This document shows positions 1 through 64,000 of a stretch of 64,000 nucleotides of DNA, piece by piece (the first letter of the stretch is position 1; every line of letters starts with the position of its first letter). A model generated the notes under the pieces. That model saw only the letters and a program-made list of their open reading frames with translations. It did not search any database and was not told where the DNA came from. Source of the stretch: Gracilinema caldarium DSM 7334. GTDB taxonomy: Bacteria > Spirochaetota > Spirochaetia > Treponematales > Breznakiellaceae. The stretch spans positions 1,798,001-1,862,000 of the forward strand of contig NC_015732.1 in NCBI RefSeq assembly GCF_000219725.1. The letters are read 5' to 3'. A program made the translations under genes and the position numbers.

Positions 1-111
1 TCGGGAGAAATGACAGGTGATCTTGCACGGCTTGCGAACCCTACACCTCAAAAAACTCTGGACTCTTGGGAATTTATTGAGGCTATAGCAAAACGTCTAG
101 AAAGAGATTAA
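1..111 (+). CDS. C-terminal end of an unidentified protein (partial)
   Basis: Frame 1 is open from the first base and closes at TAA 109-111, giving the last 36 residues of a protein whose start lies outside the window. The tail is polar with a short amphipathic segment (it ends ...FIEAIAKRLERD). I do not recognise a family from so little sequence. It lies on the same strand as rex but is separated from it by about 200 bases that contain a perfect palindrome and a promoter-like region, so the two are probably separate units. Confidence 0.5.
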   Translation, partial: SGEMTGDLARLANPTPQKTLDSWEFIEAIAKRLERD

Positions 112-152
112 ACAAAGCGCTACAAAGGATCCTGCCTATAAGACTGTCCAAC

Positions 153-178
153 TTATACCCTGTTTAAACAGGGTATAA
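153..178. repeat. 26-bp perfect palindrome upstream of rex
   Basis: Each 13-base half reads TTATACCCTGTTT and its exact complement follows with no spacer. It lies 42 bases after the preceding stop and about 130 bases before the rex start. No T-run follows, so it is a poor intrinsic terminator; a dyad protein-binding site or a short cruciform/hairpin is as likely. It does not match the Rex operator consensus. A shorter dyad with the same ATACCC/GGGTAT ends lies at 50824-50843. Confidence 0.5.
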
Positions 179-281
179 TCAATCTGCAAAGGACTCACTA
201 AAAACTAAGCATGGACAGCTTTGTTTTATCCTCAATTTATCGATATTTCTTGACTAATATGCCCTTTTCCCCTTATGGTAC

Positions 282-300
282 TATAATACACAGGAAAGGA
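282..300 (+). promoter_or_regulatory. rex -10 box and ribosome-binding site
   Basis: A perfect TATAAT lies at 282-287, and an AGGAAAGGA ribosome-binding site at 292-300 ends 7 bases before the ATG at 308. A TTGACT at 250-255 is 26 bases from this -10, too far for a normal pair; TATGGT at 274-279 would give 18. The promoter assignment is therefore tentative and the ribosome-binding site is clear. Confidence 0.45.
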
Positions 301-307
301 ATAGATT

Positions 308-952
308 ATGGCTAAACAAAAAATCCCTGCAACACCCTCCATACGCCGCCTACCATCTTATCTTCACATAATCCGCCAAGCAGAAAAAGAAGGGGACGAG
401 TATATTTCAGGAACCGTTATTGCCAATGAACTCAATCTTGAACCTATTCAAGTACGCAAGGATTTAGCTATTACGGGGATTATTGGAAAACCTAAAAAAG
501 GCTACCCAGTGCATGCCCTGATTACTGCTATTGAACACTTTTTAGGCTGGGATTCAATCAGGGATGCGGTACTCGTTGGAGTTGGCAACCTGGGTTCCGC
601 ACTCATGGGCTACCAAGAATTTCAGTTTCATGGCCTCAATATTGTAGCTGCCTTTGATAAGGATCCCAAAAAGATTGGTTCTACAGTTCATGGTGTACCG
701 ATACTACCCCTCGATACTATGGAACTACAGGTTCGGAATCTTGGAGTCCGAATGGCAATCCTTACGGTACCATCCGTTGCAGCCCAGGAGACTACCGATT
801 TATTAATTAAAGCCGGTATTACTGCTATTTGGAATTTTACTAATGTGAAACTCAAGGTTCCTGATAACGTTGTGGTACAAAAGGAAGACCTCTCTTCCGG
901 ATATGCCATGCTCTGTGTGATGATTCAAGCTAAAAAATTAGAGGGTCGATAA
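308..952 (+). CDS. rex: Redox-sensing transcriptional repressor Rex
   Basis: Rex is a homodimeric repressor that reads the NADH/NAD+ ratio and releases DNA when NADH binds. The 214-residue product has the family's usual length. Residues 1-80 form the winged-helix DNA-binding domain (an RRLPSYL segment near residue 14 and the IQVRKDL recognition helix). A Rossmann fold follows with the dinucleotide loop GVGNLGSA at 91-98 and the acidic FDKDPKKIG stretch after the second strand. The ATG is preceded by a strong AGGAAAGGA. It heads a run with the RlmK-like gene 5 bases downstream. No convincing Rex operator was seen in its own upstream region. Confidence 0.95.
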   Translation: MAKQKIPATPSIRRLPSYLHIIRQAEKEGDEYISGTVIANELNLEPIQVRKDLAITGIIGKPKKGYPVHALITAIEHFLGWDSIRDAVLVGVGNLGSALMGYQEFQFHGLNIVAAFDKDPKKIGSTVHGVPILPLDTMELQVRNLGVRMAILTVPSVAAQETTDLLIKAGITAIWNFTNVKLKVPDNVVVQKEDLSSGYAMLCVMIQAKKLEGR

Positions 953-957
953 ATCGG

Positions 958-1995
958 TTGTTTACAATACAGAAAGAAAAAACTAATTACCAAGCAGAAC
1001 TATTACGCAACCGGCTTACGAAACGATACAAACATCTTCGGAAATGGGCGAAACGGGTTGGAGTAGATGCATACCGGCTCTATGACCGGGACATTCCTGA
1101 AATTCCTTTACTCATTGATCTTTATGGTGATGCTGTTTCGGGGGCATTGTATGAGCGTCCCTACGAGAAGGATCAGCAGGAAGAAGCTGTCTGGCTTTCG
1201 ATTATGAAACATGTTATTGCAGAAACCCTTGAGCTTTCCATTGATCAGATTTTCATCAAAGAGCGCAAACGTCTTCGAAATCGGGCTGAAGGCCCTGCCC
1301 AATACCAGAAAATCGACTCAAAAACAGTAATTCGACAGGTACACGAAGGCGGACTTACCTTTCAAGTAAATCTTTCGGATTATCTTGATACGGGTCTCTT
1401 TCTCGATCACCGTTTAAGCAGGGCTTACATCCGTAACGAATCGAAAGGACGGCGGGTCCTTAATCTATTCTGCTACACCGGTTCCTTTTCAGTATATGCC
1501 GCCAGTGGGGGAGCAAGTCAGGTAGATTCGGTCGATTTATCGAACACCTACCTCGACTGGGCTCACATAAATTTCAAGCTTAATGGCTTTGCAAGCGATC
1601 ATATAGCTCCAGAGGATTATGTAAAAGGCCCACAGCAAAGAGGAAAAAATCTGCTGATTCGGGCGGACGTTCTTCGATTTTTACAGGAAGCGGTAAAACG
1701 GAAACTTCATTGGGACCTCATTGTTTTAGATCCTCCAACTTTTTCAAATTCAAAAAAGATGGCCGACATTTTGGACATCCGCAGGGATTATAAGGAACTC
1801 ATTGACCTCTGTTTAACCGTGTTGAATCCCCAAGGGCTGCTTCTGTTTTCAACCAATGCTCGATCCTTTCATTTTGATTCAGAGTATTTTGTTTCTACCT
1901 ATCAGAGAATTGTCATAAAGGACATCACCAGAACTACGGTTGATGAAGATTTTCGGGATAAGAAGGTTCGACTATGCTATACTCTCGAAAAGTAA
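958..1995 (+). CDS. rlmK: RlmK-like class I SAM-dependent rRNA methyltransferase
   Basis: The 345-residue product resembles the C-terminal half of bifunctional RlmKL, which makes m7G2069 in 23S rRNA, here as a stand-alone enzyme. Visible landmarks are the SAM-binding motif VLNLFCYTGSFSVYAASGG near 166-184, an acidic residue at the end of the next strand (VDSVDLS), and the catalytic loop LDPPTFSNSKK near 259-269 followed by DIRRDYKEL, all typical of the RlmI/RlmK group. There is no N-terminal THUMP/RlmL half. The start is a TTG with GAGGG 12 bases upstream, the first in-frame start after the rex stop. The exact target base is inferred from family membership. Confidence 0.8.
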   Translation: MFTIQKEKTNYQAELLRNRLTKRYKHLRKWAKRVGVDAYRLYDRDIPEIPLLIDLYGDAVSGALYERPYEKDQQEEAVWLSIMKHVIAETLELSIDQIFIKERKRLRNRAEGPAQYQKIDSKTVIRQVHEGGLTFQVNLSDYLDTGLFLDHRLSRAYIRNESKGRRVLNLFCYTGSFSVYAASGGASQVDSVDLSNTYLDWAHINFKLNGFASDHIAPEDYVKGPQQRGKNLLIRADVLRFLQEAVKRKLHWDLIVLDPPTFSNSKKMADILDIRRDYKELIDLCLTVLNPQGLLLFSTNARSFHFDSEYFVSTYQRIVIKDITRTTVDEDFRDKKVRLCYTLEK

Positions 1996-2558
1996 TGTAT
2001 CTTTTTCTTGCTGGAATCCTTACTAGCTGCTTGGGTCTTATTGTAGCTTGTACAAGTTTGTCTCAGAAAGGAATAAGCATAACTCAAGGCAACGGTAAAC
2101 CAACAGCACAATTTACCCAATCAAAACAACAGGAAACAAAACATAAGAAAATTGATCCAGGACTTTCAGACCCTGCTTTTAAAAAATTGAATACAGAGGT
2201 TCTTGCTTATCTCAATACCCTTGCAGAAGCATTCTCTAGCAAAAACAAGTCTTTGTTACTTGCTCAAGCAGAACCTTACTATCAGAAGACCTACGAAAAC
2301 CTCTATCCTGTCAATGAATATCTTGCCATGCTGTACCGTATTGGTCCTTACAGTACGGAAACCCCCTTTGGTTTCACCAAGCGCCCTGCCCTCAATATAA
2401 ATGAAATAACCGGCATAACCTATACTGGTTGGGATGAACTGGGTCCCGTTTTGGAAGTCCGGGGAAAGATTTTTTTTCAAAATGGAAAAGCTGAACCCTG
2501 CAGAATTATACTGCTGTGGCGACTCGGAGAAATTAAAATTAAGGGCTTTGAACCATAA
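1974..2558 (+). CDS. Predicted lipoprotein of unknown function
   Basis: The 194-residue product starts with a hydrophobic signal segment ending in a lipobox (IVAC, Cys26), so it is expected to be lipid-modified and held at a membrane. The mature part is polar. Near the C-terminus is a compact segment (TGWDELGPVLEVRGKIFF, then RIILLWRLGEIKIKG) that looks like a small beta domain. ATG 1974 has AGAAGG about 8 bases upstream and overlaps rlmK by 22 bases; ATG 1995, which overlaps the rlmK stop as TAATG, would also leave an intact signal peptide. I do not recognise the family. It is the last gene of the rex unit. Confidence 0.7.
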   Translation: MLYSRKVMYLFLAGILTSCLGLIVACTSLSQKGISITQGNGKPTAQFTQSKQQETKHKKIDPGLSDPAFKKLNTEVLAYLNTLAEAFSSKNKSLLLAQAEPYYQKTYENLYPVNEYLAMLYRIGPYSTETPFGFTKRPALNINEITGITYTGWDELGPVLEVRGKIFFQNGKAEPCRIILLWRLGEIKIKGFEP

Positions 2559-2601
2559 ACTTTAATAGTCCAGCCGTCCTCAGACTCGACCGGCCACACA
2601 C

Positions 2602-2638
2602 AAAAAAAGGCTGTCCAGCACCGGTGCTGGACAGCCTT
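2602..2638 (-). terminator. Intrinsic terminator after rpmE
   Basis: A perfect 32-base inverted repeat (arms AAGGCTGTCCAGCA and complement around CCGG, 2607-2638) is followed on the minus strand by seven T. It ends the rho-rpmE transcript. It also faces the convergent lipoprotein gene. A second terminator with the same GGCTGTCC/GGACAGCC arms occurs at 34354-34388. Confidence 0.85.
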
Positions 2639-2648
2639 GCTCTGGCAT

Positions 2649-2852
2649 TTATTCTTTAATGTTGAACTTCTTCCGGAACCGTTCGATACGTCCGGCTGTA
2701 TCAACCAGCTTCTGTTTGCCCGTAAAGAAAGGATGGCATGCAGAGCAAATTTCCACATGAATATCCTTTACTGTAGAGCGAGTTTCAATGACGTTGCCAC
2801 AAGCACAGGTGATTTTTGTCAACTCATACTTGGGGTGGATACCCTCTTTCAT
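2649..2852 (-). CDS. rpmE: 50S ribosomal protein L31, zinc-binding form
   Basis: The 67-residue product is a full-length L31 (starts [10 protein letters not shown]). It carries the zinc-ligand cysteines CAC near residues 16-18 and CSAC near 36-39, so it is the C+ form that binds zinc. It lies 23 bases downstream of rho on the same strand and is followed by a strong terminator, making it the last gene of a rho-rpmE unit. No C-minus L31 paralog is seen in the window. Confidence 0.96.
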
Positions 2853-2875
2853 CTATGTTTCCTCCAAAAAAAATG

Positions 2876-4729
2876 CTAATCCATTGCTGCGGTGCCTGTA
2901 TTCATAGACCGCAGGAACGCTTCATTATTCTTACTTTTCTTCATCCTGTCAATAAGGAGCTCGATAATTTCTATGTCATCCATGGGGTTAATTACCTTAC
3001 GGAGTACCCAAATTTTCTGAAGTTCTTCTTCCGTTAGGAGTAGCTCTTCTTTTCTGGTACCTGATTTTTTAATATTGATGGCAGGAAAGAGCCGCCGGTC
3101 AGAAATGCGCCGGTCCAGGTTAATTTCCATATTACCGGTACCTTTAAATTCTTCGAAAATGACCTCATCCATACGGCTGCCGGTTTCAACCAGGGCGGTG
3201 GAAATAATGGTAAGGCTTCCACCTTCCTCAATGTTCCTGGCTGCACCAAAGAACCGTTTTGGCTTGTGAAGGGCGTTGGAATCCACACCACCGGAAAGTA
3301 TCTTTCCCGATGTTGGCACGGTCTGGTTATAGGCTCGAGCAAGGCGGGTAATGGAGTCTAGGAGTATGACTACATCTTTTTTATGCTCCACCAGACGTTT
3401 TGCCTTTTCAAGAACCATTTCAGCCACCTGAACATGTCGGGTAGCCTGTTCATCAAAGGTAGAGGAAATAACCTCGGCCCGAACGGTTCGTTCCATATCG
3501 GTTACTTCCTCAGGCCGTTCATCAATTAAAAGAACAATGAGATATACCTCAGGGTGATTCCGGGTAATTGCATTGGCAATCTTCTGCATCATAATGGTCT
3601 TACCGGTCCGAGGCGGTGCTACAATCAGAGCTCGCTGGCCCTTACCGATCGGACAGAACAGATTTATAATCCGGGTTGATATTTCTTCAGTGGTAGTTTC
3701 CAGGTTCAGCTTTTCGTTTGGATACAGAGGGGTCAGGTTATCAAAGGGTATACGGCTTTGAGCAACTGCGGGATCATCATAGTTTACCGTTTCGACCCGC
3801 AGCATAGCAAAGAACCGCTCCCCTTCCTTAGGACTCCGGATCTGACCAAAAACAGTATCACCAGTTTTTAAGGCAAAAAGCCGAATCTGGCTTGGACTAA
3901 TATAAATATCATCAGGACCAGGAAGGTAGGAATTCTGGGGACTTCTCAGGAAGCCATATCCATCGGGAAGTATTTCCAGAGAACCATAAGCATAAATAAT
4001 ACCGCCCCGCTCCGTATGTGCTTTCAGAATAGAAAAAATAATTTCCTGCTTCTTCAGGGTGACCATATCTTCATGGGAAATACCATAAAAATTGGCCAGT
4101 TCCCGAAGATCCTTCATGTTAAGCCGGGTAAGTTCATTTATAGACAGCCGGGGTTTCCCATTATCCTGATCATTTCGAGGTTCAGGACGACCATAAATAT
4201 CGGGCATTACAACAGTAGGCCGGCCCAAGGGTGGTAACACTGTTTCGGACCGTTGACCCGTTCCATCCTGAATCCCATGTCCTCCAGAGTGGCTGCGATC
4301 AAAGGGTCTGCGACCTCTTGGTCTCATACCTGTGTGGGATTGAGGCGTTGAGAGTTCTGAATCACTTTGTTGAGGCTCGTTAGTATCTGTGGTTTGTGTA
4401 ACTTCTAATTGGACAGGAACATCTGTAGTGTCCCTGGAAGATGGCTCAGACACTTCAGACTTACGCCTGGAACGGGTCCGTATCACAACGGTTTTTTCTG
4501 CAGGTTCATTTTGTACTTCACTGGAGGTGGTTTCACCGTCTTCACTAGTTTCACCAGTTTCATTATTTTGATGATTTTCAGAATTCTCGCTGTCTTCCGT
4601 TTCGATCATTGCCTGTAAGGGAGCTGCTTCTTTCTGACTGGGCACTAGATCAAATTCGACTTGATTAACTTGACCTGCTTCCATAGGTTCTTCGGTTGCC
4701 ACAGTTCTCCGTTTTCTGATGATTGCCAT
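2876..4729 (-). CDS. rho: Transcription termination factor Rho with long N-terminal extension
   Basis: Rho is the hexameric RNA-dependent ATPase that ends transcription. The 617-residue protein is about 200 longer than E. coli Rho. Residues 1-190 are low-complexity, rich in Glu/Thr/Ser and then Arg/Gly/Pro ([23 protein letters not shown]). The Rho_N fold follows ([16 protein letters not shown]), then the cold-shock RNA-binding domain and the ATPase with Walker A APPRTGKT near 370, Walker [17 protein letters not shown] and the [21 protein letters not shown] region (Q/R loops). CGGAGAA precedes the ATG. Such extensions in other phyla bind RNA or phase-separate; that role here is inference. Confidence 0.96.
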
Positions 4730-4893
4730 TAATGTTCTCCGTTATTTCGAATACCGCGTCTACGTAAAGTTGTAGAACGGGAAATAGAGTTAATTTTGAT
4801 AGATAAAGTTGAAAAGCCAAAAATTAAATCCTGTAAGATTATGTATTTAGTTTGGAAGGCGTATAAATACTATAATAACACTTTTACAGTCTG

Positions 4894-5373
4894 TCAAGAA
4901 CCAAGGATTTGCAGTATCATTTCCAATGCCTTCTTTGTTCCCTGTTTTCGTATTCTCTGTCGACTCCCCCTTACATGATATTCTGTGCTCACCGGTTCCA
5001 TTCCACGTTTTACGACACTAATCCAAAGGGTTCCAACTGGAATTCCTGTTTCATCAGATTCAGGACCGGCAATTCCAGTTATTGCCAGGGCAATATCAGC
5101 GGTACTATGCTGTAACGCTCCTATCGCCATGGCTTCAGCAATAGGTTTGCTTACCGGTCCAAATTGTTTAATGGCATTTTCATCAATATTCAGCATTTTT
5201 TGCTTCGCAGCATTCTGATAACAAACAAAACTTCCCCATAACACTGACGAAATACCAGGAATAGCTCCTAATGTGGCTGCTATAAGTCCGACAGTACAGG
5301 ATTCTACACAGACTAATGTTAACTTGTTATTTTGTAGTGCTTCGAATACTTTGAACGCAATAGTACTTGTCAT
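4894..5373 (-). CDS. pncC: Nicotinamide-nucleotide amidohydrolase (CinA C-terminal domain, PncC)
   Basis: The 159-residue protein corresponds to the stand-alone CinA C-terminal domain, which deamidates nicotinamide mononucleotide to recycle pyridine nucleotides. Family motifs are present in order: CVESCTVGLIAATLG near 22-36 (canonical ESCTGG, with Val for the first Gly), GSFVCYQNAAKQKML, GPVSKPIAEAMA, and IALAITGIAGP followed by GIPVGTLWISV. The N-terminal COG1058 half is absent. The start overlaps the bactofilin stop by 4 bases, so the two are translationally coupled. Confidence 0.88.
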   Translation of the reverse strand: MTSTIAFKVFEALQNNKLTLVCVESCTVGLIAATLGAIPGISSVLWGSFVCYQNAAKQKMLNIDENAIKQFGPVSKPIAEAMAIGALQHSTADIALAITGIAGPESDETGIPVGTLWISVVKRGMEPVSTEYHVRGSRQRIRKQGTKKALEMILQILGS

Positions 5374-5831
5374 TGTAAAGAAATTGATCGCCTTAATTCA
5401 GCTTTTATTTCTTCAGTGGGCCGTGAGAATATTTCTATATAGTCTTCCTTATCGGTCATACTACATCGGCCTTCAAACATCACACCATCGGCAATTCTTA
5501 ATCGGTTTGCAGTTACATCTCCTTGAACTACCGATCCTGGAAGCATATCAACCTTATCCACAGCGATAATCTCTCCACGAACAGTCCCCTCAACAATAAG
5601 GGATACTACAGAAAGATGATCGACCTCTACCACAGCATCCTTATCCACTATAAGGGACCCCTGACCTTCAATGGTACCTTTAAAAACACCTTTAATACAA
5701 AGGGTATCTTTAAACCTCAGATACCCTGAATACCGTGTTTCCTTACCAAAGGTCGTTACAGGATTATCGAGACCATTATCAGCGCTAGAAACCTTACGTT
5801 TCACATCGTTCTTAGTTGTGTTTTTAACCAT
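5370..5831 (-). CDS. Bactofilin family cytoskeletal protein
   Basis: The 153-residue protein has the bactofilin (DUF583) core: a right-handed beta-helix made of short repeated strands such as LCIKGVFKGTIEGQGSLIVDK, VEVDHLSVVSLIVEGTVRG, VDKVDMLPGSVVQGDVTA and LRIADGVMFEGRCSM, flanked by disordered tails. Bactofilins self-assemble into filaments without nucleotide and organise cell-wall or motility machinery. The start has AGGTG 9 bases upstream. It is directly coupled to pncC by a 4-base overlap, an arrangement I cannot explain functionally. Confidence 0.88.
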   Translation of the reverse strand: MVKNTTKNDVKRKVSSADNGLDNPVTTFGKETRYSGYLRFKDTLCIKGVFKGTIEGQGSLIVDKDAVVEVDHLSVVSLIVEGTVRGEIIAVDKVDMLPGSVVQGDVTANRLRIADGVMFEGRCSMTDKEDYIEIFSRPTEEIKAELRRSISLQ

Positions 5832-5843
5832 GTATCATTTCAC

Positions 5844-6065
5844 CTATTTCGTTGTCATAACAAATACACCATCCCAATCTTCAGGGGGTGGATTATCTAT
5901 ATAATGTTTGCACCGTAAATAATAAACCTTGGAAGGACCATCATTAGGATCGACACGCAACGCATCGGAAAAAAATTGCAGGGCCTTGGAAAAATCCATC
6001 AATTTATAATACCGTCTCCCCTCTGCAAAAAGCTCCAAGACCTTCTTTTTTTCTTCAGAAATCAT
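5844..6065 (-). CDS. Small TPR-motif protein
   Basis: The start was placed at ATG 6065 because a GGGAGGG ribosome-binding site lies just upstream and a longer reading would overlap the response-regulator gene. The 73-residue product contains one TPR-like helix pair (FAEGRRYYKLMDFSKALQFFSDALRVDPNDGPSKVY) and ends PPPEDWDGVFVMTTK. From memory, that kind of tail also closes TPR segments attached to class III nucleotide cyclases in spirochetes. Here it exists without a cyclase domain. The gene follows the response regulator by 16 bases, so a linked role in signalling is likely but unproven. Confidence 0.72.
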   Translation of the reverse strand: MISEEKKKVLELFAEGRRYYKLMDFSKALQFFSDALRVDPNDGPSKVYYLRCKHYIDNPPPEDWDGVFVMTTK

Positions 6066-6081
6066 GGTCCCTCCCCATTGG

Positions 6082-6807
6082 TTATTCCTGATGCAGACTC
6101 TTCCTGAACTGATGTTGGAGAGTCTTAAGTTCAATTTCATGCTGTTTAATTTTTTCTTTTTCTTTTTCTACTTGTGCTATCTTAGCATCCAATTCCGCCA
6201 GTTGATGTTTAAGAGAATCAGAACTTGAACGAATAACTTCAAGCATTTTTTTAATCTTATCAGAATCCGGAACCTGTCCTTCTGCGAACTGTATCTGCTG
6301 AGCTGCGGTTTCTATTCCCTTCACGGATGCAGCACAAGCCTCAAGCAAACGCTTCAATTCACGATTAAGTTCCTCGCTTAACACAAGTTGCCGTTCCCGA
6401 GTCGCAATCTGGGAAAAGAGTTCCCGATTCCGTAAAACCGCACGAATTCTAGCTAGTACTTCAGAAAAGTTATAGGGTTTAGTTATATAATCATCCACAC
6501 CGAGTTCAAACCCCTCTACTTTATCCTTTACATCATCCATAGCTGAAAACATGATGATAGGTATTTCTTTATAAGCCTGATAATCAGGAGTATTTTTTAA
6601 GGTTTTAGTAACCTCCCATCCTGACATTTTGGGCATGATATTATCGAGAATGATGAGGTCTGGAGTGCATTTTCGTACCTTCTCCAGGGCTTCCAGGCCA
6701 TTTTCTGCCTTTTCGACATGGAAACCAAGTTTTGAAAGCATCACATCAAAAAATTCGAGGTTAATCTGTTCATCGTCAACAATTAATATTTTCTTTCGTG
6801 CATCCAT
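6082..6807 (-). CDS. Response regulator: receiver domain with coiled-coil output
   Basis: Residues 5-125 form a CheY-like receiver: the acidic pair in ILIVDDEQ, the phospho-acceptor Asp in LIILDNIMPKMSG near 53-54, and the conserved Lys in DDYITKPYNF. The C-terminal 115 residues contain no DNA-binding or enzymatic domain. They are predicted to be long helices and coiled coil (ELNRELKRLLEAC, then a Lys/Glu-rich tail), suggesting a protein-protein output. No histidine kinase lies nearby. It is followed by the small TPR gene. Confidence 0.88.
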   Translation of the reverse strand: MDARKKILIVDDEQINLEFFDVMLSKLGFHVEKAENGLEALEKVRKCTPDLIILDNIMPKMSGWEVTKTLKNTPDYQAYKEIPIIMFSAMDDVKDKVEGFELGVDDYITKPYNFSEVLARIRAVLRNRELFSQIATRERQLVLSEELNRELKRLLEACAASVKGIETAAQQIQFAEGQVPDSDKIKKMLEVIRSSSDSLKHQLAELDAKIAQVEKEKEKIKQHEIELKTLQHQFRKSLHQE

Positions 6808-6834
6808 TAAGTTGTTCCATCCTTTAATATTATC

Positions 6835-8451
6835 TCATATTGTCCTATGACAGGCCCGTATTGTCAATCTTATGATACCAATAATCATGCAGATCACCGC
6901 TAGTACGACAAAGAGCTGAGCAAGAATATCCCCATACTTTGTATACCAGGTGCTTACGGAAAGTAAAGGGACATCCACAGTTAGTTGAGTCTCAGTAAAA
7001 GCAGGAGCCATTGCAAGTATCCTTCCATTTGGATCGATAGCACAGGTTTGGCCGGAAGCGGTCGACCTGACCACCGAACGTCGGTTTTCAATTGCACGGA
7101 AAACGGCCATTGTGGCATGTTGCATTTGAGCTGGCAAACTTTTCGACCAGGCGTCGTTGGTAAGATTAACAATAAGTTGAGCGCCGTGATTCACAAAGCG
7201 CCGTGAAATATATCCAAAGGTATCTTCGAAACAAATCGGTGTTGAAAATGTAATTCCATTACTCTCAAATACTGTTATTTCGGTTCCCTTTTTCCAAAAA
7301 TGGGTATCCGCATTGCGAAGGGCTTCATACACTAGGGGAAGCTGTTTTTTGTAAGGAAAATGCTCGGTAAAAGGAACAAGATGCATTTTCCGATATACCG
7401 CTTGTTCTTCTCCCTTATGAAAAAGTAATACCGCATTGTAATCTACCCGATCCCAGATGCCATCTTCGGTTATTTCTTTTCGAGCATCGTCATTTCCAAT
7501 AACATAGGGGATATCTTGGGTAGCAAGAAAATCCAGTAAATCCTTCACCAGTTCATAGGATTCTGGGTCGTCCCTATAGGTCTTATGCCAATAAATCCGC
7601 GGAACAAAGGCTGTTTCAGACCAGACGACAAAATCAGGTTTCTTTTCCTGGCTCACCGCTTCGAGGGAGAGCCGTTTCAGGTTATTAAAATTCTGCCTAT
7701 ATGCCGCTATACCCCCTCGCCATGGATCCGAATTGTGCTGTATCAGGGCAAGACGAGCAACCGGGGCTTCCTTGTATGAAACCTGAGCGTTATAACCATA
7801 CATGAGGCTTATAAAAAGAGCTATTATCCAGAGAGAAAGGGTTAACCATTCTTGTTTTACAAATTGCATGATAGATTTCTCACTACTACTCTTTAGAAAC
7901 ACCAGTAATCTTGCTACATAGGCCGAAGGAAATACAACTAAGGCTGAAACAGCCCAGACCCCGAAAAGAGATGCTATTTGAATAAGTGGAATCATTGCCC
8001 ATTGGGAATATCCGGTAATACCATAGGAATACCCTAGAAACCCCTGAGTTCGCAGATATTCATAGGCTAACCAGAGAAGCCATTGTACAAGATAATATTT
8101 CTGAGGGAATGACTTTTCAGAAAGTTTAAGCAAGGGAAACAATAGTGCAAAATAGGTAAGATAGATACAACCAACAATGAGACCAGCCAGAGGATGAAAT
8201 ACACTAAGCCAATAATTAAATAAACCATAGGCAGTGTATCCATATAAGGCACCCCATATAAAAGAAGCACCCAAACTTATTCTGGAAATAAGATAAAAAA
8301 CTGGAGCATAGGAAACCCATGCCAGAAAAGGAATACCTTGAGCTGTTAAAAGATTAGGAAAAGAAAGAGCAAATAGGACCGCTGCTAAAAGGATTAATAC
8401 TATATTAAAAAAATTATTTTTAATTAACTGCCGTTTTACAGACGGCATCAT
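6835..8451 (-). CDS. lnt: Apolipoprotein N-acyltransferase
   Basis: Lnt adds the third acyl chain to lipoprotein N-termini in the inner membrane. The 538-residue protein has a multi-span N-terminal membrane region (about residues 15-215), then a nitrilase-like periplasmic domain. The catalytic triad is visible: Glu in VVWSETAFVP, Lys in YRKMHLVPFTEHFP, and Cys in FSTPICFEDTFG. A final membrane segment lies near 505-530. The start overlaps the HU stop by 4 bases, so it is co-translated with HU. Confidence 0.95.
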   Translation of the reverse strand: MMPSVKRQLIKNNFFNIVLILLAAVLFALSFPNLLTAQGIPFLAWVSYAPVFYLISRISLGASFIWGALYGYTAYGLFNYWLSVFHPLAGLIVGCIYLTYFALLFPLLKLSEKSFPQKYYLVQWLLWLAYEYLRTQGFLGYSYGITGYSQWAMIPLIQIASLFGVWAVSALVVFPSAYVARLLVFLKSSSEKSIMQFVKQEWLTLSLWIIALFISLMYGYNAQVSYKEAPVARLALIQHNSDPWRGGIAAYRQNFNNLKRLSLEAVSQEKKPDFVVWSETAFVPRIYWHKTYRDDPESYELVKDLLDFLATQDIPYVIGNDDARKEITEDGIWDRVDYNAVLLFHKGEEQAVYRKMHLVPFTEHFPYKKQLPLVYEALRNADTHFWKKGTEITVFESNGITFSTPICFEDTFGYISRRFVNHGAQLIVNLTNDAWSKSLPAQMQHATMAVFRAIENRRSVVRSTASGQTCAIDPNGRILAMAPAFTETQLTVDVPLLSVSTWYTKYGDILAQLFVVLAVICMIIGIIRLTIRACHRTI

Positions 8452-8786
8452 GTATCATCTCCGCCGACCCCTGACCCGGCATTGAGTGTCGTAATATTCC
8501 ATACACCCTTTTTTAATTCCTTTCCAGGACGAAAAGCGGCCACACCATGAGAAGAAACAGATACAGTGGCACCGGTCTTCGGGTTTCGGGCTTTTTGACG
8601 TCCCTTCCGGAGTCGAATCTCAAAGGTACCAAAGCCCCGCAGTTCTACAACCTGTCCATCCATAAGACCCTGCTTAATAACTTCAAGCACTGAGTCGATG
8701 ACCCCATGGATATCTTTTTTATCCATGCCAGTTTTTTGATACACTGAATCAATGATGTCCGCTTTGGTAAGCTTAGATCCGGCCAT
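8448..8786 (-). CDS. HU/IHF family DNA-binding protein
   Basis: The 112-residue protein has the HU fold: N-terminal helices (LTKADIIDSVYQKTGMDKKDI), the VELRGFGTFEIRLRKGRQKARNPKTG arm region and the closing AAFRPGKELKKGV. About 17 residues after the core form a Gly/Asn/Asp tail (NAGSGVGGDDT) not found in short HU proteins. A GGGGGA ribosome-binding site precedes the ATG. It lies between rpsT and lnt. Confidence 0.93.
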   Translation of the reverse strand: MAGSKLTKADIIDSVYQKTGMDKKDIHGVIDSVLEVIKQGLMDGQVVELRGFGTFEIRLRKGRQKARNPKTGATVSVSSHGVAAFRPGKELKKGVWNITTLNAGSGVGGDDT

Positions 8787-8814
8787 CTTTCCCCCAGGTC
8801 ATCAGAAAATTTGA

Positions 8815-8837
8815 GTTGCTCCCTATAAGGGAGCAAC
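8815..8837 (-). terminator. Hairpin between rpsT and HU
   Basis: Nine-base arms GTTGCTCCC and GGGAGCAAC enclose a 5-base loop. On the minus strand it is followed by TCAAATTTTC, a weak T-tract, so it could partly terminate or process the rpsT transcript and lower HU-lnt expression. Confidence 0.5.
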
Positions 8838-8855
8838 GAACGACATGAACAGCAG

Positions 8856-9128
8856 CTATGCAGATTTTGAATTGTTTAAAAGGATCTGCATGCGAGACTT
8901 TTTGCGAGCCGCAGCTTTCTTATTGATGATACCCTTCTGGGCAGCGCTGTCAAGCTTCTTAATCATTTCTTTAAAGGATGCCTCAGCTTCGACAGTATCC
9001 TTTTTCTGAACTGCGGTTACAAATTTCTTTACACTAGTACGAACAGCGCTTTTTACCGCCTTATTGCGAAGTCTGCGCTCTTCACTTTGCCGATGCCTTT
9101 TTTCGGCAGAAGACTGCTTTGTTGCCAA
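8856..9128 (-). CDS. rpsT: 30S ribosomal protein S20
   Basis: The product has the S20 pattern of basic helices (SSAEKRHRQSEERRLRNKAVKSAVRTSVKKF, later KGIINKKAAARKKSRM). The start was placed at TTG 9128 (MATKQSSAEKR), because GGGGG sits 7 bases upstream, the N-terminus then matches the family and the length (90 residues) is normal. ATG 9146 would add six residues (MSGGFP) and has no good ribosome-binding site. A TTG start may hold expression down, as known for E. coli rpsT, which starts with UUG. Confidence 0.93.
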   Translation of the reverse strand: MATKQSSAEKRHRQSEERRLRNKAVKSAVRTSVKKFVTAVQKKDTVEAEASFKEMIKKLDSAAQKGIINKKAAARKKSRMQILLNNSKSA

Positions 9129-9165
9129 AGGAAAACCCCCACTCATCTACTATTGATTACCTGAT

Positions 9166-9194
9166 AACCTATCAAATAAGTTCAGTTCTGTCAA
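9166..9194 (-). promoter_or_regulatory. Sigma-70 type promoter for rpsT
   Basis: On the minus strand TTGACA (9189-9194) and TAGGTT (9166-9171) are 17 bases apart. Transcription would start near 9159, about 30 bases before the TTG start of rpsT. It abuts the terminator of the upstream zinc-ribbon gene. Confidence 0.55.
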
Positions 9195-9196
9195 TG

Positions 9197-9217
9197 AAAA
9201 AGCCCCGCAATCGGGGC
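9197..9217 (-). terminator. Intrinsic terminator after the zinc-ribbon gene
   Basis: The GC arms GCCCCG/CGGGGC with a 4-base loop are followed on the minus strand by a run of five T. It isolates the 56-residue zinc-ribbon gene from rpsT. Confidence 0.8.
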
Positions 9218-9244
9218 CCTCTGTTACGGCGTTCGGTCCGATGC

Positions 9245-9415
9245 TTATTTAAAATCGGAGGGGCGCCGCTCTACCCGCTTACACTTTTCACATTCGGCAA
9301 CATTTTTAATTTTGCCGTTTTCAAAAAGGGTCTTCATTTTTATTTCGCCACCGCAGGAGCAGAAAAACTTCTGGGTTGCACTGGTCGTACGAGCGTTCTT
9401 ACTGGCCTGAGCCAT
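9245..9415 (-). CDS. Small zinc-ribbon protein (56 residues)
   Basis: A short reading frame starts at ATG 9415 behind a very strong AGGAGAAGGA and ends at TAA 9245-9247. The 56-residue product is basic and carries CSC near residues 19-21 and CEKC near 42-45, the four-cysteine spacing of a zinc ribbon (compare small ribosomal zinc-ribbon proteins such as L33 or L36). It has its own promoter (9498-9527) and terminator (9197-9217) and lies just upstream of rpsT, so a ribosome-associated role is plausible. I do not recognise an established family name. The four cysteines, basic composition and perfect expression signals make it a real gene. Confidence 0.82.
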   Translation of the reverse strand: MAQASKNARTTSATQKFFCSCGGEIKMKTLFENGKIKNVAECEKCKRVERRPSDFK

Positions 9416-9497
9416 GGGTCCTTCTCCTTGCCGGAAAAACCGGCGATTCGCATGCTATATATAAGTATCCCTCAAGGGTCCTTTATTTGCTCAAAAT

Positions 9498-9527
9498 AAG
9501 ATACAATAGAGCGCAAGACTCTGTCAA
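9498..9527 (-). promoter_or_regulatory. Sigma-70 type promoter for the zinc-ribbon gene
   Basis: On the minus strand TTGACA (9522-9527) and TATCTT (9498-9503) are 18 bases apart. A leader of about 75 bases follows. It contains a small GCCGG/CCGGC hairpin ending just before the AGGAG ribosome-binding site, which could modulate translation. Confidence 0.55.
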
Positions 9528-9639
9528 CCATTGATGGACCTTGTGTATAAATTAAAAATAGTTTAATCTGATAGTCATTCATTTCATACGTTTCTATAAA
9601 TTGATTTTTTTAGAAGTTTTCTTAAGAAAGAGGTTGTAT

Positions 9640-10086
9640 ATGCGAATAACAACTCGAGGTAGATACGCCCTTCGGGCAACATTGGCCTTAGCACGGCTCA
9701 GTATGGATGGCTCACCGGTTTCAATCAGTCGATTATCAGAGAAAGAACAAATTTCCTCGGTATTTCTTGAACAGATATTCTTTAAATTACGAAAAGCAGG
9801 GATTGTAGAATCGATTCGTGGACCAGGTGGTGGGTTTAAAATCTCACAACCTCTCGACCAAATTACTATTAAAAATGTACTGGATGCGGCTGGCGAAGGG
9901 CTTGTTCTGTCTCCTTGCGGAAATATAAAAAAAAGTTGCAGCCATCTCAATGATTGTATTTCCTATGCCATTTGGGCAGAAGCAACAGAATTAGTAAATA
10001 ATTTCTTTTCTAGTATGACCTTAGGATCTATTATAAAAAAGTATAGCGCCCAGTTTGACAACAATATTGCCTCATGTAAGGACTGA
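9640..10086 (+). CDS. Rrf2 family transcriptional regulator
   Basis: The start is ATG 9640 (MRITTRGRYALRATL, the standard Rrf2 N-terminus) with AAGAGG upstream; in-frame extension to a TTG adds unrelated residues. The 148-residue protein has the winged helix (VSISRLSEKEQISSVFLEQIFFKLRKAGIVESIRGPGGGF). Three C-terminal cysteines are spaced C-x6-C-x5-C (near residues 91-104), close to the C-x5-C-x5-C iron-sulfur ligand set of IscR. It is probably an Fe-S or redox sensor. No isc/suf genes lie nearby; the gene ends 16 bases before a large membrane-protein gene, its likely partner. Confidence 0.88.
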   Translation: MRITTRGRYALRATLALARLSMDGSPVSISRLSEKEQISSVFLEQIFFKLRKAGIVESIRGPGGGFKISQPLDQITIKNVLDAAGEGLVLSPCGNIKKSCSHLNDCISYAIWAEATELVNNFFSSMTLGSIIKKYSAQFDNNIASCKD

Positions 10087-10102
10087 TATAAAGGGGAAAT
10101 CG

Positions 10103-11614
10103 ATGAAAAAAAACAAGAGTGATGAACGGGCTTATAAAAAAATAGTAGATGTTCTTAAATCACAGAGGCAGGGGATAACCATAGCAGATATTACCGCCAA
10201 AACAGCGTTACCTCTAGAAACAGTTAAAGAACTTGTCGTCATTGCATCCGATGAATTTTCAGGCCGGTTACAGGTAACCGAATCGGGTGAAATCCTCTAT
10301 TCCTTCCCTCGAGGGTTTCAGAGCAAATACCGTGGACCGATGGTCGCTTTTAAAAAACTAGTAAAAGCTCTTAAAAAGGGTGCCAAAACCGTTGGAACCT
10401 GGCTTTTTAAAACCTGGATTATGCTCATGCTCGTGGGTTATTTCATCTTATTTATGGCTATTGCATTGGTAGCCCTTCTTGCAAGTACGGTGATCTCCGT
10501 ATCAGGTTCAAGCGATAACCGCTCAAACTCCCGCCGTAATGATGGCATCGGCAGTTTTTATGCGGTCAGCTATATCCTGGATCTCATCATCCGTATCTGG
10601 TTCTACTCAGAAGTTTCCAAATCGATAGACCGATCGGTGTATGGTTATAATTATCGGGCGGCGAAACCCAAGGGACGGCCCCTGCACCATGCGGTGTTTT
10701 CCTTCGTCTTTGGGGATGGGGATCCGAATGCAGATTGGGAAGAGCGGGAACGGAAGGCAGTTATTTCTTATATTCAGGCTAATAAGGGTATCATTAGCCT
10801 GCCTGAATTTATGATCCTTACCGGCGCTGCTCCCCAGGATGCTGAGCAGAAAATAAGCCGCTATTGTGTTGAATTTGGCGGGATGCCCGAGGCCAGCGAA
10901 GATGGTACGGTTTTATATCGATTTGAAGCCCTCCTGCTCCGCTCTGATACTCAGGACAGATCCTTTGCAGGCCTATCAGCCCCAATAAAACGGCTCCAGG
11001 TGTTTTCTAAAAACAGCAAAAAAATGAATTCCTGGTTTGCAATTATCAACGGAGTAAACCTGGTTTTTGGATCCTATTTTCTCTATTTTGCCAGCACCCT
11101 GGGACCGATTGTTTCCAATACCCAGGTGCGGGGATCCAGTTATCTCTATGCCATCGCTTTCATTCTGTTCAGCGGTTTTTTTAATAATCCACTTGGGGCC
11201 ATCACGATTATACTGGGTTTCGTACCTGTTTCCTTTGCAGTGCTCTTTTATCTGATTCCAGCTGTACGGTACTATAACTTACGTAAAACAAATGAACAGA
11301 TAAAACTTGAAAACCTGCGAAAAACCCTCTATCAACAGGTCTGGGAACATCCCCAGTTGGTTCATTTGGAAGATGTACATCCCGCCGCAGAGGAATATCG
11401 GCCCAAGGATTTTAAAACCAAAACAGAACTGCTTATTAAAGAACTGGGAACCTACAGTATTCCTGAAGTTAAGCTTGCCGATGATGGATCTACCATCTAT
11501 TCGTTCCCAGAATTAGAACGGGAAAAACTGGTTATTTACAAAATCCGTTCTTCCGTGGATGCAAGCCAGTTTAAACTGGGGAACACTATTTTTGACAGCC
11601 ACAGCACTACCTGA
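10103..11614 (+). CDS. Membrane protein with repeated winged-helix-like modules
   Basis: The start is ATG 10103 with AAGGGGA 5 bases upstream. The 503-residue product has hydrophobic segments near residues 110-140 (WIMLMLVGYFILFMAIALVALL) and two more near 310-385. Three soluble segments look alike: residues 10-75 (ending SGEILYSFPRGFQ), 225-290 (SYIQANKGIISLPEFMILTG... ending DGTVLYRFEALL) and 435-480 (KTELLIKELGTYSIPEV... ending DGSTIYSFPELE). Each reads as a small winged-helix-like unit closing in G-(x)-(I/V)-(L/I)-Y-x-F. It may be translated with the Rrf2 gene. The function is unknown; I do not recognise a named family. Confidence 0.75.
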   Translation: MKKNKSDERAYKKIVDVLKSQRQGITIADITAKTALPLETVKELVVIASDEFSGRLQVTESGEILYSFPRGFQSKYRGPMVAFKKLVKALKKGAKTVGTWLFKTWIMLMLVGYFILFMAIALVALLASTVISVSGSSDNRSNSRRNDGIGSFYAVSYILDLIIRIWFYSEVSKSIDRSVYGYNYRAAKPKGRPLHHAVFSFVFGDGDPNADWEERERKAVISYIQANKGIISLPEFMILTGAAPQDAEQKISRYCVEFGGMPEASEDGTVLYRFEALLLRSDTQDRSFAGLSAPIKRLQVFSKNSKKMNSWFAIINGVNLVFGSYFLYFASTLGPIVSNTQVRGSSYLYAIAFILFSGFFNNPLGAITIILGFVPVSFAVLFYLIPAVRYYNLRKTNEQIKLENLRKTLYQQVWEHPQLVHLEDVHPAAEEYRPKDFKTKTELLIKELGTYSIPEVKLADDGSTIYSFPELEREKLVIYKIRSSVDASQFKLGNTIFDSHSTT

Positions 11615-11714
11615 GATGCAGGACGGGATCGCTGAGAGTACCTCTGAATACACCACAGTAGGGCACCCTAAGGTATGATTGGTAACGGACTTGCTCCAGG
11701 ACGCTGAAGCATCC

Positions 11715-14156
11715 TCAGCGGTTTTGCAGAAAGGTTTCTGTTTTTTCTAAAATTAAATCAAAGTCTCCAAAAGCCTGCCGGGTTTCCGGCAGGGATCGGA
11801 TAAATAAACTGCCATAACGCTTTTTTAATATGCGTCCATCGAGAATCGCAACCACCCCATGATCGGAGGAAGTACGCATCAGTCGGCCAAAGCCCTGTTT
11901 CAGTTTCATCACCGCTTCGGGCAGGGACAACTCCATAAAGGCACTGCGCCCTTCCCTTTCAAGGGCTTCACAGCGGGCTTCATATACCGGGTCGCTGGGA
12001 ATACGGAAGGGGAGCCGGCAGAGAATAACCAGCCGTAAGGTGTTTCCCGGGGCATCTACCCCTTCCCAGAATGAATCGGTTGCAAAGAGCACACTGCTTT
12101 CATCCTGCAGAAAATCTTGCAGGAGCCTTGACCGGTCCTGGTCACCCTGTTTAAGACAGCGGATTCCAAGTCCCTGGAGTTCCTCCCGCGCATATTCATA
12201 GGCCTGTTTGAGGGCTGTATACGATGTAAAAAGAACCAGGGCTGATCCGCCTGAGGCGGCAATAAGCCGGCTCACCGCTGTATTAACGAAAGCATCATAT
12301 CCTGCTTCATCGGGCAGGGGACTGTCGGTAGGTGCGGCCAGAAGCACCGCCCTGTCATAGGGAAAGGGAGAGGGAAATATGCCGCTTAACACGTTTCGGT
12401 CCGTCTCAAACTCCAGCCCCACCCTTCGCTTCCAGTAATCGAAACGGTTATCGATGGTAAGGGTGGCCGAAACACAAATAATGGTCTTAAACTGGCTCCA
12501 CAGTGCTTCCTGAAGGGATGTAGCAATAACAATAGGTGTTATAGAAAAACGGGCAAACCCATCATTGCGGCGGCCATTCATCAACTCAATATAAAAAACC
12601 GATTCGCCCTTCTCTTCAAATTCGATAAAGGAGCCCGCGATGCTTCCGATTTGCTCAATTCTCCTGATGATTGCCTTGAGTTCCCAGATCAGGGGGTCAT
12701 CCTGAAGGTCCTCATGCAAGGTTTCCAGAGCATTATGCAAGGTTCCGCAGAGCTTAGAGATGGACTGCCGCAGTTCCCTCATGGCAGGGAGTAATTGGGC
12801 ACTTACAAGCTGTTTCTTTTCAGAGGTAAGGCGAAACACCCCTTCAGTACCCAGCAGCGTCTGGGCGGCCATATCAAGCTGATCCATGGATGCTTTGACG
12901 GTTTGTATCGCCCCATCGATGGTTTCCAGGAATTGGTCCGTATCGAGGAAGGAGGCGAGGCGAACTGCGAGACCATAGCTTTGCATCCGTTTTTTACGGT
13001 AGAGCCGGTTCATAAGGCGCATCAGGCTCATACGGCTGAAGGTTTCTGAAAAGAAGGATGTGGCCGAATGTTCCATGGTGTGGGCTTCGTCCACAATAAT
13101 CCGCTGATAGGGAGGCAGGACCACGGTCTGCTCATAGCCCGCCCCATCACTTCGGGCAGAGAGGTCTGCAAAGAGCAGGTGATGGTTCACCACCAGAATC
13201 TGGGCATCGGCGGCTTCCCGTTTCAGGGCCTGGACAAAACAGCGTTCCCGTTCGGGGCAATGCATGGCAAGACAAAGGTCCGGTTCAGAACAGATACGGG
13301 ACCAGAGGGTCTCGTCGGGCACAAAGGGTAATTCGGACTTACTGCCTGTGCTGGTGGTTTCTGACCAGCGAACTATGGCCTCGAGCTGTTCGGCCTGCTG
13401 TTCCAGGTCCAGATCCCCCTCATGGAGGGCATCCTGAAGACGCCGAAAGCAGAGATAGTTGGACCGGCCTTTAATAAGAACGGCTTTTACCGGCTTTTTG
13501 AGTATCCCTGCAACCAGCGGAATATCCTTTTCATAGAGCTGCTGCTGAAGGGTTATGGTGGCAGTGGAAATAAGGACCCGTTCCTTATTTAATATGGCAT
13601 AGGCCATGGCCGGCAGTAAGTAGGCAAAGGACTTTCCTACCCCGGTGCCTGCTTCAGCACAGACAATAGCATCAGTATTAAAACCTTTTATAATAAGCCG
13701 CATCAGGTCGAGCTGGCTTGGCCGGCTTTCATATTTGGAGAGACGATTTGCTATTGCGCCGCCGGGTTCAAGGGCGGATACCAGCTTATCCTCATCGAGG
13801 ATTTTCTTTTCCTTCTTTGGGATTGGTTCTGCAACCACATAGAGCCGGCTTACCTCATTATTCACGATAAAAGAGCCTAGGCCGGCCTCTGCGGCCCTGG
13901 AAGCAATGGCTAAATCATTATCGCTGGGACTGAGCAGGCCCGAAGGATGGTTATGGATAAGCACATCCGCATCTTCATAGTAAACCGGCAGGGCTAAAAC
14001 AGCCGACTCATGTCCCCGGGCAGCAATCTTGATACGGTCAACCATACCTGTAGCATCCAGAAAACCTAGGGCGAAGACCTCATTTCCATTGGCATCGGCA
14101 ATTTCTTCGCGGAGTATCTCTATTGCTTCGGAGCTAAGCCTTTTATCAGACCGCAT
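11715..14156 (-). CDS. dinG: RadC-like JAMM domain fused to a DinG-type Fe-S helicase
   Basis: The 813-residue protein has two parts. Residues 1-115 carry a RadC-type MPN/JAMM metal site: Glu26, H68-x-H70-P then S78-x2-D81. Residues 140-813 are an XPD/DinG superfamily 2 helicase with Walker A AEAGTGVGKS near 166, four cysteines of the Fe-S domain (CSEPDLCLAMHCPERERC), the DEAH box (IIVDEAHTMEHSA), DSFWEGVDAPG and motif VI QGFGRLMRTSSDHG. DinG unwinds R-loops and forked DNA; JAMM domains bind zinc and may be nucleases or peptidases. The RadC helix-hairpin-helix part is missing. It lies alone on the minus strand with about 100 non-coding bases on its downstream side. Confidence 0.88.
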   Translation of the reverse strand: MRSDKRLSSEAIEILREEIADANGNEVFALGFLDATGMVDRIKIAARGHESAVLALPVYYEDADVLIHNHPSGLLSPSDNDLAIASRAAEAGLGSFIVNNEVSRLYVVAEPIPKKEKKILDEDKLVSALEPGGAIANRLSKYESRPSQLDLMRLIIKGFNTDAIVCAEAGTGVGKSFAYLLPAMAYAILNKERVLISTATITLQQQLYEKDIPLVAGILKKPVKAVLIKGRSNYLCFRRLQDALHEGDLDLEQQAEQLEAIVRWSETTSTGSKSELPFVPDETLWSRICSEPDLCLAMHCPERERCFVQALKREAADAQILVVNHHLLFADLSARSDGAGYEQTVVLPPYQRIIVDEAHTMEHSATSFFSETFSRMSLMRLMNRLYRKKRMQSYGLAVRLASFLDTDQFLETIDGAIQTVKASMDQLDMAAQTLLGTEGVFRLTSEKKQLVSAQLLPAMRELRQSISKLCGTLHNALETLHEDLQDDPLIWELKAIIRRIEQIGSIAGSFIEFEEKGESVFYIELMNGRRNDGFARFSITPIVIATSLQEALWSQFKTIICVSATLTIDNRFDYWKRRVGLEFETDRNVLSGIFPSPFPYDRAVLLAAPTDSPLPDEAGYDAFVNTAVSRLIAASGGSALVLFTSYTALKQAYEYAREELQGLGIRCLKQGDQDRSRLLQDFLQDESSVLFATDSFWEGVDAPGNTLRLVILCRLPFRIPSDPVYEARCEALEREGRSAFMELSLPEAVMKLKQGFGRLMRTSSDHGVVAILDGRILKKRYGSLFIRSLPETRQAFGDFDLILEKTETFLQNR

Positions 14157-14176
14157 GGTTATCCTATATGGATTCT

Positions 14177-14214
14177 AAAAAAAGAGCCCGATAACGATTA
14201 CTCGCTACCGGGCT
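14177..14214 (-). terminator. Intrinsic terminator after tRNA-Glu
   Basis: On the minus strand, arms AGCCCGGTAGCG and CGTTATCGGGCT pair with minor mismatches around a short AT loop and are followed by a run of seven T. It lies 5 bases after the tRNA 3' end. Confidence 0.8.
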
Positions 14215-14218
14215 TTGT

Positions 14219-14293
14219 TGGCATCTCCTAGGGGATTCGAACCCCTGTTGGCGGGATGAAAACCCGCTGTCCTAACCCCTAGACGAAGGAGAC
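14219..14293 (-). tRNA. tRNA-Glu (anticodon UUC)
   Basis: On the minus strand a full cloverleaf is visible: acceptor GTCTCCT/AGGAGAT, anticodon arm GCGGG-TTTTCAT-CCCGC with UUC, and T arm AGGGG-TTCGAAT-CCCCT. The 3' CCA is encoded (14219-14221), unlike the two other tRNA genes in this window. Confidence 0.96.
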
Positions 14294-14417
14294 ACGCATT
14301 TGCGCTTGACGGTTGTGAATATACCGAAAACACCTTTTTATGTCAATACATTTTGCAAGAAATTTTTGAAATTTTTAGTACCAATATTGATAAACCTGGC
14401 ACGGCTTATGCTAAACC

Positions 14418-15659
14418 CTATTCGTTTAATTTTTTAAGAAGCAGATCCCTGAATCGAAGGGCCGATTCGTTATCTGGTTCTATTAAAAGGGCATTCTCAC
14501 AATCTGCCAGAGCCTTTGGAATATCTCCAAGATGATAATAGGCCTGGCCTCTCCGGTACAGAGCAAAGAATTGGTAGGGATTAATTTGCAAGGCCAGGCT
14601 AAAGTCATCGATTGCCTCGCTGTATTGCTGGAGCACCGATTTTACGACCGCCCGGTAATAAGCCGCTTTGTAAGAACTCTGGTCATAGAGCAAAGAATGG
14701 GTAAAATCTTCAATAGCCTCTTCATATCGGGACTGAGCAAAATGGGCCATACCGCGATGTTTGTATATAATCGACTTCACATAATCATTAGGATTGGCCT
14801 GTAAAATACGGGTATAGAGAGCAACAGCCTTATCGAAATTCTCATTGTTATGGGCATAGAGGGCGTCGAGGAGAAGGTCATCAATAGACTCACCTCCTTT
14901 CGAAGGTTCTAATTTAAAGGTGGTCCTGGAGTGTCGCTCTTCGGTAGCAAGTTCTTCTTTAAACAAAAGACCATCGGTGGCTTCTTCGATCTTTTTAAAG
15001 AAGCTTTCCCGCCGTTTTCCCAGTTCCCGATTCAATTGCCGTTGATAATCCCGGATTTCCTGGAATACAATATCCGCCAGTGAAAGGCTGGCATTCACAG
15101 CGGCCAGCTTCCGTTTCATAGGTTCATCGAAGGGAGTAAATTCAGCTTTGTAGACCAGTTCGTGCTCAACTTCGGCCCAGGCATCCTGGAGTATAGTCCG
15201 TACCTGAATTTCCGCAATCTCACAGCCAGCTTTCCCTCGTTTTTTTATGATATCTTCCGGGATTTTGATAAGAATATGGGTAGACTCATACCCAAATTCC
15301 TTAAAAGAATAATTAGATCCCTTCCGTTCTACTTCGGTTATCTGAAAAGCATTTTGTATGGCCGTTTCAACAGATGAAATATCTTCGATAAAAGTGCAAA
15401 CAATACGGATCCCCACAAGGTCATTAATAACCGGCTTTTTTGTTTTATCCTTCTGTTGCTGAAGCAGCCTAATATATTTTTTATAATAGCTTTGAAAACT
15501 TTTTGCCCTTCCCTTTACGGTCGGTCTGGGCCGCATTGTATGCAGAACTTCTTCGAGCCGGCTTTTAAGATCCTCTACAATGAGTACCCGGTTATGGTAT
15601 GTTGTATCAAATTCTTTTTGCAATGTTCCTCTGTCAGGAAACCAAGAATGTTCTTTCAT
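14418..15659 (-). CDS. Alarmone (p)ppGpp synthetase domain protein with C-terminal TPR repeats
   Basis: The start is placed at ATG 15659; an in-frame ATG 45 bases upstream lies inside the promoter-like region and adds a hydrophobic stretch foreign to the family. Residues about 20-215 form the RelA/SpoT synthetase fold: KGRAKSFQSYYKK, NDLVGIRIVCTF, GYESTHILIKIP and EIQVRTILQDAWAEVEHELVYK. There is no HD hydrolase, TGS or ACT domain, as in small alarmone synthetases. Residues about 260-410 hold four TPR units (ALYTRILQANPNDYV..., HFAQSRYEEAIEDFTHSLLYD, YSEAIDDFSLALQINPYQF, GDIPKALADCENALLIEPDN). TPRs probably couple synthesis to a protein partner. Confidence 0.88.
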   Translation of the reverse strand: MKEHSWFPDRGTLQKEFDTTYHNRVLIVEDLKSRLEEVLHTMRPRPTVKGRAKSFQSYYKKYIRLLQQQKDKTKKPVINDLVGIRIVCTFIEDISSVETAIQNAFQITEVERKGSNYSFKEFGYESTHILIKIPEDIIKKRGKAGCEIAEIQVRTILQDAWAEVEHELVYKAEFTPFDEPMKRKLAAVNASLSLADIVFQEIRDYQRQLNRELGKRRESFFKKIEEATDGLLFKEELATEERHSRTTFKLEPSKGGESIDDLLLDALYAHNNENFDKAVALYTRILQANPNDYVKSIIYKHRGMAHFAQSRYEEAIEDFTHSLLYDQSSYKAAYYRAVVKSVLQQYSEAIDDFSLALQINPYQFFALYRRGQAYYHLGDIPKALADCENALLIEPDNESALRFRDLLLKKLNE

Positions 15660-15668
15660 AAATACTAC

Positions 15669-15695
15669 AGTATAACATAAAACAAGAATTGGCAA
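15669..15695 (-). promoter_or_regulatory. Possible promoter with near-leaderless start (alarmone synthetase)
   Basis: On the minus strand TTGCCA (15690-15695) and TATACT (15669-15674) are 15 bases apart, and only 9 bases separate the -10 from ATG 15659. No Shine-Dalgarno is present. The short spacer makes this weaker than the similar cases at asnS and xseA. Confidence 0.4.
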
Positions 15696-15787
15696 ACCAT
15701 ACAAGAGAACAGTCTAGAAACACCTTGAGATGCGTTTACAAGACCTGTAGACCACCCAAGACGACAGAACACAAAGCCCTTGAAAAT

Positions 15788-16531
15788 CTATCCGGCCAAT
15801 TGGTCTAGTTCTTCCCTGATGAGTGCTTCTACCTGTTTTGGCAGGGCCCGCCTGGCTTCGGCATCCAGCGGAGCTGTTTCGATGGGATGAAGAAACTTTA
15901 GATGCACCGGTACTGACTGTATTAATCCCGTTTCTTCCCAGACAGAATAACTGCCATGAATGACCAAGGGAACTATGGGAGCATTTGCCAGGGTGGCAAG
16001 CTTAAAAGCCCCTGCTTTAAAAGGAAGTATGCCGCGACCTCGGCTCCGGGTTCCCTCGGGGAAAATAATCATGGAAGCACCTTTTTTGATTCGTTCAGCC
16101 CCCTGTTCTATGGCCCGTTTCCCCTTGGCAATATTTTTTCGATCAATAAAGAGGCCTCCCAGAAGCAATACCCAGAGATTCACAAAGGGAAGGAACAACA
16201 CTTCCTTTTTTGCGATAAACCCAAAACGTCGGGGAATATAAGCCAGGGCGAGAATAACATCAAAATCACCAGGGTGATTCCCAATAAAACAGAGTCCGCT
16301 CCTGGGGGGGATGTGTTCAAGACCTTCTACGGTGACCTGGGCACCGGTTCCCCAGATAACACCCTGAGCCCACCAACTGGCCAGATGAATCAGAACCCAA
16401 TCGGTAAAACTCTTTAAACCCAGCAGAGAAAGGACAAACAGCAGGACCCCAAGGGGTAAGAGGATAAGCACCGAAAGCCAGAAAAAGGTGAAAAATACAA
16501 TTGTTCTTACTAGAGAACCCATCTGTTTCAT
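15788..16531 (-). CDS. plsC: 1-acyl-sn-glycerol-3-phosphate acyltransferase (PlsC-like)
   Basis: The enzyme makes phosphatidic acid from lysophosphatidic acid at the inner membrane. The start is ATG 16531 (AGAAGGAGCAG just upstream); a GTG 21 bases earlier would place coding over that site. The 247-residue protein has an N-terminal hydrophobic pair (about 10-55), the catalytic H-x4-D motif in GNHPGDFD near 86, the substrate motif FPEGTRSRGRG near 155, and the VPLVIHGSY motif. The gene lies 56 bases downstream of mfd. Confidence 0.9.
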   Translation of the reverse strand: MKQMGSLVRTIVFFTFFWLSVLILLPLGVLLFVLSLLGLKSFTDWVLIHLASWWAQGVIWGTGAQVTVEGLEHIPPRSGLCFIGNHPGDFDVILALAYIPRRFGFIAKKEVLFLPFVNLWVLLLGGLFIDRKNIAKGKRAIEQGAERIKKGASMIIFPEGTRSRGRGILPFKAGAFKLATLANAPIVPLVIHGSYSVWEETGLIQSVPVHLKFLHPIETAPLDAEARRALPKQVEALIREELDQLAG

Positions 16532-16587
16532 GGTATCACTGCTCCTTCTCACAGGTGATCTTTATTATTCCAGATTATTATTCCACA

Positions 16588-19500
16588 TTATTCGACCAGG
16601 GCGGCAAGTTTTTCCCGGATAAACTCACTCTTTTCATGAAGCCCGATGGCACCGGTTTGCAGGATGAGCACATTCGGCTGTTTCGGGTCCAATTTGACCT
16701 TACCGGCGCTTTCTTTCATCAACCTGATGAGCCGGTCTACTTTTACCCTGGAAACTTTAGCAAATTCAATCCGTACCATGCCCCCCCGCTCCTTAAGGGA
16801 TGCAATAGAGAGGTCCTTGCAGATAATGCGAATTTCCGCCAATGACAGGAGGCTCTGCACCACATCCGGCAGGGGACCAAAGCGGTCCAGGAGTTCCGCA
16901 TAAACCTGTTCCAGTTCATCCCTGCTCTGAATAGCTGCAATTTTCTTGTAGACTTCCATTTTTTCCTGGGCCGAATCGATATAGGAGTCGGGGATAAAGC
17001 CTGAATATTCCAATTCCAGGTAGGTTTCGTTTTCTACTTCATAGTTGGCATCCTGAAGCCGCTGAACCGCCTCATCGAGGAGCCGGAGGTACATATCAAA
17101 ACCAACCGAATAGATGTCTCCCGATTGTTCCCGTCCTAAAAGGTTGCCCGCCCCCCGGATTTCCATGTCCTTCATGGCAATTTTAAACCCCGAACCCAGT
17201 TCGGTGAAATCGGAGATAACCTGGAGCCGCTTCATGGCAAGCTCTGAGAGGGCTTTGTCCTTAGGATAAAAGAGGTAAGCATAGGCGACCCGGTCTGAAC
17301 GGCCTACCCGGCCTCGAAGCTGATAGAGCTGAGAAACCCCGTACATATCGGCCCGGTCTATGATGATGGTATTAACATTGGGTATATCAATACCGTTTTC
17401 AATAATGGTGGTGGAGACAAGGACATGAAAGCCCCCATGGATAAAACGGTGCATCACATCTTCCAGTTCATGGGGATCCATTTGTCCATGGGCTATATCG
17501 ATGAGCATCTCCGGGACAATCCGTTCCAGCATGCGGCGTACCTCATCAAGGCTTTCCACCCGGTTATGGAGATAAAAAACCTGGCCGCCCCGCTCGACTT
17601 CCCGCCTGATGGCGGCGGCAATTCTATCCTCATTGAATTCATCAATGGTGGTTTCCACCGGATGACGGTTATAGGGCGGTGTGGTAAGGAGGCTCATGTC
17701 CCGGATTTTAAGGAGGCTCATGTGGAGGGTCCGGGGAATAGGTGTAGCACTCAGGGTAAGACAATCGATATTGGTCTTAAGTTCTTTGAGCCGTTCCTTA
17801 TCCTTCACACCGAAACGCTGTTCCTCGTCTATAACCAGGAGGCCCAGGTCCTTAAAGACCACATCCTTTTGAATGATCCGGTGTGTCCCGACAAGAATAT
17901 CAATCTCCCCCTTTTTCACCGCTTCCAGGGTTTTTCGGGCTTCAGCACGGTCTACAAAACGAGACAGCATGCCCAGCCGCACGGGAAACTGGGCAAAGCG
18001 TTCCTGGAAATTTTCATAGTGCTGTTCGGCCAGAATCGTTGTGGGTGCCAGGAAAGCTACCTGTTTTCCCCCCATGACAGCCTTAAAACAGGCCCGGACT
18101 GCAACTTCGGTTTTTCCGTATCCTACATCACCACAGACAAGCCGGTCCATGGGAAAGGGGCTTTCCATATCCCGTTTAATCTCTTCCACACAGCGGAGCT
18201 GATCCTCCGTTTCTTCATAGGGAAAGGCTGCCTCAAAGGCGGTCTGCCATTCCGTATCCTTAGGGAACGCATAGCCCTGAACAGCCTTTCGTTTTGAATA
18301 GAGGTCGATGAGCCGCTGAGCAATGTCTTCTACGGACTTTTTTACCCGGTTCTTGCGATTTTCCCAGCTTTTGGAACCCAGTTTGTCAAGCCGCGGTGCA
18401 TTGCCTTCATTTCCGATGTACCGCTGGACCAGATTAACCTGTTCGATGGGCACAAAGACATATTCTTCATCGGCATATTCCAGTTTGATGTAATCCCGCT
18501 CATGGCCCAGGGCTTTTATCCGTTCTATACCCTTAAAGAGCCCAATGCCATAGTTAACATGGACTACATAATCCCCGGGATTCAGTTCTACAAAGGTATC
18601 GATGGCCGCACTGCGGGCGTGTTTCAGGGATCGGGGAATCCGTTTCCGGCGGCCGAAAATTTCGTTTTCCTGGACCACCATAAGTTTGATGTCCGGAAGG
18701 GCAAAACCAGTGGCCAGGGGCAGTACAATCACCGAAACATGCAAGTCCTTAAGGAGTTCTTCGAGCCGCAGGGCCTGACTTTCCGATTCTGCGGTAACAA
18801 CAATCTGCCAGCCTTCCTTACTAAGGTTGGCAAACTCTTCCTTTAGGTAGGTGATGTTCCCGAAAAAACTGCGGGGAGGATCACAGGCAAGTCTGAGCCG
18901 GGTTGCATCGGCTTCCCCTGAGCCTTTTATGGTCTGGAAGGAGACCCGCCGGCCAGCCCATTGGGCCAGGTTTTTAAAGGTAAGCAGTATCCGGCTTGGG
19001 GCGGGAACAGGCCGTTCCCGCCGGGCCTTCCGATACAGGCCTTCATATTCCCGTTCCAGACTTTCCTGGGCATTTTCGAGCCGTTCCTTATCTACAAAAA
19101 CAACCGTGGCCGATTCGGGGAGGTAGTCCAAAATTGTTGCAGCCTTTTCAAAGGCCAGGGAATAAAAAAGTTCTTCCCCGGAAAAGGTTTTCCTGGCTGC
19201 AAGAACATCAAGGAAATCGAGCTTTGCATCCTTAAATTCATCAAGCTCTAGTAAATTGTGCTGTAAAGTTTCGATCCGTTCCGGAGTCCATAGGACTTCC
19301 TTAAGGGGCCGCAGTACCACCTGGCCAACCCGTTCCAGACCGCTCTGGTCCTCCGGATTAAAACGCTTAATCGACTCAATTTTGTCAAAATCAAAAAGGA
19401 TCCGGTAGGCATCGGTGTCACCGGCCATAAAAATGTCAAGAACTTCCCCACGAAGTGCAAATTCTCCATGAACCTGGACTTTGGGAACCCGGGTATATCC

Positions 19501-19989
19501 ATAGCTGGTGAGGGTTTCCGCCAGTTGTACCGTATCAATCTTTTGCCCCTGCCGCAGGGTCTGTAAGTGGGATGCGATGTATGCAGCCGACGGCAGCGGG
19601 GTCAGAAAGGCCCGCTCCGAACAGACCAGCAGAGGCAAACTATTGGAACACAGCAGAGAAAGAATTCGGCTCCTCTCCCCAAAGGTTGCAGAGGCGGGAG
19701 CCAGATCCCGGTACGGGATGGTCCCCCACCAGGGGAACAGGTCTGGCTTTTGCCCCGCTGCCGCCAGGTCGGAAGCTACATCCTCTGCTTCCTGTTCAGT
19801 GGGACAGACCACCAGGATTGGACCCGGGGCTTTTGAGGCGAGTTCTGCAATCAATATAGATGCAAAGGAACCATCGGCCCCTTCCAGTTCCAGGGGAAAT
19901 CGATTGCCTGCAAAGGCAGCGATAACATCCTGTAGGGCCTGAGATTTTCTTATCCTGTTCTGCAATGCAGGAAATAATAAGGTATTCAT
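16588..19989 (-). CDS. mfd: Transcription-repair coupling factor Mfd
   Basis: Mfd removes stalled RNA polymerase and recruits UvrA. At 1133 residues it is full length. In order: UvrB-like domains (residues 1-340), the RNA-polymerase interaction domain ([21 protein letters not shown] near 450), then the RecG-like motor with Walker [10 protein letters not shown] near 620, DEEQ box [15 protein letters not shown]-type motif in [13 protein letters not shown], and [12 protein letters not shown]. The C-terminal domain closes with LAALVE. No Shine-Dalgarno precedes ATG 19989. The gene is divergent from the secreted-protein gene 46 bases away. Confidence 0.97.
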
Positions 19990-20035
19990 ATTGTTTTACC
20001 GATTATGGTAATATATCCATATATGGAGTTTCGAT

Positions 20036-21061
20036 GTGAAACCTTGGAATACATGTGCACTGGCCGCCTCATTCATGTTCTTCTGTATATCCTTTGTACT
20101 ACCGGCACAGGATATCAATGTTTCAATTCGGTATTTAGAAAAAAAGGTCTACTTTGCCGGACAGGGCCCTATTTTCATTCAAATCAATATCACCAACAAT
20201 AGTGCATCGACCTATCGGTTTTACCTGGCAGATGAGCGGGCATTTTCGATTGATTTTGATGTCCGAACCATGACAAACCGTAGTTTAGAATCTTCGGAAA
20301 TTCTTATCAGAAAGCGGACTCTAAATCAACAGGTTTTTTTTAGAGAGGTTGTGCTCCAGAGTGGTGAATCTTTTTCCTTTGCCGAGGATCTGACCGAATA
20401 TGCAAAACTGGATCAGACTGGATCATACCTTATACAGGCCCGGTTCTATCCAGAACTCTATCAGACCACACGGATTACCGCAGGAAATACTCCCCCTAAT
20501 AATTTTTCAGAAAGCGCTGGAGTAACCGTTCGCAATATACAAAATCCGGTTATTGAATCAAACCGGCTTGCACTTACCTTACGGCCAGCACCTTTAGCCG
20601 AACCGGGAAAACCAGCCCCTGTACTGGATGCAGATACCAATGCAATACTGGTACGTCAGAATCTGCCTCCAGATCAAGTTATAGAATATATCCTTTCGGC
20701 ACGTCAGAAAGGACAATGGGAGAAGTTTTTTCTGTATCTAGACCTGGAAGCTATGCTGAGCCGGGATGGGGTGCGAAAACGTCAGTGGCAGGCTGAATCG
20801 GAAGAAGGCCGGCAGAAAATGCTCGAACGCTACCGTTCGGACCTTAAAAATGCAATAGTAGATGGAGACATTGCTACCATACCAATAGAATTTACCGTAG
20901 AGAGAACCAATTATGGGGCTCAGGATGGCACTGTAACAGTCCTTGAAAAATTCCGTTATGGAACCTATGTTGAACGTAAACGGTATACCTACTATGTGCG
21001 GCGTAAGGATGGTATCTGGATGGTGGTAGATTATTCTGTAATTAATCTGGGGACAGAATGA
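20036..21061 (+). CDS. Secreted protein of unknown function
   Basis: The start is GTG 20036 with GGAG 7 bases upstream. The 341-residue product has a Sec signal peptide (MKPWNTC..., hydrophobic core to VLPAQD near 25). Residues 28-170 look like an immunoglobulin-type beta domain (VYFAGQGPIFIQINITNNS...), resembling periplasmic Ig-like modules. Residues 215-340 are mixed alpha/beta and could be an NTF2-like or lipocalin-like domain (ARQKGQWEKFFLYLDLEAML... RRKDGIWMVVDYSVINL). I do not recognise a named family. It overlaps the following gene by 4 bases (ATGA), so the two proteins are coupled. Confidence 0.7.
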   Translation: MKPWNTCALAASFMFFCISFVLPAQDINVSIRYLEKKVYFAGQGPIFIQINITNNSASTYRFYLADERAFSIDFDVRTMTNRSLESSEILIRKRTLNQQVFFREVVLQSGESFSFAEDLTEYAKLDQTGSYLIQARFYPELYQTTRITAGNTPPNNFSESAGVTVRNIQNPVIESNRLALTLRPAPLAEPGKPAPVLDADTNAILVRQNLPPDQVIEYILSARQKGQWEKFFLYLDLEAMLSRDGVRKRQWQAESEEGRQKMLERYRSDLKNAIVDGDIATIPIEFTVERTNYGAQDGTVTVLEKFRYGTYVERKRYTYYVRRKDGIWMVVDYSVINLGTE

Positions 21062-21810
21062 AACTCTTGTTAGTCATTGCATCCGATGAAACCTATAGCT
21101 TCATTGCTTCCTATGTACGTCCCCTTGGTTTTGAGTTGATTCGGTACCGACATCCCCTCAAAGCCATGGATAACATAGATGAAGTTGATCCCGATGGAGT
21201 TATTATTAGCGGTGAGGATTTTCCAAGGCATTGGAAAACCCTGGTTCAGTTTATCCGGAGCGAACGCCCAAAAGACAAAACTGCCATAGTCATTCTTAAG
21301 GGGCCTAATTTTCCCTTTGAAGAAGCGGCTAAGGCTTCCTATATCGGCGTGAGCGGAATAGTTTCGGAACATTTATCTGATCCAGAGGAACTGGATCGGC
21401 TACAGGGAATTCTGAGCCGTTATCTCCCTATAGATGATGGCCGCCGCTCTAAACGAGTACGCCCTGGCCCCTGGGACCGTTTTGGTTTTATCGCTTATAA
21501 TCCAGGGGATCACACCCTCATAACCGGTACCATTGAAACTATTTCCGCCACAGGGCTTGCGTTTATACCCGACAATGCTCCTTCTATTCAGCAACTAGGA
21601 TTGGACACTATATTGTCCGAGTGCTCCCTTCGTGTAGGGGATAGGATTCTTTCACCGGTTTGTAAATTGGTGAGAACCGGTAAAATTGTGTCCTTTCATT
21701 TCGAATCCTTCCCTGAGGGGGAACAGAATATTTTGAATAGTTATATCCAGGAAAGGCCACTCAGGGAGCGTAAGTATATTCAAAATAATCCAGACTCTAT
21801 TGAAACCTAA
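21058..21810 (+). CDS. Receiver-like plus PilZ-like domain protein
   Basis: Of the 250 residues, 1-125 resemble a CheY-type receiver fold (MKLLLVIASDETYSFIASYVRPLGFELIRY, an Asp in DVIISGEDF-like position, IVSEHLSDPEELDRLQGIL) but lack the full acidic pocket, so it may be a pseudo-receiver. Residues 130-240 resemble PilZ, the c-di-GMP binding barrel: a basic RRSKRVR start, TGTIETISATGLAFIPD (the D/N-x-S-x2-G motif reads ISATG here) and HFESFPEGEQNIL. Ligand-binding residues are partly degenerate, so c-di-GMP binding is uncertain. It is coupled to the secreted-protein gene. Confidence 0.65.
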   Translation: MKLLLVIASDETYSFIASYVRPLGFELIRYRHPLKAMDNIDEVDPDGVIISGEDFPRHWKTLVQFIRSERPKDKTAIVILKGPNFPFEEAAKASYIGVSGIVSEHLSDPEELDRLQGILSRYLPIDDGRRSKRVRPGPWDRFGFIAYNPGDHTLITGTIETISATGLAFIPDNAPSIQQLGLDTILSECSLRVGDRILSPVCKLVRTGKIVSFHFESFPEGEQNILNSYIQERPLRERKYIQNNPDSIET

Positions 21811-21858
21811 TAATATATTTATGGGCACCTCTACAAACATAAGTTTTTGGAAATCCTC

Positions 21859-22662
21859 TTATGTCTTTGCACAGAAAATGTTCTTAAAATTGGTGTCATT
21901 TATAGCATGCAGAGATTCTTCGGTGCAGCAAGAACTCTCTGCTTCGGCTCTGAGCAATGCTGCGGTTTTCACAACCGTAAAAAGATCTTCATAGTGTGAA
22001 TAGGTCTTACCTCGTAGAGGTTGATAAGGTGCATCGGTCTCGAAGAGGAGCATTTCCGGAGGAAGTAAAGCACAGGCCCTCATAGTTTTTCGGTGATTTA
22101 ACGCAATTGTTGTGCCAAAGGAACAAAAAACTCTGACACCCCGTTTTTTGAGGGCTAGGGCTTCCTCATAGGTGCCAGAGTAGGAATGAAAAACTACTGC
22201 GGGGAGCCGTGCAAGGTCTTTTGCATACCGAAATATTTTATGCATTGCCCGCCTGAGGTGCAGTATCAGCGGGAGACCCTTCACAATAGCAAGATTGAGC
22301 TGGAGATGAAATAATTCTTCCTGCCTGAACTCTGTAGCTCGAAAAGGTTCATCAAAGAAATCAAACCCGACTTCTCCAATCGCAGAAAGCAGGCCTGTTT
22401 CTGCAGATTGGTACAATGTGTCCAGAGAAGCATTCACTGCATCGGGCTTTGCAAGAGGGAGCTGGGGATGCACACCAAAGCAGAGTGCCATAAGAGGGCC
22501 TCCATTATGGATAGCCTCCTTAGCAAGAGCCTCATGATAAGAAAATTCAGAAGCATTCCAGCTGCTTGCAGCAACCACAAGATCAAGCGCACGCCGATTA
22601 GCCTCAGCATGAGGCTGGGAAGTAAGCATATCAAAAGGATGGCAATGGGCATCACTGGGCAT
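21859..22662 (-). CDS. TatD family metal-dependent hydrolase
   Basis: The start was set at ATG 22662 because the N-terminus then reads MPSDAHCHPFD, the usual position of the first metal motif H-x-H; upstream in-frame starts overlap the divergent gene. The protein has 267 residues. Metal ligands are visible: HCH, Glu in AIGEVGFDFFDE, His in LPLILHLRRA, His in AVVFHSYSG and Asp in LLFETDAPY. TatD enzymes are DNases or other phosphoesterases. A second, clearly different TatD lies at 49464. The gene is convergent with the PilZ-like protein gene. Confidence 0.82.
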   Translation of the reverse strand: MPSDAHCHPFDMLTSQPHAEANRRALDLVVAASSWNASEFSYHEALAKEAIHNGGPLMALCFGVHPQLPLAKPDAVNASLDTLYQSAETGLLSAIGEVGFDFFDEPFRATEFRQEELFHLQLNLAIVKGLPLILHLRRAMHKIFRYAKDLARLPAVVFHSYSGTYEEALALKKRGVRVFCSFGTTIALNHRKTMRACALLPPEMLLFETDAPYQPLRGKTYSHYEDLFTVVKTAALLRAEAESSCCTEESLHAINDTNFKNIFCAKT

Positions 22663-22765
22663 AATACCTACTATACCATGGGCACCCCCGTAAAGAAAGG
22701 GTAAATCCTTAAAAGGGTAAACCTTCAAATCCTTTTTTCCGATATCTATATATAGGAGGATGCAC

Positions 22766-22978
22766 ATGAAACGCTATTGCATCAAATGTGAAACCGGCAG
22801 GGTCGAATTCCTTGACATCCTATATGAGATAGATAGTGGCTATATGACACGGGTTGTCCGTGTTAAAGATGGCTATGAAAAAATTATAGAAGAGTTCATG
22901 CCCTATCATCTGTTCGATCTCTGTATAAAAACAGGCTATCTGTATGAGATGAAGGAGGCAGCAAGTTCCGTTGCCTAG
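22766..22978 (+). CDS. Small conserved-looking protein with CxxC motif
   Basis: A perfect AGGAGG (22754-22759) sits 6 bases before ATG 22766; the earlier in-frame ATG at 22760 is directly abutted by that site. The 70-residue product begins MKRYCIKCETGRVEFLD and is acidic and helix-prone towards the end (FMPYHLFDLCIKTGYLYEMKE). The CIKC pair could bind metal or be redox active, but there is only one pair. I do not recognise it. It is divergent from the TatD gene. Confidence 0.72.
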   Translation: MKRYCIKCETGRVEFLDILYEIDSGYMTRVVRVKDGYEKIIEEFMPYHLFDLCIKTGYLYEMKEAASSVA

Positions 22979-22982
22979 CGGT

Positions 22983-23007
22983 CTGTCGGACTGGTCAAGT
23001 CCGACAG
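22983..23007. terminator. Strong inverted repeat between convergent genes
   Basis: Arms CTGTCGGACT and AGTCCGACAG form a perfect 10-bp stem with a 5-base loop, with a further CCTAG/CTAGG outside. It lies between the small CxxC gene and the convergent topoisomerase gene. No T-run follows on either strand, so it may block read-through or protect 3' ends rather than act as a classic terminator. Confidence 0.5.
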
Positions 23008-23052
23008 GCGCCTAGGAAGATACCCACCTTTTGCAGGGGAATGGTAAAAGTC

Positions 23053-24975
23053 CTATTTTACCTCCACCCCTGCGGCTTCCCTTGCGGCTATTCGCACCCC
23101 ACCAGCTTTAAGTCCCTTCACCAGATAATCCTGTAGTTTGATGGTCTCCTTGGTTACTTTTATCCGTGGCTTGGGAACATAGGTTACCACAAGACTTCCC
23201 TTGTCACGGGTATCAATATGGAGTACCTGAGCTCCCTCCGGAACCAGATTGTATTCCTTGTTCATAATCCAGCCTTCGATCACACAACGTTTTATATAGG
23301 GATAACCGGTTTCAGCCTCTTTGTAGATAATTGAGAAAACGGTTTTTGAGAGCGCTTCCTTGTCTGCAATGCCAACCCACCAGGCATGTTCACCAACAAA
23401 AACTTTTTCCGGCAAATCGATAACACTATAGGTACCGTTATTTCGCAAAACAAGGATCCTGTCAAAGGGGGAAACCTCTGCGATCATGGTACCGGTGGCT
23501 AATTGGGTTCCCAGATACCCCGTTTCTGCATCATAATGCAATTCCAGGTCCTTTTTCACCACTTCTTTAACATCAATACGATTAAAGGACTCTATTTGAG
23601 TTTTGCGTTTCCCCTTCCCCAGGTCCTCGTTGGCCTTAATCTTAGCAATAATGCCATCAAGGAAAGCGGTCGCATAGGCGGTGATATTTTTAAGGTGCCC
23701 TTCGATTTCGGCAATTCGCGCCTTTATTTCTTTAAGTTCCGCCTTAGCTTTGTTGATATCGTAGAGGGAGATCCGGCGGATCGGGATTTTAAGGAGGTGT
23801 TCCACATCTTCAGGGCTTACACCCCGCTTTCCGATTTCTTTCATAAAGGGTTTAAACCCATCGATGACCGCTTTCTGTACAGCTTCGGCGGTCTTCATCT
23901 CCTCGATGGCCTTATAAATCCGTTCTTCGATAAAAATCCGTTCCAGGGTGCGTAGATGAACCTTATCCAAAAGTTCTGAACGTTCCAGTTCCAGTTCCTT
24001 TGTCAGGATGGATACCAGCTGTTTAGCGTGATATTCAATCACTTCGGTAACGGTCATGATGGTGGGCATACCATCCTTGATGACCAATAGGTTCACCGAG
24101 ATGGATTGTTCACATTCAGTAAAGGCATACAGGGCATTGACGGTTTCTTCAGAATAAACACCCCGGGCCAGTTTAATTTCTATTTCCACCTGCTCGGTGG
24201 TAAAGTCCGAAATTGATTGTATCTTGATGCGTCCTGCCTTGGCGGCGGCTTCCACACTGGCGATGAGGCTTTCCGTCGTTGAACCGTAGGGCAGTTCACG
24301 GATTACAATCCGTTTTGGGTCCGACACATCAAGCTTAGCCCGGACAACCACCTTGCCGTTTCCGTCCCGGTAATCGGAAACATCCATAAGGCCGCCGGTG
24401 GGGAAATCAGGATAGAGCTTGAATTTTTTCCCTGCCAGGCAGGCCTTTTCCGCCTCGAGGACCTCCACAATATTATGGGGAAGTATCTTCGTAGACATCC
24501 CCACCGCTATACCTTCGGCTCCCAGCACAAGGACTACGGGAATCTTCGCAGGGAAAACCACCGGTTCCTTGTTTCGGCCATCGTAGGAATCGACCATGGG
24601 GGTCAGCTTGGGGTTATAGAGCAGTTCCTTAGCTAAGGGGGTAGCCCGGCATTCGATATATCGGGCCGCAGAGGCTTCGTCACCGGTAAAAATATTGCCA
24701 AAGTTTCCCTGCTTATCAATAAACAGGTCCTTGTTGGCTAAAACTACCAGAGCAGACCCGATTGAGGCATCCCCATGGGGATGATACTTCATACAATGGC
24801 CCACCACGTTGGCCACCTTATGAAATTTACCATCATCCATTTCAAAAAGGGAATGTAAAATCCGCCGCTGTACCGGTTTTAAGCCATCTTCGAGATCCGG
24901 AATAGCCCGGTCTTTGATGACATAGGAAGCATATTCAATAAAGTTTCTGTCGAAGAGGGTTTTAATATAAGCCAT
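23053..24975 (-). CDS. parC: Topoisomerase IV/gyrase subunit A-like protein (second type IIA set)
   Basis: The 640-residue protein has the breakage-reunion domain: MAYIKTLFDRNFIEYASYVIKDRAIPDLEDGLKPVQRRIL, HCMKYHPHGD, and the catalytic tyrosine in AARYIECRATPLA near residue 120. It is 100-200 residues shorter than usual ParC/GyrA. The C-terminal part is a reduced domain ending in LKAGGVRIAAREAAGVEVK, without evident GyrA-box, so it is more likely a decatenase or ParC-type enzyme. It lies 9 bases after the subunit B gene. It resembles the second gyrA/gyrB-like pair known in chlamydiae and spirochetes. Confidence 0.85.
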   Translation of the reverse strand: MAYIKTLFDRNFIEYASYVIKDRAIPDLEDGLKPVQRRILHSLFEMDDGKFHKVANVVGHCMKYHPHGDASIGSALVVLANKDLFIDKQGNFGNIFTGDEASAARYIECRATPLAKELLYNPKLTPMVDSYDGRNKEPVVFPAKIPVVLVLGAEGIAVGMSTKILPHNIVEVLEAEKACLAGKKFKLYPDFPTGGLMDVSDYRDGNGKVVVRAKLDVSDPKRIVIRELPYGSTTESLIASVEAAAKAGRIKIQSISDFTTEQVEIEIKLARGVYSEETVNALYAFTECEQSISVNLLVIKDGMPTIMTVTEVIEYHAKQLVSILTKELELERSELLDKVHLRTLERIFIEERIYKAIEEMKTAEAVQKAVIDGFKPFMKEIGKRGVSPEDVEHLLKIPIRRISLYDINKAKAELKEIKARIAEIEGHLKNITAYATAFLDGIIAKIKANEDLGKGKRKTQIESFNRIDVKEVVKKDLELHYDAETGYLGTQLATGTMIAEVSPFDRILVLRNNGTYSVIDLPEKVFVGEHAWWVGIADKEALSKTVFSIIYKEAETGYPYIKRCVIEGWIMNKEYNLVPEGAQVLHIDTRDKGSLVVTYVPKPRIKVTKETIKLQDYLVKGLKAGGVRIAAREAAGVEVK

Positions 24976-24984
24976 GGTTATTCC

Positions 24985-26796
24985 TTAGGTCACATCCGCA
25001 ATAAGATTTTTCATAATGTAATCCCGCCGTTCCGGAGTATTCTTGCCCATATAAAATTCCAGAACCTGAGGCACCGCTTTAAGAGTGTTTATTGTCACCG
25101 GCACGAGACGCATATCCTTGCCGATAAACTGGCCGAATTCCTTGGGGCTAATTTCGCCAAGGCCCTTAAATCGGGTCACTTCGCAACCGGAACCAAGGGC
25201 CTTTACCGCCTCGTCCCGCTCCTTTTCGCTGTAGCAGTACCGGGTTTCCTTTTTGTTGCGAACCCTGAACAGGGGTGTTTCAAGGATAAACACATGCCCC
25301 TGGGTAACCAGTTCTTCAAAGAAAGAAAGGAAAAAGGTAAGGAGCAGGTTCCGAATATGAAAACCATCAAAGTCCGCATCGGTGGCAATAACGATTTTGG
25401 CATAGCGGAGACCGCTGACATCATTTTCAATACCCAGGGCCATCATCATGTTATAGAGTTCTTCGTTTTTATAAATCGCAGTCCGTTTTTTGCCATAAAT
25501 GTTCTCCGGTTTTCCCCGGAGGGCAAAAATCGCCTGGGTCATGACATCACGACTGGAAACCATGGAACCCGCCGCTGAATCTCCTTCGGTAATAAAAATG
25601 GTCGATTCGGCTCCCTTCGGTCCATCTTCCAGGTGATATTTACAGTCCTTAAGCTTAGGTATTTTCAGGGCAATTTTTTTGGCCGCTTCCCGGGCTTCCT
25701 TTTTTACCACATTCAGCTCGGTCCTGAGTTTTTCATTGGCAATGATTTTAAGTTCCAGCTGTTTTGCCGCTTCGGTATTTTTATGGAGCCAGTCCTCTAC
25801 GGCAGTTTTTACTTCCTGCACAATCCAGGGCCTGATATCGGAGTTCCCCAGTTTATTTTTTGTCTGGCTCTCAAAGACCGGATTTTTTAATTTTACGGCA
25901 ATCGCTGCGGTGGTCCCTTCACGGACATCTTCACTTTTATAATCCTTTTTAAAATAAGCCTGTATACCTTTAAGAAACCCTTCCTTAAATGCAGAAAGAT
26001 GGGTGCCGCCATCGGAAGTGTACTGACCGTTCACAAAGGAAAAATATTCTTCTCCATAATTATTGGTGTGGGTAAAGGCAATCTCCAGCCGTTCACTCTT
26101 ATAATACCCAACAGGATAAATAACCTCTGAGCCGGTTTCTTCTTTTAAAAGATCTAGGAGCCCCTGTTCCGATTTGTATATTTGACCATTGAAACGGAGA
26201 GTAAGGCCCGCATTTAGATATGCATAATTCCAGATCCGCTTTTCAATAAATTCCAAATTAAATTGATAGTCACCAAAGATCTCCCTGTCAGGGGTAAATT
26301 CCACATAGGTGCCATCACGCTGGCTTTCCTTCAGCTTGCCCTTTCGTTCTTGCTGTAAAACACCCTGTTTAAAAACAGCTTCTGCAAATTCTCCATTCCT
26401 GATTGCGACCACCCTGAAGTGGGAAGACAGGGCATTAACCGCCTTGGTTCCAACACCATTTAAGCCCACAGAAAATTGGAATACATCATCGTTATATTTA
26501 GCACCCGTATTGATGACTGAAACGCATTCCACAAGCTTGCCCAGGGGAATGCCGCGGCCATAATCCCGTACCTTAACCGTTCCGTCTTTTACCTCTATGT
26601 CTATGGCATCTCCATAGCCCATGATGTATTCATCGATGGCATTATCAATCACTTCTTTAAGGAGTATGTAAATACCGTCATCGGGGTTGGAACCATCCCC
26701 AAGCCGGCCAATATACATACCGGTCCTTAGCCGGATATGTTCAAGGGAGGAAAGGGTCTTAATTTTCGATTCATCATAGCTGTTTTTTGAAGTCAT
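24985..26796 (-). CDS. parE: Topoisomerase IV/gyrase subunit B-like protein
   Basis: The 603-residue protein has the GHKL ATPase (RLRTGMYIG, VIDNAIDEYIMGYG, DYGRGIPLG, GLNGVGTKAVNALS), transducer, and TOPRIM with EGDSAAGSMVSSRD and DADFDGFHIR. Canonical enzymes read EGDSAGGSAKQGRD and DADVDG, so this TOPRIM is divergent although metal-binding Glu and Asp residues are kept. The 603-residue length fits ParE-type rather than proteobacterial GyrB. It is co-transcribed with the subunit A gene downstream. Confidence 0.87.
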   Translation of the reverse strand: MTSKNSYDESKIKTLSSLEHIRLRTGMYIGRLGDGSNPDDGIYILLKEVIDNAIDEYIMGYGDAIDIEVKDGTVKVRDYGRGIPLGKLVECVSVINTGAKYNDDVFQFSVGLNGVGTKAVNALSSHFRVVAIRNGEFAEAVFKQGVLQQERKGKLKESQRDGTYVEFTPDREIFGDYQFNLEFIEKRIWNYAYLNAGLTLRFNGQIYKSEQGLLDLLKEETGSEVIYPVGYYKSERLEIAFTHTNNYGEEYFSFVNGQYTSDGGTHLSAFKEGFLKGIQAYFKKDYKSEDVREGTTAAIAVKLKNPVFESQTKNKLGNSDIRPWIVQEVKTAVEDWLHKNTEAAKQLELKIIANEKLRTELNVVKKEAREAAKKIALKIPKLKDCKYHLEDGPKGAESTIFITEGDSAAGSMVSSRDVMTQAIFALRGKPENIYGKKRTAIYKNEELYNMMMALGIENDVSGLRYAKIVIATDADFDGFHIRNLLLTFFLSFFEELVTQGHVFILETPLFRVRNKKETRYCYSEKERDEAVKALGSGCEVTRFKGLGEISPKEFGQFIGKDMRLVPVTINTLKAVPQVLEFYMGKNTPERRDYIMKNLIADVT

Positions 26797-26871
26797 AAGC
26801 CTAGTGTACCATAAAAAGCAAAAATAACCTAAGGGGACCTTTAAAAACTGTAGTTTTGAGAGATCTCCTCA

Positions 26872-27963
26872 TCATTCCAGAACACGCTGGAGACGTTGTA
26901 TTATATCAGAAAGCTCAATCATTTTGTGCTGAGCATCGGTAATTATTGCTTGTTCCTTTTCCTTACGTTCCTGATGAACCCTGATTGTTTTCTGAAGCTT
27001 TTCGATCTCCTTATTCAGTTGGTCAATCTGCAGTTCCGTGGTAAGGATTTCGATATTCCGGCCAATACTTGCTAGATCATCCCGAAGCTGATGAATTTCA
27101 GATACAATATCCTGAGCTTCCTGCGCAAGCCCTTCTACTTTGGAGAGTGTAATTTTTTGTCCTACCCTTTCAAAAAGCATATCCAACTCACGACTCATCT
27201 GTTGCTGCTGTTTTTCAAGGCTACGCAAAGTCCGTTGGGGGCGATTCTCTGCACAGAGTTGTTGTATATCCCTTCGTAGAGTATCCAACGATTGGGATAA
27301 TGAGGCAAGTGCAGTCTGTTTTTCCTGTAATCGTTGTAAGGTTTCTTTGGCAAGATTCATAAGACTGGCGGCCTCTTCAGGCAATTCAAAATCCCCAATA
27401 CCTGCTTCTAACAATAGTTGCCCTGCTTTTTGGGACACCTGTTTCATTTCCCGTTCTTTTCCTGATCGGCTGACCTTAAGAGTCAATTTTCTGGTATGCT
27501 TCCCGATAAATGAAAAGAAATCCTTTGTTTCTTCCTGATCAATGACAGCGATATGATCTTCCGATTCTTCAAGTTGATGAATGAGCGCTTCATACTGCTG
27601 CTTAAGGGTAAAAATCGATTCCGGCACAAAGGATGAGGAAAGGACCGAAACGCCCAATGCAATATACTGAAGTTGTAAATCCCTTTCATCAACCTTAATG
27701 CTATTAAGTTGTTTTTTATAGGCATTCTTCAGTTCCTGTTCCTTTTCAAGCAGGGTTTTCAATCGTTCCAGTACTTCACTGAGTCTATCTTGTTCTCGTA
27801 CAAGTCGGTTATAGTCTGCAGTTTCATCCTTAAATAACTTTACAGGAATGCTTGCAGCAGCAAGTACCTCATGACCCAAATTTTTATAAAGATCAACAAG
27901 CCGTTTTTCATAGCTTTCCTGCTTCTTTTTCAACTCCATAAGCTGTTTTTTACGTTCTTCCAT
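26872..27963 (-). CDS. Coiled-coil protein of unknown function
   Basis: The start was placed at ATG 27963 because a sigma-70 promoter ends 6 bases before it; a TTG at 27999 would lie within the promoter. The 363-residue product is almost entirely alpha-helical with heptad patterns near residues 5-45, 60-110, 200-300 and 310-360, rich in Gln, Leu, Glu and Lys (KQQQQMSRELDMLFERVGQ, IQRLQRVLE). A central stretch (DFFSFIGKHTRKLTLKVSRSGKE) breaks the coils. No signal peptide or membrane segment is visible. The gene is divergent from the EF-G paralog. Confidence 0.68.
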   Translation of the reverse strand: MEERKKQLMELKKKQESYEKRLVDLYKNLGHEVLAAASIPVKLFKDETADYNRLVREQDRLSEVLERLKTLLEKEQELKNAYKKQLNSIKVDERDLQLQYIALGVSVLSSSFVPESIFTLKQQYEALIHQLEESEDHIAVIDQEETKDFFSFIGKHTRKLTLKVSRSGKEREMKQVSQKAGQLLLEAGIGDFELPEEAASLMNLAKETLQRLQEKQTALASLSQSLDTLRRDIQQLCAENRPQRTLRSLEKQQQQMSRELDMLFERVGQKITLSKVEGLAQEAQDIVSEIHQLRDDLASIGRNIEILTTELQIDQLNKEIEKLQKTIRVHQERKEKEQAIITDAQHKMIELSDIIQRLQRVLE

Positions 27964-27969
27964 AATTTT

Positions 27970-27999
27970 ACTATACGCTATAGAAGTTTTTCTTGACAA
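27970..27999 (-). promoter_or_regulatory. Promoter of the coiled-coil gene, predicted leaderless
   Basis: On the minus strand TTGTCA (27994-27999) and TATAGT (27970-27975) are 18 bases apart. Only 6 bases separate the -10 from ATG 27963, so transcription should begin at or next to the start codon. There is no Shine-Dalgarno. Confidence 0.55.
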
Positions 28000-28045
28000 T
28001 CCGTCAAGACGGCCCCATCATGTAAAAATCGAAGGAGACGCCACC

Positions 28046-30130
28046 ATGAGCTACACCACGGATCTTATCAAGAACCTATCGTTAGCCGGTCACGGCGGTA
28101 CCGGCAAAACAACCCTCTTTGAACGGCTGCTGTTTGCCGGCGGGGTAATTCAAAAGCCTGAAACAGTCGAGTCAGGAAAAACCGTCAGTGATGCTTCACC
28201 AGAGGAAATTGAACGGAAAATTTCAATCTATGCAGCCCTGGCTCATATAGATTGGAAGGGCAAAAAAATTAATGTGCTGGATACACCGGGCTCCTCTGAC
28301 TTTATCGGGGATGTGATTTTATCGATTCGAGCATCCGAGTTCACCCTGGTTACGGTAGATGCCCGCTCAGGTGTTCAGATTGAAACCCTGAAAATCTGGC
28401 GGATACTGAACGCCCGGGGCAAACCACGGGGCATTTACATCACAAAAATGGATGATGACAGAGCTAATTTTGATGCCACCCTCCAGGACATTAAGGAAAA
28501 ACTGAAGATCGATCCGGTCCCATTCTTCCTGCCAATGGGTGCCGGTAAGGATTATAAGGGTGTTATCGACGTATTAAATGAAAAAGCCTATTTTGTCCAA
28601 AACGATGGACTAGAAAAAGAAGGCCCCATTCCTGCTGAATACAAGGATGCGGTGAATGAAGCCCGCCAGAGACTGATAGAAGCCGCCGCCGAAGGGGATG
28701 ATACCCTGATGGAGCACTATATCAATAAGGGATCCCTCGAAGCGGAAGAAATGCATACCGGCTTGATTGAAGCGCTGGCAGAACATAAATATGTTCCCGT
28801 ATTCTGTGGGGTACCCCTTAAGAATTCGGGGCTCATACCTTTACTCGATTTTGTTTCCGACATCGGGCCTGATCCCCGTACAGCCAGCGATACCGCTGTA
28901 TTACCCGACGGGACTGAAAAAGCTGTAGCTATTGATCCGGAAAAGCCCTTTGCCGGCTTTGTAATTAAAACAACCTATGACCAGTTTTCAGGAAAGATAT
29001 CCTGGATAAAACTGTTTAAGGGTAAACTGCATGCAGATTCTGAAGTTTTCAATGTAACAGAAAACAAAAAGGAAAAAATAGGGAAGCTCTATATCTGCCA
29101 GGGCAAAAAGCTCGAAGAAGTCCAAGAGCTGTATGCCGGTGATATTGGTATTATCACCAAGTCAGCAAGTCTCAAAACCAATGAAACCCTGACCGATCCT
29201 GCCAATCCCCTGACCTTTGTTCCTTTACGGCTCCCCGAACCGGTCCATTCAGTTGCGGTGAATGCGGTTCAAAAACGGGATGAGGATAAGCTTGGGGAAT
29301 ATCTCCTGCGGGCTACCGAAGAAGATAAAACCCTGCGGTATGAATATAACACGGAAACAAAAGAAGCGGTCCTTTCCGGGATGGGTGAACTCCATGTAAA
29401 CATTGTTCTGGACAAAATTAAACAGAATCAAAAAATCGAAGTTCAGACCCATATTCCACGGGTTGCATATCGAGAAACAATTACCAAAAAGGCCGGGGCT
29501 GAATATACCCATAAAAAACAGACCGGCGGTCATGGCCAGTATGGTAAGGTCGTATTAGAAATTGCGCCGCTTCCACGGGGGGAACAGTATCGCTTCATTA
29601 ATGCCATCTTTGGTGGTGCTATTTCGAAGGGCTATATCCCCGGTGTAGAAAAGGGTATTCACGAAGCCATGAATAACGGCGTACTTGCAGGGTATCCCGT
29701 CGTCGATGTAGAAGTAAAACTGGTTGATGGAAAAGAACACCCGGTAGACTCTTCTGAATTGGCCTTTAAACTTGCAGCCCGCAATGCCTTTAAGGAAGCC
29801 ATGAAACAGGCCAGTCCTACATTGCTGGAACCGATTATGAATTTAACCGTCTTTGTAGAAGATAAATACATGGGCGATGTCATGTCGGATCTTTCGGGTA
29901 AACGAGGCAAGATTCTTGGTCAGCAATCGATCGGTGGTGGCATCGAAGAAATTCGGGCACAGGTACCCCAGGCAGAGCTCCTGAGATACTCTATCGATCT
30001 GCGGTCCATGACGAGCGGCACAGGCTCATTTAGTGTCGAATTTGACCACTATGCGCCAATCTCCGGTAAGATTGCTGAAGAGGTCATTAAAGCGGCCCAG
30101 GCATTTAGGGTGCAGGAAGCTGAAGAATAA
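28046..30130 (+). CDS. Elongation factor G-like GTPase (EF-G paralog)
   Basis: The 694-residue protein has the EF-G domain order: G domain (P-loop GHGGTGKTTL at 15-24, DTPG near 79), domain II, III, IV with its loop (YTHKKQTGGHGQYGKV) and V. G4 reads ITKMD where canonical EF-G has NKMD, and the switch region lacks the usual RGITI segment, which point to an EF-G-like paralog, not the housekeeping EF-G. These proteins may act in ribosome recycling or another translation step. GGAG lies upstream of ATG 28046. A strong terminator closes the gene. Confidence 0.88.
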   Translation: MSYTTDLIKNLSLAGHGGTGKTTLFERLLFAGGVIQKPETVESGKTVSDASPEEIERKISIYAALAHIDWKGKKINVLDTPGSSDFIGDVILSIRASEFTLVTVDARSGVQIETLKIWRILNARGKPRGIYITKMDDDRANFDATLQDIKEKLKIDPVPFFLPMGAGKDYKGVIDVLNEKAYFVQNDGLEKEGPIPAEYKDAVNEARQRLIEAAAEGDDTLMEHYINKGSLEAEEMHTGLIEALAEHKYVPVFCGVPLKNSGLIPLLDFVSDIGPDPRTASDTAVLPDGTEKAVAIDPEKPFAGFVIKTTYDQFSGKISWIKLFKGKLHADSEVFNVTENKKEKIGKLYICQGKKLEEVQELYAGDIGIITKSASLKTNETLTDPANPLTFVPLRLPEPVHSVAVNAVQKRDEDKLGEYLLRATEEDKTLRYEYNTETKEAVLSGMGELHVNIVLDKIKQNQKIEVQTHIPRVAYRETITKKAGAEYTHKKQTGGHGQYGKVVLEIAPLPRGEQYRFINAIFGGAISKGYIPGVEKGIHEAMNNGVLAGYPVVDVEVKLVDGKEHPVDSSELAFKLAARNAFKEAMKQASPTLLEPIMNLTVFVEDKYMGDVMSDLSGKRGKILGQQSIGGGIEEIRAQVPQAELLRYSIDLRSMTSGTGSFSVEFDHYAPISGKIAEEVIKAAQAFRVQEAEE

Positions 30131-30166
30131 TGTGTTTAAACGGCTGAACTGCTGTAAAAAGGAGGT

Positions 30167-30199
30167 GGGAGCTGTTCCTCGGGAACAGCTCCCTTTTTT
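30167..30199 (+). terminator. Intrinsic terminator after the EF-G paralog
   Basis: The arms GGGAGCTGTTCC and GGAACAGCTCCC form a perfect 12-bp stem with a 3-base loop, followed by six T. It overlaps the stop codon of the convergent citrate synthase gene by two bases. Confidence 0.9.
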
Positions 30200-31535
30200 A
30201 TTTTCTATCTGCTATAGGTATAAAGGGAAGTCTGGGCTGAACACATTTATAAGCCGGTCGAATAATTCTGCCACCGGAGATAATTTCCTCCATTCGATGA
30301 GCACACCAGCCTGCCACACGGCTGATGGCAAAAATTGGAGTATAGAGTTCTGTAGGGATCCCCAGCATGTGGTATACAAAGCCGGAATAGAAGTCCACAT
30401 TGGTACAAATAGATTTATCAGAACCCTTTACCTGTTTAAAGACCTTTGGAACCAGAGTTTCAATGGTTCTATAGAGATTAAATTCTTCATAAAACCCCTT
30501 CTCTTTTGCCAATGCTTCGGCCTTATTCCGCAACAGGGTCGCCCGTGGATCCGATATTGTATATACCGCATGCCCCTGTCCATAAATAAGCCCTGTTCGG
30601 TCAAAGGCCTCTCCCTTTAATATCTTTATTAAATAATCTGCAACTTCGCCTTCGTTCTCCCAGTTTTTAACACCCTTTTTAATATCTTCCATCATACCCA
30701 TTACTTTAATATTAGCACCTCCATGCTTAAAACCTTTAAGGGATCCTACCCCTGCGGCAATTGCAGAATAGGTGTCTGTATCAGCTGAAGAAATAAGGTG
30801 CACTGCAAAGGTTGAATTATTACCACCGCCATGCTCTGCATGGAGCACCAAAGCAAGGTCGAGTATTTCTGCTTCAAGGCGGGTAAATTTCTGGTCCTGA
30901 CGAATGAGGGAAAGGAGAGTTTCTGCCGTGGATTTAGTTTTACCAGGTGAATGGATAAAAAGGCTTTCATGGTCGTAATAGTGCTTTTTAGCCATGTAGG
31001 CGTAGGCTACCATGGTTGGAAACCGGGCGATAAGATCTATTGATTGACGAAGTATATTCTCAGGAGACAAATCCTCAGCTCGGTCATCATAGGCATAACA
31101 GGTAAGCACCGAACGAGCAAGTTTATTCATAATATCAGGAGAGGGCACCTTCATAATGGTATCTTCAGCAAAATTATTAGGTAAAGCACGTTTTTCACCA
31201 AGAAGATCTGAAAATTCCTCTAATTCAGCTTTTGTAGGCAAATCACCAAAAAGCAGTAGATAAATAGTTTCTTCGAAGCCGTACCGTTGTTCCTGAGCTG
31301 CATGGTAAACCAGGTCTTCCACATCATAGCCCCGGTAATAGAGCTTGCCGTCTACCGGGATCCGTTCGCCTTCATCCATAATATACCCATGTACATCTCC
31401 TACCCTGGTAAGGCCAACAAGAACACCAGTACCATCGGCATTTCGCAGCCCTCGCTTAACATTATACTTGGTATATAATTCAGGATCAATTTTGTTATTT
31501 TCTAGAACCTTATAAAGATAGCTATTCGAATCCAT
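30198..31535 (-). CDS. gltA: Citrate synthase
   Basis: The enzyme condenses oxaloacetate with acetyl-CoA. The 445-residue protein carries the catalytic His regions LHAEHGGGNNSTF and GHAVYTISDPRA and the Asp in CTNVDFYSGFVYHMLGI. The N-terminal part (YYRGYDVEDLVYHA) fits the citrate/2-methylcitrate synthase family. Substrate preference cannot be decided from sequence alone; no prp genes lie nearby, so citrate synthase is favoured. In host-adapted treponemes this enzyme is generally absent, so its presence points to a free-living or gut lifestyle. Confidence 0.9.
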   Translation of the reverse strand: MDSNSYLYKVLENNKIDPELYTKYNVKRGLRNADGTGVLVGLTRVGDVHGYIMDEGERIPVDGKLYYRGYDVEDLVYHAAQEQRYGFEETIYLLLFGDLPTKAELEEFSDLLGEKRALPNNFAEDTIMKVPSPDIMNKLARSVLTCYAYDDRAEDLSPENILRQSIDLIARFPTMVAYAYMAKKHYYDHESLFIHSPGKTKSTAETLLSLIRQDQKFTRLEAEILDLALVLHAEHGGGNNSTFAVHLISSADTDTYSAIAAGVGSLKGFKHGGANIKVMGMMEDIKKGVKNWENEGEVADYLIKILKGEAFDRTGLIYGQGHAVYTISDPRATLLRNKAEALAKEKGFYEEFNLYRTIETLVPKVFKQVKGSDKSICTNVDFYSGFVYHMLGIPTELYTPIFAISRVAGWCAHRMEEIISGGRIIRPAYKCVQPRLPFIPIADRK

Positions 31536-31597
31536 AGGCCCTCCATGTATATTTATACACTAAATAGGACCACATTTTGCATAGTTATGCAATAGGT

Positions 31598-31626
31598 TTG
31601 ACGAAAAAATATTTTTCATCTATATT
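31598..31626 (+). promoter_or_regulatory. asnS promoter, predicted leaderless
   Basis: TTGACG (31598-31603) and TATATT (31621-31626) are exactly 17 bases apart. Eight bases separate the -10 from ATG 31635, so the predicted start site falls within 0-2 bases of the codon. There is no Shine-Dalgarno and no room for a T-box leader. Confidence 0.65.
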
Positions 31627-31634
31627 AAATTGCT

Positions 31635-33032
31635 ATGAATATACCACTTATCAAAGAAATTATGACCCTTTCCCCTGAAGGGCAAACAGTCATTATACGC
31701 GGCTGGGTTCGAACAAAACGGGAATTAAAACACCTTGTCTTTATCGAAGTAAATGATGGTTCATGTTTTAAGAACATTCAGTGTACCTTTGATCTTTCCC
31801 AGTTTACCGATCAGAGCATTTCTGAACAGCTGGCAGAAGTATCTACTGGGGTTTCTGTAGAAATTTCTGGAAAGCTTGTTCCTTCCCCTGCTGCGGGGCA
31901 ACCGGTAGAGGTTACTGCTTCTAGCATTTCTGTAATCGGAAAAGCAACTGCAGAAAACTATCCATTACAAAAAAAGCGGCATTCTCTGGAATTCCTCCGG
32001 GAGATTGGACATCTCCGTGCCCGAACCAATACCTTTGGGGCTGTAGCACGGGTACGCAGCCGCCTTGCCTTTGCAATTCATGAATTTTTCCAGCATCGAG
32101 GCTTCCAGTATGTCCATACCCCAATCATTACTGCCAGCGACTGTGAAGGGGCCGGGGCCATGTTTCAGGTTACTACCTTGGATCTGGAAGCCTTAGCAAA
32201 GTCAGGCAAGGCTGTCGATTATTCTAAAGATTTTTTTGGTAAACGGAGTTATCTTACCGTATCGGGTCAGCTCGAAGCAGAAACCTATGCTACAGCCCTT
32301 TCCCGGGTCTATACCTTCGGGCCAACCTTCCGTGCAGAAAATTCTAATACCACCCGGCACCTTGCAGAATTCTGGATGGTTGAACCGGAAGTAGCCTTTG
32401 CCCATCTGGAAGACAACATGGAACTGGCAGAGGCCTTTCTGAAACACCTCTTTAATGTAGCCCTTACCGACTGCAGAGAAGACCTGGAGTTTTTTAATGA
32501 GCGGATCCAGCAGGGAATTATTGAAACCCTGGACAGCGTGGTCAATTCCAAGTTTACCCATATGACCTATACGGATGCGGTGAAGGAACTGGAGAAAAAT
32601 GCTGGAGCCTTTGAATTCAAGCCCTATTGGGGTTGTGATTTACAGAGTGAACATGAAAAATACCTGACTGAAAAAGTAGCGGGAGGCCCTGTCATCGTTA
32701 CAGACTATCCCAAGGAAATTAAAGCTTTCTACATGAAATTGAATGAGGATGGAAAGACAGTCAGAGCAATGGATGTTTTGGTTCCCCGTTTAGGCGAAAT
32801 CATTGGCGGTTCAGAACGGGAAGAACGGCTTGAGGTTCTCGAAAACCGAATTAAGGAATTGGGTATGAATCCTGAGGATTATTGGTGGTATTTGGATTTA
32901 CGGCGCTTTGGTACTGTGCCCCATGCAGGATTTGGTCTTGGTTTTGAACGGCTTATCCTCTATGTTACCGGCATGACCAATATCAGAGACGTAATTCCCT
33001 ATCCTCGAGCCGTTGGACAGGCTGATTTCTAA
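31635..33032 (+). CDS. asnS: Asparaginyl-tRNA synthetase
   Basis: The 465-residue class IIb enzyme attaches Asn to tRNA-Asn in the cytoplasm. It has an OB-fold anticodon domain (residues 1-110, [24 protein letters not shown]), motif 2 [21 protein letters not shown] near 230, and motif 3 [13 protein letters not shown] near 440; AsnRS-type [11 protein letters not shown] separates it from AspRS. ATG 31635 follows the promoter almost directly and no ribosome-binding site is present, so leaderless initiation is expected. Asn-tRNA is thus made directly. Confidence 0.97.
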
Positions 33033-33059
33033 CAGGCTATAGAATACTTGAGGTAGTTC

Positions 33060-34295
33060 TTGCAAAGACAATTTTTTCTACTACTGCTGGTAATAATTCC
33101 GGGTCTTTTGCTTGTTGCAGAAGACCTGGAAATCCATTCTCGTTCAGCTATACTGCTCGATGCCAGCACCGGGACAGTATTATTTGAAAAGAATGCTGAT
33201 GAACCTATTCCCCCAGCATCGCTCACAAAATTAGTGACTATGCATATTGCCTTTCAGGATATTGCCATGGGCAAGGTTCATCTTGATGATATCGTTCCTA
33301 TTCCGCGAGCCGCATGGGCAATCAATCAGAGCTGGGGGTCAAGCCTTATGTTCCTTGGCCCAGGACAACGAGTTACATTACGTGAATTGTTACTGGGTCT
33401 TGCGGTCTGTTCCGGTAACGATGCAGCCGTCGCAATCGCCCTGTATTTAGCTCCATCTATTGAAGTTTTTGCAGAGCGGATGAACCAGGAAGTACAACGA
33501 TTGGGACTTACCCATACCCATTTTGTTGAACCCTCCGGCATTTCGGAACACAATGTGACTACCGCGAGGGATTTTGCAGCTTTCTGCAGGTTCTACATCG
33601 CAGAACATCCTGATGCAATCACTAATTTTCATGCGGTGCGAGAATTTGCCTATCCAAAAGCAGAAAATGTCCCTGAAACCTATAGAGACAACCCAAGAAC
33701 TATAGTTCAATCAAACCGTAACACCTTGCTTGATACTCTAGAAGGGGTTGATGGTCTTAAAACTGGTTATATTATTGAATCAGGTTATAACATTGCTCTT
33801 ACCGCCAAACGGGGAGACACACGGTTCCTTGCAGTCCTTTTAGGTGGCCCTGGTAGATCTTCTCTGCAAGGTGGACAAATAAGAGCGGAAGATGGGACAA
33901 AACTTTTAGAATGGGCTTTTGCTAATTATAAAACCCTTCATCTCTCCCCTATTCCATTACCACAGCCAAGAATCTGGAAAGGAACACTCAATAAAACGAA
34001 CCTGCATATTGCTGATGCTGTTATCGACCGAAATACTAATATGCTTAGTTTTACCACATCGATACATCGTGGAATTAAGCTGAATCAGAACATAGAAATA
34101 TTTGAGCCAGTAGTGGCACCGATTCAGGTAGGGACTATTATAGGACGTCTAATCATATCCGATAATGAAGGAACTCTTCAGCAGTTTCCGCTCACTGTTG
34201 ATGAGACTATTCCTAAAGGTAATCTTATAAAACGCATGATAGATGCTCTCATATTGTGTTTCATTGCCTTTTTTAAAAATATAGGGCTCACTTAA
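33060..34295 (+). CDS. D-alanyl-D-alanine carboxypeptidase (PBP5/6 type)
   Basis: The 411-residue protein trims the terminal D-Ala from peptidoglycan stem peptides. A Sec signal (residues 1-20) precedes the S11 peptidase domain with catalytic S-x2-K in PPASLTK near 52, SGN in CSGNDAAVA near 120, and KTG in GLKTGYIIES near 225. The C-terminus has a PBP5-like beta domain (residues 285-375) and a hydrophobic tail (ALILCFIAFFKNIGL) that could anchor it. The start is TTG 33060 with GAGGT upstream, 27 bases after asnS. Confidence 0.93.
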   Translation: MQRQFFLLLLVIIPGLLLVAEDLEIHSRSAILLDASTGTVLFEKNADEPIPPASLTKLVTMHIAFQDIAMGKVHLDDIVPIPRAAWAINQSWGSSLMFLGPGQRVTLRELLLGLAVCSGNDAAVAIALYLAPSIEVFAERMNQEVQRLGLTHTHFVEPSGISEHNVTTARDFAAFCRFYIAEHPDAITNFHAVREFAYPKAENVPETYRDNPRTIVQSNRNTLLDTLEGVDGLKTGYIIESGYNIALTAKRGDTRFLAVLLGGPGRSSLQGGQIRAEDGTKLLEWAFANYKTLHLSPIPLPQPRIWKGTLNKTNLHIADAVIDRNTNMLSFTTSIHRGIKLNQNIEIFEPVVAPIQVGTIIGRLIISDNEGTLQQFPLTVDETIPKGNLIKRMIDALILCFIAFFKNIGLT

Positions 34296-34353
34296 AACCA
34301 CTACATAATCAACCCATTCAGGTTACCTATGGTACTAAATCATGACCATAAAC

Positions 34354-34388
34354 AAAAAGGCTGTCCCGCAAATCAGGACAGCCTTTTT
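34354..34388. terminator. Bidirectional terminator between carboxypeptidase and flaA genes
   Basis: Arms AGGCTGTCC and GGACAGCCT, each flanked by runs of five A or T, serve both the plus-strand carboxypeptidase gene and the minus-strand flaA gene. The same arms are used in the rpmE terminator at 2602-2638. Confidence 0.88.
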
Positions 34389-34432
34389 ATTATTAAGCAT
34401 TACTAAGCTGTTATTATAGTATGTTGCCTAAC

Positions 34433-35449
34433 TTATTTAGTTTCAGTTGAAGGGGTAAAGCCAGATTCAGTAGCCTTCTTCTGAGCTTCCAAATATCTCA
34501 GCACCTGCTGCTGGCCAAAGCGGGACATTTCAGCATTTTTCCGTGCAGTTTCACGGTCCTGAATAATGTTCCACAGACCTTCATCATCAATATCCCTGTC
34601 AGTTTCAATAACAGCCTTATCGTAGATGACTTTAACATCTTTAAAATATGCTACAAAGTCACCGCCTTCAGCAGCTGCATCACGCTGGATAAGAAACCCT
34701 CCAAATTTTACGAAGGGAGTTGATTTTGGGTAGAGCGGATAGAGCCGGAGTTCCCGGTTTCGTACATTCTCGACATACTGAGGATTGTCCCAGCGTAGCT
34801 CTCCCCAACCATCGAATTTCAGGTAACCCATAAATACCACATTCTCGTTTCCATCGGCATCAATGAGTACAGCAGAAAGTCCATGGGGGAAATTAAGCCC
34901 ATATACATTAACTGCAAGGGACTTAATAACACCTACATTCTTTACCACACCGTAACCATTTTCAAAGCGGGTAAATTTGCTTGCCTTGTCCTCTGCAGTG
35001 GGGGCCTGAATGGTACCATCATCTGCAACCTTGGTCATTGCTTCGAAGGCAGGAATTTCAAAGGGCGGCTGAATCCGTGCCCAGGAATTAAAGGGTTCTA
35101 CAGGGAAATGAACCCGTACGCCAAGAACCTTTCCAAACTGCTTGGAAGGTGCTTCCTGTGTATAGCTCTTGGCCTGGTTGGTCACAGTCCTGGAAGATGA
35201 TGCGAGAACCACATCCCAGTTAGCCAAGGCGAGGGAGGTCTTCATCACCTTTTTTTGTTCGGTGGTGAAGCTGCCGCCGGCCACGTTGGAGAAATCCATC
35301 ATGGTCGCACGGTTCTGAGTGGGTACGTTGTCCTGGTTGGGAATAATGTCGGCCGCAAGTTTGGTGAAGTCGATAAGCACCGCTTCTTCTGCAAACAACG
35401 ATCCCGCCGCGAACAACGCGATGGCGACAAGAATGAACATCCGTTTCAT
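34433..35449 (-). CDS. flaA: Flagellar filament outer layer (sheath) protein FlaA
   Basis: FlaA coats the FlaB core of spirochete periplasmic flagella. The 338-residue precursor starts with MKRMFILVAIALFAAGSLFAEEA, a Sec signal with expected cleavage after LFA at about residue 20. The mature protein has the FlaA pattern: SWARIQPPFEIPAFE, VKSIAVNVYGLNFPHGL-like strand, GELRWDNPQYV, and LYPLYPKSTPFVKFGGFLIQRD. The C-terminal 40 residues are helical and charged. It has its own promoter and a strong AAAGGAG, and a terminator follows, so it is separately and highly expressed though downstream of the GerMN gene. Confidence 0.95.
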   Translation of the reverse strand: MKRMFILVAIALFAAGSLFAEEAVLIDFTKLAADIIPNQDNVPTQNRATMMDFSNVAGGSFTTEQKKVMKTSLALANWDVVLASSSRTVTNQAKSYTQEAPSKQFGKVLGVRVHFPVEPFNSWARIQPPFEIPAFEAMTKVADDGTIQAPTAEDKASKFTRFENGYGVVKNVGVIKSLAVNVYGLNFPHGLSAVLIDADGNENVVFMGYLKFDGWGELRWDNPQYVENVRNRELRLYPLYPKSTPFVKFGGFLIQRDAAAEGGDFVAYFKDVKVIYDKAVIETDRDIDDEGLWNIIQDRETARKNAEMSRFGQQQVLRYLEAQKKATESGFTPSTETK

Positions 35450-35493
35450 TCAAAGCTCCTTTGTATAACGCTATTTAGCATAGGACAAATAAA

Positions 35494-35521
35494 AGTATAC
35501 GAGATGGTTTTTATTTGTCAA
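35494..35521 (-). promoter_or_regulatory. Sigma-70 type promoter for flaA
   Basis: On the minus strand a perfect TTGACA (35516-35521) and TATACT (35494-35499) are 16 bases apart. It overlaps the last codons of the GerMN gene. The leader is about 40 bases and ends in AAAGGAG before ATG 35449. Confidence 0.7.
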
Positions 35522-36038
35522 CGCTTTTCTTTATTTTTCGCTCAGTATTTGTATGATATACCTCATTTCCTGCAATAAAAAGGGTTATTTCTTTTATAGA
35601 CTGGAAGTTTTTCCGTATTATTTGGGTAAATAAACGTGCCCTTTGTTCAAATGACACAGAATTTTGAAGAGGAAGGGCAGCTGAGTCCGATAGATTGATA
35701 TAAGCCTTCTCATTTCTGATCATAACCGTCGTAAGAACTGCATCCACTGGGAAAAGGGGCATTAAATCTACCGAACTTGGTCCAAGCAGGTATTCTTCTA
35801 TAAAATATCGCAGTTGATCTTCTTTTGTTTTGCCAGAAACGAGATATCGGGTTTCAATATGAAGGGTTTTCGTTTTTTGAGAAAAAAAACTATAAATATA
35901 TCTTTTTTTCGGCGTCAGTATGACATCTAAGGAAGCAATTACCAGCAGTACTAGAAGAAAGGTTAACCTTCTATTTATGGAAATTTGAAAAAAACCTGTA
36001 ATACCCTGTAAAACTGGGGCAGAATTATCATTTTTCAT
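35511..36038 (-). CDS. GerMN domain protein, membrane-anchored
   Basis: The 175-residue protein has an N-terminal membrane anchor (LTFLLVLLVIASLDVIL, about 25-41). A GerMN-type domain (about 55-160) follows: KTKEDQLRYFIEEYLLGPSSVDLMPLFPVDAVLTTVMIRNEKAYINLSDSAA, ending with LFIAGNEVYH. GerMN modules bind peptidoglycan partners in sporulation and cell-wall complexes; spirochetes do not sporulate, so a cell-wall role with the upstream amidase is likely. Its start overlaps the amidase stop by 4 bases. Confidence 0.85.
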   Translation of the reverse strand: MKNDNSAPVLQGITGFFQISINRRLTFLLVLLVIASLDVILTPKKRYIYSFFSQKTKTLHIETRYLVSGKTKEDQLRYFIEEYLLGPSSVDLMPLFPVDAVLTTVMIRNEKAYINLSDSAALPLQNSVSFEQRARLFTQIIRKNFQSIKEITLFIAGNEVYHTNTERKIKKSVDK

Positions 36039-37096
36039 GGTGCAGTCGTAAAACCTCCAGTTTTTTCAAAATTATTCACAAAATCAACTATACCCTTATA
36101 CAACGCGTTAGAAAACTTCTGCAAGTAGGCCGAATCGTTCATCAATATGGCATCTTGATAATTCGTAATAAAACCAAGTTCAACCAGGACAGAGGGCATT
36201 TTAGCATTCCTTACTACAAACCACTCTTCAGCCTTAATACCCCTGGAGGGTAGTTTATCGCCGAGTGATACATCTAACTGGCTTAAAATTGATTGAGCGA
36301 GCAGTATACTCTCTGTGGTAAATTCTTCTTCCAGCATGGCATTAATAATTGGCAGAACCTCTGTCGATTCCTGAAATTTTTTAGAATCCACCAGGGTACG
36401 ACGGTATTCTGGACTGAGATACCATACTTCATAGCCCCGAGCAGTTTTGTTAAATGATGCATTTGTATGGATGGATATAAAGAGAATTGCTTCGTGTTCC
36501 CCAAGGGGTATGGCATTGGCGATAGAAACCCGATCTTCAAGGGTAGGATAGGTATCTCCAGTTCGGGTCATAAGAATTCGCTTTTCGGGAAATTGTGTTT
36601 TTAAAAGCTCATAGACCTGTTTCCCTACAGAGAGGGTTATATTTTTTTCCTGAAGGGTAACTTTTTTCTTTTCTATCAGGTGTTCAGCCACCGCACCACT
36701 ATCCTTTCCACCATGCCCCGGATCGATAACGATGGCAGCAATACGGTACAAGGCCTGGCTTTTCGATAGTAACGAAAGCAGAGCTTTCTCAAGACCTTCG
36801 ATGGTTTCTGAAGGGAAAACAAGCCTTGAGTCGGTATATCGGGGACTGGGTAGATAGAGTACATATCGATTATCAATGATAAAAGGGGAGCTTTGAGTAT
36901 TATAACCTATTCCGAAGGAAATATGGTGTAAGTCTGTAATCAGTAAACCGGTCTGCATAAGGGGATCCCAGCTCAGTTTTGCCGAAAGCCGGGATAGGGC
37001 TTGAGAAAGTTCTATATCATCAGCAAAACAGAATGAGCTGATGAAGAGCAGGATTAAAAAAACAATATACTTTTTGAAGGAAAGTCTTCTGTCCAT
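36035..37096 (-). CDS. N-acetylmuramoyl-L-alanine amidase (Amidase_3)
   Basis: The zinc hydrolase cleaves stem peptides from muramic acid in the periplasm. A signal peptide (YIVFLILLFISSFCFADD) opens the 353-residue precursor. The Amidase_3 domain occupies about 125-350 and shows the zinc ligands: His in VIDPGHGGKDSGA, Glu in LQEKNITLSVGK, His in FISIHTNASF and the catalytic Glu in SVLVELGFITN. Residues 30-115 are an unrecognised domain. The start overlaps the ATP-grasp stop as TAATG. It is in the middle of the seven-gene unit. Confidence 0.92.
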   Translation of the reverse strand: MDRRLSFKKYIVFLILLFISSFCFADDIELSQALSRLSAKLSWDPLMQTGLLITDLHHISFGIGYNTQSSPFIIDNRYVLYLPSPRYTDSRLVFPSETIEGLEKALLSLLSKSQALYRIAAIVIDPGHGGKDSGAVAEHLIEKKKVTLQEKNITLSVGKQVYELLKTQFPEKRILMTRTGDTYPTLEDRVSIANAIPLGEHEAILFISIHTNASFNKTARGYEVWYLSPEYRRTLVDSKKFQESTEVLPIINAMLEEEFTTESILLAQSILSQLDVSLGDKLPSRGIKAEEWFVVRNAKMPSVLVELGFITNYQDAILMNDSAYLQKFSNALYKGIVDFVNNFEKTGGFTTAP

Positions 37097-38703
37097 TATC
37101 GGTTCCGTTCTACCGCCTGGGACATCAGTTCATCAATATAATATAAGATTCCCTGGTAAGATCCCCGAACAAAGGCCAACCAGAACCGGCGTCCTAATAA
37201 GGCTGTATCCGGAGTTGGATGTGTTAAAATAGGCAACGTAAGACCAGTTATGGTTCTCAGTATCTGCAGGCAGTCCGTTGGCGTGTTGCCATGATAATCC
37301 GTAAGGGATGAATCCAAAAATCCTGAGAAGGGAAGCAATGCTATGGTACCTGATAGTACAAGGTTATATCGTGGTTCCGGGTCAGGAATTTGGAGAAGCT
37401 CTTGCCGTTGCTGTGGGGTAATTTGAAACGCTGATGGGGGAAATTGCCGTTCTTCGAGGTAAAGGTCTGTATATAAAAAGGCGTCAGTTTCTTGATTTGG
37501 TGCGGCAAGGCGTATCCAAACCCGTCTGGCGGCAGTTTCAGCGGCGTCTATGGCCCCTTTTCTATCGGGGAGTACCGCAATTACATTTCCGCACTTGGTG
37601 ACATTGTTTTCAGGGAATTGGACTCTGCTTCCTTTATTGATTCGGGGGAAAATGTCCTTTACACCAGGCAGTTTACTGGCTTCATCCAGGCCATAGATCT
37701 CCGCTACCTGTCCTGGAATAGAAATAAAGGCCCGTTCGGCACTGGTCCAGTTCCGCAGGGGTTCAAGATTCATTGGCTTTTCCCCGAGGGCTACCGAAAT
37801 AGCGGCCTTTGTAGGCTCTACACCTGAAGCATAGGGATAGGTCCAACCGGACATATAGCCCCCTGAGAGCCGAGCTGCAATTTCACCGATCATGGGTCCC
37901 TGGGGAGTAAGCTTAATATCACCTTTGGCAGCTCCATTGGTAATACCCAGGGCACGAACCCCGTCCTTAAAAACTGAGAGAAGCCACTCTGCTTGCTCTT
38001 GAGGGAGATTCGTCGGCATGGTATGTCCCATTTCTATGAAATAGGGAGGAAAATAAATGTGCCGATCTGCAAGACCACAGATGGTAATTTCTCCCTGATA
38101 GACAATGGCATCTACAGAAAATTCTGGACCCTCCATGTACTCTTCTACAATTGCCCGGCCGGAGCGAGAAAAAGCCAGGGCATCCTGCAGTGCAATAAGT
38201 AGCTCTTCTTCAGAATCGACCCTGCGGCAGCCCCGGGCCCCCATGTTGTCCACCGGTTTTACCACTACCGGCATAGAAAAAGGCAGTTTGAGAAGGTTAA
38301 TATCCTCCATATCAGATTGATGAACAATATAAAACTTCGGTGAAGGAATGCCGGCTTCTTTAAAACGGCGGCGCATCCGTTCCTTGTCGGAAGCATCGAG
38401 GGCGGTTTTGTAGGGAATACCTGGTAACCCTAATTTTTCTGCAACCCAGGCAACGGAGGCAGAAAAGTCGGTCCCAGCGGTCATAACCGCCGAGAGGCCG
38501 CCATCACGCTGTAATGAACGGGCAAAGGCTTCTAAAGCATCCTTATCTTTGAGGTCGATTTTTTCAAAACGGTCTGCCAATCCTGTACAAACCGCATGGG
38601 GATCTGCATCGACGACTACGGCTTCAAGACCCATTTCTTTCGCAAAGGAGATAGCGGGGCGTTGCATAAGACCTGCGCCTAATATCAATATACGTCGTTT
38701 CAT
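37096..38703 (-). CDS. ATP-grasp ligase of the CarB-like type
   Basis: The start is placed at ATG 38703 (MKRRILILGAGLMQRP). The 535-residue protein starts with a Rossmann-like pre-ATP-grasp domain, then an ATP-grasp domain (about 95-300: MPVVVKPVDNMGARGCRRVDSEEEL, VEEYMEGPEFSVDAIVYQGEI, with GDIKLTPQGPMIGEIAARLSGGYMSG near 270 giving the metal ligands). A C-terminal region of about 190 residues is unassigned. Enzymes of this type join a carboxylate to an amine; the substrates are unknown. The gene follows the PseG-like fusion by 65 bases. Confidence 0.82.
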   Translation of the reverse strand: MKRRILILGAGLMQRPAISFAKEMGLEAVVVDADPHAVCTGLADRFEKIDLKDKDALEAFARSLQRDGGLSAVMTAGTDFSASVAWVAEKLGLPGIPYKTALDASDKERMRRRFKEAGIPSPKFYIVHQSDMEDINLLKLPFSMPVVVKPVDNMGARGCRRVDSEEELLIALQDALAFSRSGRAIVEEYMEGPEFSVDAIVYQGEITICGLADRHIYFPPYFIEMGHTMPTNLPQEQAEWLLSVFKDGVRALGITNGAAKGDIKLTPQGPMIGEIAARLSGGYMSGWTYPYASGVEPTKAAISVALGEKPMNLEPLRNWTSAERAFISIPGQVAEIYGLDEASKLPGVKDIFPRINKGSRVQFPENNVTKCGNVIAVLPDRKGAIDAAETAARRVWIRLAAPNQETDAFLYTDLYLEERQFPPSAFQITPQQRQELLQIPDPEPRYNLVLSGTIALLPFSGFLDSSLTDYHGNTPTDCLQILRTITGLTLPILTHPTPDTALLGRRFWLAFVRGSYQGILYYIDELMSQAVERNR

Positions 38704-38769
38704 CAATCTAACCCTTTTGGGAGGGGCCACTCAAAACGAACTCTGTTGCTAGAGTCTTAGCGGAGCCCC

Positions 38770-40704
38770 CTATTCTTTTATTGCATAGGCTTCGAAGGTA
38801 TCGCCTAGTGAAAATAGCTGGCTTACCTTGAGCAGTACCCTATATATGACTGTTTTTTTAGACTTTGCAAAGGCCCCTACAAAGGGGAATCGTTCCGGGT
38901 GATGGCCTGTGCTCACCGTTTTCACAAGCCGGAATCCATACCGTGCCAAAATGGAACCACAGGTTCTGGGACTGAGAATCGTCCAGTGATCTGGCGGGCT
39001 CTGTTCCAGGAAGGATCGAAGTCTTGCTCTTCCCGAGATGCCAGAACCGGAAGGAGTTGAAAAGGCCAGGAGGCCACCCTTTTTTAACATTTCTGAAGCA
39101 GCTTTGAGGGCCTTGCCAAGATCGGGGAAGTGTTCAATCACATACCAGAGACTTACCACATCGAGTTGTTCGCCATCGGTTAAGCTGGTGAGATCCGTTT
39201 CAGGGAAAAGCCCCTGTAAAACTGGTACCCCTATATGGTCTTTTGCATACCGAACTGCATCATGGGAAGGATCTAGGCCCATAACAGACCAGCCACGTTC
39301 CTTTGCCGCCGCAAGAAAGGGCCCATAGGCACAGCCAATATCAAGGAGCCGAACATAGTGCGGGACATCAATCTTAAGGGCTTTTTCACCATGGATTTTA
39401 TACCTCCGACCATGCAAAAGGATCTGCTCAATTTGGTTAAGCCGGGACTGGGCCATTTGAATCAGATTCGGGAAATCTTCGATATAGGTTTTACCATACT
39501 GCTTTTTATAATCTTCAAGAAAATAAGCTCCGTCATAGGTTATAGGAGGATGGTTGGGGCGAACCATGTAGGTAATGCCGCAGCGGCCGCAGCGGACATA
39601 GGTGCGGTCAGGGAAGCGGGCGAGTATACGTCCGCCCCTGCGACTCCGGTCTTGACAGAGGGGACAGCGGCCATAGGTTGGGAAGGTCCAGCTTTGCAGG
39701 GTTGCGGCAAAGCTGTTTGTTGTCCGAAACAAACAAAAACGATGGTAAAGTTCCCTGCTTGCTTGAATAATGGAATGTTGCACCAATTGACGTGTAAGCT
39801 GTCGCCCTACCCCTAAAGCGGCCTTTCTCCCATAGCCAAAACTATAGAATTGTGTTGAAAGACCTAAAATCTCATGGTATGCCGTAGGGGCCACCAGTGC
39901 AACCGAAGTTTGTGCAGCTAGAGCTTCAAATGCAGTTAAACCATAATGGGTTATCACAAGGTCATAGTCTGCAAGGTATTCCATCAAATTATCGGGAGCT
40001 TTTATTAGATGTATCCCCTGTAGGGCAAGTTCCTGCCGTATCTGGGCTGTGATATTTTTATTCATAGGACCTACCACCAGGCTTATATCATAACCGATAC
40101 CATGCGGAATGAGCCCCCGTATAACAGACATACTGAGATTCTGTGCATCCTCAGCGCCAAAGGTGATAAGAACCTTTTTTATAGACTCAGGAAATTGCTC
40201 CCGGCGTTTCTGGGGGAGCTGAAGAAAGTCAGGATTTACCAGATTTGGCTTATCGGCTTGTCCTAAACTTGTACAGAGCATTTTATACACAGAAAATTCT
40301 CGAAAAATCGGCATGAAGAGCATAAGTAGCTTGACAGCTATAGTAAGCCCTTTAGGCCCCGGAAGTATGTCTACAAGGTAATCGAAGGAGGATCTGCAGG
40401 GGCCTCCCTCATCAATTCCAACAACCGGAGCTTTTTGGGACCATCTGTGTACCACTTGAGGCGCGGTACGGAAGCCATCAATCACAATAAAACGCCAGGC
40501 GGAAATTGTTTGAGCTTGCATCTCATTCATGACTGGAATATCAGTAGATTGATGTTCCGATATATTTGTAAGCAGATAAGCCTCTCCTCCTAAGGCGCTG
40601 AGGGCCTGCACAAGCCGCTGGCACCGGGCAATATGCCCTCCACCTTTACCAGGATCCTGATTCGGAATCACGAGAATCGGCAAAATGGATGAAGGGATAC
40701 CCAT
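38770..40704 (-). CDS. PseG-like glycosyl hydrolase/transferase domain fused to a methyltransferase
   Basis: The start is ATG 40704 behind GGGAGGG and overlapping the spsF stop by one base (TGATG). The 644-residue protein has three parts. Residues 1-330 resemble PseG, the nucleotide-sugar hydrolase with a GT-B fold (PNQDPGKGGGHIARCQRLVQAL, VGIDEGGPCRSSFDYLVD, VLITFGAEDAQNLS, DLVITHYGLTAFEALA). Residues 360-400 are a four-Cys zinc ribbon (CPLCQD... VRCGRCGITYMV). Residues 430-640 are a class I methyltransferase (LLDIGCAYGPFLAAAKERGW, LWYVIEHFPDLGKALK). A nucleotide-sugar processing and methylating step is inferred. Confidence 0.8.
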   Translation of the reverse strand: MGIPSSILPILVIPNQDPGKGGGHIARCQRLVQALSALGGEAYLLTNISEHQSTDIPVMNEMQAQTISAWRFIVIDGFRTAPQVVHRWSQKAPVVGIDEGGPCRSSFDYLVDILPGPKGLTIAVKLLMLFMPIFREFSVYKMLCTSLGQADKPNLVNPDFLQLPQKRREQFPESIKKVLITFGAEDAQNLSMSVIRGLIPHGIGYDISLVVGPMNKNITAQIRQELALQGIHLIKAPDNLMEYLADYDLVITHYGLTAFEALAAQTSVALVAPTAYHEILGLSTQFYSFGYGRKAALGVGRQLTRQLVQHSIIQASRELYHRFCLFRTTNSFAATLQSWTFPTYGRCPLCQDRSRRGGRILARFPDRTYVRCGRCGITYMVRPNHPPITYDGAYFLEDYKKQYGKTYIEDFPNLIQMAQSRLNQIEQILLHGRRYKIHGEKALKIDVPHYVRLLDIGCAYGPFLAAAKERGWSVMGLDPSHDAVRYAKDHIGVPVLQGLFPETDLTSLTDGEQLDVVSLWYVIEHFPDLGKALKAASEMLKKGGLLAFSTPSGSGISGRARLRSFLEQSPPDHWTILSPRTCGSILARYGFRLVKTVSTGHHPERFPFVGAFAKSKKTVIYRVLLKVSQLFSLGDTFEAYAIKE

Positions 40705-41438
40705 CAATGTCCCTCCCGTTGATGCCAATGTTTTAAAATCCAGGCTCCCTGGTAACGAAGGGGAATTGTTTTCGTTTCAGAAGCTCTTGCAGATAAAGAA
40801 TCGTTACAACCCGCTTCAGCTTGTGTGAGCGTCTCAAAGAGCCACAGGGCCTGCTCATAATCATCCCGGGTGTCTATCGTGAGACGGACCTCAGGGGCCC
40901 TCCAGTGTTGGGGTGCCAAGGGGCGATGCAGATAAAAACGACCCGGATTGTTATATAAATAGGGACATACATGTTCCCGATCATAGGGGTCCTTCGTTTC
41001 CCGGTCAGCCTGACGTAATGCTTCAGCACGGATGATTTCCACGCCGCTTCCATAGGGCATACTAGTGAGGGTACCATAGTCGGCTTCCAGGTTCAGGGTT
41101 TCCTGTGCACTTGACCAGGCGGCATCGGCAAAGACAAAGGGATTATCTGCGGTTGCCCGTATACAATAATCAATCTTGAATGCATCGAGGGCAAGGATAA
41201 AACGGCCCAGAACATCCTCTTTTGGTCCAGCGATGATTGAAAATCCAGCCTGTTCTGTGAGAGGCTTAAAGATATCGTATGAGTCTTCAGGGCAAGCTAA
41301 AATATAATATGCCGCTGGTATGCATCGTAGAGCCTCTAGGACACGAACAAGCAAAGGTTCTCCTCCTAAAGGTAAAAGAGCTTTCTGTGGAAGCCTACTT
41401 GAATCGAGTCGGGCTTGAACAATGACACCAAGATTCAT
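40704..41438 (-). CDS. spsF: SpsF-like cytidylyltransferase
   Basis: The 244-residue protein has the GT-A nucleotidyltransferase fold of SpsF/NeuA-type enzymes that activate acidic sugars with CTP. Signature N-terminus GVIVQARLDSSRLPQKALLPLGGEPLLVRVLE (the nucleotide-binding loop), GPKEDVLGRFILAL, and CIRATADNPFV (with the metal Asp). Ends overlap the neighbours: ATGA with the glycosyltransferase-like gene and TGATG with the fusion gene. The sugar substrate cannot be told from sequence. Confidence 0.88.
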   Translation of the reverse strand: MNLGVIVQARLDSSRLPQKALLPLGGEPLLVRVLEALRCIPAAYYILACPEDSYDIFKPLTEQAGFSIIAGPKEDVLGRFILALDAFKIDYCIRATADNPFVFADAAWSSAQETLNLEADYGTLTSMPYGSGVEIIRAEALRQADRETKDPYDREHVCPYLYNNPGRFYLHRPLAPQHWRAPEVRLTIDTRDDYEQALWLFETLTQAEAGCNDSLSARASETKTIPLRYQGAWILKHWHQREGH

Positions 41439-42388
41439 TCAGTTTCCTCCCAGAGTTCAGCAAGCTGACGAGCATCCATTTGAAAACGATAGGTAAATAA
41501 TTCTACCCACTCGCGGACGCTACGGAAATTACGCCAAGCAATTCTAAAACCTTCGCCAGACTTAAGTAGATAGGGAATCAAACGTCTCCAAGGAAGAAGA
41601 GCCGTATCACCACGGAATACTGGTGCTATATTTTTCAAATAGAATCGGCGATAATCTGGATGCATGGAAGTATCCTGAGGTACAGGCTCACCATCATAAA
41701 CGACCTTAACCAATTGACTTGTTTTTATCTTTTCTCCCCAAAGATAGGCTCGAAAACCAAAATCCATTAACTGCCAGTAAGGACTTCTTATATTTACATC
41801 ATACCCTGTTAAGTTGATGAACTTCTCTGTATGGTAGACTCCTACTCCGTCGAAGGGATAGAGTGACAGTGATCCTTCCTTAACCGGAACAAAGGGTATG
41901 GTCCGAATTGTTCCGCGGTACAGAGCCGGGATAATAAGGGTCGGTAATGGTTCGAAACGGGTGTTTTGAACTACCGGGACTGTACAGAGCTGATCAGATT
42001 GTAATATCCGTTCAGCAATTCGCTCCGCTCCACCGCTTTGGGTAAAACGGACATCGTTCCACAATACAAAGAAAAGGGGGGTCCGTACTTCCATGGCAGC
42101 AATATTAATCTGTTCCCCAAACGACAGGTTTTCTTTCAGAATAAGAAATTGTGCAAAGGGATAACGGAGGGATAATTCCTCTATATCATAGGACTTCTTT
42201 CCCGTCTCTACCGAAAGTACATAATCAAATCCAGCCTTTTCCAGGTCTTGAAAAATACTTCGCCTGAGATAGCGGCCGCCCCTACTCAGGAGTACCGCTG
42301 ACATTCCTGTGTTCGCCCCCCGTTCGCCCTTGCCGATCACAGTATAAGCAGGCAAGTTCTGATTAAAAGTTGAAGGTATAGTACTCAT
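41435..42388 (-). CDS. Glycosyltransferase-like protein (GT-A fold), uncharacterised
   Basis: The 317-residue product has a GT2-like layout: a first strand with VLLSRGGRYLRRSIFQDLEKAGFDYVLSVETG, LILKENLSFGEQINIAAME, and LFFVLWNDVRFTQSGG, with WND at the position where GT-A enzymes carry the DxD motif, then YPFDGVGVYHTEKFINLTGYDV. The residue pattern is weak, so glycosyl transfer is inferred rather than shown. The gene overlaps the spiro-SPASM gene by 26 bases and spsF by 4. Confidence 0.65.
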   Translation of the reverse strand: MSTIPSTFNQNLPAYTVIGKGERGANTGMSAVLLSRGGRYLRRSIFQDLEKAGFDYVLSVETGKKSYDIEELSLRYPFAQFLILKENLSFGEQINIAAMEVRTPLFFVLWNDVRFTQSGGAERIAERILQSDQLCTVPVVQNTRFEPLPTLIIPALYRGTIRTIPFVPVKEGSLSLYPFDGVGVYHTEKFINLTGYDVNIRSPYWQLMDFGFRAYLWGEKIKTSQLVKVVYDGEPVPQDTSMHPDYRRFYLKNIAPVFRGDTALLPWRRLIPYLLKSGEGFRIAWRNFRSVREWVELFTYRFQMDARQLAELWEETE

Positions 42389-43967
42389 CGCAATCCTTGC
42401 AAATTCCCGAATATTCCTTATGGCTCTGTTCTAAATACAATTCCTGAGCACTCTCCCAAATTGAGGCTAAACTATCATTAAAAACATTCCCCAGGATCCG
42501 GGTGCGGCTTACATCTTCCTTGCAAAGCGGTACCGTTCCATCGAGAAGCACTGCCATATCCCGCTGCAGGTGCCAACAGGGCTGACGAATAAGAGGTGAA
42601 ATATCCCCTGCCCGTTTTTGCGGCAGAAAACCTGCAAAATAATCATATTTTTGGATAATCACCTCTGCGCCTAAAGCTTTCCAGTACCGGTAGAATTGCT
42701 CCATATCATCCTCAGATCCCTTAACCCGGATTGCCTGAACATAAACTGCGCCAGGAAAATGCTGCAGCAGGATTTCTGCAAAGTGATATGCTTCCTCAAA
42801 GCCTGCACCACGTATTTCCTGATACCGTTCACCGTTTCGGGCATCGAGGGAAACAATCCAGCTCAAAGGTGGTAGTTTATTAGGACCTCGTAGGGGCTGG
42901 GGATCATATTTAACCACCGCTGCGAGCTCTTCGATGTGGGAAGAAATCCATCCTATGCCACTTGTTTCAACAATGAGAGCGAGCTCCGGTCTTCGGAGGA
43001 CCGAACCCATGAGATCCTTGATATCTGGATGTAGTGCAGCTTCACCCCAGAGGCTTATATCGATCACTGCATCCCCAGAAAATTCAACAATCCGGTCTAG
43101 CAGGCTTTCAAAAGTGGATTTGGACATAAAATCCTCAGAAGGAGAAGCGGGCAGACGGGGATTGCCGAACTGCGGATAGGGACAGAAACTGCATAGCTGG
43201 GGACAGGGACGGGATACCTGAATCTGGTAAAAGGCCGGCAGGGTTCTCAGAAGTTCCGGATGACCTTCCAGAATTTCAGGGGCCAATTCTGCCCTGTCAA
43301 GTCCTGCATTAATAAGCCGCTGAAGCAAGAGGTAGTTCCGTTTAGAGTCTGCCGCCAAGGTAAGCCTGTAGGGCCGAAGATCTACCGGAGCAATTTCAGT
43401 CTCGATATCAAAGGAATTGATATCCTTCTGAAGCACCTGAAAAAGGGCATCCCGAGAAATGGCAGTCCTTCCGAAGGCTGTCCCATCCGAATTTTTTTGT
43501 TGCTCCTGAGAAGCTATGTGGGCCGTACTATTTTTATAAATTGATAAAAGGATAGCTGCTGTACTGGGGGCTAGTATTTCCGGTGCAAAGCCATAGGGCC
43601 AGCCGTCAGCAAAGGTATATTCGGCGGCCCAGCGCAGATGCCGTTCCACCATGGCACTGGTTAGAGATGGATCGAGCAAAGGACAATCGGCCCAGGCAAA
43701 ATAGAGGAAGTCCTGTTCACGGGAGATTTCCACCAGGGTTTCAAGAAGGTCCCTCAGGGTCCATCGGCTTTTACGGATAACCTTGCATTGAGGGGGGATG
43801 AACTCATCATCAAAAGTATCCTGAAGCAGAAGATATACTTCAGACACATTGGGAAAGGAGCGAGCCCGTTCTATTTCAAAAGACAGGGCTGAACAGCCTT
43901 GAATAAGGGGCTTTACTGCATAGGGGGACAAGGACTGTCCGCCAAATAAGACAACAGGAGCTTTCAT
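42363..43967 (-). CDS. Spiro-SPASM protein: nucleotidyltransferase-like domain fused to radical SAM/SPASM
   Basis: The start is placed at ATG 43967 (MKAPVVLFGGQSLSPYA); a TTG at 44003 is an alternative. The 534-residue protein has an N-terminal GT-A/nucleotidyltransferase-like domain (about 1-220; FAWADCPLLDPSLT holds the metal Asp). It is followed by a radical SAM core with C-x3-C-x2-C in RPCPQLCSFCPYPQFG near 250, and a C-terminal SPASM-type segment with cysteines in RQPCWHLQRDM, VPLCKEDV and ICKDCDEYY. This architecture matches the spirochete-specific spiro-SPASM family, whose substrate is unknown. It heads the seven-gene unit divergent from xseA. Confidence 0.85.
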   Translation of the reverse strand: MKAPVVLFGGQSLSPYAVKPLIQGCSALSFEIERARSFPNVSEVYLLLQDTFDDEFIPPQCKVIRKSRWTLRDLLETLVEISREQDFLYFAWADCPLLDPSLTSAMVERHLRWAAEYTFADGWPYGFAPEILAPSTAAILLSIYKNSTAHIASQEQQKNSDGTAFGRTAISRDALFQVLQKDINSFDIETEIAPVDLRPYRLTLAADSKRNYLLLQRLINAGLDRAELAPEILEGHPELLRTLPAFYQIQVSRPCPQLCSFCPYPQFGNPRLPASPSEDFMSKSTFESLLDRIVEFSGDAVIDISLWGEAALHPDIKDLMGSVLRRPELALIVETSGIGWISSHIEELAAVVKYDPQPLRGPNKLPPLSWIVSLDARNGERYQEIRGAGFEEAYHFAEILLQHFPGAVYVQAIRVKGSEDDMEQFYRYWKALGAEVIIQKYDYFAGFLPQKRAGDISPLIRQPCWHLQRDMAVLLDGTVPLCKEDVSRTRILGNVFNDSLASIWESAQELYLEQSHKEYSGICKDCDEYYTFNF

Positions 43968-43995
43968 ATCCCTTACTGTATCGGCATTCTGCGGA

Positions 43996-44024
43996 TTGTC
44001 CAATAGGGTTCCCTTGCGTATACT
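43996..44024 (+). promoter_or_regulatory. xseA promoter, predicted leaderless
   Basis: TTGTCC (43996-44001) and TATACT (44019-44024) are 17 bases apart, and six bases separate the -10 from ATG 44031, so the first transcribed base should be the A of the start codon. No Shine-Dalgarno is present. The 63-base divergent region is shared with the spiro-SPASM gene. Confidence 0.6.
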
Positions 44025-44030
44025 AGTCTT

Positions 44031-45263
44031 ATGGAATTGGAAGGCCCCTTAAGTGTTTCCCAGCTCACGGAGCTTATTAAAACCTGTCTGGAAAGAACCT
44101 TTTCAGAAGTGACAGTAGAGGGTGAAATCTCCAACTACCGGCCCTCGAGTACGGGACACCTCTATTTTACACTGAAGGACGCTGGGGCAGCCCTGCAGGC
44201 GGTGATGTTCAAAAACAGACTAAAATCCCTCGACTTTACCCCCCAGGATGGGCAACGGGTCAAGGCTCGGGGAAGCATTTCGGTCTATCCACAGCGGGGG
44301 ACCTACCAGCTTGTATGCGAATACCTTGAACAAGCAGGAACCGGAGATATACTAGCGATGCTTGAAGAGCGGAAGCGCCGGCTCGCCGCTGAGGGGCTTT
44401 TTAATGCAGAACGAAAAAAGGCTATTCCCAACTTTCCCGAAACTGTCGGAGTTGTCAGTTCACCCACAGGGGCTGCAGTACAGGATATCCTAAATATTTT
44501 AAAGCGGCGGGCCCGGGGTATCCGGGTAATCCTGCTGCCGACCCCGGTACAGGGTTCTGATGCGGCCTCGATTATTGCCCGCAGAATCGAACAGGCAAAC
44601 CAGTGGAAACTGGCAGATGTACTTATTGTGGGTAGAGGCGGTGGGTCCCTGGAAGACCTTCTCCCCTTTTCAGAGGAAGTCGTGGTTCGGGCCATAGCCG
44701 ACTCAGACATACCGATTATCAGTGCCGTGGGGCATGAGATTGATTGGGCCCTCTCAGATTTTGCAGCGGACCTGAGGGCCCCTACCCCTTCAGCGGCGGC
44801 TGAACTGGTGAGTGCCAACCGGCAGGAAACGCTGGAACAGGTTCGAAACTACCGGAAAATGTTTTCCGACTCCATTCAGGGACGTCTGGACCGGGCGCGG
44901 CTGCTCATCAAACCCTTTGCCCCTGAAAACTTGGAACTCCGTTTCAGGGCTATACTCCAACCCCGGCTGGTTCGCTTTGATGATGCCAAGGAATCCCTTC
45001 TCATGAGAATGAAGGAACGGCTTTTCAATGTACGGAGAAAATTTGAACTGGCGGTGAATACCCTGGAAGGAGCCAGTCCTTTAGCCATTCTTGAACGGGG
45101 TTATTCGGTAGTGCAGGATGCTGCAACGGGTCGGATCATTCGCAGTTCAAAGGATACAGAACCAGGTAAGTTCCTAAAGATTCGCCCCATGGAGGGGATT
45201 ATAACCGCCAAAACAGAAACAATATTGATTCAAGAGGAATCCGATGGCAACAAAAAACTTTGA
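44031..45263 (+). CDS. xseA: Exodeoxyribonuclease VII large subunit
   Basis: The 410-residue catalytic subunit degrades single-stranded DNA together with XseB. It has an N-terminal OB fold (VTVEGEISNYRPSSTGHLYFTLKD), the nuclease core with GVVSSPTGAAVQDIL, LPTPVQGSDAASIIARRI, VGRGGGSLEDLLPFSEEVVVRAI and SAVGHEIDWALSDFAADLRAPTPSAAAEL (catalytic His/Asp region), and a long C-terminal coiled coil. It heads xseA-xseB-mutL and overlaps xseB by 20 bases. Confidence 0.96.
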   Translation: MELEGPLSVSQLTELIKTCLERTFSEVTVEGEISNYRPSSTGHLYFTLKDAGAALQAVMFKNRLKSLDFTPQDGQRVKARGSISVYPQRGTYQLVCEYLEQAGTGDILAMLEERKRRLAAEGLFNAERKKAIPNFPETVGVVSSPTGAAVQDILNILKRRARGIRVILLPTPVQGSDAASIIARRIEQANQWKLADVLIVGRGGGSLEDLLPFSEEVVVRAIADSDIPIISAVGHEIDWALSDFAADLRAPTPSAAAELVSANRQETLEQVRNYRKMFSDSIQGRLDRARLLIKPFAPENLELRFRAILQPRLVRFDDAKESLLMRMKERLFNVRRKFELAVNTLEGASPLAILERGYSVVQDAATGRIIRSSKDTEPGKFLKIRPMEGIITAKTETILIQEESDGNKKL

Positions 45264-45483
45264 AGAACGGCTTGCGCGACTAGAAGCCTTGGGTGAACAG
45301 ATTCGCCGCACAGATATTCCGCTGGATGATGCCCTGGCGGCCTTTGAAGAGGGGATTAAGTTAGCCAGAACCCTGGAAAAGGACCTCTCTAAAATAGAAA
45401 GCCGCATCGAAATCCTCATGAATGGTCCTGAAGCTAAAGAGGATGAAAAGGTCGAACTGGACCTTTTTGAATCCCAGGAGTAA
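45244..45483 (+). CDS. xseB: Exodeoxyribonuclease VII small subunit
   Basis: The 79-residue helical subunit reads FEERLARLEALGEQIRRTDIPLDDALAAFEEGIKLARTLEKDL, a textbook XseB. The start overlaps the end of xseA by 20 bases, which keeps subunit synthesis coupled. The GTG start of mutL is 2 bases after its stop. Confidence 0.94.
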   Translation: MATKNFEERLARLEALGEQIRRTDIPLDDALAAFEEGIKLARTLEKDLSKIESRIEILMNGPEAKEDEKVELDLFESQE

Positions 45484-45485
45484 TT

Positions 45486-47342
45486 GTGGAAAGCACAGGA
45501 ATACAACGCCGACCCGTCCACATCTTGAGTACCGATGTGGCCCGCAAAATCGCCGCCGGAGAGGTGGTGGATAGGCCCGCCGCCCTCGTACGGGAACTGA
45601 TTGACAATGCTTTGGATGCGGAGGCTCAGACGATCGAGGTGCAGATCGAGGGCGGCGGGGTACGGCGGACCGAGGTGATCGATGATGGTGTAGGCATGAC
45701 CAGGGAGGACTTAGCTCTCTGCTGGCTACCCCATGCAACGAGTAAAGTAGCAAGCCTCGAGGACTTACTTTCGGCAGAAACTCTGGGATTCCGGGGTGAA
45801 GCTCTGGCGGCGATTACGGCAGTAGCCCATGTAGACATTAGTACCAGCATCGATGGCCGTGAAGCTTGGCAGCTTTCGGTTGGCCCAGGAGGCTTTGAAC
45901 AAGCAGCAGAAGCTCAGGCACACCTGATTCAACAAACCAGACGAGTCCGAGGAACCACAGTGCGAGTACTGGGGCTGTTCGACTCTGTACCGGCCAGAAA
46001 AAAATTTCTTAAACGGGATGGGGCTGAAGCCCTGCTGTGTAAACAAATCTTTATTGATAAGGCCATGGCTTTTCCTGATCGGACATTCCGTTTTCTGCAG
46101 GATGGGAATTTAAAGCTCTTTTTTCCACCAATTTCCAGCTACCGGGAACGATTTATCCAGACCCAGTGCGACGGGCCCGAACAGCAATTCGTCCATGAGC
46201 TTTATGCTCAGGGCGAAGGTTTCCATATTACCATGGTAGTCGGAGGCCCTGAACTATATCGTTCTGACCGGCGTGAGCAGTTTGTCTTTGCCAATGGCCG
46301 GCGTATCCAGGATTTTGCGCTACTCCAAGCTCTGGAATATGGTCTTGAAGGCGCCTTCCCTAATGGAACCCATCCAATAGGGGCTCTGTTTATCACGATA
46401 GACCCTGCCCTGGCGGACTTTAATATACATCCGGCAAAACGGGAGGTTCGCTTTAAGGATCCCGGCGCCATTCATCATGCTATTACCGCTAGCCTAAAAA
46501 AGTTCATACATAACTTGCTTCTCAGCGATAAAAATACCCAGATTGTAAAAGACACCAATAAAATGATACTAAAAAACACAGGTTATGAAAAAGCAGCTCA
46601 ACTCTTGGATGTGCACAATGAGTTGTCTCAAGGTACAAAAAATAGTTCTGAACATGTACAGTGTAGCTGTGAAGAACAAGGATTGAGAAAATCAAGTGCC
46701 GCTGCTATTAATACCGGAACTACTAGTGCAGGGAGGCTTGCCATGGAAGCCCTGCTGGAACGTCCGCCACAGTATCAGAAATTACCACAGGTAAGCCAAT
46801 CGGTAACCTATATTGGTCAACTCTTTGGACTTTTTTTGCTGGCCGAAGCAGGAACAACCCTATATATCATAGACCAACATGCAGCCCATGAACGGATACT
46901 CTTTGATAGTCTGACAACACAACCGATTCAAAATCAGGATCTACTTATTCCAATTACTTTTGAAACCGATTCGGAAGAAGAAGACCATTTTCTGACCTTA
47001 CATCAAGAGCGTCTTGCTGAAGCAGGTATAGTTCTTGATGGGCAGGGCCAGGGCTCCTGGGCAATTACAGCGTTACCTGCAAATTGGGAAAAAAGCGACA
47101 GTGAAACCATTCAGGATATTCTAAAACTGTCCGAAGCAGGCGAAGGTTTTATCGAACTGTGGATTGCAACCATGGCATGCCACATGGCAATCAAGGATGG
47201 GGACTATGTTGATAGAGTTACTGCCCAGGCTCTGGTGGAGGCAGCCCTGGCCTTGCCCATTCCCCGCTGTCCCCATGGCCGCCCCATCTGGACCACTGTA
47301 AGCAAGGATGAGCTCTTTCATGCGGTCCGGCGGACCGAATAG
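45486..47342 (+). CDS. mutL: DNA mismatch repair protein MutL, endonuclease type
   Basis: The start is GTG 45486, 2 bases after the xseB stop. The 618-residue protein has the GHKL ATPase (KIAAGEVVDRPAALVRELIDNALDA, DDGVGM, HATSKV, TLGFRGEAL) and a C-terminal dimerisation/endonuclease domain with IIDQHAAHERILFD near 460 and CPHGRP near 595. The metal motif DQHA-x2-E-x4-E reads D at the last position, a conservative change. The linker (about 340-440) is polar. MutS is not in the window. Confidence 0.95.
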   Translation: MESTGIQRRPVHILSTDVARKIAAGEVVDRPAALVRELIDNALDAEAQTIEVQIEGGGVRRTEVIDDGVGMTREDLALCWLPHATSKVASLEDLLSAETLGFRGEALAAITAVAHVDISTSIDGREAWQLSVGPGGFEQAAEAQAHLIQQTRRVRGTTVRVLGLFDSVPARKKFLKRDGAEALLCKQIFIDKAMAFPDRTFRFLQDGNLKLFFPPISSYRERFIQTQCDGPEQQFVHELYAQGEGFHITMVVGGPELYRSDRREQFVFANGRRIQDFALLQALEYGLEGAFPNGTHPIGALFITIDPALADFNIHPAKREVRFKDPGAIHHAITASLKKFIHNLLLSDKNTQIVKDTNKMILKNTGYEKAAQLLDVHNELSQGTKNSSEHVQCSCEEQGLRKSSAAAINTGTTSAGRLAMEALLERPPQYQKLPQVSQSVTYIGQLFGLFLLAEAGTTLYIIDQHAAHERILFDSLTTQPIQNQDLLIPITFETDSEEEDHFLTLHQERLAEAGIVLDGQGQGSWAITALPANWEKSDSETIQDILKLSEAGEGFIELWIATMACHMAIKDGDYVDRVTAQALVEAALALPIPRCPHGRPIWTTVSKDELFHAVRRTE

Positions 47343-47409
47343 AGTTGTTAGCCTAAAGAGTGCACCAATAGGGTCACTCTTGTTCATCAGCGGCCCCAAC
47401 TAGAACTAA

Positions 47410-48384
47410 CTAGAGAAATCTCCTAGATTGGAGAAGTTTTTTCCCCTCGAAGGGTTCTACTGGTACAAACAAATCCGCCAGTTCAGGTTTTATAGCCAAC
47501 CCCACATCTTCGGATAGGGTGATACGGCCCCCCTCTGTCCGCTGGTGAGCCAGGTGGAAAATAAAGTTAATGCTATCGGCAACAAGGGTTCCAGTTTTTC
47601 CCGGTGGCTGAAAAGGAATCGCCCCATAATGGAAAGCACAAAGGAGGGGCAGAGAAAAATCTAATAGTAGCCGCTCATAACTTACCAGAGGACAATTCAG
47701 CTGGAGCCTCAGACAAGTTTCAAGGGCCTGACTGGCTCTTGCCTTTTCAGAAGGGATAAGAAAGAGAAAGGATGCATCAGACTGCATCCAGAGCAGAGCA
47801 TCAATTGGAGAAAAAAGCTGTGTAAGATATTGCTGCAATCTGCTTTGAAGTTCTCCAAACCGCTGTTCACCAAGTTTTGTTTTAAGTGCGCCCTCATGCT
47901 CAGGACCGATATAGAGCAAGTAGAAGGAACAGACCGTACCAGGTCTTATCGATTTCCAGCCGGTAAAGACTTTTTCTTCCAGACCAGCATTATCCTTCGT
48001 CGGTACAACGGATTCACTGAAAGAGGATCTCGTAGAAAGATATTCCTGTATCCGTTTCCAACGCTGAGGTGTAAATCCATTATCAACACAGGCTGGTCCA
48101 AGATAATCCACTGCCCCTTCATGAAAAAACCAGGCAGGGTCGCCGCTTGTACCATCCAAATCAAAGATACCCCAGGGAATCTGGGGGTAAGCGGTGTTTA
48201 TTTTTTTTATAAGTCTTTTAAATGTATTTTCATCAAGCCCCATGACATCAAGATAACAGACATCAAAGGAGGATTCATCTTTTTGACCAATCGTTTCAAT
48301 ATTTTTAATCTCAAGATTGTACCGTTGACTGGAGACCAATTTGCATGGTAGTGAATCACGGGAGGTAAACAGTATAATTTTCAT
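47410..48384 (-). CDS. Receiver-like/degenerate cyclase-fold protein
   Basis: The 324-residue product has an N-terminal receiver-like fold (MKIILFTSRD, FDVCYLDVMGLDENT, IPWGIFDLDGTSGD) without a clear phospho-pocket. Residues about 150-320 are reminiscent of a class III nucleotide cyclase core (VCSFYLLYIGPEHEG..., SPIDALLWMQSDASFLFLIP, VADSINFIFHLAHQRTEGGRITLSEDVGLAI), but the metal Asp and substrate residues are not where active enzymes carry them. It starts where its neighbour ends (1-base overlap). It is probably a non-catalytic sensor or partner of the downstream-placed cyclase; function unknown. Confidence 0.6.
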   Translation of the reverse strand: MKIILFTSRDSLPCKLVSSQRYNLEIKNIETIGQKDESSFDVCYLDVMGLDENTFKRLIKKINTAYPQIPWGIFDLDGTSGDPAWFFHEGAVDYLGPACVDNGFTPQRWKRIQEYLSTRSSFSESVVPTKDNAGLEEKVFTGWKSIRPGTVCSFYLLYIGPEHEGALKTKLGEQRFGELQSRLQQYLTQLFSPIDALLWMQSDASFLFLIPSEKARASQALETCLRLQLNCPLVSYERLLLDFSLPLLCAFHYGAIPFQPPGKTGTLVADSINFIFHLAHQRTEGGRITLSEDVGLAIKPELADLFVPVEPFEGKKLLQSRRFL

Positions 48385-49307
48385 TATTGTTCTACCTCAA
48401 TACTATATTGCCTAAATTTATATGAATCCTTATGCTGTTCTGCACTAAATCGATCCTGTATTACCCTATCAACTGAAATAAACACATTGGAACTTACAAT
48501 CAGAGCATCAGGCTTTCCATATTGTGACTCAATTTCGGTAATTTCTCGTATTGTTTCATTTTTTTTCAATTCCACAGAATCTTCTGCAAATTTAACCGGG
48601 CCACCATGAACCGCAAGCCGTACCCTCAGAGGACTGCCGAGCGTATTCGACAAACGATTATAAAAAAAGAGGTTATGTAATATTTCCATTCCAGCAAGGA
48701 CTGCAGATCGCTCTTTTTTACCAAATACAAAGGCAGCAAGGCATCCATCACCTTCCCAAAACCAAAGACGCCCCATCCGCGGTAGTACCGCCTGGGAAAC
48801 TATTGTTCGCAAATCCCCATAAGCAGCTTCAACAGCTTTTTTTTCATGTCGTCGGACTAGTTCGGAATTCTGTACAATATCAAGCCTCAAAAGAGCTAGT
48901 TGGAATTCATCTCCAGGTACTAATCGGCCCCAATTTGAACTGATCTGGTTCTGGGCATTTTCCATAAAAAGCCCTGTTACCGAATCGTAGGAATACCCCT
49001 CTGCCAAAATAGTTTTAATCAGATCCCGCATATACAGTAGAGGATATTCCCGGCCCATATACCCAGAGGTATCAATTTTAATTAAAAGTTCAATAAGCTG
49101 TAAATAACGTCCAGCCACTATTATGTCTTTCACAACCTGTTCTGCAGCGGTTTGAGCAGTGATTGGTATATTTTCGGGAATACCCGACTGACGATGAATG
49201 TCATAACCAGGAATGACTATCCGCGCAAGACGGACAATCATTTCCATACTAAGAGATTCATAGAGAATTTTACACGTTAACCGATGAAGGCCTGTCTTAA
49301 CTTTCAT
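48384..49307 (-). CDS. Class III adenylate/guanylate cyclase-like protein
   Basis: The 307-residue protein has a helical N-terminus (about 1-120). The class III cyclase fold then follows: FQLALLRLDIVQNSELVRRHEKKAVEAAYGDLRTIV (first metal Asp in RLDI), LWFWEGDGCLAAFVFG (second Asp in EGDG), RVRLAVHGGPVKF, and DALIVSSNVFISVDRVIQDRF. The two metal-binding Asp are present, but the typical transition-state Asn/Arg positions were not confirmed. No membrane segments. It is transcribed with the adjacent degenerate cyclase-like gene, which follows directly. Confidence 0.7.
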   Translation of the reverse strand: MKVKTGLHRLTCKILYESLSMEMIVRLARIVIPGYDIHRQSGIPENIPITAQTAAEQVVKDIIVAGRYLQLIELLIKIDTSGYMGREYPLLYMRDLIKTILAEGYSYDSVTGLFMENAQNQISSNWGRLVPGDEFQLALLRLDIVQNSELVRRHEKKAVEAAYGDLRTIVSQAVLPRMGRLWFWEGDGCLAAFVFGKKERSAVLAGMEILHNLFFYNRLSNTLGSPLRVRLAVHGGPVKFAEDSVELKKNETIREITEIESQYGKPDALIVSSNVFISVDRVIQDRFSAEQHKDSYKFRQYSIEVEQ

Positions 49308-49336
49308 AATTATTTATTCAGAAAAAGGCGGGATTT

Positions 49337-49419
49337 TGCCGGGAACGGGAGTTGAACCCGTACCCCCTTGCGGGGAGGGGATTTTAAGTCCCCGGTGTCT
49401 ACCATTCCACCATCCCGGC
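49337..49419 (-). tRNA. tRNA-Leu (anticodon UAA)
   Basis: On the minus strand acceptor GCCGGGA/TCCCGGC, anticodon arm GGGGA-CTTAAAA-TCCCC with UAA, a long type II variable arm (CTCCCCGCAAGGGGG) and T arm ACGGG-TTCAACT-CCCGT are visible. The discriminator is A and no 3' CCA is encoded. Confidence 0.95.
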
Positions 49420-49463
49420 GCCACTTGTATAATATCAGGAAAGCCTGCTAAGGTCAATATGAT

Positions 49464-50276
49464 ATGATACCTTTCATAGATTCCCATGCCCATCTTTCTA
49501 TGCTCCCAAAAACTCCAGAGGCAGTACAAACCTATATTGATGAATGGAATACGGCTGGTCTTGCATGGATTATTGATGTGGGAACCCAGGCAGAAGACCT
49601 TGAATTACGAATTGCAAGTATAACTCAGGCTTTCGGAACACAAGATGAAACAAAGCTTGTGTATTCTGCGGGTATTTGGCCTTCAGCAGAGGCTATACAA
49701 CATCGTCATCGTTATATTGATAAGCTGACAACCCAGATTCAGCGTTGTCCCAGGGGATTGCTTGTAGCTATCGGAGAATGTGGTATAGATCGTTATTGGA
49801 ACCACCCAGAAAAAGGTGCTGATATACAGGGAGAGCAGGAACTTCTCGCGGCCCATCTTGAGCTTGCTCAAATATATTCCTTACCAGTTATTATCCATTC
49901 CCGGGATGCAGCAAGGGAAACGCTGGATGTGCTTAAAGCATTTCCTAGAGTACAGGGAGTCATCCACTGTTTTTCCTATGGGAAAACAGAAATGAAGGCC
50001 TTTATAAAACAAGGCTGGTACATCTCTTTTGCAGGTAATGTAACCTATAAGAACGCCCAGTCCCTCAGAGAAGCCTTGCAGGAAGTTCCATTGGATCGGA
50101 TGTTACTCGAAACCGATAGCCCCTATTTAGCACCGGTGCCACACCGAGGAAAGACAAACAATCCAGCGATGGTCGTTCATCAATATGAAGTAGCAGCCCG
50201 AATAAAAAACCTGCCCCTCGAGGAACTGGCCCAGCAGATAAAAAGCAACTTTACCAGCTTATTTATTCGGCCTTAA
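49464..50276 (+). CDS. tatD: TatD family metal-dependent DNase
   Basis: The 270-residue protein starts [13 protein letters not shown] with the first metal motif HAH. Further ligands are Glu in [12 protein letters not shown], His in [10 protein letters not shown], His in VIHCFSYG and Asp in [19 protein letters not shown]. TatD enzymes are 3'-5' DNases or hydrolases of related substrates. AAGG lies about 12 bases upstream of ATG 49464. It is convergent with the ferredoxin gene, overlapping its end by 14 bases. Confidence 0.92.
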
Positions 50277-50460
50277 TAACATTGGTAGGACAAGAATCGA
50301 TCGCTTCTTTGATGGAATCTTCATATTGAGAGAAATCGACCCCGGTCTTTACAACCATTTTATCGGGCACCTCAAAAACCTCAGGACAAATTGATTCGCA
50401 ATTTCCGCAGGAGATGCATTCATCTTCACTTTCATCGAGCCAAACCTTCTTAATTGCCAT
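50263..50460 (-). CDS. Single-cluster [4Fe-4S] ferredoxin
   Basis: The 65-residue protein is a small electron carrier. C-x2-C-x2-C in CISCGNCESICPEVFEV (the cysteines before and in ICP) plus a distal Cys in [11 protein letters not shown] ligate one [4Fe-4S] cluster. A second cluster motif is absent. The start has an AAAAGGAGG ribosome-binding site. It lies 23 bases downstream of the 95-residue gene on the same strand. Its redox partner is not evident. Confidence 0.92.
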   Translation of the reverse strand: MAIKKVWLDESEDECISCGNCESICPEVFEVPDKMVVKTGVDFSQYEDSIKEAIDSCPTNVIKAE

Positions 50461-50483
50461 ATGGACCTCCTTTTATTTCGATT

Positions 50484-50771
50484 TTACCCATAAATGAGCC
50501 GCCGTATCTGTCTGATACTAAGCGGTTCTGAGGCAAAACGTCGATCTTTTAGCTCCAGAGCAATTATATCATAGATTACTTCATTTTTATATCCCTGGCG
50601 TTGGAGGTGATAATGACGGGAACGGACCCATTCCTCTACAGTCTGGTTACAATAAATCACAAATTCCTCCATGAGCCGTGCGGCCATTGAGGGATCGATC
50701 CCATAGACATGATGAAGCCGATCGATAAAGGCCTGGTCTAAGGAATTGTGCCCCTGAACATCATCCTTCAT
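50484..50771 (-). CDS. Small helical protein of unknown function
   Basis: The 95-residue product is predicted to be mostly alpha-helical (FIDRLHHVYGIDPSMAARLMEEFVIYCNQTVEEWVRSRHYHLQRQGYKNEVIYDIIALELKDRRF) with a basic C-terminus (IRQIRRLIYG). The charge pattern would fit RNA or protein binding. I do not recognise it. It lies directly upstream of the ferredoxin gene on the same strand, so the two may work together. Confidence 0.68.
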   Translation of the reverse strand: MKDDVQGHNSLDQAFIDRLHHVYGIDPSMAARLMEEFVIYCNQTVEEWVRSRHYHLQRQGYKNEVIYDIIALELKDRRFASEPLSIRQIRRLIYG

Positions 50772-50823
50772 AGATTGAGTATGGGGTGTATCGATTTAGT
50801 TTGTAAAGCGGTCTTTTATGCCT

Positions 50824-50843
50824 TATACCCGATTTCGGGTATA
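50824..50843. repeat. 20-bp dyad upstream of the small helical protein gene
   Basis: Arms TATACCCGA and TCGGGTATA around TT. It lies about 50 bases upstream of the 95-residue gene's ATG (50771), where an operator would be expected, and shares ATACCC/GGGTAT ends with the palindrome before rex. Confidence 0.45.
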
Positions 50844-50860
50844 GGACATAACATAATACT

Positions 50861-50887
50861 TGCCGACAGGGATTTTCCCTGCCGGCA
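50861..50887 (-). terminator. Hairpin after glnN
   Basis: Arms TGCCGGCAGGGA and TCCCTGTCGGCA (one mismatch) with a 3-base loop lie 29 bases after the glnN stop on the minus strand. The following AGTATTATG contains few T, so it is a modest terminator. Confidence 0.6.
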
Positions 50888-50915
50888 TCATAGATGAGCT
50901 TTTTACTATGAGCTC

Positions 50916-53039
50916 TTATAATGTAAAGAGCAGTTCTTCATAACCGGGGAAGGGCCAAGCTTTCTTATCTACTATTTTTTCAAGAGCATCCACTTTACCC
51001 CTCAGCACACCCATCTGACTTACCACTTTTTCACGGTACGCCTTAGCCTGGATAAAAGCATCCTCTGTTTCCTGAGCTTCGGTCAGAACCTTTTCCAGTT
51101 TATCAGTGTCTTCATTAATTTCGTTGAGGAGTTCAGCGATCCGTTTTGCCTTTTTTTCTTGGGGCGCACTGACCGCACCGATCGCAGCAAGGGACGCCGC
51201 ATCCCGAGCAAGAGCTCCTGCATAGGCACTAACGCCAGGGAATATGGAGCGGCGAACCATAGAAATCATTACTCCTGCTTCGATATTGATCTGCTTGGAA
51301 TAGCGTTCCAGGTAAATATGATACCGGCTTTCTATTTCTTCTTTTGTAAGAATTTGATGGGTTTCAAAGAGAGCAATGATTTCTGGCTGTACCAATACGG
51401 GGAGTACATCGACGGTTGCCCGAACATTGGGAAGCCCACGTCGTTCTGCTTCCTTAACCCATTCTTCAGAATAACCGTTGCCATTAAAGACTACCCGCCG
51501 ATGTTTGGCATAGGATTCTTTAACAATCGCTTCGATGGCTGCATTCTTATCAGAGGCCTTTTCCAGCTTATCTGCAAATTCTGAAAGCACCTGGGCCACC
51601 GCGGTATTAAGGTAGGTATTCGGAGTTGCAATAGATTGGGATGAACCGACCATACGGAATTCGAACTTATTCCCTGTAAAGGCAAAGGGGCTTGTTCGGT
51701 TTCTGTCTGAAACGTCCTTTGGTAAAGTGGGCAGAGAAGTTACACCGAGCTTAATCCGTTCCATGCCGGTACTCTTGCTGACAGGTTTCCCATCGGCAAT
51801 ACTGTCAAAGATTTCTGTAAGAGGTCCGCCAAAGAATACAGAAATAATTGCAGGAGGTGCTTCGTTAGCCCCAAGCCGGTGATCGTTTCCTGCAGTAGCT
51901 GCAGAGGAGCGAAGGAGCAAGGCATAACGATCTACAGCTTCAACCACTGCGGCGGTAAAAAGAAGAAACCGTGCGTTGGATTCTGGATTTTCACCGGGAT
52001 CCAGGAGGTTAATCCCATCATCGGTGGACATGGACCAGTTATTATGCTTACCCGAACCATTAACCCCAGCAAAGGGTTTTTCATGGAGCAGGGCTTCCAT
52101 GCCATGGCGGCGGGCTACCTTCTTAATGGTTTCCATAACTAGCTGGTTACTGTCGACCGCTACGTTAGTAGTAGAGAAGATCGGTGCAATTTCAAACTGA
52201 TTTGGAGCTACCTCATTGTGCTGGGTCTTGGCAGCAACCCCTACCTTCCAGAGTTCTGTATTGAGTTCCCGCATGAACATGGCAACCCGTTCTTTAATAG
52301 CTCCGAAGTAGTGGTCTTCCAACTCCTGGCCTTTTGCTGGCATGGAACCGAATACGGTGCGTCCGGTAAGCATGAGGTCCGGCCTTTCATCAAAATACTT
52401 TTTATCGACCAGAAAATATTCCTGTTCAGGACCAACGGTGGTGATTACCTGTTTTGCTGTTGTATTACCCAACGCTCGAAGGATGCGGATCGCCTGTTTA
52501 TTCAGAGCATTCATGGACCTTAAGAGGGGAACCTTCTTATCAAGAGCATGCCCATAGTAGCTGAAGAAAGCCGTAGGGATGCAGAGGGTGGTTCCTGTAG
52601 GGTCCTGCTTAAGGAAAGCAGGGCTCGTAACATCCCAGGCAGTGTAACCCCGGGCTTCGAAGGTAGCCCTGAGGCCTCCAGAGGGGAAACTCGACGCATC
52701 GGGTTCGCCCTTAATGAGTTCTTTACCTGAGAATTCCATGAGTACCTTTCCGTCACTGGTTGGTGCGATGAACGAATCATGTTTTTCAGCGGTTAAGCCC
52801 GTGAGAGGATGAAACCAGTGGGTATAGTGGGTGGCTCCTTTTTCCAGAGCCCAGTCCCGCATTGCAGCGGCCACTACTTCGGCAACCTCAAGGCTCAGTT
52901 CCTTTTCTCCTGCCTGGACTGCGAGAATTTCTTTATAGATGCTTTTTGGCAGTCGTTCCCGCATGACCGAATTGGAAAAACAGTTGGTTCCATAGAGGCT
53001 CGGTACGGAAGTTTCAATAAAATTAATGCTTTCGCTCAT
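50916..53039 (-). CDS. glnN: Glutamine synthetase type III (GlnN)
   Basis: The start is ATG 53039 (AAGGAG just upstream). The 707-residue protein is a GSIII, the large dodecameric glutamine synthetase of Bacteroidetes, cyanobacteria and spirochetes, which forms glutamine from glutamate and ammonia. Family marks are the N-terminal [54 protein letters not shown], and [31 protein letters not shown] with catalytic metal ligands. GSIII is not adenylylated. Transcription is likely sigma-54 dependent (promoter at 53123-53138). Confidence 0.96.
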
Positions 53040-53122
53040 AGTTCGCTCCTTGCGATTACTAGAATATTGACCTATGAGAACCACTAACACCTACAGTGAT
53101 GAGCGGCACCCATATAATTGCT

Positions 53123-53138
53123 AGCAAATAACATGCCA
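53123..53138 (-). promoter_or_regulatory. Sigma-54 promoter of glnN
   Basis: On the minus strand TGGCATGTTATTTGCT matches the consensus TGGCAYRNNNNTTGCW at every position, with GG and GC exactly 10 bases apart. It lies about 85 bases before the glnN ATG. An AAA+ activator is therefore required; the NifA-like protein at 55276 is the nearest candidate. Confidence 0.8.
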
Positions 53139-53191
53139 ACTATTGTTACAATTTGCATTTCAAAATATTTTATTACAATACAATATTTTAT

Positions 53192-53217
53192 AAAAAACCG
53201 CAGTAGGATTACTGCGG
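53192..53217 (-). terminator. Intrinsic terminator downstream of glnK
   Basis: On the minus strand arms CCGCAGTA and TACTGCGG with a 4-base loop are followed by six T. It ends the amtB-glnK transcript, so glnN is a separate unit driven by the sigma-54 promoter downstream of it. Confidence 0.82.
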
Positions 53218-53225
53218 GTCTGAGC

Positions 53226-53267
53226 TACATCCATGTAAGAAACAGTCGTATTTCATACATTTATGTA
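53226..53267. promoter_or_regulatory. Two TACA-N4-TGTA operators upstream of glnN
   Basis: TACATCCATGTA (53226-53237) and TACATTTATGTA (53256-53267) are perfect TACA-N4-TGTA dyads whose centres are 30 bases apart, about three helix turns. They lie 90-130 bases upstream of the sigma-54 -24 element, the usual position of enhancer sites for NtrC/NifA-type activators. Confidence 0.6.
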
Positions 53268-53297
53268 GGTCTATACAAATCTATTATTTTTACAAGC

Positions 53298-53330
53298 AAC
53301 CTGGTGAGCCTTCATGAAGTTCACCAGGTT
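53298..53330 (-). terminator. Hairpin just after glnK stop
   Basis: Perfect 10-base arms AACCTGGTGA and TCACCAGGTT with a 13-base loop start 12 bases after the glnK stop. The T-run is missing (GCTTGTAAAAATAAT follows), so it may stabilise the amtB-glnK mRNA 3' end more than terminate. Confidence 0.45.
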
Positions 53331-53342
53331 ATGTACACAGCC

Positions 53343-53684
53343 TTATCCTATGGCAGCTGAACCGGTTTCCCCGGTTCTGATTCGGATGCATTCTTCGAGG
53401 GGAAGAATGAAGATCTTTCCATCCCCGATTTCTCCCGTCCTGGCTCCTCGGATTATGGCATCAATGGTCGGCTTTACAAAGCTGTCATTCACCGCAATCT
53501 CAATTCTAACCTTTTTAAGCAGGTTCACTTCGATATCCACACCACGATAGGATTCATGAAAGCCCTTCTGCTGGCCACACCCCATGGCATTGGTGACAGA
53601 GATTTTATAAATCTCAGACCGATATAATTCCTGCTTCACCTCATTGAGCTTATGGGGCTGAATATATGCAATAATCAATTTCAT
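53343..53684 (-). CDS. glnK: P-II nitrogen regulatory protein (GlnK type)
   Basis: The start is ATG 53684 (GGAGG 8 bases upstream, within the end of amtB context). The 113-residue protein has the P-II fold with T-loop [25 protein letters not shown] and [22 protein letters not shown] in the nucleotide site. Aligned with E. coli GlnB, the T-loop position of the uridylylated Tyr51 is Ile, so this P-II cannot be uridylylated there and probably senses ATP/ADP and 2-oxoglutarate. Being next to amtB it most likely gates the transporter. Confidence 0.92.
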
Positions 53685-53698
53685 TTCGTGATCCTCCA

Positions 53699-55018
53699 CT
53701 ACATATTGCTGAAGATCTGGAAGCCCGAATAGGCCTCTGCCTTGTGTTCGGTAATATCAAGGCCCATAAGTTCTTCCTTCTCAGTAACCCGTAGCCCTAC
53801 TACTGCCTTAATTGCCAAGAAGAGCAACAAACTCAAAACACTTGCCCACAGCCCCACGGTAAGTACGCCAAGGGCCTGTACACCGAGTTGATGGAATCCA
53901 CCGCCATGGAGCACACCAACGGCAACTCCGTCCACATTGCCCCAGATACCGACTGCAAGAGTCCCAAAGACTCCGTTTACCATGTGGACCGATACGGCAC
54001 CAACAGGATCGTCAATTTTGAGAACCTTGTCGATAAACTCGACGGAAAGGACCACCAGTAAGCCCGCTAAGAGTCCAATTACCACAGCGGCTCCAGGAGA
54101 TACGACTGCACAAGGTGCAGTAATTGCCACAAGCCCAGCCAATACACCGTTCATGGTCATGGATGCATCGGGCTTTTTGAACCAGAACCAGGAAACTATC
54201 ATAGCAGCGACTGCCCCAGCTGAAGCCGCAAGGGTAGTTGTAACTGCTACGCGGGCTATATCGGTACTAATACCGGATAAGGTCGATCCAGGGTTAAAAC
54301 CATACCAGCCAAACCAGAGGATGAAAACACCCAAAGCAGCCAGTGGTATGTTGTGTCCCGGCAAGGCTTTTACCACAACCTTTCCTTCTGCTTTTACATA
54401 TTTCCCAGTTCTCGGCCCAAGCACAATCGCACCCATGAGGGCTGCCCAACCACCAACTGAATGAACTACGGTTGAACCAGCAAAATCATGGAAACCAAGC
54501 TCAGAGAGCCAGCCCCCTCCCCAAATCCAGTGACCAGACACAGGATAAATGAGGGCAGATATAAAGACGGTATAAATCAAATATGACTTAAACTGGGTCC
54601 GTTCTGCCATAGCTCCTGAAACGATGGTTGCTGCGGTAGCCGCAAAGACAACCTGGAAGAACCAGTCTCGGTAAAAGGTAGGATCTCCCATGGGCCCTTT
54701 AAAAAAGTCAGAAAAACCAATAAGGCCTCCCAGCTTATCAGCCCCATACATGAACCCCCAGCCAATCATCCAGAATGCAATGGAACCTAAGCAAAAGTCC
54801 ATCAGGTTCTTCATGATGATATTGGTGGCATTCTTTGCCCTGGTCAGGCCTGTTTCTACCAGAGCGAAACCTGCCTGCATGAAGAAAACCAGCGCACCGG
54901 TCAGCACCAGCCATATCATATCCATGGCGGCAGTGATGGATTCGATACTTTCTTCTGCGAAACCTGCAACAGTCACCAAGAAGAAAAGCACCGCCAGAAA
55001 CAGCATCTGCTTTTTCAC
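53699..55018 (-). CDS. amtB: Ammonium transporter AmtB
   Basis: The start is GTG 55018 with AGGAGG 8 bases upstream. The 439-residue protein begins with a cleavable leader-like segment ([19 protein letters not shown]) and then has about 11 membrane helices. Amt motifs include [51 protein letters not shown] (the conserved pore His), [17 protein letters not shown], and [17 protein letters not shown] (second pore His). Transcription begins at a sigma-54 promoter and includes glnK, which lies 14 bases downstream. Confidence 0.96.
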
Positions 55019-55054
55019 CTATTGTTCCTCCTAAAAGGTGGTATACCAATACAA

Positions 55055-55070
55055 AGCAGATACTATGCCA
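55055..55070 (-). promoter_or_regulatory. Sigma-54 promoter of amtB-glnK
   Basis: On the minus strand TGGCATAGTATCTGCT keeps GG-N10-GC and differs from the consensus only by C for the first T of TTGC. It lies about 40 bases before the GTG start of amtB. Confidence 0.7.
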
Positions 55071-55087
55071 ATTTAGAAAAAAAAAGA

Positions 55088-55099
55088 CACATTTTTGTA
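55088..55099. promoter_or_regulatory. TACA-N4-TGTA-like site close to the amtB promoter
   Basis: CACATTTTTGTA has one mismatch to the TACA-N4-TGTA dyad. It lies about 20 bases upstream of the -24 element, unusually close for an enhancer; it may be an accessory site. A weaker relative, TACATTTGGATA, is at 55112-55123. Confidence 0.35.
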
Positions 55100-55246
55100 T
55101 GTCCAACCAACTACATTTGGATACGCAAATTATATAATTATATAATATAATGATTTAATAATTCTTCAACTGTTTTTTAAATGATTAAAATAGTTTGAAA
55201 CAAGAGCTGATAGCAAATAATAATGAAAACAAGCATTCGTATTTCC

Positions 55247-55288
55247 TACATTTTTGTTATTATTAAAATTAATACCTACATATTTGTA
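55247..55288. promoter_or_regulatory. Two operator-like dyads upstream of amtB
   Basis: TACATATTTGTA (55277-55288) is a perfect TACA-N4-TGTA dyad and TACATTTTTGTT (55247-55258) matches with one mismatch; the centres are 30 bases apart, as at glnN. They lie 180-220 bases upstream of the amtB sigma-54 promoter, and the perfect site overlaps the last codons and stop of the NifA-like gene. Confidence 0.55.
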
Positions 55289-56868
55289 GTTCTATACATT
55301 TTCCAGGGGATAGCATAGTGATGCACCCGCAGTCCCATCTGCCGTTCTGTAATACCAAGCCGCCGAGCGGCGGCGGCCATATTACCGCCGGTAATCTTAA
55401 GAGCTTCGATGATAAGTTCCTTTTCTAGTCGCGACAGAGCTGCCTCAAGGGTTGTGGTTGGCTCCGTTTGGGTAGACTGGGCAGACTGGAGGCTTGGGGG
55501 TAAATGATAGGAATGAATTACATTATCGGCAGAAAGAATAACCGCCCGTTCAATACAGTTCTCGAGTTCCCGAACATTGCCAGGCCAATGATAAGTTGTA
55601 AGTAAATCGAGGGCTGGACTAGAGATACGTTTTATCAATTTACCATTCTTGTGGGCATACTTTTCAGCAAAAAAATCAGCCAGAAGGATGATATCGCTTT
55701 TCCGTTCCCGCAGGGGTGGTATATGGATGGGAAAAACATTGAGCCGGTAATAGAGGTCTTCCCTGAATCGGCCTTGTTTAATGTCCTCTTCCAGGTTTCG
55801 ATTGGTTGCCGCAATAAGACGTACATCAATCTTGATGGGCTCGTTTCCCCCAACCCGCTCAATCTCCCGCTCTTGAAGCACCCGAAGCAGTTTTACTTGA
55901 ATTTGTGGGCTTAGATCCCCGATTTCATCCAGGAATATGGTACCACCATTGGCAAGTTCAAATCGGCCTTTTCGCTGGTTGAGAGCCCCAGTAAAGGCAC
56001 CCTTTTCATGACCAAAGAGTTCACTTTCTATAATCGACTCTGGGAGGGCCGCACAGTTTACTTTGATGAAAGCCTGTTTCATTCGTTTCGACTGGCGGTG
56101 AATTTCGGAGGCCACCAATTCCTTACCGGTTCCACTTTCCCCGGTAATCAGCACCGTAGCATCACTGGGGGCTACCTGGGCAACCAGATCAAGAACTGCC
56201 CTGATACCCTTGCTGGTACCAATAATATGCGGCTGGTTATGCGGACCATAGGTTTTTGCATCAACTTTTTCCGATTCTGATGCGTTTTCATGCAGCCGCT
56301 GTAGTGAGATAAGGCGATACTGTTCTTCCTGTATCCGTTCCCGAAGCTTAGCCGAATCGGCGATAATCGATGCTACCGCCTCAAGAATTTTCTGGTCCGA
56401 TTTGAGGAGAGCTTCTGTATAATCAGCTGGAAGCCGACGTTCAGCACTTAAGGTTCCCAGTACCTGATTTCCGCTTTTTATAGGAACACAATAATAGGCA
56501 ACGCCAACAAGATCTTCTTTTTTTCTGCCTCCAGCCCGGTTGAGAAAACGGCTTTCCTTTGAAAGGTCGGGTACTACAATTGGGATTCCAGTCTCAAAGA
56601 CCTTGCCCACGAGGCCCTCACCCATCCGGTATTTGCCCCGTTCTTTTTCTTCTTCGGTTAATCCCGGGGCCTCTTCTATCTTAAGGAGTCCTGTAGCTCG
56701 GTCTAACAGGGTCACCATTCCCCGTGCAAGGGTGGTCCGCATTTCCAATAATGAGAGGAGCGGCCCGAGGGAACTGCGTAATTCCACATGCTTATCCAGG
56801 GTCCTAGTAATATCTAAAAGCAGTAAAAGCTCGTCCCGTTCAGAAAGTAAGCACTTCATGTCATTCAT
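55276..56868 (-). CDS. nifA: NifA-like sigma-54-dependent transcriptional activator
   Basis: The 530-residue protein has a GAF sensor (about 15-175; [22 protein letters not shown]), an AAA+ sigma-54 activator domain (about 210-440) with Walker A GESGTGKE, the GAFTGA loop ([15 protein letters not shown]) and [13 protein letters not shown]-terminal Fis-type HTH follows ([27 protein letters not shown]). GAF-AAA-Fis is the NifA/NorR layout. No NifA-type interdomain cysteine set was recognised. No nif genes are in view, so its proven local targets may be glnN and amtB-glnK. A TACA-N4-TGTA dyad lies 14 bases before ATG 56868, suggesting autoregulation. No clear ribosome-binding site is seen. Confidence 0.85.
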
Positions 56869-56881
56869 ACAATGAAAATAC

Positions 56882-56893
56882 TACAAAAATGTA
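56882..56893. promoter_or_regulatory. TACA-N4-TGTA dyad at the start of the NifA-like gene
   Basis: TACAAAAATGTA, flanked to read CTACA...TGTAGG, sits 14 bases before the ATG, near the likely transcription start, where binding would repress the gene. Confidence 0.5.
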
Positions 56894-57041
56894 GGAAACA
56901 ACAAGAGTTATATCTTTTTTAATATCCTGGTGCCGATGCGCATCATAATTCAGAAAAAATTGAAATAACAACATTAAAGCCATAGGGAACCTGCACTTTT
57001 AATAAAGAGATTTTAATGGTAGTGCGACAAAATTGTTTAAT

Positions 57042-57070
57042 TTGACAGAATAATAAAGTGGTGCCACAAT
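57042..57070 (+). promoter_or_regulatory. Candidate sigma-70 promoter for cstA
   Basis: A perfect TTGACA (57042-57047) is 17 bases from CACAAT (57065-57070). A leader of about 25 bases ends in AAGGAGG before ATG 57100. The -10 matches poorly, which would fit an activated promoter. Confidence 0.45.
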
Positions 57071-57099
57071 AAAATTAATCTTACATTTAAGGAGGAACT

Positions 57100-58788
57100 A
57101 TGAGTGCCTTAATAGCCATCATAGCCCTGGTTATTTATTTTGTGTTCTACTTTGTATATGGTAGAACCATCCAGACCAAGCTCCTGAAAAGTCAGGAAGC
57201 TCCTGATGCTCCGTCCAAACGGCTGCAGGATGGAGTAGATTATGTTCCTACCAACAAGTTTGTTCTATTCGGCCACCATTTCGCGTCCATTGCCGGTGCT
57301 GGCCCGATTACCGGCCCTGCTATGGCTATTGCCTGGGGATGGTTACCGGGACTGCTTTGGATCTGGTTCGGCAACATCTTTATCGGTGCGATCCATGACT
57401 ACCTGTCACTTGCCGCTTCAGTCCGTTACGATGGTCGGTCGGTTCAATTTGTCGCCCAAGACATGGTGGGGAAAAAAGCTGGAAAATCCTTTGGCTGGTT
57501 TGTTCTCTTCCTCTGTATCCTGGTAGTTGCCGCCTTTGGTGACATTGTAGCCGGACAGTTTGCCGCCGATGGCCGGGTGTTCTCAGCTTTCTTCTTCTTC
57601 TGCGTTGCTGCTATTATCGCTGGCTTTATCATGTACAAGTCCCCCCTCGGTATGGGCTGGGGATCTTTAATCGGTGTAGTACTTATCATCGCAGCATTCT
57701 GGGCTGGTGATTTGCTCCCTATAAAGGCTACTAAGGATGTTTGGTTTATCGTAATTTTCGTGTATATTGTCATTGCTTCCGCATTACCAGTTAACTTCCT
57801 CCTGCAACCCCGGGATTACCTTAACAGCTTCCTCCTCTATTTCGGATTGCTCGTAGGTGGTATTGCAGCCCTTGTATCCTTCGGTGCATTTGATTCAGCC
57901 CCCCTCTTTACCAGCTTCTCCGCCAAGGTTATCGGTGGTCAGCCTTCTCCTTTCTGGCCCACGGTACCCCTCGTAATCGCCTGTGGGGCCCTTTCTGGGT
58001 TCCATGCCCTGGTGGCTTCCGGGACAAGCTCCAAACAGATTGCTTCAGAAAAGGATGCCCTCTTTGTTGGATATGGAGCCATGTTAACCGAAGGGTTCCT
58101 TTCTACTATTGTAGTCATTTCCATCGCATCCTTTGGCGACGTTGCCATGGGTAATTGGGAAGCCATATTAAAAACTCCCGCCCTGAGCCGCTTTGTTAAA
58201 GCCTATGGCGCTATGGTCAGTACAACCCTCCCCTTCTTTACCAAGGAATTCATGACCCTCTTTGCTTCTGTTTGGGTCAGTTCCTTTGCTCTTACGACTC
58301 TGGATACCACCAACCGCCTCGGCCGCTATCTGGTACAGGAGATGGCCCTCCCCCTGAAGGATAAGTCCCCCGCTCTCTATGGTATATTAGAAAACAAATG
58401 GGTGGCTTCTATCATTATTGCATTCATCGGTATCTTCCTGGCCCGTTCCGGTGGATACAACACCCTGTGGCCTGCCTTCTCCGGTGCTAATCAGCTCATC
58501 GCTTCCATCGTCATGCTGACCGCTGCGGTCTGGGTAAAGAACAAGCTGAATCCTAAATATACCAATGTGGTGCTTATCCCCGCCATATTCCTCTGGGTTA
58601 CCGTTACAGTGGCCCTGGTCTGGTATGAAATCGTGGTAGTCCCCACATTCTTTGTGAAAATGGAAGACACCATGAAGGTTATTACCGGAAGTGTTGTTGG
58701 AACCATCAACGTAATCATGCTGATTCTTAACTTCGTCATGATTGTCAGCTTCTACAAGAACTTCTCCGGCAAGAAAGCAAACGCTTAA
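57100..58788 (+). CDS. cstA: CstA family carbon starvation/peptide-pyruvate transporter
   Basis: The 562-residue membrane protein has about 14 hydrophobic segments. CstA marks are the N-terminal VYGRTIQTKLL, DGVDYVPTNKFVLFGHHFASIAGAGPITGPAMAIAWGWLPGLLWIWFGNIFIGAIHDY, and ACGALSGFHALVASGTSSKQIASEKDALFVGYGAMLTEGFL. CstA proteins import pyruvate or peptides under carbon limitation. AAGGAGG precedes ATG 57100. It is shorter than E. coli CstA (701). A hairpin and an operon of three small genes including an ArsA-type ATPase follow directly. Confidence 0.93.
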   Translation: MSALIAIIALVIYFVFYFVYGRTIQTKLLKSQEAPDAPSKRLQDGVDYVPTNKFVLFGHHFASIAGAGPITGPAMAIAWGWLPGLLWIWFGNIFIGAIHDYLSLAASVRYDGRSVQFVAQDMVGKKAGKSFGWFVLFLCILVVAAFGDIVAGQFAADGRVFSAFFFFCVAAIIAGFIMYKSPLGMGWGSLIGVVLIIAAFWAGDLLPIKATKDVWFIVIFVYIVIASALPVNFLLQPRDYLNSFLLYFGLLVGGIAALVSFGAFDSAPLFTSFSAKVIGGQPSPFWPTVPLVIACGALSGFHALVASGTSSKQIASEKDALFVGYGAMLTEGFLSTIVVISIASFGDVAMGNWEAILKTPALSRFVKAYGAMVSTTLPFFTKEFMTLFASVWVSSFALTTLDTTNRLGRYLVQEMALPLKDKSPALYGILENKWVASIIIAFIGIFLARSGGYNTLWPAFSGANQLIASIVMLTAAVWVKNKLNPKYTNVVLIPAIFLWVTVTVALVWYEIVVVPTFFVKMEDTMKVITGSVVGTINVIMLILNFVMIVSFYKNFSGKKANA

Positions 58789-58800
58789 TTTCTAATCACC

Positions 58801-58827
58801 GGGCTCCGCCGAATGGCGGAGCCCTTT
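58801..58827 (+). terminator. Hairpin after cstA
   Basis: Perfect arms GGGCTCCGCC and GGCGGAGCCC with a 4-base loop are followed by three T only. The next gene starts 18 bases later, so this is probably a partial terminator that gives cstA more transcript than the genes downstream. Confidence 0.65.
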
Positions 58828-58844
58828 ACAATGCAAAGGAACCT

Positions 58845-59129
58845 ATGACTAAGGAACAGCTAGTACAAAAACTAAAATCTGCCTGGTATATCATTCGTCA
58901 GGTGCACCGTGAAAAAGCCACGGAAATGCTCGAATTCGAAGTGAAGGAACTGCAGAATCTTTTCTCCCTCATAGTACTCGGGAGCCTGGTAGGGCTTCCC
59001 TCTCCGCCTCCAGCGATAGCCTTTGAGCTTATTCCCCTTATGGAGGATGAGATTCGTACCATGACCAGCAGGGCAGACTTTGCCCAGGACCCCCTGGGAG
59101 CCCTTGTAAGCATGCTCAACATTGATTAA
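58845..59129 (+). CDS. Small helical protein between cstA and the ArsA-type ATPase
   Basis: The 94-residue product has an amphipathic N-terminus (KLKSAWYIIRQVHREKATEMLEFEVKELQNLF) and a hydrophobic middle with a Pro cluster (SLIVLGSLVGLPSPPPAIAFELIPLM), then an acidic tail. It could be a short membrane-associated or CstA-binding protein, in the position where proteobacterial cstA has YbdD, though it does not look like YbdD. I do not recognise a family. The ATPase gene starts 15 bases after its stop. Confidence 0.68.
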   Translation: MTKEQLVQKLKSAWYIIRQVHREKATEMLEFEVKELQNLFSLIVLGSLVGLPSPPPAIAFELIPLMEDEIRTMTSRADFAQDPLGALVSMLNID

Positions 59130-59144
59130 TAAGCGGGAACAACT

Positions 59145-60062
59145 ATGAAGAAACTCGCCTTTTTTTTAGGCAAGGGAGGGGTGGGAAAAACTACCCTGTC
59201 CTCTGCTACTGCCTACCGTCTTGCTGCGAGCGGGCTTAAGGTTTTCATTTGCTCCCTTGATCCTGCCCACAACCTGGGTGATGTATTTCATACAAAATTA
59301 TCAAATGAACTGCGTCCGATCAGGGAAAATCTGGAGGGCATGGAAATTGACTTGGCCTCGTGGGTCCAGAAGTATCTTGAGGAAAGCCGCAGCGAAATAC
59401 AGAATGCCTACCGGTACAATGTGGTCATAGATTTAAACAAATACCTGGATATTATGAAATATTCGCCCGGTACAGAGGAATATGCGGTGCTCTGGGCCAT
59501 TGAGTATATTTATAAAACCTATCATGAGACCTATGACATCATCATCTTTGACACCCCTCCCACCGCTTTAACACTGCGCTTTCTGGCCATGCCGGCTATC
59601 TCGAGTCTTTGGGTTAAGGAACTCTCCAATCTGCGTAAAACAATTCTGGAAAAACGGCGGGTTTTACTGAAACTGAATCCAGAAGCGAACGTTCTGGGGG
59701 GCCAGGTTAAAAAGGAAGAGGACCCCATCTACCAAAAACTGGGAGCCATTCACCGGCGCCTTGAATATTTACAGGAGCTTTTTGCAAAGGAAAGTTATAT
59801 TACTGTTGTATTAAATCCCGACGAATTAAGTTTTTCCGAATCTCTGCGTATCAGGGATGAACTGGTCAAGCTGGACGTTCCCATTGCAAGTCTTTGTTAT
59901 AATAAATTTTATATTGATGACAGCCGCGGCGAACGGCTCCGAAACACCTTTAAGAGCGTTCCCATTTTCACCTTTAACCGTCTCGAAGAAGGAATTGTGG
60001 TCCTTGATGATCTTGCCAAATTAGAGGTATCACCACTGGTACATCATATGAGGAGTAATTAA
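59145..60062 (+). CDS. ArsA/GET3-type P-loop ATPase
   Basis: The 305-residue protein has the deviant Walker A FFLGKGGVGKTTLSSATAYRLAA (residues 7-28), switch I SLDPAHNLGDVF and switch II IIIFDTPPTALTLRFLAMP. The central region is mostly helical, as in GET3 and ArsA. There are no ArsA-type arsenite-binding Cys residues (only CSL and CYN are seen) and no ars genes. Most likely it handles a membrane-protein client or energises a transporter such as CstA. The stop overlaps the next start (TAATG). Confidence 0.85.
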   Translation: MKKLAFFLGKGGVGKTTLSSATAYRLAASGLKVFICSLDPAHNLGDVFHTKLSNELRPIRENLEGMEIDLASWVQKYLEESRSEIQNAYRYNVVIDLNKYLDIMKYSPGTEEYAVLWAIEYIYKTYHETYDIIIFDTPPTALTLRFLAMPAISSLWVKELSNLRKTILEKRRVLLKLNPEANVLGGQVKKEEDPIYQKLGAIHRRLEYLQELFAKESYITVVLNPDELSFSESLRIRDELVKLDVPIASLCYNKFYIDDSRGERLRNTFKSVPIFTFNRLEEGIVVLDDLAKLEVSPLVHHMRSN

Positions 60063-60694
60063 TGAACTGGTATATCCTTCCCTTAACACTGCTGGCACTG
60101 TACGCGGTATTTACCTATTTTCGGGGTATGAAGAAGAATAAATGGGTTTCAGGTTTTATTGCCAGTGAAACCGAAGCAATCCTAAAGCCCAAGAATACTG
60201 AATATGTCAATATAGGTGGCGCTATAGGCTATAATTTTACCTACACTCTACAGGAACCCTTTACTACAGCCAAAGGCACCTTTGCCCTTATTCCGCGGCA
60301 GTCTGCTTTTTATATGCCCGTCGTACTGATCCTGGGAGGAAAAGACCGCTACTATCTTACCATTTTTACTTCGAAAAAATTAATTGGAGAAGGACACATT
60401 ATCGAAGCACGGTATTTTAATAAAATATCCAAGACTATTACAGGAATAGAAAAGCTAAAACAGGATCGGATTCAAAAGGGGAAACGAACCTTTGTGTTGC
60501 TTTGGGATGTTCCAAAGCTGGAAGAAAAACTTCACAGGGTGCTCGATGAAGCAGAAGAGTATCAGCTCTTAAAACATTTCTGTGTGTACCGGGACAATTC
60601 CAATTTTTATATTTTTATGGAACCTAAACGGCATGGTATCGAAGCCTTGTTAGGGTCGGTATACAAGAACGTTTCCTTATTCTGGGAAAAATAA
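60062..60694 (+). CDS. Membrane-anchored protein of unknown function
   Basis: One N-terminal membrane helix (YILPLTLLALYAVFTYF) anchors a 190-residue soluble domain of mixed strands and helices (NIGGAIGYNFTYTLQEPFTTAKGTFALIPRQ, YYLTIFTSKKLIGEGHIIEARYFNK, then GKRTFVLLWDVPKLEEKLHRVLDEAEEYQLL). The pattern does not match a family I know. Its start overlaps the ATPase stop, so it is translated with the ATPase and is probably its partner. Confidence 0.7.
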   Translation: MNWYILPLTLLALYAVFTYFRGMKKNKWVSGFIASETEAILKPKNTEYVNIGGAIGYNFTYTLQEPFTTAKGTFALIPRQSAFYMPVVLILGGKDRYYLTIFTSKKLIGEGHIIEARYFNKISKTITGIEKLKQDRIQKGKRTFVLLWDVPKLEEKLHRVLDEAEEYQLLKHFCVYRDNSNFYIFMEPKRHGIEALLGSVYKNVSLFWEK

Positions 60695-60758
60695 CAAAGT
60701 CTTTAGAAGGGCGCTAGTTTAAACTAAGGTTTTTAACGGCGCTTGCGTGCAATAGAGT

Positions 60759-60767
60759 GGGGGGGGG
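60759..60767 (+). repeat. G9 tract in the ribosome-binding site
   Basis: Nine consecutive G end 3 bases before ATG 60771 and act as the Shine-Dalgarno of the MIP18-like gene. Poly-G tracts are known slippage sites in treponemes, so length changes could alter translation. Confidence 0.6.
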
Positions 60768-60770
60768 ACT

Positions 60771-61052
60771 ATGGGTCAGATTACTCAGGAAATGGCAGAT
60801 AAGTTCGAAGCCATCTTAAAGCGGGTTAAGGAACCGGAAACGGAGCTATCGGTTTCGGAATTGAACCTCGTAAAACGCATCAGCTACAGCGAAACCGAGA
60901 AGAAATTTATTATTTATATGGATATTGCAAAGCCCCGCTTTCCCTGTTTAACCTGCGGAGTTGTAACCGAACAAATTCGAAACACCATAGAACGGCGTCT
61001 CCGGGAAGAGTTCATAAAGGAATTTCCCGGTTACGAGGTAGAAACGGTATAA
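60771..61052 (+). CDS. MIP18/DUF59-like small protein
   Basis: The 93-residue protein resembles the MIP18/DUF59 fold that works in iron-sulfur cluster delivery: ILKRVKEPETELSVSELNLVKRISYSETEKKFIIYMDI, then a Cys-containing loop (RFPCLTCGVVTEQIRNTIERRL). The family's usual pattern, DPE-x-SIVDLGLV, appears here as EPETELSVSELNLV, so it is divergent. It lies 76 bases after the membrane-anchored gene and just before tRNA-Arg, so it may be the last gene of the cstA-ATPase unit or stand alone. Confidence 0.65.
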   Translation: MGQITQEMADKFEAILKRVKEPETELSVSELNLVKRISYSETEKKFIIYMDIAKPRFPCLTCGVVTEQIRNTIERRLREEFIKEFPGYEVETV

Positions 61053-61062
61053 GGCTATCTAT

Positions 61063-61136
61063 CGCGACACGAGGGACTCGAACCCCCTACCTGCTGCTTA
61101 GAAGGCAGCTGCTCTATCCAGGTGAGCTAGTGTCGC
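61063..61136 (-). tRNA. tRNA-Arg (anticodon UCU)
   Basis: On the minus strand acceptor GCGACAC/GTGTCGC, anticodon arm GCTGC-CTTCTAA-GCAGC with UCU and T arm GGGGG-TTCGAGT-CCCTC (one G-U) are visible. The discriminator is G; CCA is not encoded. Confidence 0.94.
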
Positions 61137-61195
61137 AAAAACCTGCCTTATTTCACCGAATATTGCCATTCTTGTCAAGGCCATACAAATGGTGC

Positions 61196-61258
61196 TTGAC
61201 GAAAGACCAAAGCCATTGGATACTATTGGTATAGTCCAATTAGATTGGAATTATACCA
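61196..61258 (+). promoter_or_regulatory. gntR-glm promoter with overlapping inverted-repeat operator
   Basis: TTGACG (61196-61201) and GATACT (61219-61224) are 17 bases apart. From 61227 to 61258 lies an inverted repeat, TGGTATAGTCCAAT and ATTGGAATTATACCA around TAG, with one extra base in the right arm. It covers the predicted transcription start and ends just before the AGGAG site of the GntR gene, so autorepression of the gntR-glmS-glmL operon is likely. Confidence 0.6.
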
Positions 61259-61268
61259 GGAGTATACC

Positions 61269-62255
61269 ATGGGTCTAGAGATTAGCATAGACAAAACCAG
61301 CGAAAGCCCCGTGTACCGGCAGATTATCGAACAGATAACCCGGAAACTGCGCTCTGGCGAGCTGAAACCGGGAGACCGGCTTCCCACCGAGCGGGAACTG
61401 GCAGAACAGCTGGGCATAGCCCGGGGAACGGTGAACCGGGCCTACGAGGAGCTTACCCGATCCCAGATACTGGAATCCATACCGGGCAGGGGGAGCTTTA
61501 TTTCCGCTCAGCAGGATGTGGCCGAAACAAGCCGTAAAGAACGGGCTGTAGCCCTCATTGCGGAACTTATCGACACCCTACGAAACCTGCGTTTTTCTTA
61601 CCGGGAAATTCGCACCCTCATCGAATTAGGTATTCTTGAAAAAGAACGGATGTTCGAAGAGCTTTCCATCGCTGTGGTAGACTGTAACCCTGAAGCCCTG
61701 GCGGTTTTCCGCAGACAGCTTAATTTTCTTACCACCATGCCGCTCACCCTTTTTCTCCTCGACGATCTGGCTGCATCTACAGAGGTGGAAAAAAAGCTTG
61801 CTACCTTTGACCTGGTCCTCACCTCTGCCCGGCACTATTCGGAAGTTTTGGGTATGGCTCCCAGTATTAAGGATAAACTCATTCAAGTGGCCCTTTCCCC
61901 CTCCCAGGACACGATTATTGCCCTGGCAACGATTAAACCGGGCCGCAAACTGGGCATTATCTGTGAAAGCCGTCAGTTCAGGGACATTATTCTGAATAAA
62001 CTCCGGGATCTTATGATTGATGATGGAGTCGAGGTTCTCCGCTACGCAGAACTAAATCGGTTTCCTCTCTTTCTTGCAGATAAGGAAGTTATTATTGTTC
62101 CCCCCTCCTGGAAACAGCCTGAAGGCAAGGTAGCTCAGGCTGCCTTGCAGGACTTTACCTCCCGGGGAGGTAAGCTCATCATTTTTGACTACCAGGTAGA
62201 ACGGGGTTCGATCATTTATGTGGAAGAGCGGGTCCGGGACCTGCTTTCCCAGTAG
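61269..62255 (+). CDS. GntR family regulator of the glutamate mutase operon
   Basis: The start is ATG 61269 with CCAGGAG 7 bases upstream; an in-frame TTG at 61245 lies within the operator. Residues 1-75 form a winged helix ([51 protein letters not shown]). Residues 110-328 form an effector domain with two Rossmann-like halves ([54 protein letters not shown]), reminiscent of periplasmic-binding or receiver folds and unlike FadR or HutC. The effector could be glutamate or a cobalamin-related signal. Confidence 0.85.
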
Positions 62256-62263
62256 GAGGAACC

Positions 62264-62719
62264 ATGGCACAGCAGGAAAAACGGCCCTACACCATTGTTC
62301 TTGGGGTTATCGGTTTTGACTGCCATTCGGTGGGCAATAAGATACTGGATGCCTATTTTACCGAACAGGGTTTCAAGGTGATAAATCTGGGAGTCATGGT
62401 AAGCCAGGACGATTTTATTTCAGCGGCCATAGAAAGCGCTGCCGATGCCATTCTCGTTTCGAGCCTCTATGGACATGGCGAAATTGACTGCGATGGACTT
62501 CGGGGGCGCTGTATCGAACGGGGTATCGGCGACATCATCCTCTGGGTGGGAGGCAACCTGGTGGTGGGGAAAAAGGATTTTACTGAAGTAGAGGCAAAAT
62601 TCCGTGCCATGGGTTTTGACCGGGTATTTCCCCCCGACACGGACCTGGACAAGACGGTTCAGGAACTTATTGAGGATATAGAAAAACGGCGGCAGAAAAA
62701 GGCAGAGGAGAAGCACTAA
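62264..62719 (+). CDS. glmS: Glutamate mutase sigma subunit (cobalamin-binding)
   Basis: The 151-residue subunit binds adenosylcobalamin for the glutamate to 3-methylaspartate rearrangement, first step of the methylaspartate fermentation route. The cobalamin motif D-x-H-x2-G reads [14 protein letters not shown] near 18-31; [18 protein letters not shown] and VGGNLVVGK, the other binding loops, are present. RBS GGAGGAACC precedes the ATG, 8 bases after the GntR stop. The catalytic epsilon subunit (GlmE) is not in view; it probably lies just past the window end. Confidence 0.95.
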
Positions 62720-62720
62720 G

Positions 62721-64000
62721 GTGGCCGAGCTTGCCCTTTCCATCGATATAGGATCTACCTGGACCAAGGGAATACTCGTAGATATCCGAGACCAGCGGGT
62801 GGTTCAGCGAGAAGCCACACCAACCACGGTGGAAAATCTTGTTACGGGCTTTAACCGGGTCTATGAGGCCCTAGGGGGCCACAGGGAGAAACCCCAGGTT
62901 TTTGTGTCCTCCAGTGCCAAGGGGGGGCTTACCATTGCGGCCATCGGCCTCGTTCCGGACCTGACCCTTAAGGCCGCAAAAATGGCCGCCGCATCCGCCG
63001 GCGGCAAGGTTATCGCGAGCTTTGCTTACAAGCTAACCCAGACTGATATTGATACCTTAGAGCAGCTTAAGAGCGACATTATCCTCCTAAGCGGCGGCAC
63101 CGACGGCGGAGACGAGACCTATGTGCTCCATAATGCAAGGATGCTCGCCGCATCGTCGGTAGGGTCCTTTATACTGTATGCGGGAAACCAAGCAGTGCGG
63201 GAACCGGTACTGGACATTTTACGCCGCTCCGGCAAAGAGGCCAGTGCCACCGCCAATATATTGCCGGACCTGGATTCGGTTCAGGTAGATGAAGCGCGCA
63301 AGGCTATTGGGGACATTTTTTTAAAACGGATTATCGAAGGCCGGGGACTTTCGGCGGTCCGGGATATATGCAGTGCGGACCCCAGGCCGACCCCCGCGGC
63401 GGTCTATGACCTGGTGGGGCTTTTGGAAGACAACGACGAGGGCCTTCTTGTCCTGGACATGGGGGGAGCCACCACCGACGTCTACACCGTGAGCGATCCC
63501 TATAGCGAGCAAAGCAACCGCATTTTTAGGGGTCTTCCCGAAACCAGGCTGAAACGGACCGTAGAGGGCGATTTGGGCCTTCGGGTGAGCGCCGCCTTTG
63601 TGGCCGAAACCGGATTGTCCTACATTAGGCGATCCCTGGATGAAGGGCGCCAGTCAGCCTTTAAGGCCTGGGTAGATCGGATCCGGGGTAACACGGGGCT
63701 CTTGCCATCCACAGAAGAGGAACAGCAGTTTGATGACATGCTGGCGGTCATCTGTGTGGCCGAATCGATTGCCCGTCATGGGGGCACTTTAACGCCCAGC
63801 TTTACCCCTGAGGGACTTGTCTGGATTCAGCAAGGCAAGGACCTCGGCAGGGTGCACCGCATCATTGGAAGCGGAGGCCGCCTGGCCCAGGAGTCTTCCA
63901 TCAATATAATCCGCACTGCATTGGAAGGATATTTTCCTGCAGAAAAGGATGCAAACCGGCATTCCTGGCCCCAGGTTCAGCGGCTTCTTCCCCATGTTAA
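62721..64000 (+). CDS. glmL: Glutamate mutase reactivation/accessory protein GlmL (partial)
   Basis: The frame opens at GTG 62721, two bases after the glmS stop, and is uninterrupted to the last base, so the C-terminal part is cut off (426 codons seen). It is an ASKHA ATPase of the MutL/GlmL type. Visible marks are LALSIDIGSTWTKGILVD at the start, IILLSGGTDGGDETYV near 120, LVLDMGGATTDVYTVSD near 245, and IGSGGRLAQE near 385. GlmL repairs inactivated B12 in glutamate mutase. It is unrelated to mismatch-repair MutL at 45486. Confidence 0.92.
   Translation, partial: MAELALSIDIGSTWTKGILVDIRDQRVVQREATPTTVENLVTGFNRVYEALGGHREKPQVFVSSSAKGGLTIAAIGLVPDLTLKAAKMAAASAGGKVIASFAYKLTQTDIDTLEQLKSDIILLSGGTDGGDETYVLHNARMLAASSVGSFILYAGNQAVREPVLDILRRSGKEASATANILPDLDSVQVDEARKAIGDIFLKRIIEGRGLSAVRDICSADPRPTPAAVYDLVGLLEDNDEGLLVLDMGGATTDVYTVSDPYSEQSNRIFRGLPETRLKRTVEGDLGLRVSAAFVAETGLSYIRRSLDEGRQSAFKAWVDRIRGNTGLLPSTEEEQQFDDMLAVICVAESIARHGGTLTPSFTPEGLVWIQQGKDLGRVHRIIGSGGRLAQESSINIIRTALEGYFPAEKDANRHSWPQVQRLLPHV

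Follow-up and report, generated by a model that had tools for sequence, protein, structure and literature searches.

A conserved spirochete gene cluster most likely makes an unusual acidic sugar for the internal flagella and includes a spiro-SPASM protein with a repeatedly lost radical-SAM site

A seven-gene cluster of Gracilinema caldarium DSM 7334 most likely makes an unusual acidic sugar that is attached to the internal flagella of spirochetes. The cluster lies in a window of 64,000 nucleotides (NC_015732.1, positions 1,798,001 to 1,862,000), which is the whole stretch of DNA analysed here, and is composed of two interleaved modules (Table 1): module 1 (spiro-SPASM, SpsF, PseG-like/methyltransferase, and ATP-grasp) and module 2 (GT-A, amidase, and GerMN). 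We think it likely that module 1 is the pathway segment that makes and CMP-activates a nonulosonic acid of the pseudaminic (Pse) or legionaminic (Leg) type for Ser/Thr of the core flagellin FlaB, that the conserved role of the spiro-SPASM protein is non-radical, and that module 2 is separate. Every enzymatic step given below, and the acyl assignment, is predicted from gene order, co-distribution, motif states, and folds.

Table 1. Features of the cluster and its neighbours (positions in the window)
Feature	Position	Strand	Basis or remark
xseA, exonuclease VII large subunit, divergent neighbour	44031..45263	+	Named from sequence; not part of the unit
Spiro-SPASM protein, 534 aa	42363..43967	-	TIGR04321, AlphaFold2, fold search, motif table
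GT-A-fold protein (gene 2), 317 aa	41435..42388	-	AlphaFold2 (pLDDT 89.6), fold search, distribution
SpsF-like cytidylyltransferase, motif QARLDSSRLPQK intact	40704..41438	-	CTP_transf_3 E=8.9e-32; module 1
PseG/SpsG-like UDP-sugar hydrolase domain + class I methyltransferase (gene 4), 644 aa from ATG	38770..40704	-	Module 1
ATP-grasp carboxylate-amine ligase with LAL_C2, 535 aa	37096..38703	-	Family searches; module 1
Amidase_3, N-acetylmuramoyl-L-alanine amidase, signal-like N terminus	36035..37096	-	PF01520 E=6.2e-47; module 2
GerMN/Germane protein, N-terminal membrane segment	35511..36038	-	PF10646 E=2.3e-05; module 2
Near-consensus sigma-70-type promoter of flaA	35494..35521	-	TTGACA-16-TATACT, 11/12, best of 15 matches
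flaA, flagellar filament outer-layer (sheath) protein	34433..35449	-	PF04620 E=1.8e-73

In the ORF map of the window, seven minus-strand ORFs occupy the whole interval 35511-43967, with junctions of -26, -4, -1, +66, -1, and -4 nt (5' to 3' along the unit, negative values being overlaps); the 66 nt 5' of the ATP-grasp gene are the sole real gap. These junctions uphold the preliminary description of a seven-gene unit joined by overlaps or short gaps, as does the order spiroSPASM, GT-A, SpsF, gene-4 methyltransferase domain, ATP-grasp, amidase, and flaA, which recurs on one strand at 36 other loci at the ORF level, far more than chance would give. The complete set was found by a strict gene caller at 20 of 56 loci that extend at least 8 kb downstream. 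Gene order up to and including flaA is kept through Spirochaetia, flaA comes after the unit in most Spirochaetia loci, and the upstream position of xseA is often kept in relatives. Spiro-SPASM, SpsF, and SpsG stay together in distant members of the phylum. The names T. pallidum, T. denticola, and Brachyspira are presumed identities for relatives' genomes; in the first two, the ATP-grasp gene and amidase-GerMN-flaA are each found apart from the sugar core and from one another, so the linkage supposed for other treponemes holds in relatives and fails in part in these two. Family searches agreed with the gene names (spiroSPASM, CTP_transf_3, PseG-like plus methyltransferase, ATP-grasp/LAL_C2, Amidase_3, Germane/GerMN, FlaA) and gave no family above the cut-off for gene 2.

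Module 1 and FlaB were compared across a phylum sample of 296 genomes, the same set for each search. Spiro-SPASM was above the cut-off in 227, a NeuB relative was present in 235, ATP-grasp in 237, and the FlaB motif IQVEVS..RIxS in 236. Families f6, f9, and f12 yielded no genome with spiro-SPASM above the cut-off, ATP-grasp, or the FlaB motif in these searches, and NeuB occurred there only in two f12 genomes, which keep another NeuB; about three lineages account for these joint losses, so few independent events underlie the co-distribution. The f6 genomes are Borrelia-like and keep flagellin, whereas the f9 and f12 genomes tested have none. In f6, FlaB has Glu and Asp in place of Ser at the two glycosylated sites (3/3), while both serines are kept in 33 of 33 FlaBs from module-1 genomes; the sites, VEVSQL and DRIAS, are those named in PMC7431986. 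At three Borrelia-like loci the GT-A, amidase, GerMN, and FlaA genes are adjacent and in order, and exactly spiro-SPASM, SpsF, PseG-methyltransferase, and ATP-grasp are missing. These genomes may amount to a natural knock-out, in which exactly the module-1 genes and the flagellin serines are missing. In a smaller sample, Maf was found in 15/15 module-1 genomes and in 0/3 without module 1. The 1.14-Mb genome of the presumed T. pallidum keeps the sugar core, ATP-grasp, one NeuB, one PseC-like gene, and four Maf genes, so genome reduction by itself does not account for the co-loss in Borrelia.

The activation of an acidic sugar for decoration, as first proposed, is retained as a flagella-tied pathway, with the target shifted from FlaA or peptidoglycan to FlaB as the likely one, given the serines kept with module 1 and absent in Borrelia-like genomes. 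The title of a 1998 paper (Wyss; reference in PMC13144727) likewise describes flagellins as glycosylated and sheath proteins as not. The whole unit might instead be one cell-wall or envelope pathway that places the sugar on peptidoglycan or a periplasmic polymer, amidase and GerMN included; ATP-grasp is translationally coupled to the amidase and GerMN, and GT-A adjoins the amidase even in L293, a flagellin-less genome without the sugar genes. We consider this improbable, because the sugar genes are missing in just those genomes that lack FlaB glycosites or flagellin, whereas GT-A, amidase, and GerMN persist there, and because sugar core and amidase group are not linked to each other in the presumed T. 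pallidum and T. denticola. The preliminary reading of all seven genes as one set gives way for the same reason: the three module-2 genes in Borrelia-like genomes, and GT-A with the amidase in the flagellin-less one, stand without sugar genes.

Module 1 could also supply a nonulosonic acid to lipopolysaccharide or to some other polymer of the surface, with only an indirect flagellar correlation. Nonulosonic acids are expressed in Leptospira (PMC3438082), and many of the genomes here have several NeuB genes. Against this, G. caldarium has a separate, self-contained legionaminic-type cluster (L036), complete with a NeuC-like enzyme and a CMP-transferase, and module 1 co-distributes with Maf and the FlaB serines. 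In the presumed T. pallidum, moreover, module 1 is the one pathway of this kind that is kept, although T. pallidum is without LPS. A surface-polymer product is thus very unlikely in our estimate, and FlaB remains the favoured target.

The spiro-SPASM protein is a full-length member of TIGR04321 (665.6 bits against a cut-off of 250; model positions 2-510 of 510), an NCBIfam subfamily whose name assigns no function, and a full-text literature search returned no paper under that name. A degenerate SpsF-like domain (residues ~1-235) precedes a radical-SAM/SPASM domain (~240-534), and the AlphaFold2 model (pLDDT 92) matched the folds of SuiB (Z 23.1), BtrN (Z 21.4, the best sugar-acting match), and 6oew (Z 20.7). 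The N domain is homologous to SpsF (HHalign, 97% probability, E=1.3e-10), with an alignment that begins past the N-terminal CTP-binding motif, which the domain does not contain; spiro-SPASM thus joins a degenerate paralogue of SpsF to the radical-SAM/SPASM domain. The protein resembles BtrN (2-deoxy-scyllo-inosamine dehydrogenase), SuiB, and other SPASM/twitch enzymes in the fold of residues 240-534 and in the four auxiliary-cluster cysteines (C464, C482, C523, and C526 in G. caldarium), and differs from BtrN/SuiB-type enzymes in its added SpsF-like domain and in the repeated loss of the radical-SAM cluster within its family.

In G. caldarium the radical-SAM CX3CX2C site is intact (CPQLCSFC at 255-262; C255, C259, C262). 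Among 147 spiro-SPASM proteins it is kept in 79, three cysteines with other spacing are present in 14 more, and the site is gone in 54, including those of the presumed T. pallidum, T. denticola, and Brachyspira, with at least 11 changes on the tree. The four SPASM cysteines are present in 147/147, and thus in every cluster-less protein. This repeated loss beside invariant SPASM cysteines is new. The conserved function therefore cannot be radical chemistry; the motif table rules it out as the shared pathway step that it was first taken to be. The conserved role is probably non-radical, as a partner or scaffold of SpsF or as carrier of one auxiliary [4Fe-4S] cluster, and radical chemistry would be an optional extra that the G. 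caldarium protein could still perform.

A catalytic reading, in which spiro-SPASM is an ordinary radical SAM enzyme (e.g. a BtrN-like dehydrogenase, or a deoxygenase for a 3-deoxy acyl chain) and cluster-less lineages make a simpler glycan, fits the majority that keep CX3CX2C or three cysteines, the BtrN fold match, and the Gly-Glu motif, whose acidic position holds Glu or Asp in every sequence. It is harder to square with the presumed T. denticola, which has no radical cluster and for which a complex glycan is known, and with the SPASM cysteines of the cluster-less proteins, since complete decay would be expected of an enzyme whose function was purely radical; we regard it as a genuine possibility that falls short of probable. 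More speculatively, and with the balance of our judgement against it, spiro-SPASM could be a phylum-wide pseudo-enzyme, a degenerate cytidylyltransferase joined to a radical-SAM/SPASM scaffold, with the auxiliary [4Fe-4S] cluster as its essential and conserved part. It would then be a partner of SpsF for the flagellin sugar, either structural or sensing redox state or iron, and would use no radical chemistry.

Under the favoured FlaB pathway, a UDP-4-amino-4,6-dideoxy sugar would be made by two enzymes whose genes lie outside the unit in the same genome (L199:7612-10363), a dehydratase of the CapD type and an aminotransferase of the PseC/SpsC type. The ATP-grasp ligase would then amidate the 4-amine with a small carboxylic acid in place of the acetyltransferase PseH, the methyltransferase domain would O-methylate the acyl group, and the PseG-like domain would take off UDP. 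A stand-alone NeuB/SpsE-type synthase (L037:9425-10663 of the same genome) would condense the sugar with PEP, after which SpsF would make the CMP sugar and Maf-type transferases would transfer it to FlaB. PseH was not found above the cut-off in 18 genomes, and gave no match at all in the presumed T. pallidum or G. caldarium; we propose that ATP-grasp is an acyl ligase standing in for it. Gene 4 scored 49.7 bits with PseG TIGR03590, under the cut-off of 153.55, yet the GxGHxxR motif with the catalytic His of PseG is kept in 55 of 56 loci; its methyltransferase domain matched Methyltransf_23 (E=3.3e-22), and in some lineages the protein is additionally fused to SpsF. The QARxxSxRLxxK motif is present in the SpsF of the window and in the T. 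pallidum-like fusion. Two other candidates were set aside: the legionaminic cluster found in the same genome at 551-560 kb, which brings NeuC-like and CMP-transferase genes of its own, as the unit's partner, and a third NeuB match (667 aa), whose neighbours are genes for branched-chain and aromatic amino acids and which resembles the DAHP-synthase type.

We take the T. denticola flagellin glycan to be a Pse-type acid with a 2-O-methyl-trihydroxyhexanoyl amide; the mass computed for this structure is 450.185, and its amide and 2-O-methyl group need one amide ligase and one O-methyltransferase. The predicted product is alike in class to the 450.2-Da FlaB glycan of T. denticola, in the same phylum (Kurniyati 2017, as cited in PMC9481697), which is essential for filament assembly (PMC9481697), and ATP-grasp and the methyltransferase may be assigned to it. 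The glycan on spirochete flagellins is unusual and acidic, and T. denticola needs it for motility as well. In the literature found, which was without the primary 2017 glycan paper, no operon gene is assigned to this glycan. The dehydratase is of the long CapD/PglF type, which is presumably associated with the legionaminic-acid route, so the stereochemistry could be that of Pse or Leg. B. subtilis makes Leg via SpsM, within a set (SpsC, SpsD, SpsE, SpsF, SpsG, SpsM) that gives CMP-legionaminic acid for the spore crust (PMC7439481).

Both sets have an SpsF-SpsG (PseG-like) core, an SpsE-type NeuB, an SpsC-type aminotransferase, a dehydratase, and UDP-linked precursors. The spirochete set differs in its fused methyltransferase, in ATP-grasp where the SpsD acetyltransferase would act, in the spiro-SPASM partner, in partly scattered genes, and in a target that is probably flagellin rather than spore crust. 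With the Pse system of Campylobacter and Helicobacter (PseB, C, H, G, I, F, and Maf) it shares the hydrolase, synthase, cytidylyltransferase, and Maf, and an acidic sugar on flagellin Ser/Thr, whereas spirochetes have no detected PseH, a divergent PseG fused to a methyltransferase and in some lineages also to SpsF, spiro-SPASM, and periplasmic flagella.

Module 2 does not track flagellin glycosylation. The closest folds to gene 2 are polypeptide GalNAc-transferases (GT27-like; Z 20.9, rmsd 3.5, 261 residues), well over the next group of GT-A proteins (Z 15.9), and the gene stays with the sugar core in the presumed T. pallidum and T. denticola, as a flagellin glycosyltransferase related to those enzymes might. 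Such a role is nevertheless improbable: gene 2 occurs in Borrelia-like genomes and one flagellin-less genome and is absent from most of the distant module-1 genomes tested, Maf is the more likely transferase, and the strand expected to end in DxD reads LWND, the motif being degenerate (WND or WSD, from sequence). Gene 2 was dropped as a member of the sugar pathway on that distribution; with the amidase and GerMN it probably forms a module of its own at the same locus, for the envelope or for flagellar housing. That flaA has its own promoter is supported by a near-consensus match that overlaps the end of the GerMN gene, which lies 61 nt from flaA; promoter-type matches in the region are as numerous as in shuffles, so only match quality counts here.

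The operon offers a concrete candidate gene set for the acidic flagellin glycan, also in the presumed T. pallidum. Many losses of the radical cluster within one radical SAM family, beside an auxiliary cluster kept everywhere, challenge the annotation of such proteins by superfamily only. If the pseudo-enzyme reading is true, flagellar assembly would be tied to Fe-S status in spirochetes, the agent of syphilis included.

The window (positions 1798001-1862000) comes from a genome of 3,239,340 bases in one contig, and the seven-ORF unit and protein families of the preliminary description are borne out by the ORFs, family matches, coordinates and junctions. The ATP-grasp protein (535 aa) starts at an ATG at 38703, after a 66 nt gap from the preceding gene, and flaA lies 61 nt beyond the last gene of the unit; it has a promoter of its own, as had been described, and this is close to consensus.

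Gene order was compared in 67 loci from a scan of named genomes and 20 regions from whole genomes. Treponema, other members of Spirochaetaceae and deeper lineages of Spirochaetia again show the order spiro-SPASM, GT-A, SpsF, PseG-MT, ATP-grasp, amidase, GerMN, flaA, and 36 loci span spiro-SPASM to flaA with enzymes between at the ORF level. SpsF, PseG and methyltransferase form a single fused protein in rumen treponemes and in genomes G056 (1,139,633 bp, read as T. pallidum), G165 (2,843,201 bp, read as T. denticola) and G019 (a near relative of G165), where neither the ATP-grasp gene nor amidase-GerMN-flaA is linked to the sugar core. T. denticola flaA is reported to be co-transcribed with its four upstream ORFs (PMC9481697); their counterparts in G165 are a glyoxalase-like gene, pgk, amidase and GerMN by sequence. 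Spiro-SPASM-SpsF-SpsG is the most widely shared cluster, since distant phylum members also carry it, behind a SurA-like gene. Some Treponema/Spirochaetaceae MAGs (L047, L044, L061, L064, L075) keep spiro-SPASM and GT-A and lack PseG-MT and ATP-grasp behind SpsF, or even SpsF; at L047 the SpsF region runs directly into amidase, GerMN and flaA.

The seven genes had been read as one unit; their order is real and recurrent, but GT-A, amidase and GerMN persist, followed by FlaA, without the four sugar genes in three Borrelia-like loci, and GT-A adjoins the amidase in one flagellin-less genome. Gene 2 (GT-A) is therefore placed outside the sugar pathway, in a module for the envelope or flagellar housing. 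Its confident structure model (pLDDT 89.6) matches polypeptide GalNAc-transferases (Z 20.9) far better than other GT-A folds (15.9), with WND or WSD at the DxD position. The protein may work alongside the amidase as a glycosyltransferase, or be a degenerate glycosyltransferase.

In the confident AlphaFold2 model of the spiro-SPASM protein (pLDDT 92), the fold match for residues 1-235 is a cytidylyltransferase of Leptospira (6oew, Z 20.7), and for residues 240-534 the matches are SuiB (Z 23.1) and BtrN (Z 21.4); profile comparison with the operon's SpsF gave a 97% probability, but spiro-SPASM lacks the CTP-binding motif. CX3CX2C is present in 79 of 147 sequences and gone in 54, which tells against radical SAM chemistry as the pathway's shared step, whereas all four SPASM cysteines are universal (147/147). 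Radical chemistry is thus optional, and what stays conserved is the degenerate NTase domain together with the auxiliary cluster. The SAM pocket (Gly-Glu/Asp and a later Glu) is mostly retained. A quick-method tree with the motif columns left out requires at least 11 changes of motif state, a count that gives no direction, although regain is much less probable than loss. In cluster-less loci PseG GxGHxxR and the ATP-grasp loop are intact wherever readable, so the pathways there are not decaying. In the other 14 proteins, the majority of them encoded by MAGs of Treponema and Spirochaetaceae, the three radical-SAM cysteines are present at wider spacing (e.g. CX8CX2C), which is intermediate between the canonical and the lost motif.

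One set of 296 phylum genomes was searched four times, yielding spiro-SPASM above cut-off in 227, a NeuB relative in 235, ATP-grasp in 237 and the 51-base FlaB two-serine pattern in 236 (reversed pattern: zero matches). None of the genomes of families f6, f9 and f12 (31, 3 and 12, respectively, by our count) gave spiro-SPASM above cut-off, ATP-grasp or the FlaB pattern in these searches; NeuB was present in two f12 genomes. Few independent losses underlie these associations. Among the genomes tested, those of f9 and f12 lack flagellin and those of f6 have it. Family f6 resembles Borrelia in genome size and in its flaA-cheA neighbourhood, and its FlaB has IEIEQL...RIADQ; all 33 FlaBs from genomes with the sugar module have VE(V/I)S...R(I/V)(A/S)S. 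Both serines tested fall within VEVSQL and DRIAS, reported T. denticola glycosylation targets at which B. burgdorferi is substituted (PMC7431986). The glycan on T. denticola FlaB is reported to weigh 450.2 Da and to be required for assembling the filament (PMC9481697). In Borrelia-like FlaB (L208-L210), Glu and Asp occupy the positions of the two serines glycosylated elsewhere, possibly as charge mimics of the acidic sugar, possibly as the ordinary flagellin state.

Locations of features in the window's genome and related genomes
Feature	Location	Remarks
Spiro-SPASM with expanded cysteine spacing	L066-L071, L073, L077, L080, L083, L085, L087, L096, L285	
GT-A, amidase, GerMN, flaA, cheA in a row	L290:7603-11179, L291:177-3775, L292:10414-14008	Borrelia-like; window's locus minus four sugar genes
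Dehydratase-aminotransferase pair, then xanthine-dehydrogenase-like genes	L199:7612-10363	Window's genome; arrangement as in inferred T. pallidum
NeuB partner	L037:9425-10663	Window's genome
ATP-grasp/FMN_dh fusions	L194:8920-11073, L196:7287-9518	Brachyspira-like, Leptospira-like; FMN_dh recognised only in part in L194
Separate, self-contained legionaminic-acid-type cluster	L036:5696-14137, ~551.7-560.1 kb	Window's genome; inside polysaccharide region
Phosphonate-type region	L037:2064-6305, ~1505.1-1509.3 kb	Window's genome; near orphan NeuB gene

The inferred T. pallidum genome has one NeuB, one PseC-like aminotransferase adjoining a CapD-type dehydratase, four Maf and ATP-grasp. The legionaminic-acid-type cluster encodes a dehydratase, aminotransferase, acyltransferase, NeuB, NeuC-like hydrolase, PtmE-like protein and CMP-transferase. 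The phosphonate-type region, named by sequence only, holds PEP mutase-like, phosphonopyruvate decarboxylase-like and NTP-transferase/aminotransferase fusion genes. PseH was missing from the 18 genomes searched (none above cut-off), and the ATP-grasp ligase is the natural candidate to acylate the 4-amino group. Brachyspira-like and Leptospira-like genomes encode this ligase in fusion with a domain of the FMN-dependent alpha-hydroxy-acid dehydrogenase type (FMN_dh E=2.5e-72 in G143), suggesting that its partner is a hydroxy or keto acid. We take the T. denticola glycan to be a Pse-type nonulosonate that bears a single acetyl group and a 2-methoxy-4,5,6-trihydroxyhexanoyl amide (computed mass 450.185), a structure that would be explained by an amide ligase together with an O-methyltransferase, one of each.

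Follow-up and report, generated by a model that had tools for sequence, protein, structure and literature searches.

A cstA–cstX–arsA–cstY operon of Gracilinema caldarium encodes a membrane-anchored protein with a predicted CCDC47-like fold

The DNA analyzed here (the window) is a stretch of 64,000 nucleotides from Gracilinema caldarium DSM 7334. Positions 57100–61052 of its + strand hold five head-to-tail genes, encoding a CstA-family multi-pass transporter, a 94-aa protein, an ArsA/GET3-type ATPase, a 210-aa membrane anchor, and a 93-aa DUF59-like protein. Open frames and family profiles confirmed the first four genes as read in the first-pass annotation, including the anchor gene whose ATG overlaps the TAA of the ATPase gene by one base; the fifth gene lies within the same range and had been left unnamed there.

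A divergent gene on the − strand (55276–56868), a neighbor that is not part of the core operon, encodes a NifA-like sigma-54 activator (TIGR01817, 535 bits; cut-off 528.85). It is a possible regulator of the cstA operon; of the best 80 among 516 confirmed loci, 5 have such a gene next to cstA. No convincing sigma-54 site was found for this regulator: the best candidate promoter site scored 8 of 11, a score common by chance, since a single strand of the window has 123 sites like it.

The 562-aa product of cstA (57100–58788, + strand) belongs to PF02554 (3.2e-128; 429 bits, cut-off 27) and has about 17 hydrophobic stretches, and a sequence search of the PDB returned no relative. In E. coli, CstA is a pyruvate importer that requires the small partner YbdD for uptake, and that system is not known to contain an ATPase or CstY. 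A CstA-family transporter with a small partner is common to both systems, but the window protein falls well below the E. coli CstA equivalog NF011590 (220 bits; cut-off 1188). The initial statement that proteobacterial cstA is usually paired with YbdD applies to E. coli, but in spirochetes the YbdD family PF04328 was found in 0 of 296 genomes.

In view of this count, an identity of the 94-aa protein (58845–59129, + strand) with YbdD is not supported. Its sole profile match was NF041419, cory-CC-star (5.7e-5; 23.1 bits, cut-off 80), a profile that also matches 68 of 73 members of its family. We take the name to mean that cory-CC-star proteins should end in CC, and this ending was present in 0 of 81 family members. 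By its size and place in the operon the protein is probably CstX of Castillo and Saier, and it is a distant relative of cory-CC-star. The AF2 model consists of two long helices (pLDDT 79.9, pTM 0.53), in agreement with the first description of a small helical protein, although it is not clearly a transmembrane protein, as the 19-residue hydropathy maximum is 1.59. Asterix was considered as an identity and is not claimed: the model is of low confidence, its best PDB matches (Z 6.6) were helical chains, those of type III secretion among them, and no Asterix chain was recognised among the 45 chains aligned to it.

The third gene (59145–60062, + strand) encodes a single-domain ATPase of 305 aa that scores above the cut-offs of PF02374 (175 bits; cut-off 24.3) and TIGR00345 (184 bits; cut-off 135). 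The motifs GKGGVGKTT, DPAHN, and DTPPT are invariant in the family alignment, and its sequence can be aligned, through the helical subdomain, with 3ug6, an archaeal structure (E 3.6e-33). These features assign it to the GET3/ArsA/TRC40 subfamily, with a deviant Walker A and switch motifs, as the first reading had proposed. The P-loop, the switch motifs, and the single domain are shared with GET3/TRC40 and archaeal Get3, whereas the operon linkage to cstA and the lack of CxxC set the window ATPase apart. Eukaryotic-type GET3 has a CxxC zinc motif and a hydrophobic client groove that binds transmembrane segments; the only cysteines of the window ATPase are C36 and C251. An arsenite pump ArsA, which has two ATPase halves and ars neighbors, was rejected, given the single domain, the two cysteines, a TIGR04291 score of 93 bits against a cut-off of 650, and the absence of an ars gene among the neighbors scanned, an absence already noted in the first reading.

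The fourth gene, cstY (60062–60694, + strand), encodes an anchor protein that scored above the cut-off of no Pfam family. Its AF2 model is of high quality (pLDDT 96.2, pTM 0.89). When the model was compared with 350,542 PDB chains by Foldseek, the top three entries were all ER translocon structures, namely 7tm3 (6e-9; best chain 7tm3_4), 9i78 (2.5e-8), and 6w6l (2.1e-4), and the VIA Z-scores of their chains were 17.7, 15.9, and 11.6, against 6.5 for the first unrelated chain. The matched protein, CCDC47, serves membrane-protein assembly in animals and fungi and is found in the PAT complex and in the ER multipass and SND3 translocons. As a PAT subunit it contacts the ribosome and the Sec channel and acts as a chaperone for nascent transmembrane helices. 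The best alignment covered 209 of the 210 residues at 3.1 Å with the transmembrane helix included, and the second covered 207 residues. CstY is predicted from the model to consist of a membrane helix followed by the globular fold of CCDC47, and both proteins share the order of a predicted N-terminal membrane helix and a cytosolic globular domain. They differ in that sequence identity is 4–10%, CstY ends after the globular domain and has no C-terminal latch coiled coil, and no Asterix-like partner was recognised. TtfA showed a related fold as well, with a Z-score of 10.6 over 150 residues, and is a weaker match than CCDC47.

Independently of the fold comparison, PF07946 (CCDC47) was the Pfam family with weak matches to the largest number of CstY members (4 of 66; lowest E 0.0099). 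The best bit score listed, 15.1, is below its cut-off of 27.7. PF07946 had three matches in 37 genomes, two of which were the CstY gene; for this comparison, the PF02554 loci (the 30 best-scoring spirochete CstA loci, with no random draw) were read with about 1.5 kb of flank. Sequence searches of the PDB with CstY did not return CCDC47 even at E 10, and the case for homology therefore rests on the fold and the weak PF07946 matches. A literature search found no published link between TtfA and CCDC47. We regard the predicted CCDC47-like fold of CstY as a new finding.

The fifth gene (60771–61052, + strand) encodes a 93-aa protein resembling DUF59/MIP18. It scored 22.5 bits with PF01883, just below the cut-off of 23.5, and PF01883 matched 30 of 44 relatives with E values no higher than 0.1, the strongest being 1.7e-7. 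The family profile also matched the solved DUF59 structures 5ird (3.3e-5), 3lno (3.5e-5), and 1uwd. The gene was found with the profile in 51 of 71 loci, archaeal operons included, and not in the other 20; tblastn found it in 44 of 71 and missed divergent copies. Cys59 is present in 42 of 44 relatives, the Thermococcus copy listed (L094) lacks this residue, and in Archaeoglobus the gene adjoins the ATPase gene. A run of nine G lies shortly upstream of the start codon (60759–60767, + strand); it is the sole G or C run of at least 8 within the window, and three near relatives carry an ordinary AGGAGG-type site at this position.

The order of genes recurs identically in Spirochaetota, Acidobacteriota, Bacteroidota, and several archaeal groups, and the grouping is therefore not due to chance. 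All 52 of the ATPase loci listed with 3.5 kb of upstream sequence carried cstA and cstX. Since the loci used were the best 80 of 516 confirmed ones, such counts lean towards close ATPases, and a sample of 296 Spirochaetota genomes served as a less biased control. There, 11 of 11 single-domain ATPase matches lay beside cstA. The outcome that the first-pass annotation had named as refuting, ATPase and anchor genes together without cstA in most genomes, was thus not seen. CstY is common in spirochetes, and occurs beside cstA without the ATPase and, in 6 of 16 spirochete genomes, away from cstA; it is therefore more than an anchor for the ATPase.

The linked ATPases form almost one clade, with a CstA-linked pair from one genome (G317) branching outside; four rows labelled 'other' in that tree are also CstA-linked, L252 through its identity with L107, L250 and L251 through theirs with L122 and L125, and L253 through its neighbors. 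The linked CstA proteins form a clade of 24 rows in a tree that draws on the same 30 best-scoring loci, in which two genes are present twice (L162 = L182, L166 = L183) and the linked L171 was left out, its gene being entered via L184. Both trees show the same two apparent transfers to other phyla, and the pairwise distances of CstA, CstX, the ATPase, and CstY correlate (r 0.89–0.94 over 58 loci).

The grouping, unfamiliar at the first reading, had been published: arsA-cstA-cstX-cstY operons appear in the work of Castillo and Saier (2010, PMC2963123), who suggested that CstA draws its energy from ArsA. As in the window, those operons contain cstA, a CstX of ~90 aa, a single-domain ArsA of ~300–330 aa, and no arsR, and their CstY has ~210 aa and one TMS; by sizes and order, the window operon is of this CstA-CstX-ArsA-CstY type. 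Their CstY is given for five archaea only, whereas it is common in spirochetes here, and the accessible text of that paper does not mention the DUF59-like gene or give a fold for CstY. Thus, the grouping is already known, and its reach is wider than published, with CstY in spirochetes and a DUF59-like gene in most operons.

The first-pass suggestion that the ATPase may energise or assemble CstA was right about the tie between the two proteins, and of its two options assembly gains from the predicted CCDC47-like fold of the anchor. Rather than direct transport driven by ATP, we favor, with a probability of roughly 45%, a module dedicated to the assembly or stabilisation of CstA. In its favor are the predicted CstY fold with the weak PF07946 matches, the constant presence of cstA and cstX at ATPase loci, the clades of linked proteins with their shared transfers, and the CstY genes that occur apart from the ATPase. 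We infer that the N-terminal helix would anchor CstY in the membrane, with its globular domain at the cytosolic face beside its multi-pass partner, as in CCDC47. CstX, helical and probably amphipathic, may bridge CstY, CstA, and the ATPase; in one nucleotide state, a homodimeric GET3-like ATPase would bind CstX, partly folded CstA, or both, and release them after hydrolysis, and the DUF59-like protein could be an accessory of the ATPase. Several points speak against such a module. A common fold does not show function, and the identity between CstY and CCDC47 is low; CstY has no latch helices, its listed PF07946 scores stay below the cut-off, and CstX did not match Asterix; the likeness to TtfA fits a role as a transport accessory equally well; most spirochete CstA proteins manage without the module; and a chaperone dedicated to one transporter is unusual.

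The proposal that the ATPase energises or gates transport, with hydrolysis coupled through CstX, and perhaps CstY, to make CstA an ATP-assisted pump, is the strongest competitor, and we consider it rather unlikely. It was advanced with co-evolving trees (PMC2963123), agrees with the correlated distances, and gains from the resemblance of CstY to TtfA, which the accessible source describes as an accessory of MmpL3, a transporter of another family. However, CCDC47 is a much closer fold match, E. coli CstA takes up pyruvate with YbdD alone, and related CstA proteins work without the ATPase, a linked copy being absent from 152 of 163 CstA-bearing spirochete genomes. It is improbable that the ATPase and the DUF59-like protein act as an Mrp/NUBPL pair loading a metal or Fe-S cofactor into CstA or a partner: the frequency of the DUF59-like gene, its place in Archaeoglobus, and the prevalent Cys59 fit this, but the Thermococcus copy without this cysteine, the 20 loci without the gene, an ATPase of the ArsA/GET3 rather than the Mrp type, and a CstA with no known cofactor do not. 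A general GET-like route, in which CstY receives tail-anchored proteins or further clients from the ATPase, CstA being just one of them, is more improbable still: the ATPase family and the CstY genes away from cstA are compatible with it, but in the counted samples the single-domain ATPase was confined to the vicinity of cstA, the window ATPase has no CxxC, and delivery of tail-anchored clients, as first suggested, has the kinship of the ATPase as its one argument.

In a more far-reaching reading, which we hold to be less likely than not, CstY may be a bacterial and archaeal homologue of CCDC47 that forms, with a GET3-family ATPase and a helical partner, a client-dedicated intramembrane chaperone. 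A 2022 Nature paper states that PAT components are lacking in prokaryotes, and a 2026 review finds no obvious bacterial homologue of PAT and describes the bacterial shielding of weakly hydrophobic transmembrane helices as largely uncharacterised. Homology of CstY and CCDC47 would contradict this view, and a prokaryotic factor for transporter assembly would then be the ancestor, or a relative by common ancestry, of the CCDC47 half of the eukaryotic PAT complex. Thermococcus, which is amenable to genetics, carries the compact operon together with a single natural candidate client, and there the origin and the basic role of the CCDC47 fold could be tested. Such work would also bear on a question that dates from 2010: why a carbon-starvation transporter should be accompanied by an ArsA/GET3 ATPase.

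Five co-directional frames occupy 57100–61052 of the window and encode, in order, CstA (429 bits against PF02554), a 94-residue protein, an ATPase (184 bits against TIGR00345; cut-off 135), a 210-residue protein whose start shares one base with the ATPase stop, and a 93-residue protein. The grouping of the first four, described in the first-pass annotation, was confirmed by these frames. No other clear member of the ATPase family was found in the genome. The sole family match of the 94-residue protein was a weak one to cory-CC-star, and a Pfam search of the window proteins matched no family to the 210-residue protein. The 93-residue protein scored slightly below the cut-off of PF01883, and a profile of 44 sequences of its family matched solved DUF59 proteins (E 3.3e-5). 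A run of nine G (60759–60767), the sole G/C run of at least 8 within the window, lies immediately 5' of the DUF59-like start and is possibly a slippage site; at this position, the sequence of three near relatives is a normal ribosome-binding site.

A gene for a NifA-like sigma-54 activator (55276–56868) diverges from cstA, and such an activator adjoins cstA in 5 of 80 loci (the best 80 of 516 ATPase relatives). Beyond it are AmtB-like (53699–55018), PII-like (53343–53699) and glutamine synthetase-like genes, all named by eye. A tRNA-Arg (tct) gene is found at 61062–61137, and at 62264–63998 a methylaspartate (glutamate) mutase subunit S gene, preceded by a GntR-type regulator gene, is followed by one more gene that is interrupted by the window end.

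The grouping had been called unfamiliar in the first-pass annotation, but it has been in print since 2010. Castillo and Saier (PMC2963123) report 26 arsA–cstA pairings, 24 of them with CstX of about 90 residues, and five operons, all archaeal, with CstY of about 210 residues; the protein trees were in agreement, ars genes were absent, and it was proposed that ArsA energises CstA via CstX. The first four genes of the window match these arsA-cstA-cstX-cstY operons in size, order and type. The terms DUF59, iron-sulfur, PaaD, Treponema, Spirochaeta and YbdD do not occur in the text of that paper. What appears to be new in the literature searched is chiefly the CCDC47-like fold predicted for CstY, together with the fifth gene and the bacterial spread of CstY.

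The model of CstY, built from a 66-row alignment (pLDDT 96.2, pTM 0.89), consists of a long N-terminal helix (residues 5–41) and an alpha/beta domain. A Foldseek search of the model against 350,542 PDB chains gave 7tm3_4 (E 6e-9), 9i78_4 (E 2.5e-8) and 6w6l_7 (E 2.1e-4) as the top matches, followed by TtfA (6t84; E 2.5e-3). VIA-align gave Z scores of 17.7 for 7tm3_4 (209 residues, 3.1 Å), 15.9 for 9i78_4 (207 residues), 11.6 for 6w6l_7 (185 residues) and 10.6 for TtfA (150 residues), the next chain having a Z of 6.5. The matches are labelled by entry and not by molecule, and from the entry titles we take the three top chains to be CCDC47, a subunit of the PAT complex. For 9i78_4 the assignment also rests on the 9i78 paper, which states that CCDC47 residues 76–370 were docked as a single body; the aligned chain range is 76–368.

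Prior to the fold search, CCDC47 was the Pfam family with the most CstY matches (4 of 66 members, best E 0.0099). In 37 genomes, the CCDC47 model gave three matches at E ≤1, two of which were the CstY gene (G396, E 0.021; G448, E 0.14). Since the CstY scores shown were below the family cut-off, and the window CstY was not matched by this model, we do not call CstY a CCDC47 member; judged from predicted structure and sequence, it is probably a CCDC47-like homologue outside the family. In open-access literature, no paper was found that joins CCDC47 with TtfA, and no title on a prokaryotic CCDC47 was among those listed for CCDC47 with archaea and Asterix or with bacterial or prokaryotic homologues (15 of 1,317 titles for the homologue terms). 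The CCDC47 literature covered included PMC9630114, PMC12572126, PMC13261788, PMC11186639 and PMC7505659.

Scanning 84,980 species genomes with the ATPase gave 516 confirmed relatives; the 80 best of these, together with L042, make up the 81 loci examined. Among these, CstX was found in 81/81 by tblastn (80/81 by profile), cstA in 52/52 with at least 3.5 kb upstream, and, with at least 1.5 kb downstream, CstY in 62 of 71 and a DUF59-like gene in 51 of 71 (by profile). Seven of the nine loci without CstY, and also L095, carry a membrane protein of 144–160 residues; wherever in view (upstream sequence is short in L113), the CstA encoded 5' of it is only about 33% identical to that of the window. 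In L095:7247-7705, L097:1300-1755, L101:7107-7589, L102:7221-7682, L104:7207-7671, L120:7191-7670 and L124:6532-6963, such a protein (144–161 residues) takes the place of CstY and is flanked by a divergent type of cstA and by cstX. One CstY was present in 84 of 115 genomes of the class of Thermococcus genome G443, and all 20 best-scoring CstY loci of this class had CstX, the ATPase and the DUF59-like gene. The Thermococcus DUF59-like protein (L094:8782-9252) is without the cysteine present in most relatives. In one Archaeoglobus the order is ATPase, DUF59-like gene, CstY, with neighbouring stops and starts touching.

In a sample of 296 Spirochaetota genomes, the ATPase profile gave 17 matches, six of which were double-domain ArsA; the single-domain ATPases adjoined cstA in 11/11 cases, bearing out the noted association. 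CstA was present in 163 of the 296, so most CstA proteins operate without the ATPase, and YbdD was found in none of the 296 (E. coli as control). CstY occurred in 16: within an operon with cstX and the ATPase in eight, divergent from cstA with neither ATPase nor CstX found nearby in two (G191, G198), and not adjacent to cstA in six. Four of these six belong to a single genus, with CstY between folK and mcsA-mcsB-clpC (L204:7713-8330, L205:8168-8788, L206:7998-8636, L207:8116-8739; names by eye); in G239 a cstA-cstX-ATPase operon lies elsewhere in the genome, and the G161 CstY is a fragment. Since CstY occurs without the ATPase or away from cstA, it is more than an ATPase anchor.

In a maximum-likelihood tree, ATPases linked to cstA formed a 47-row clade (support 100/99) that excluded double-domain ArsA as well as two Get3-like proteins of Archaeoglobus; the exception was one CstA-linked pair, in G317, outside the clade. 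At that locus (L187:6029-8137) two adjacent single-domain ATPases lie by cstA with a divergent CstX. The CstA tree contained a clade of 24 linked proteins (support 100/100) with no unlinked member, and a second clade in which linked and unlinked proteins were mixed. The acidobacterial L091 nested among spirochetes in both trees, joined by L092 in the ATPase tree, and Bacteroidota L106 grouped with spirochete L105 in both. We read the L091 and L106 placements as the gene set having apparently moved together, although an error of binning may be involved, as the sequences derive from binned metagenomes. Pairwise distances of the four proteins correlated with r 0.89–0.94 over 58 loci and r 0.74–0.86 among 40 close loci (0/2000 permutations), to which shared species history contributes.

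Pyruvate uptake by E. coli CstA is reported to require the small partner YbdD. A partner-dependent CstA is therefore ordinary, whereas an ATPase partner, as in the window operon, is unusual. The strongest rival explanation is that transport by CstA is ATP-coupled or ATP-gated, and it stays alive because TtfA, a more distant sharer of the CstY fold, is reported to belong with the transporter MmpL3. A 2026 review describes CCDC47 as keeping Sec61 from opening and as guiding multi-pass proteins during their synthesis, with Asterix acting as a chaperone of the transmembrane helices of these proteins. A CCDC47-like CstY and a GET3-type ATPase beside one multi-pass transporter suggest that the set may serve to assemble or stabilise this transporter.
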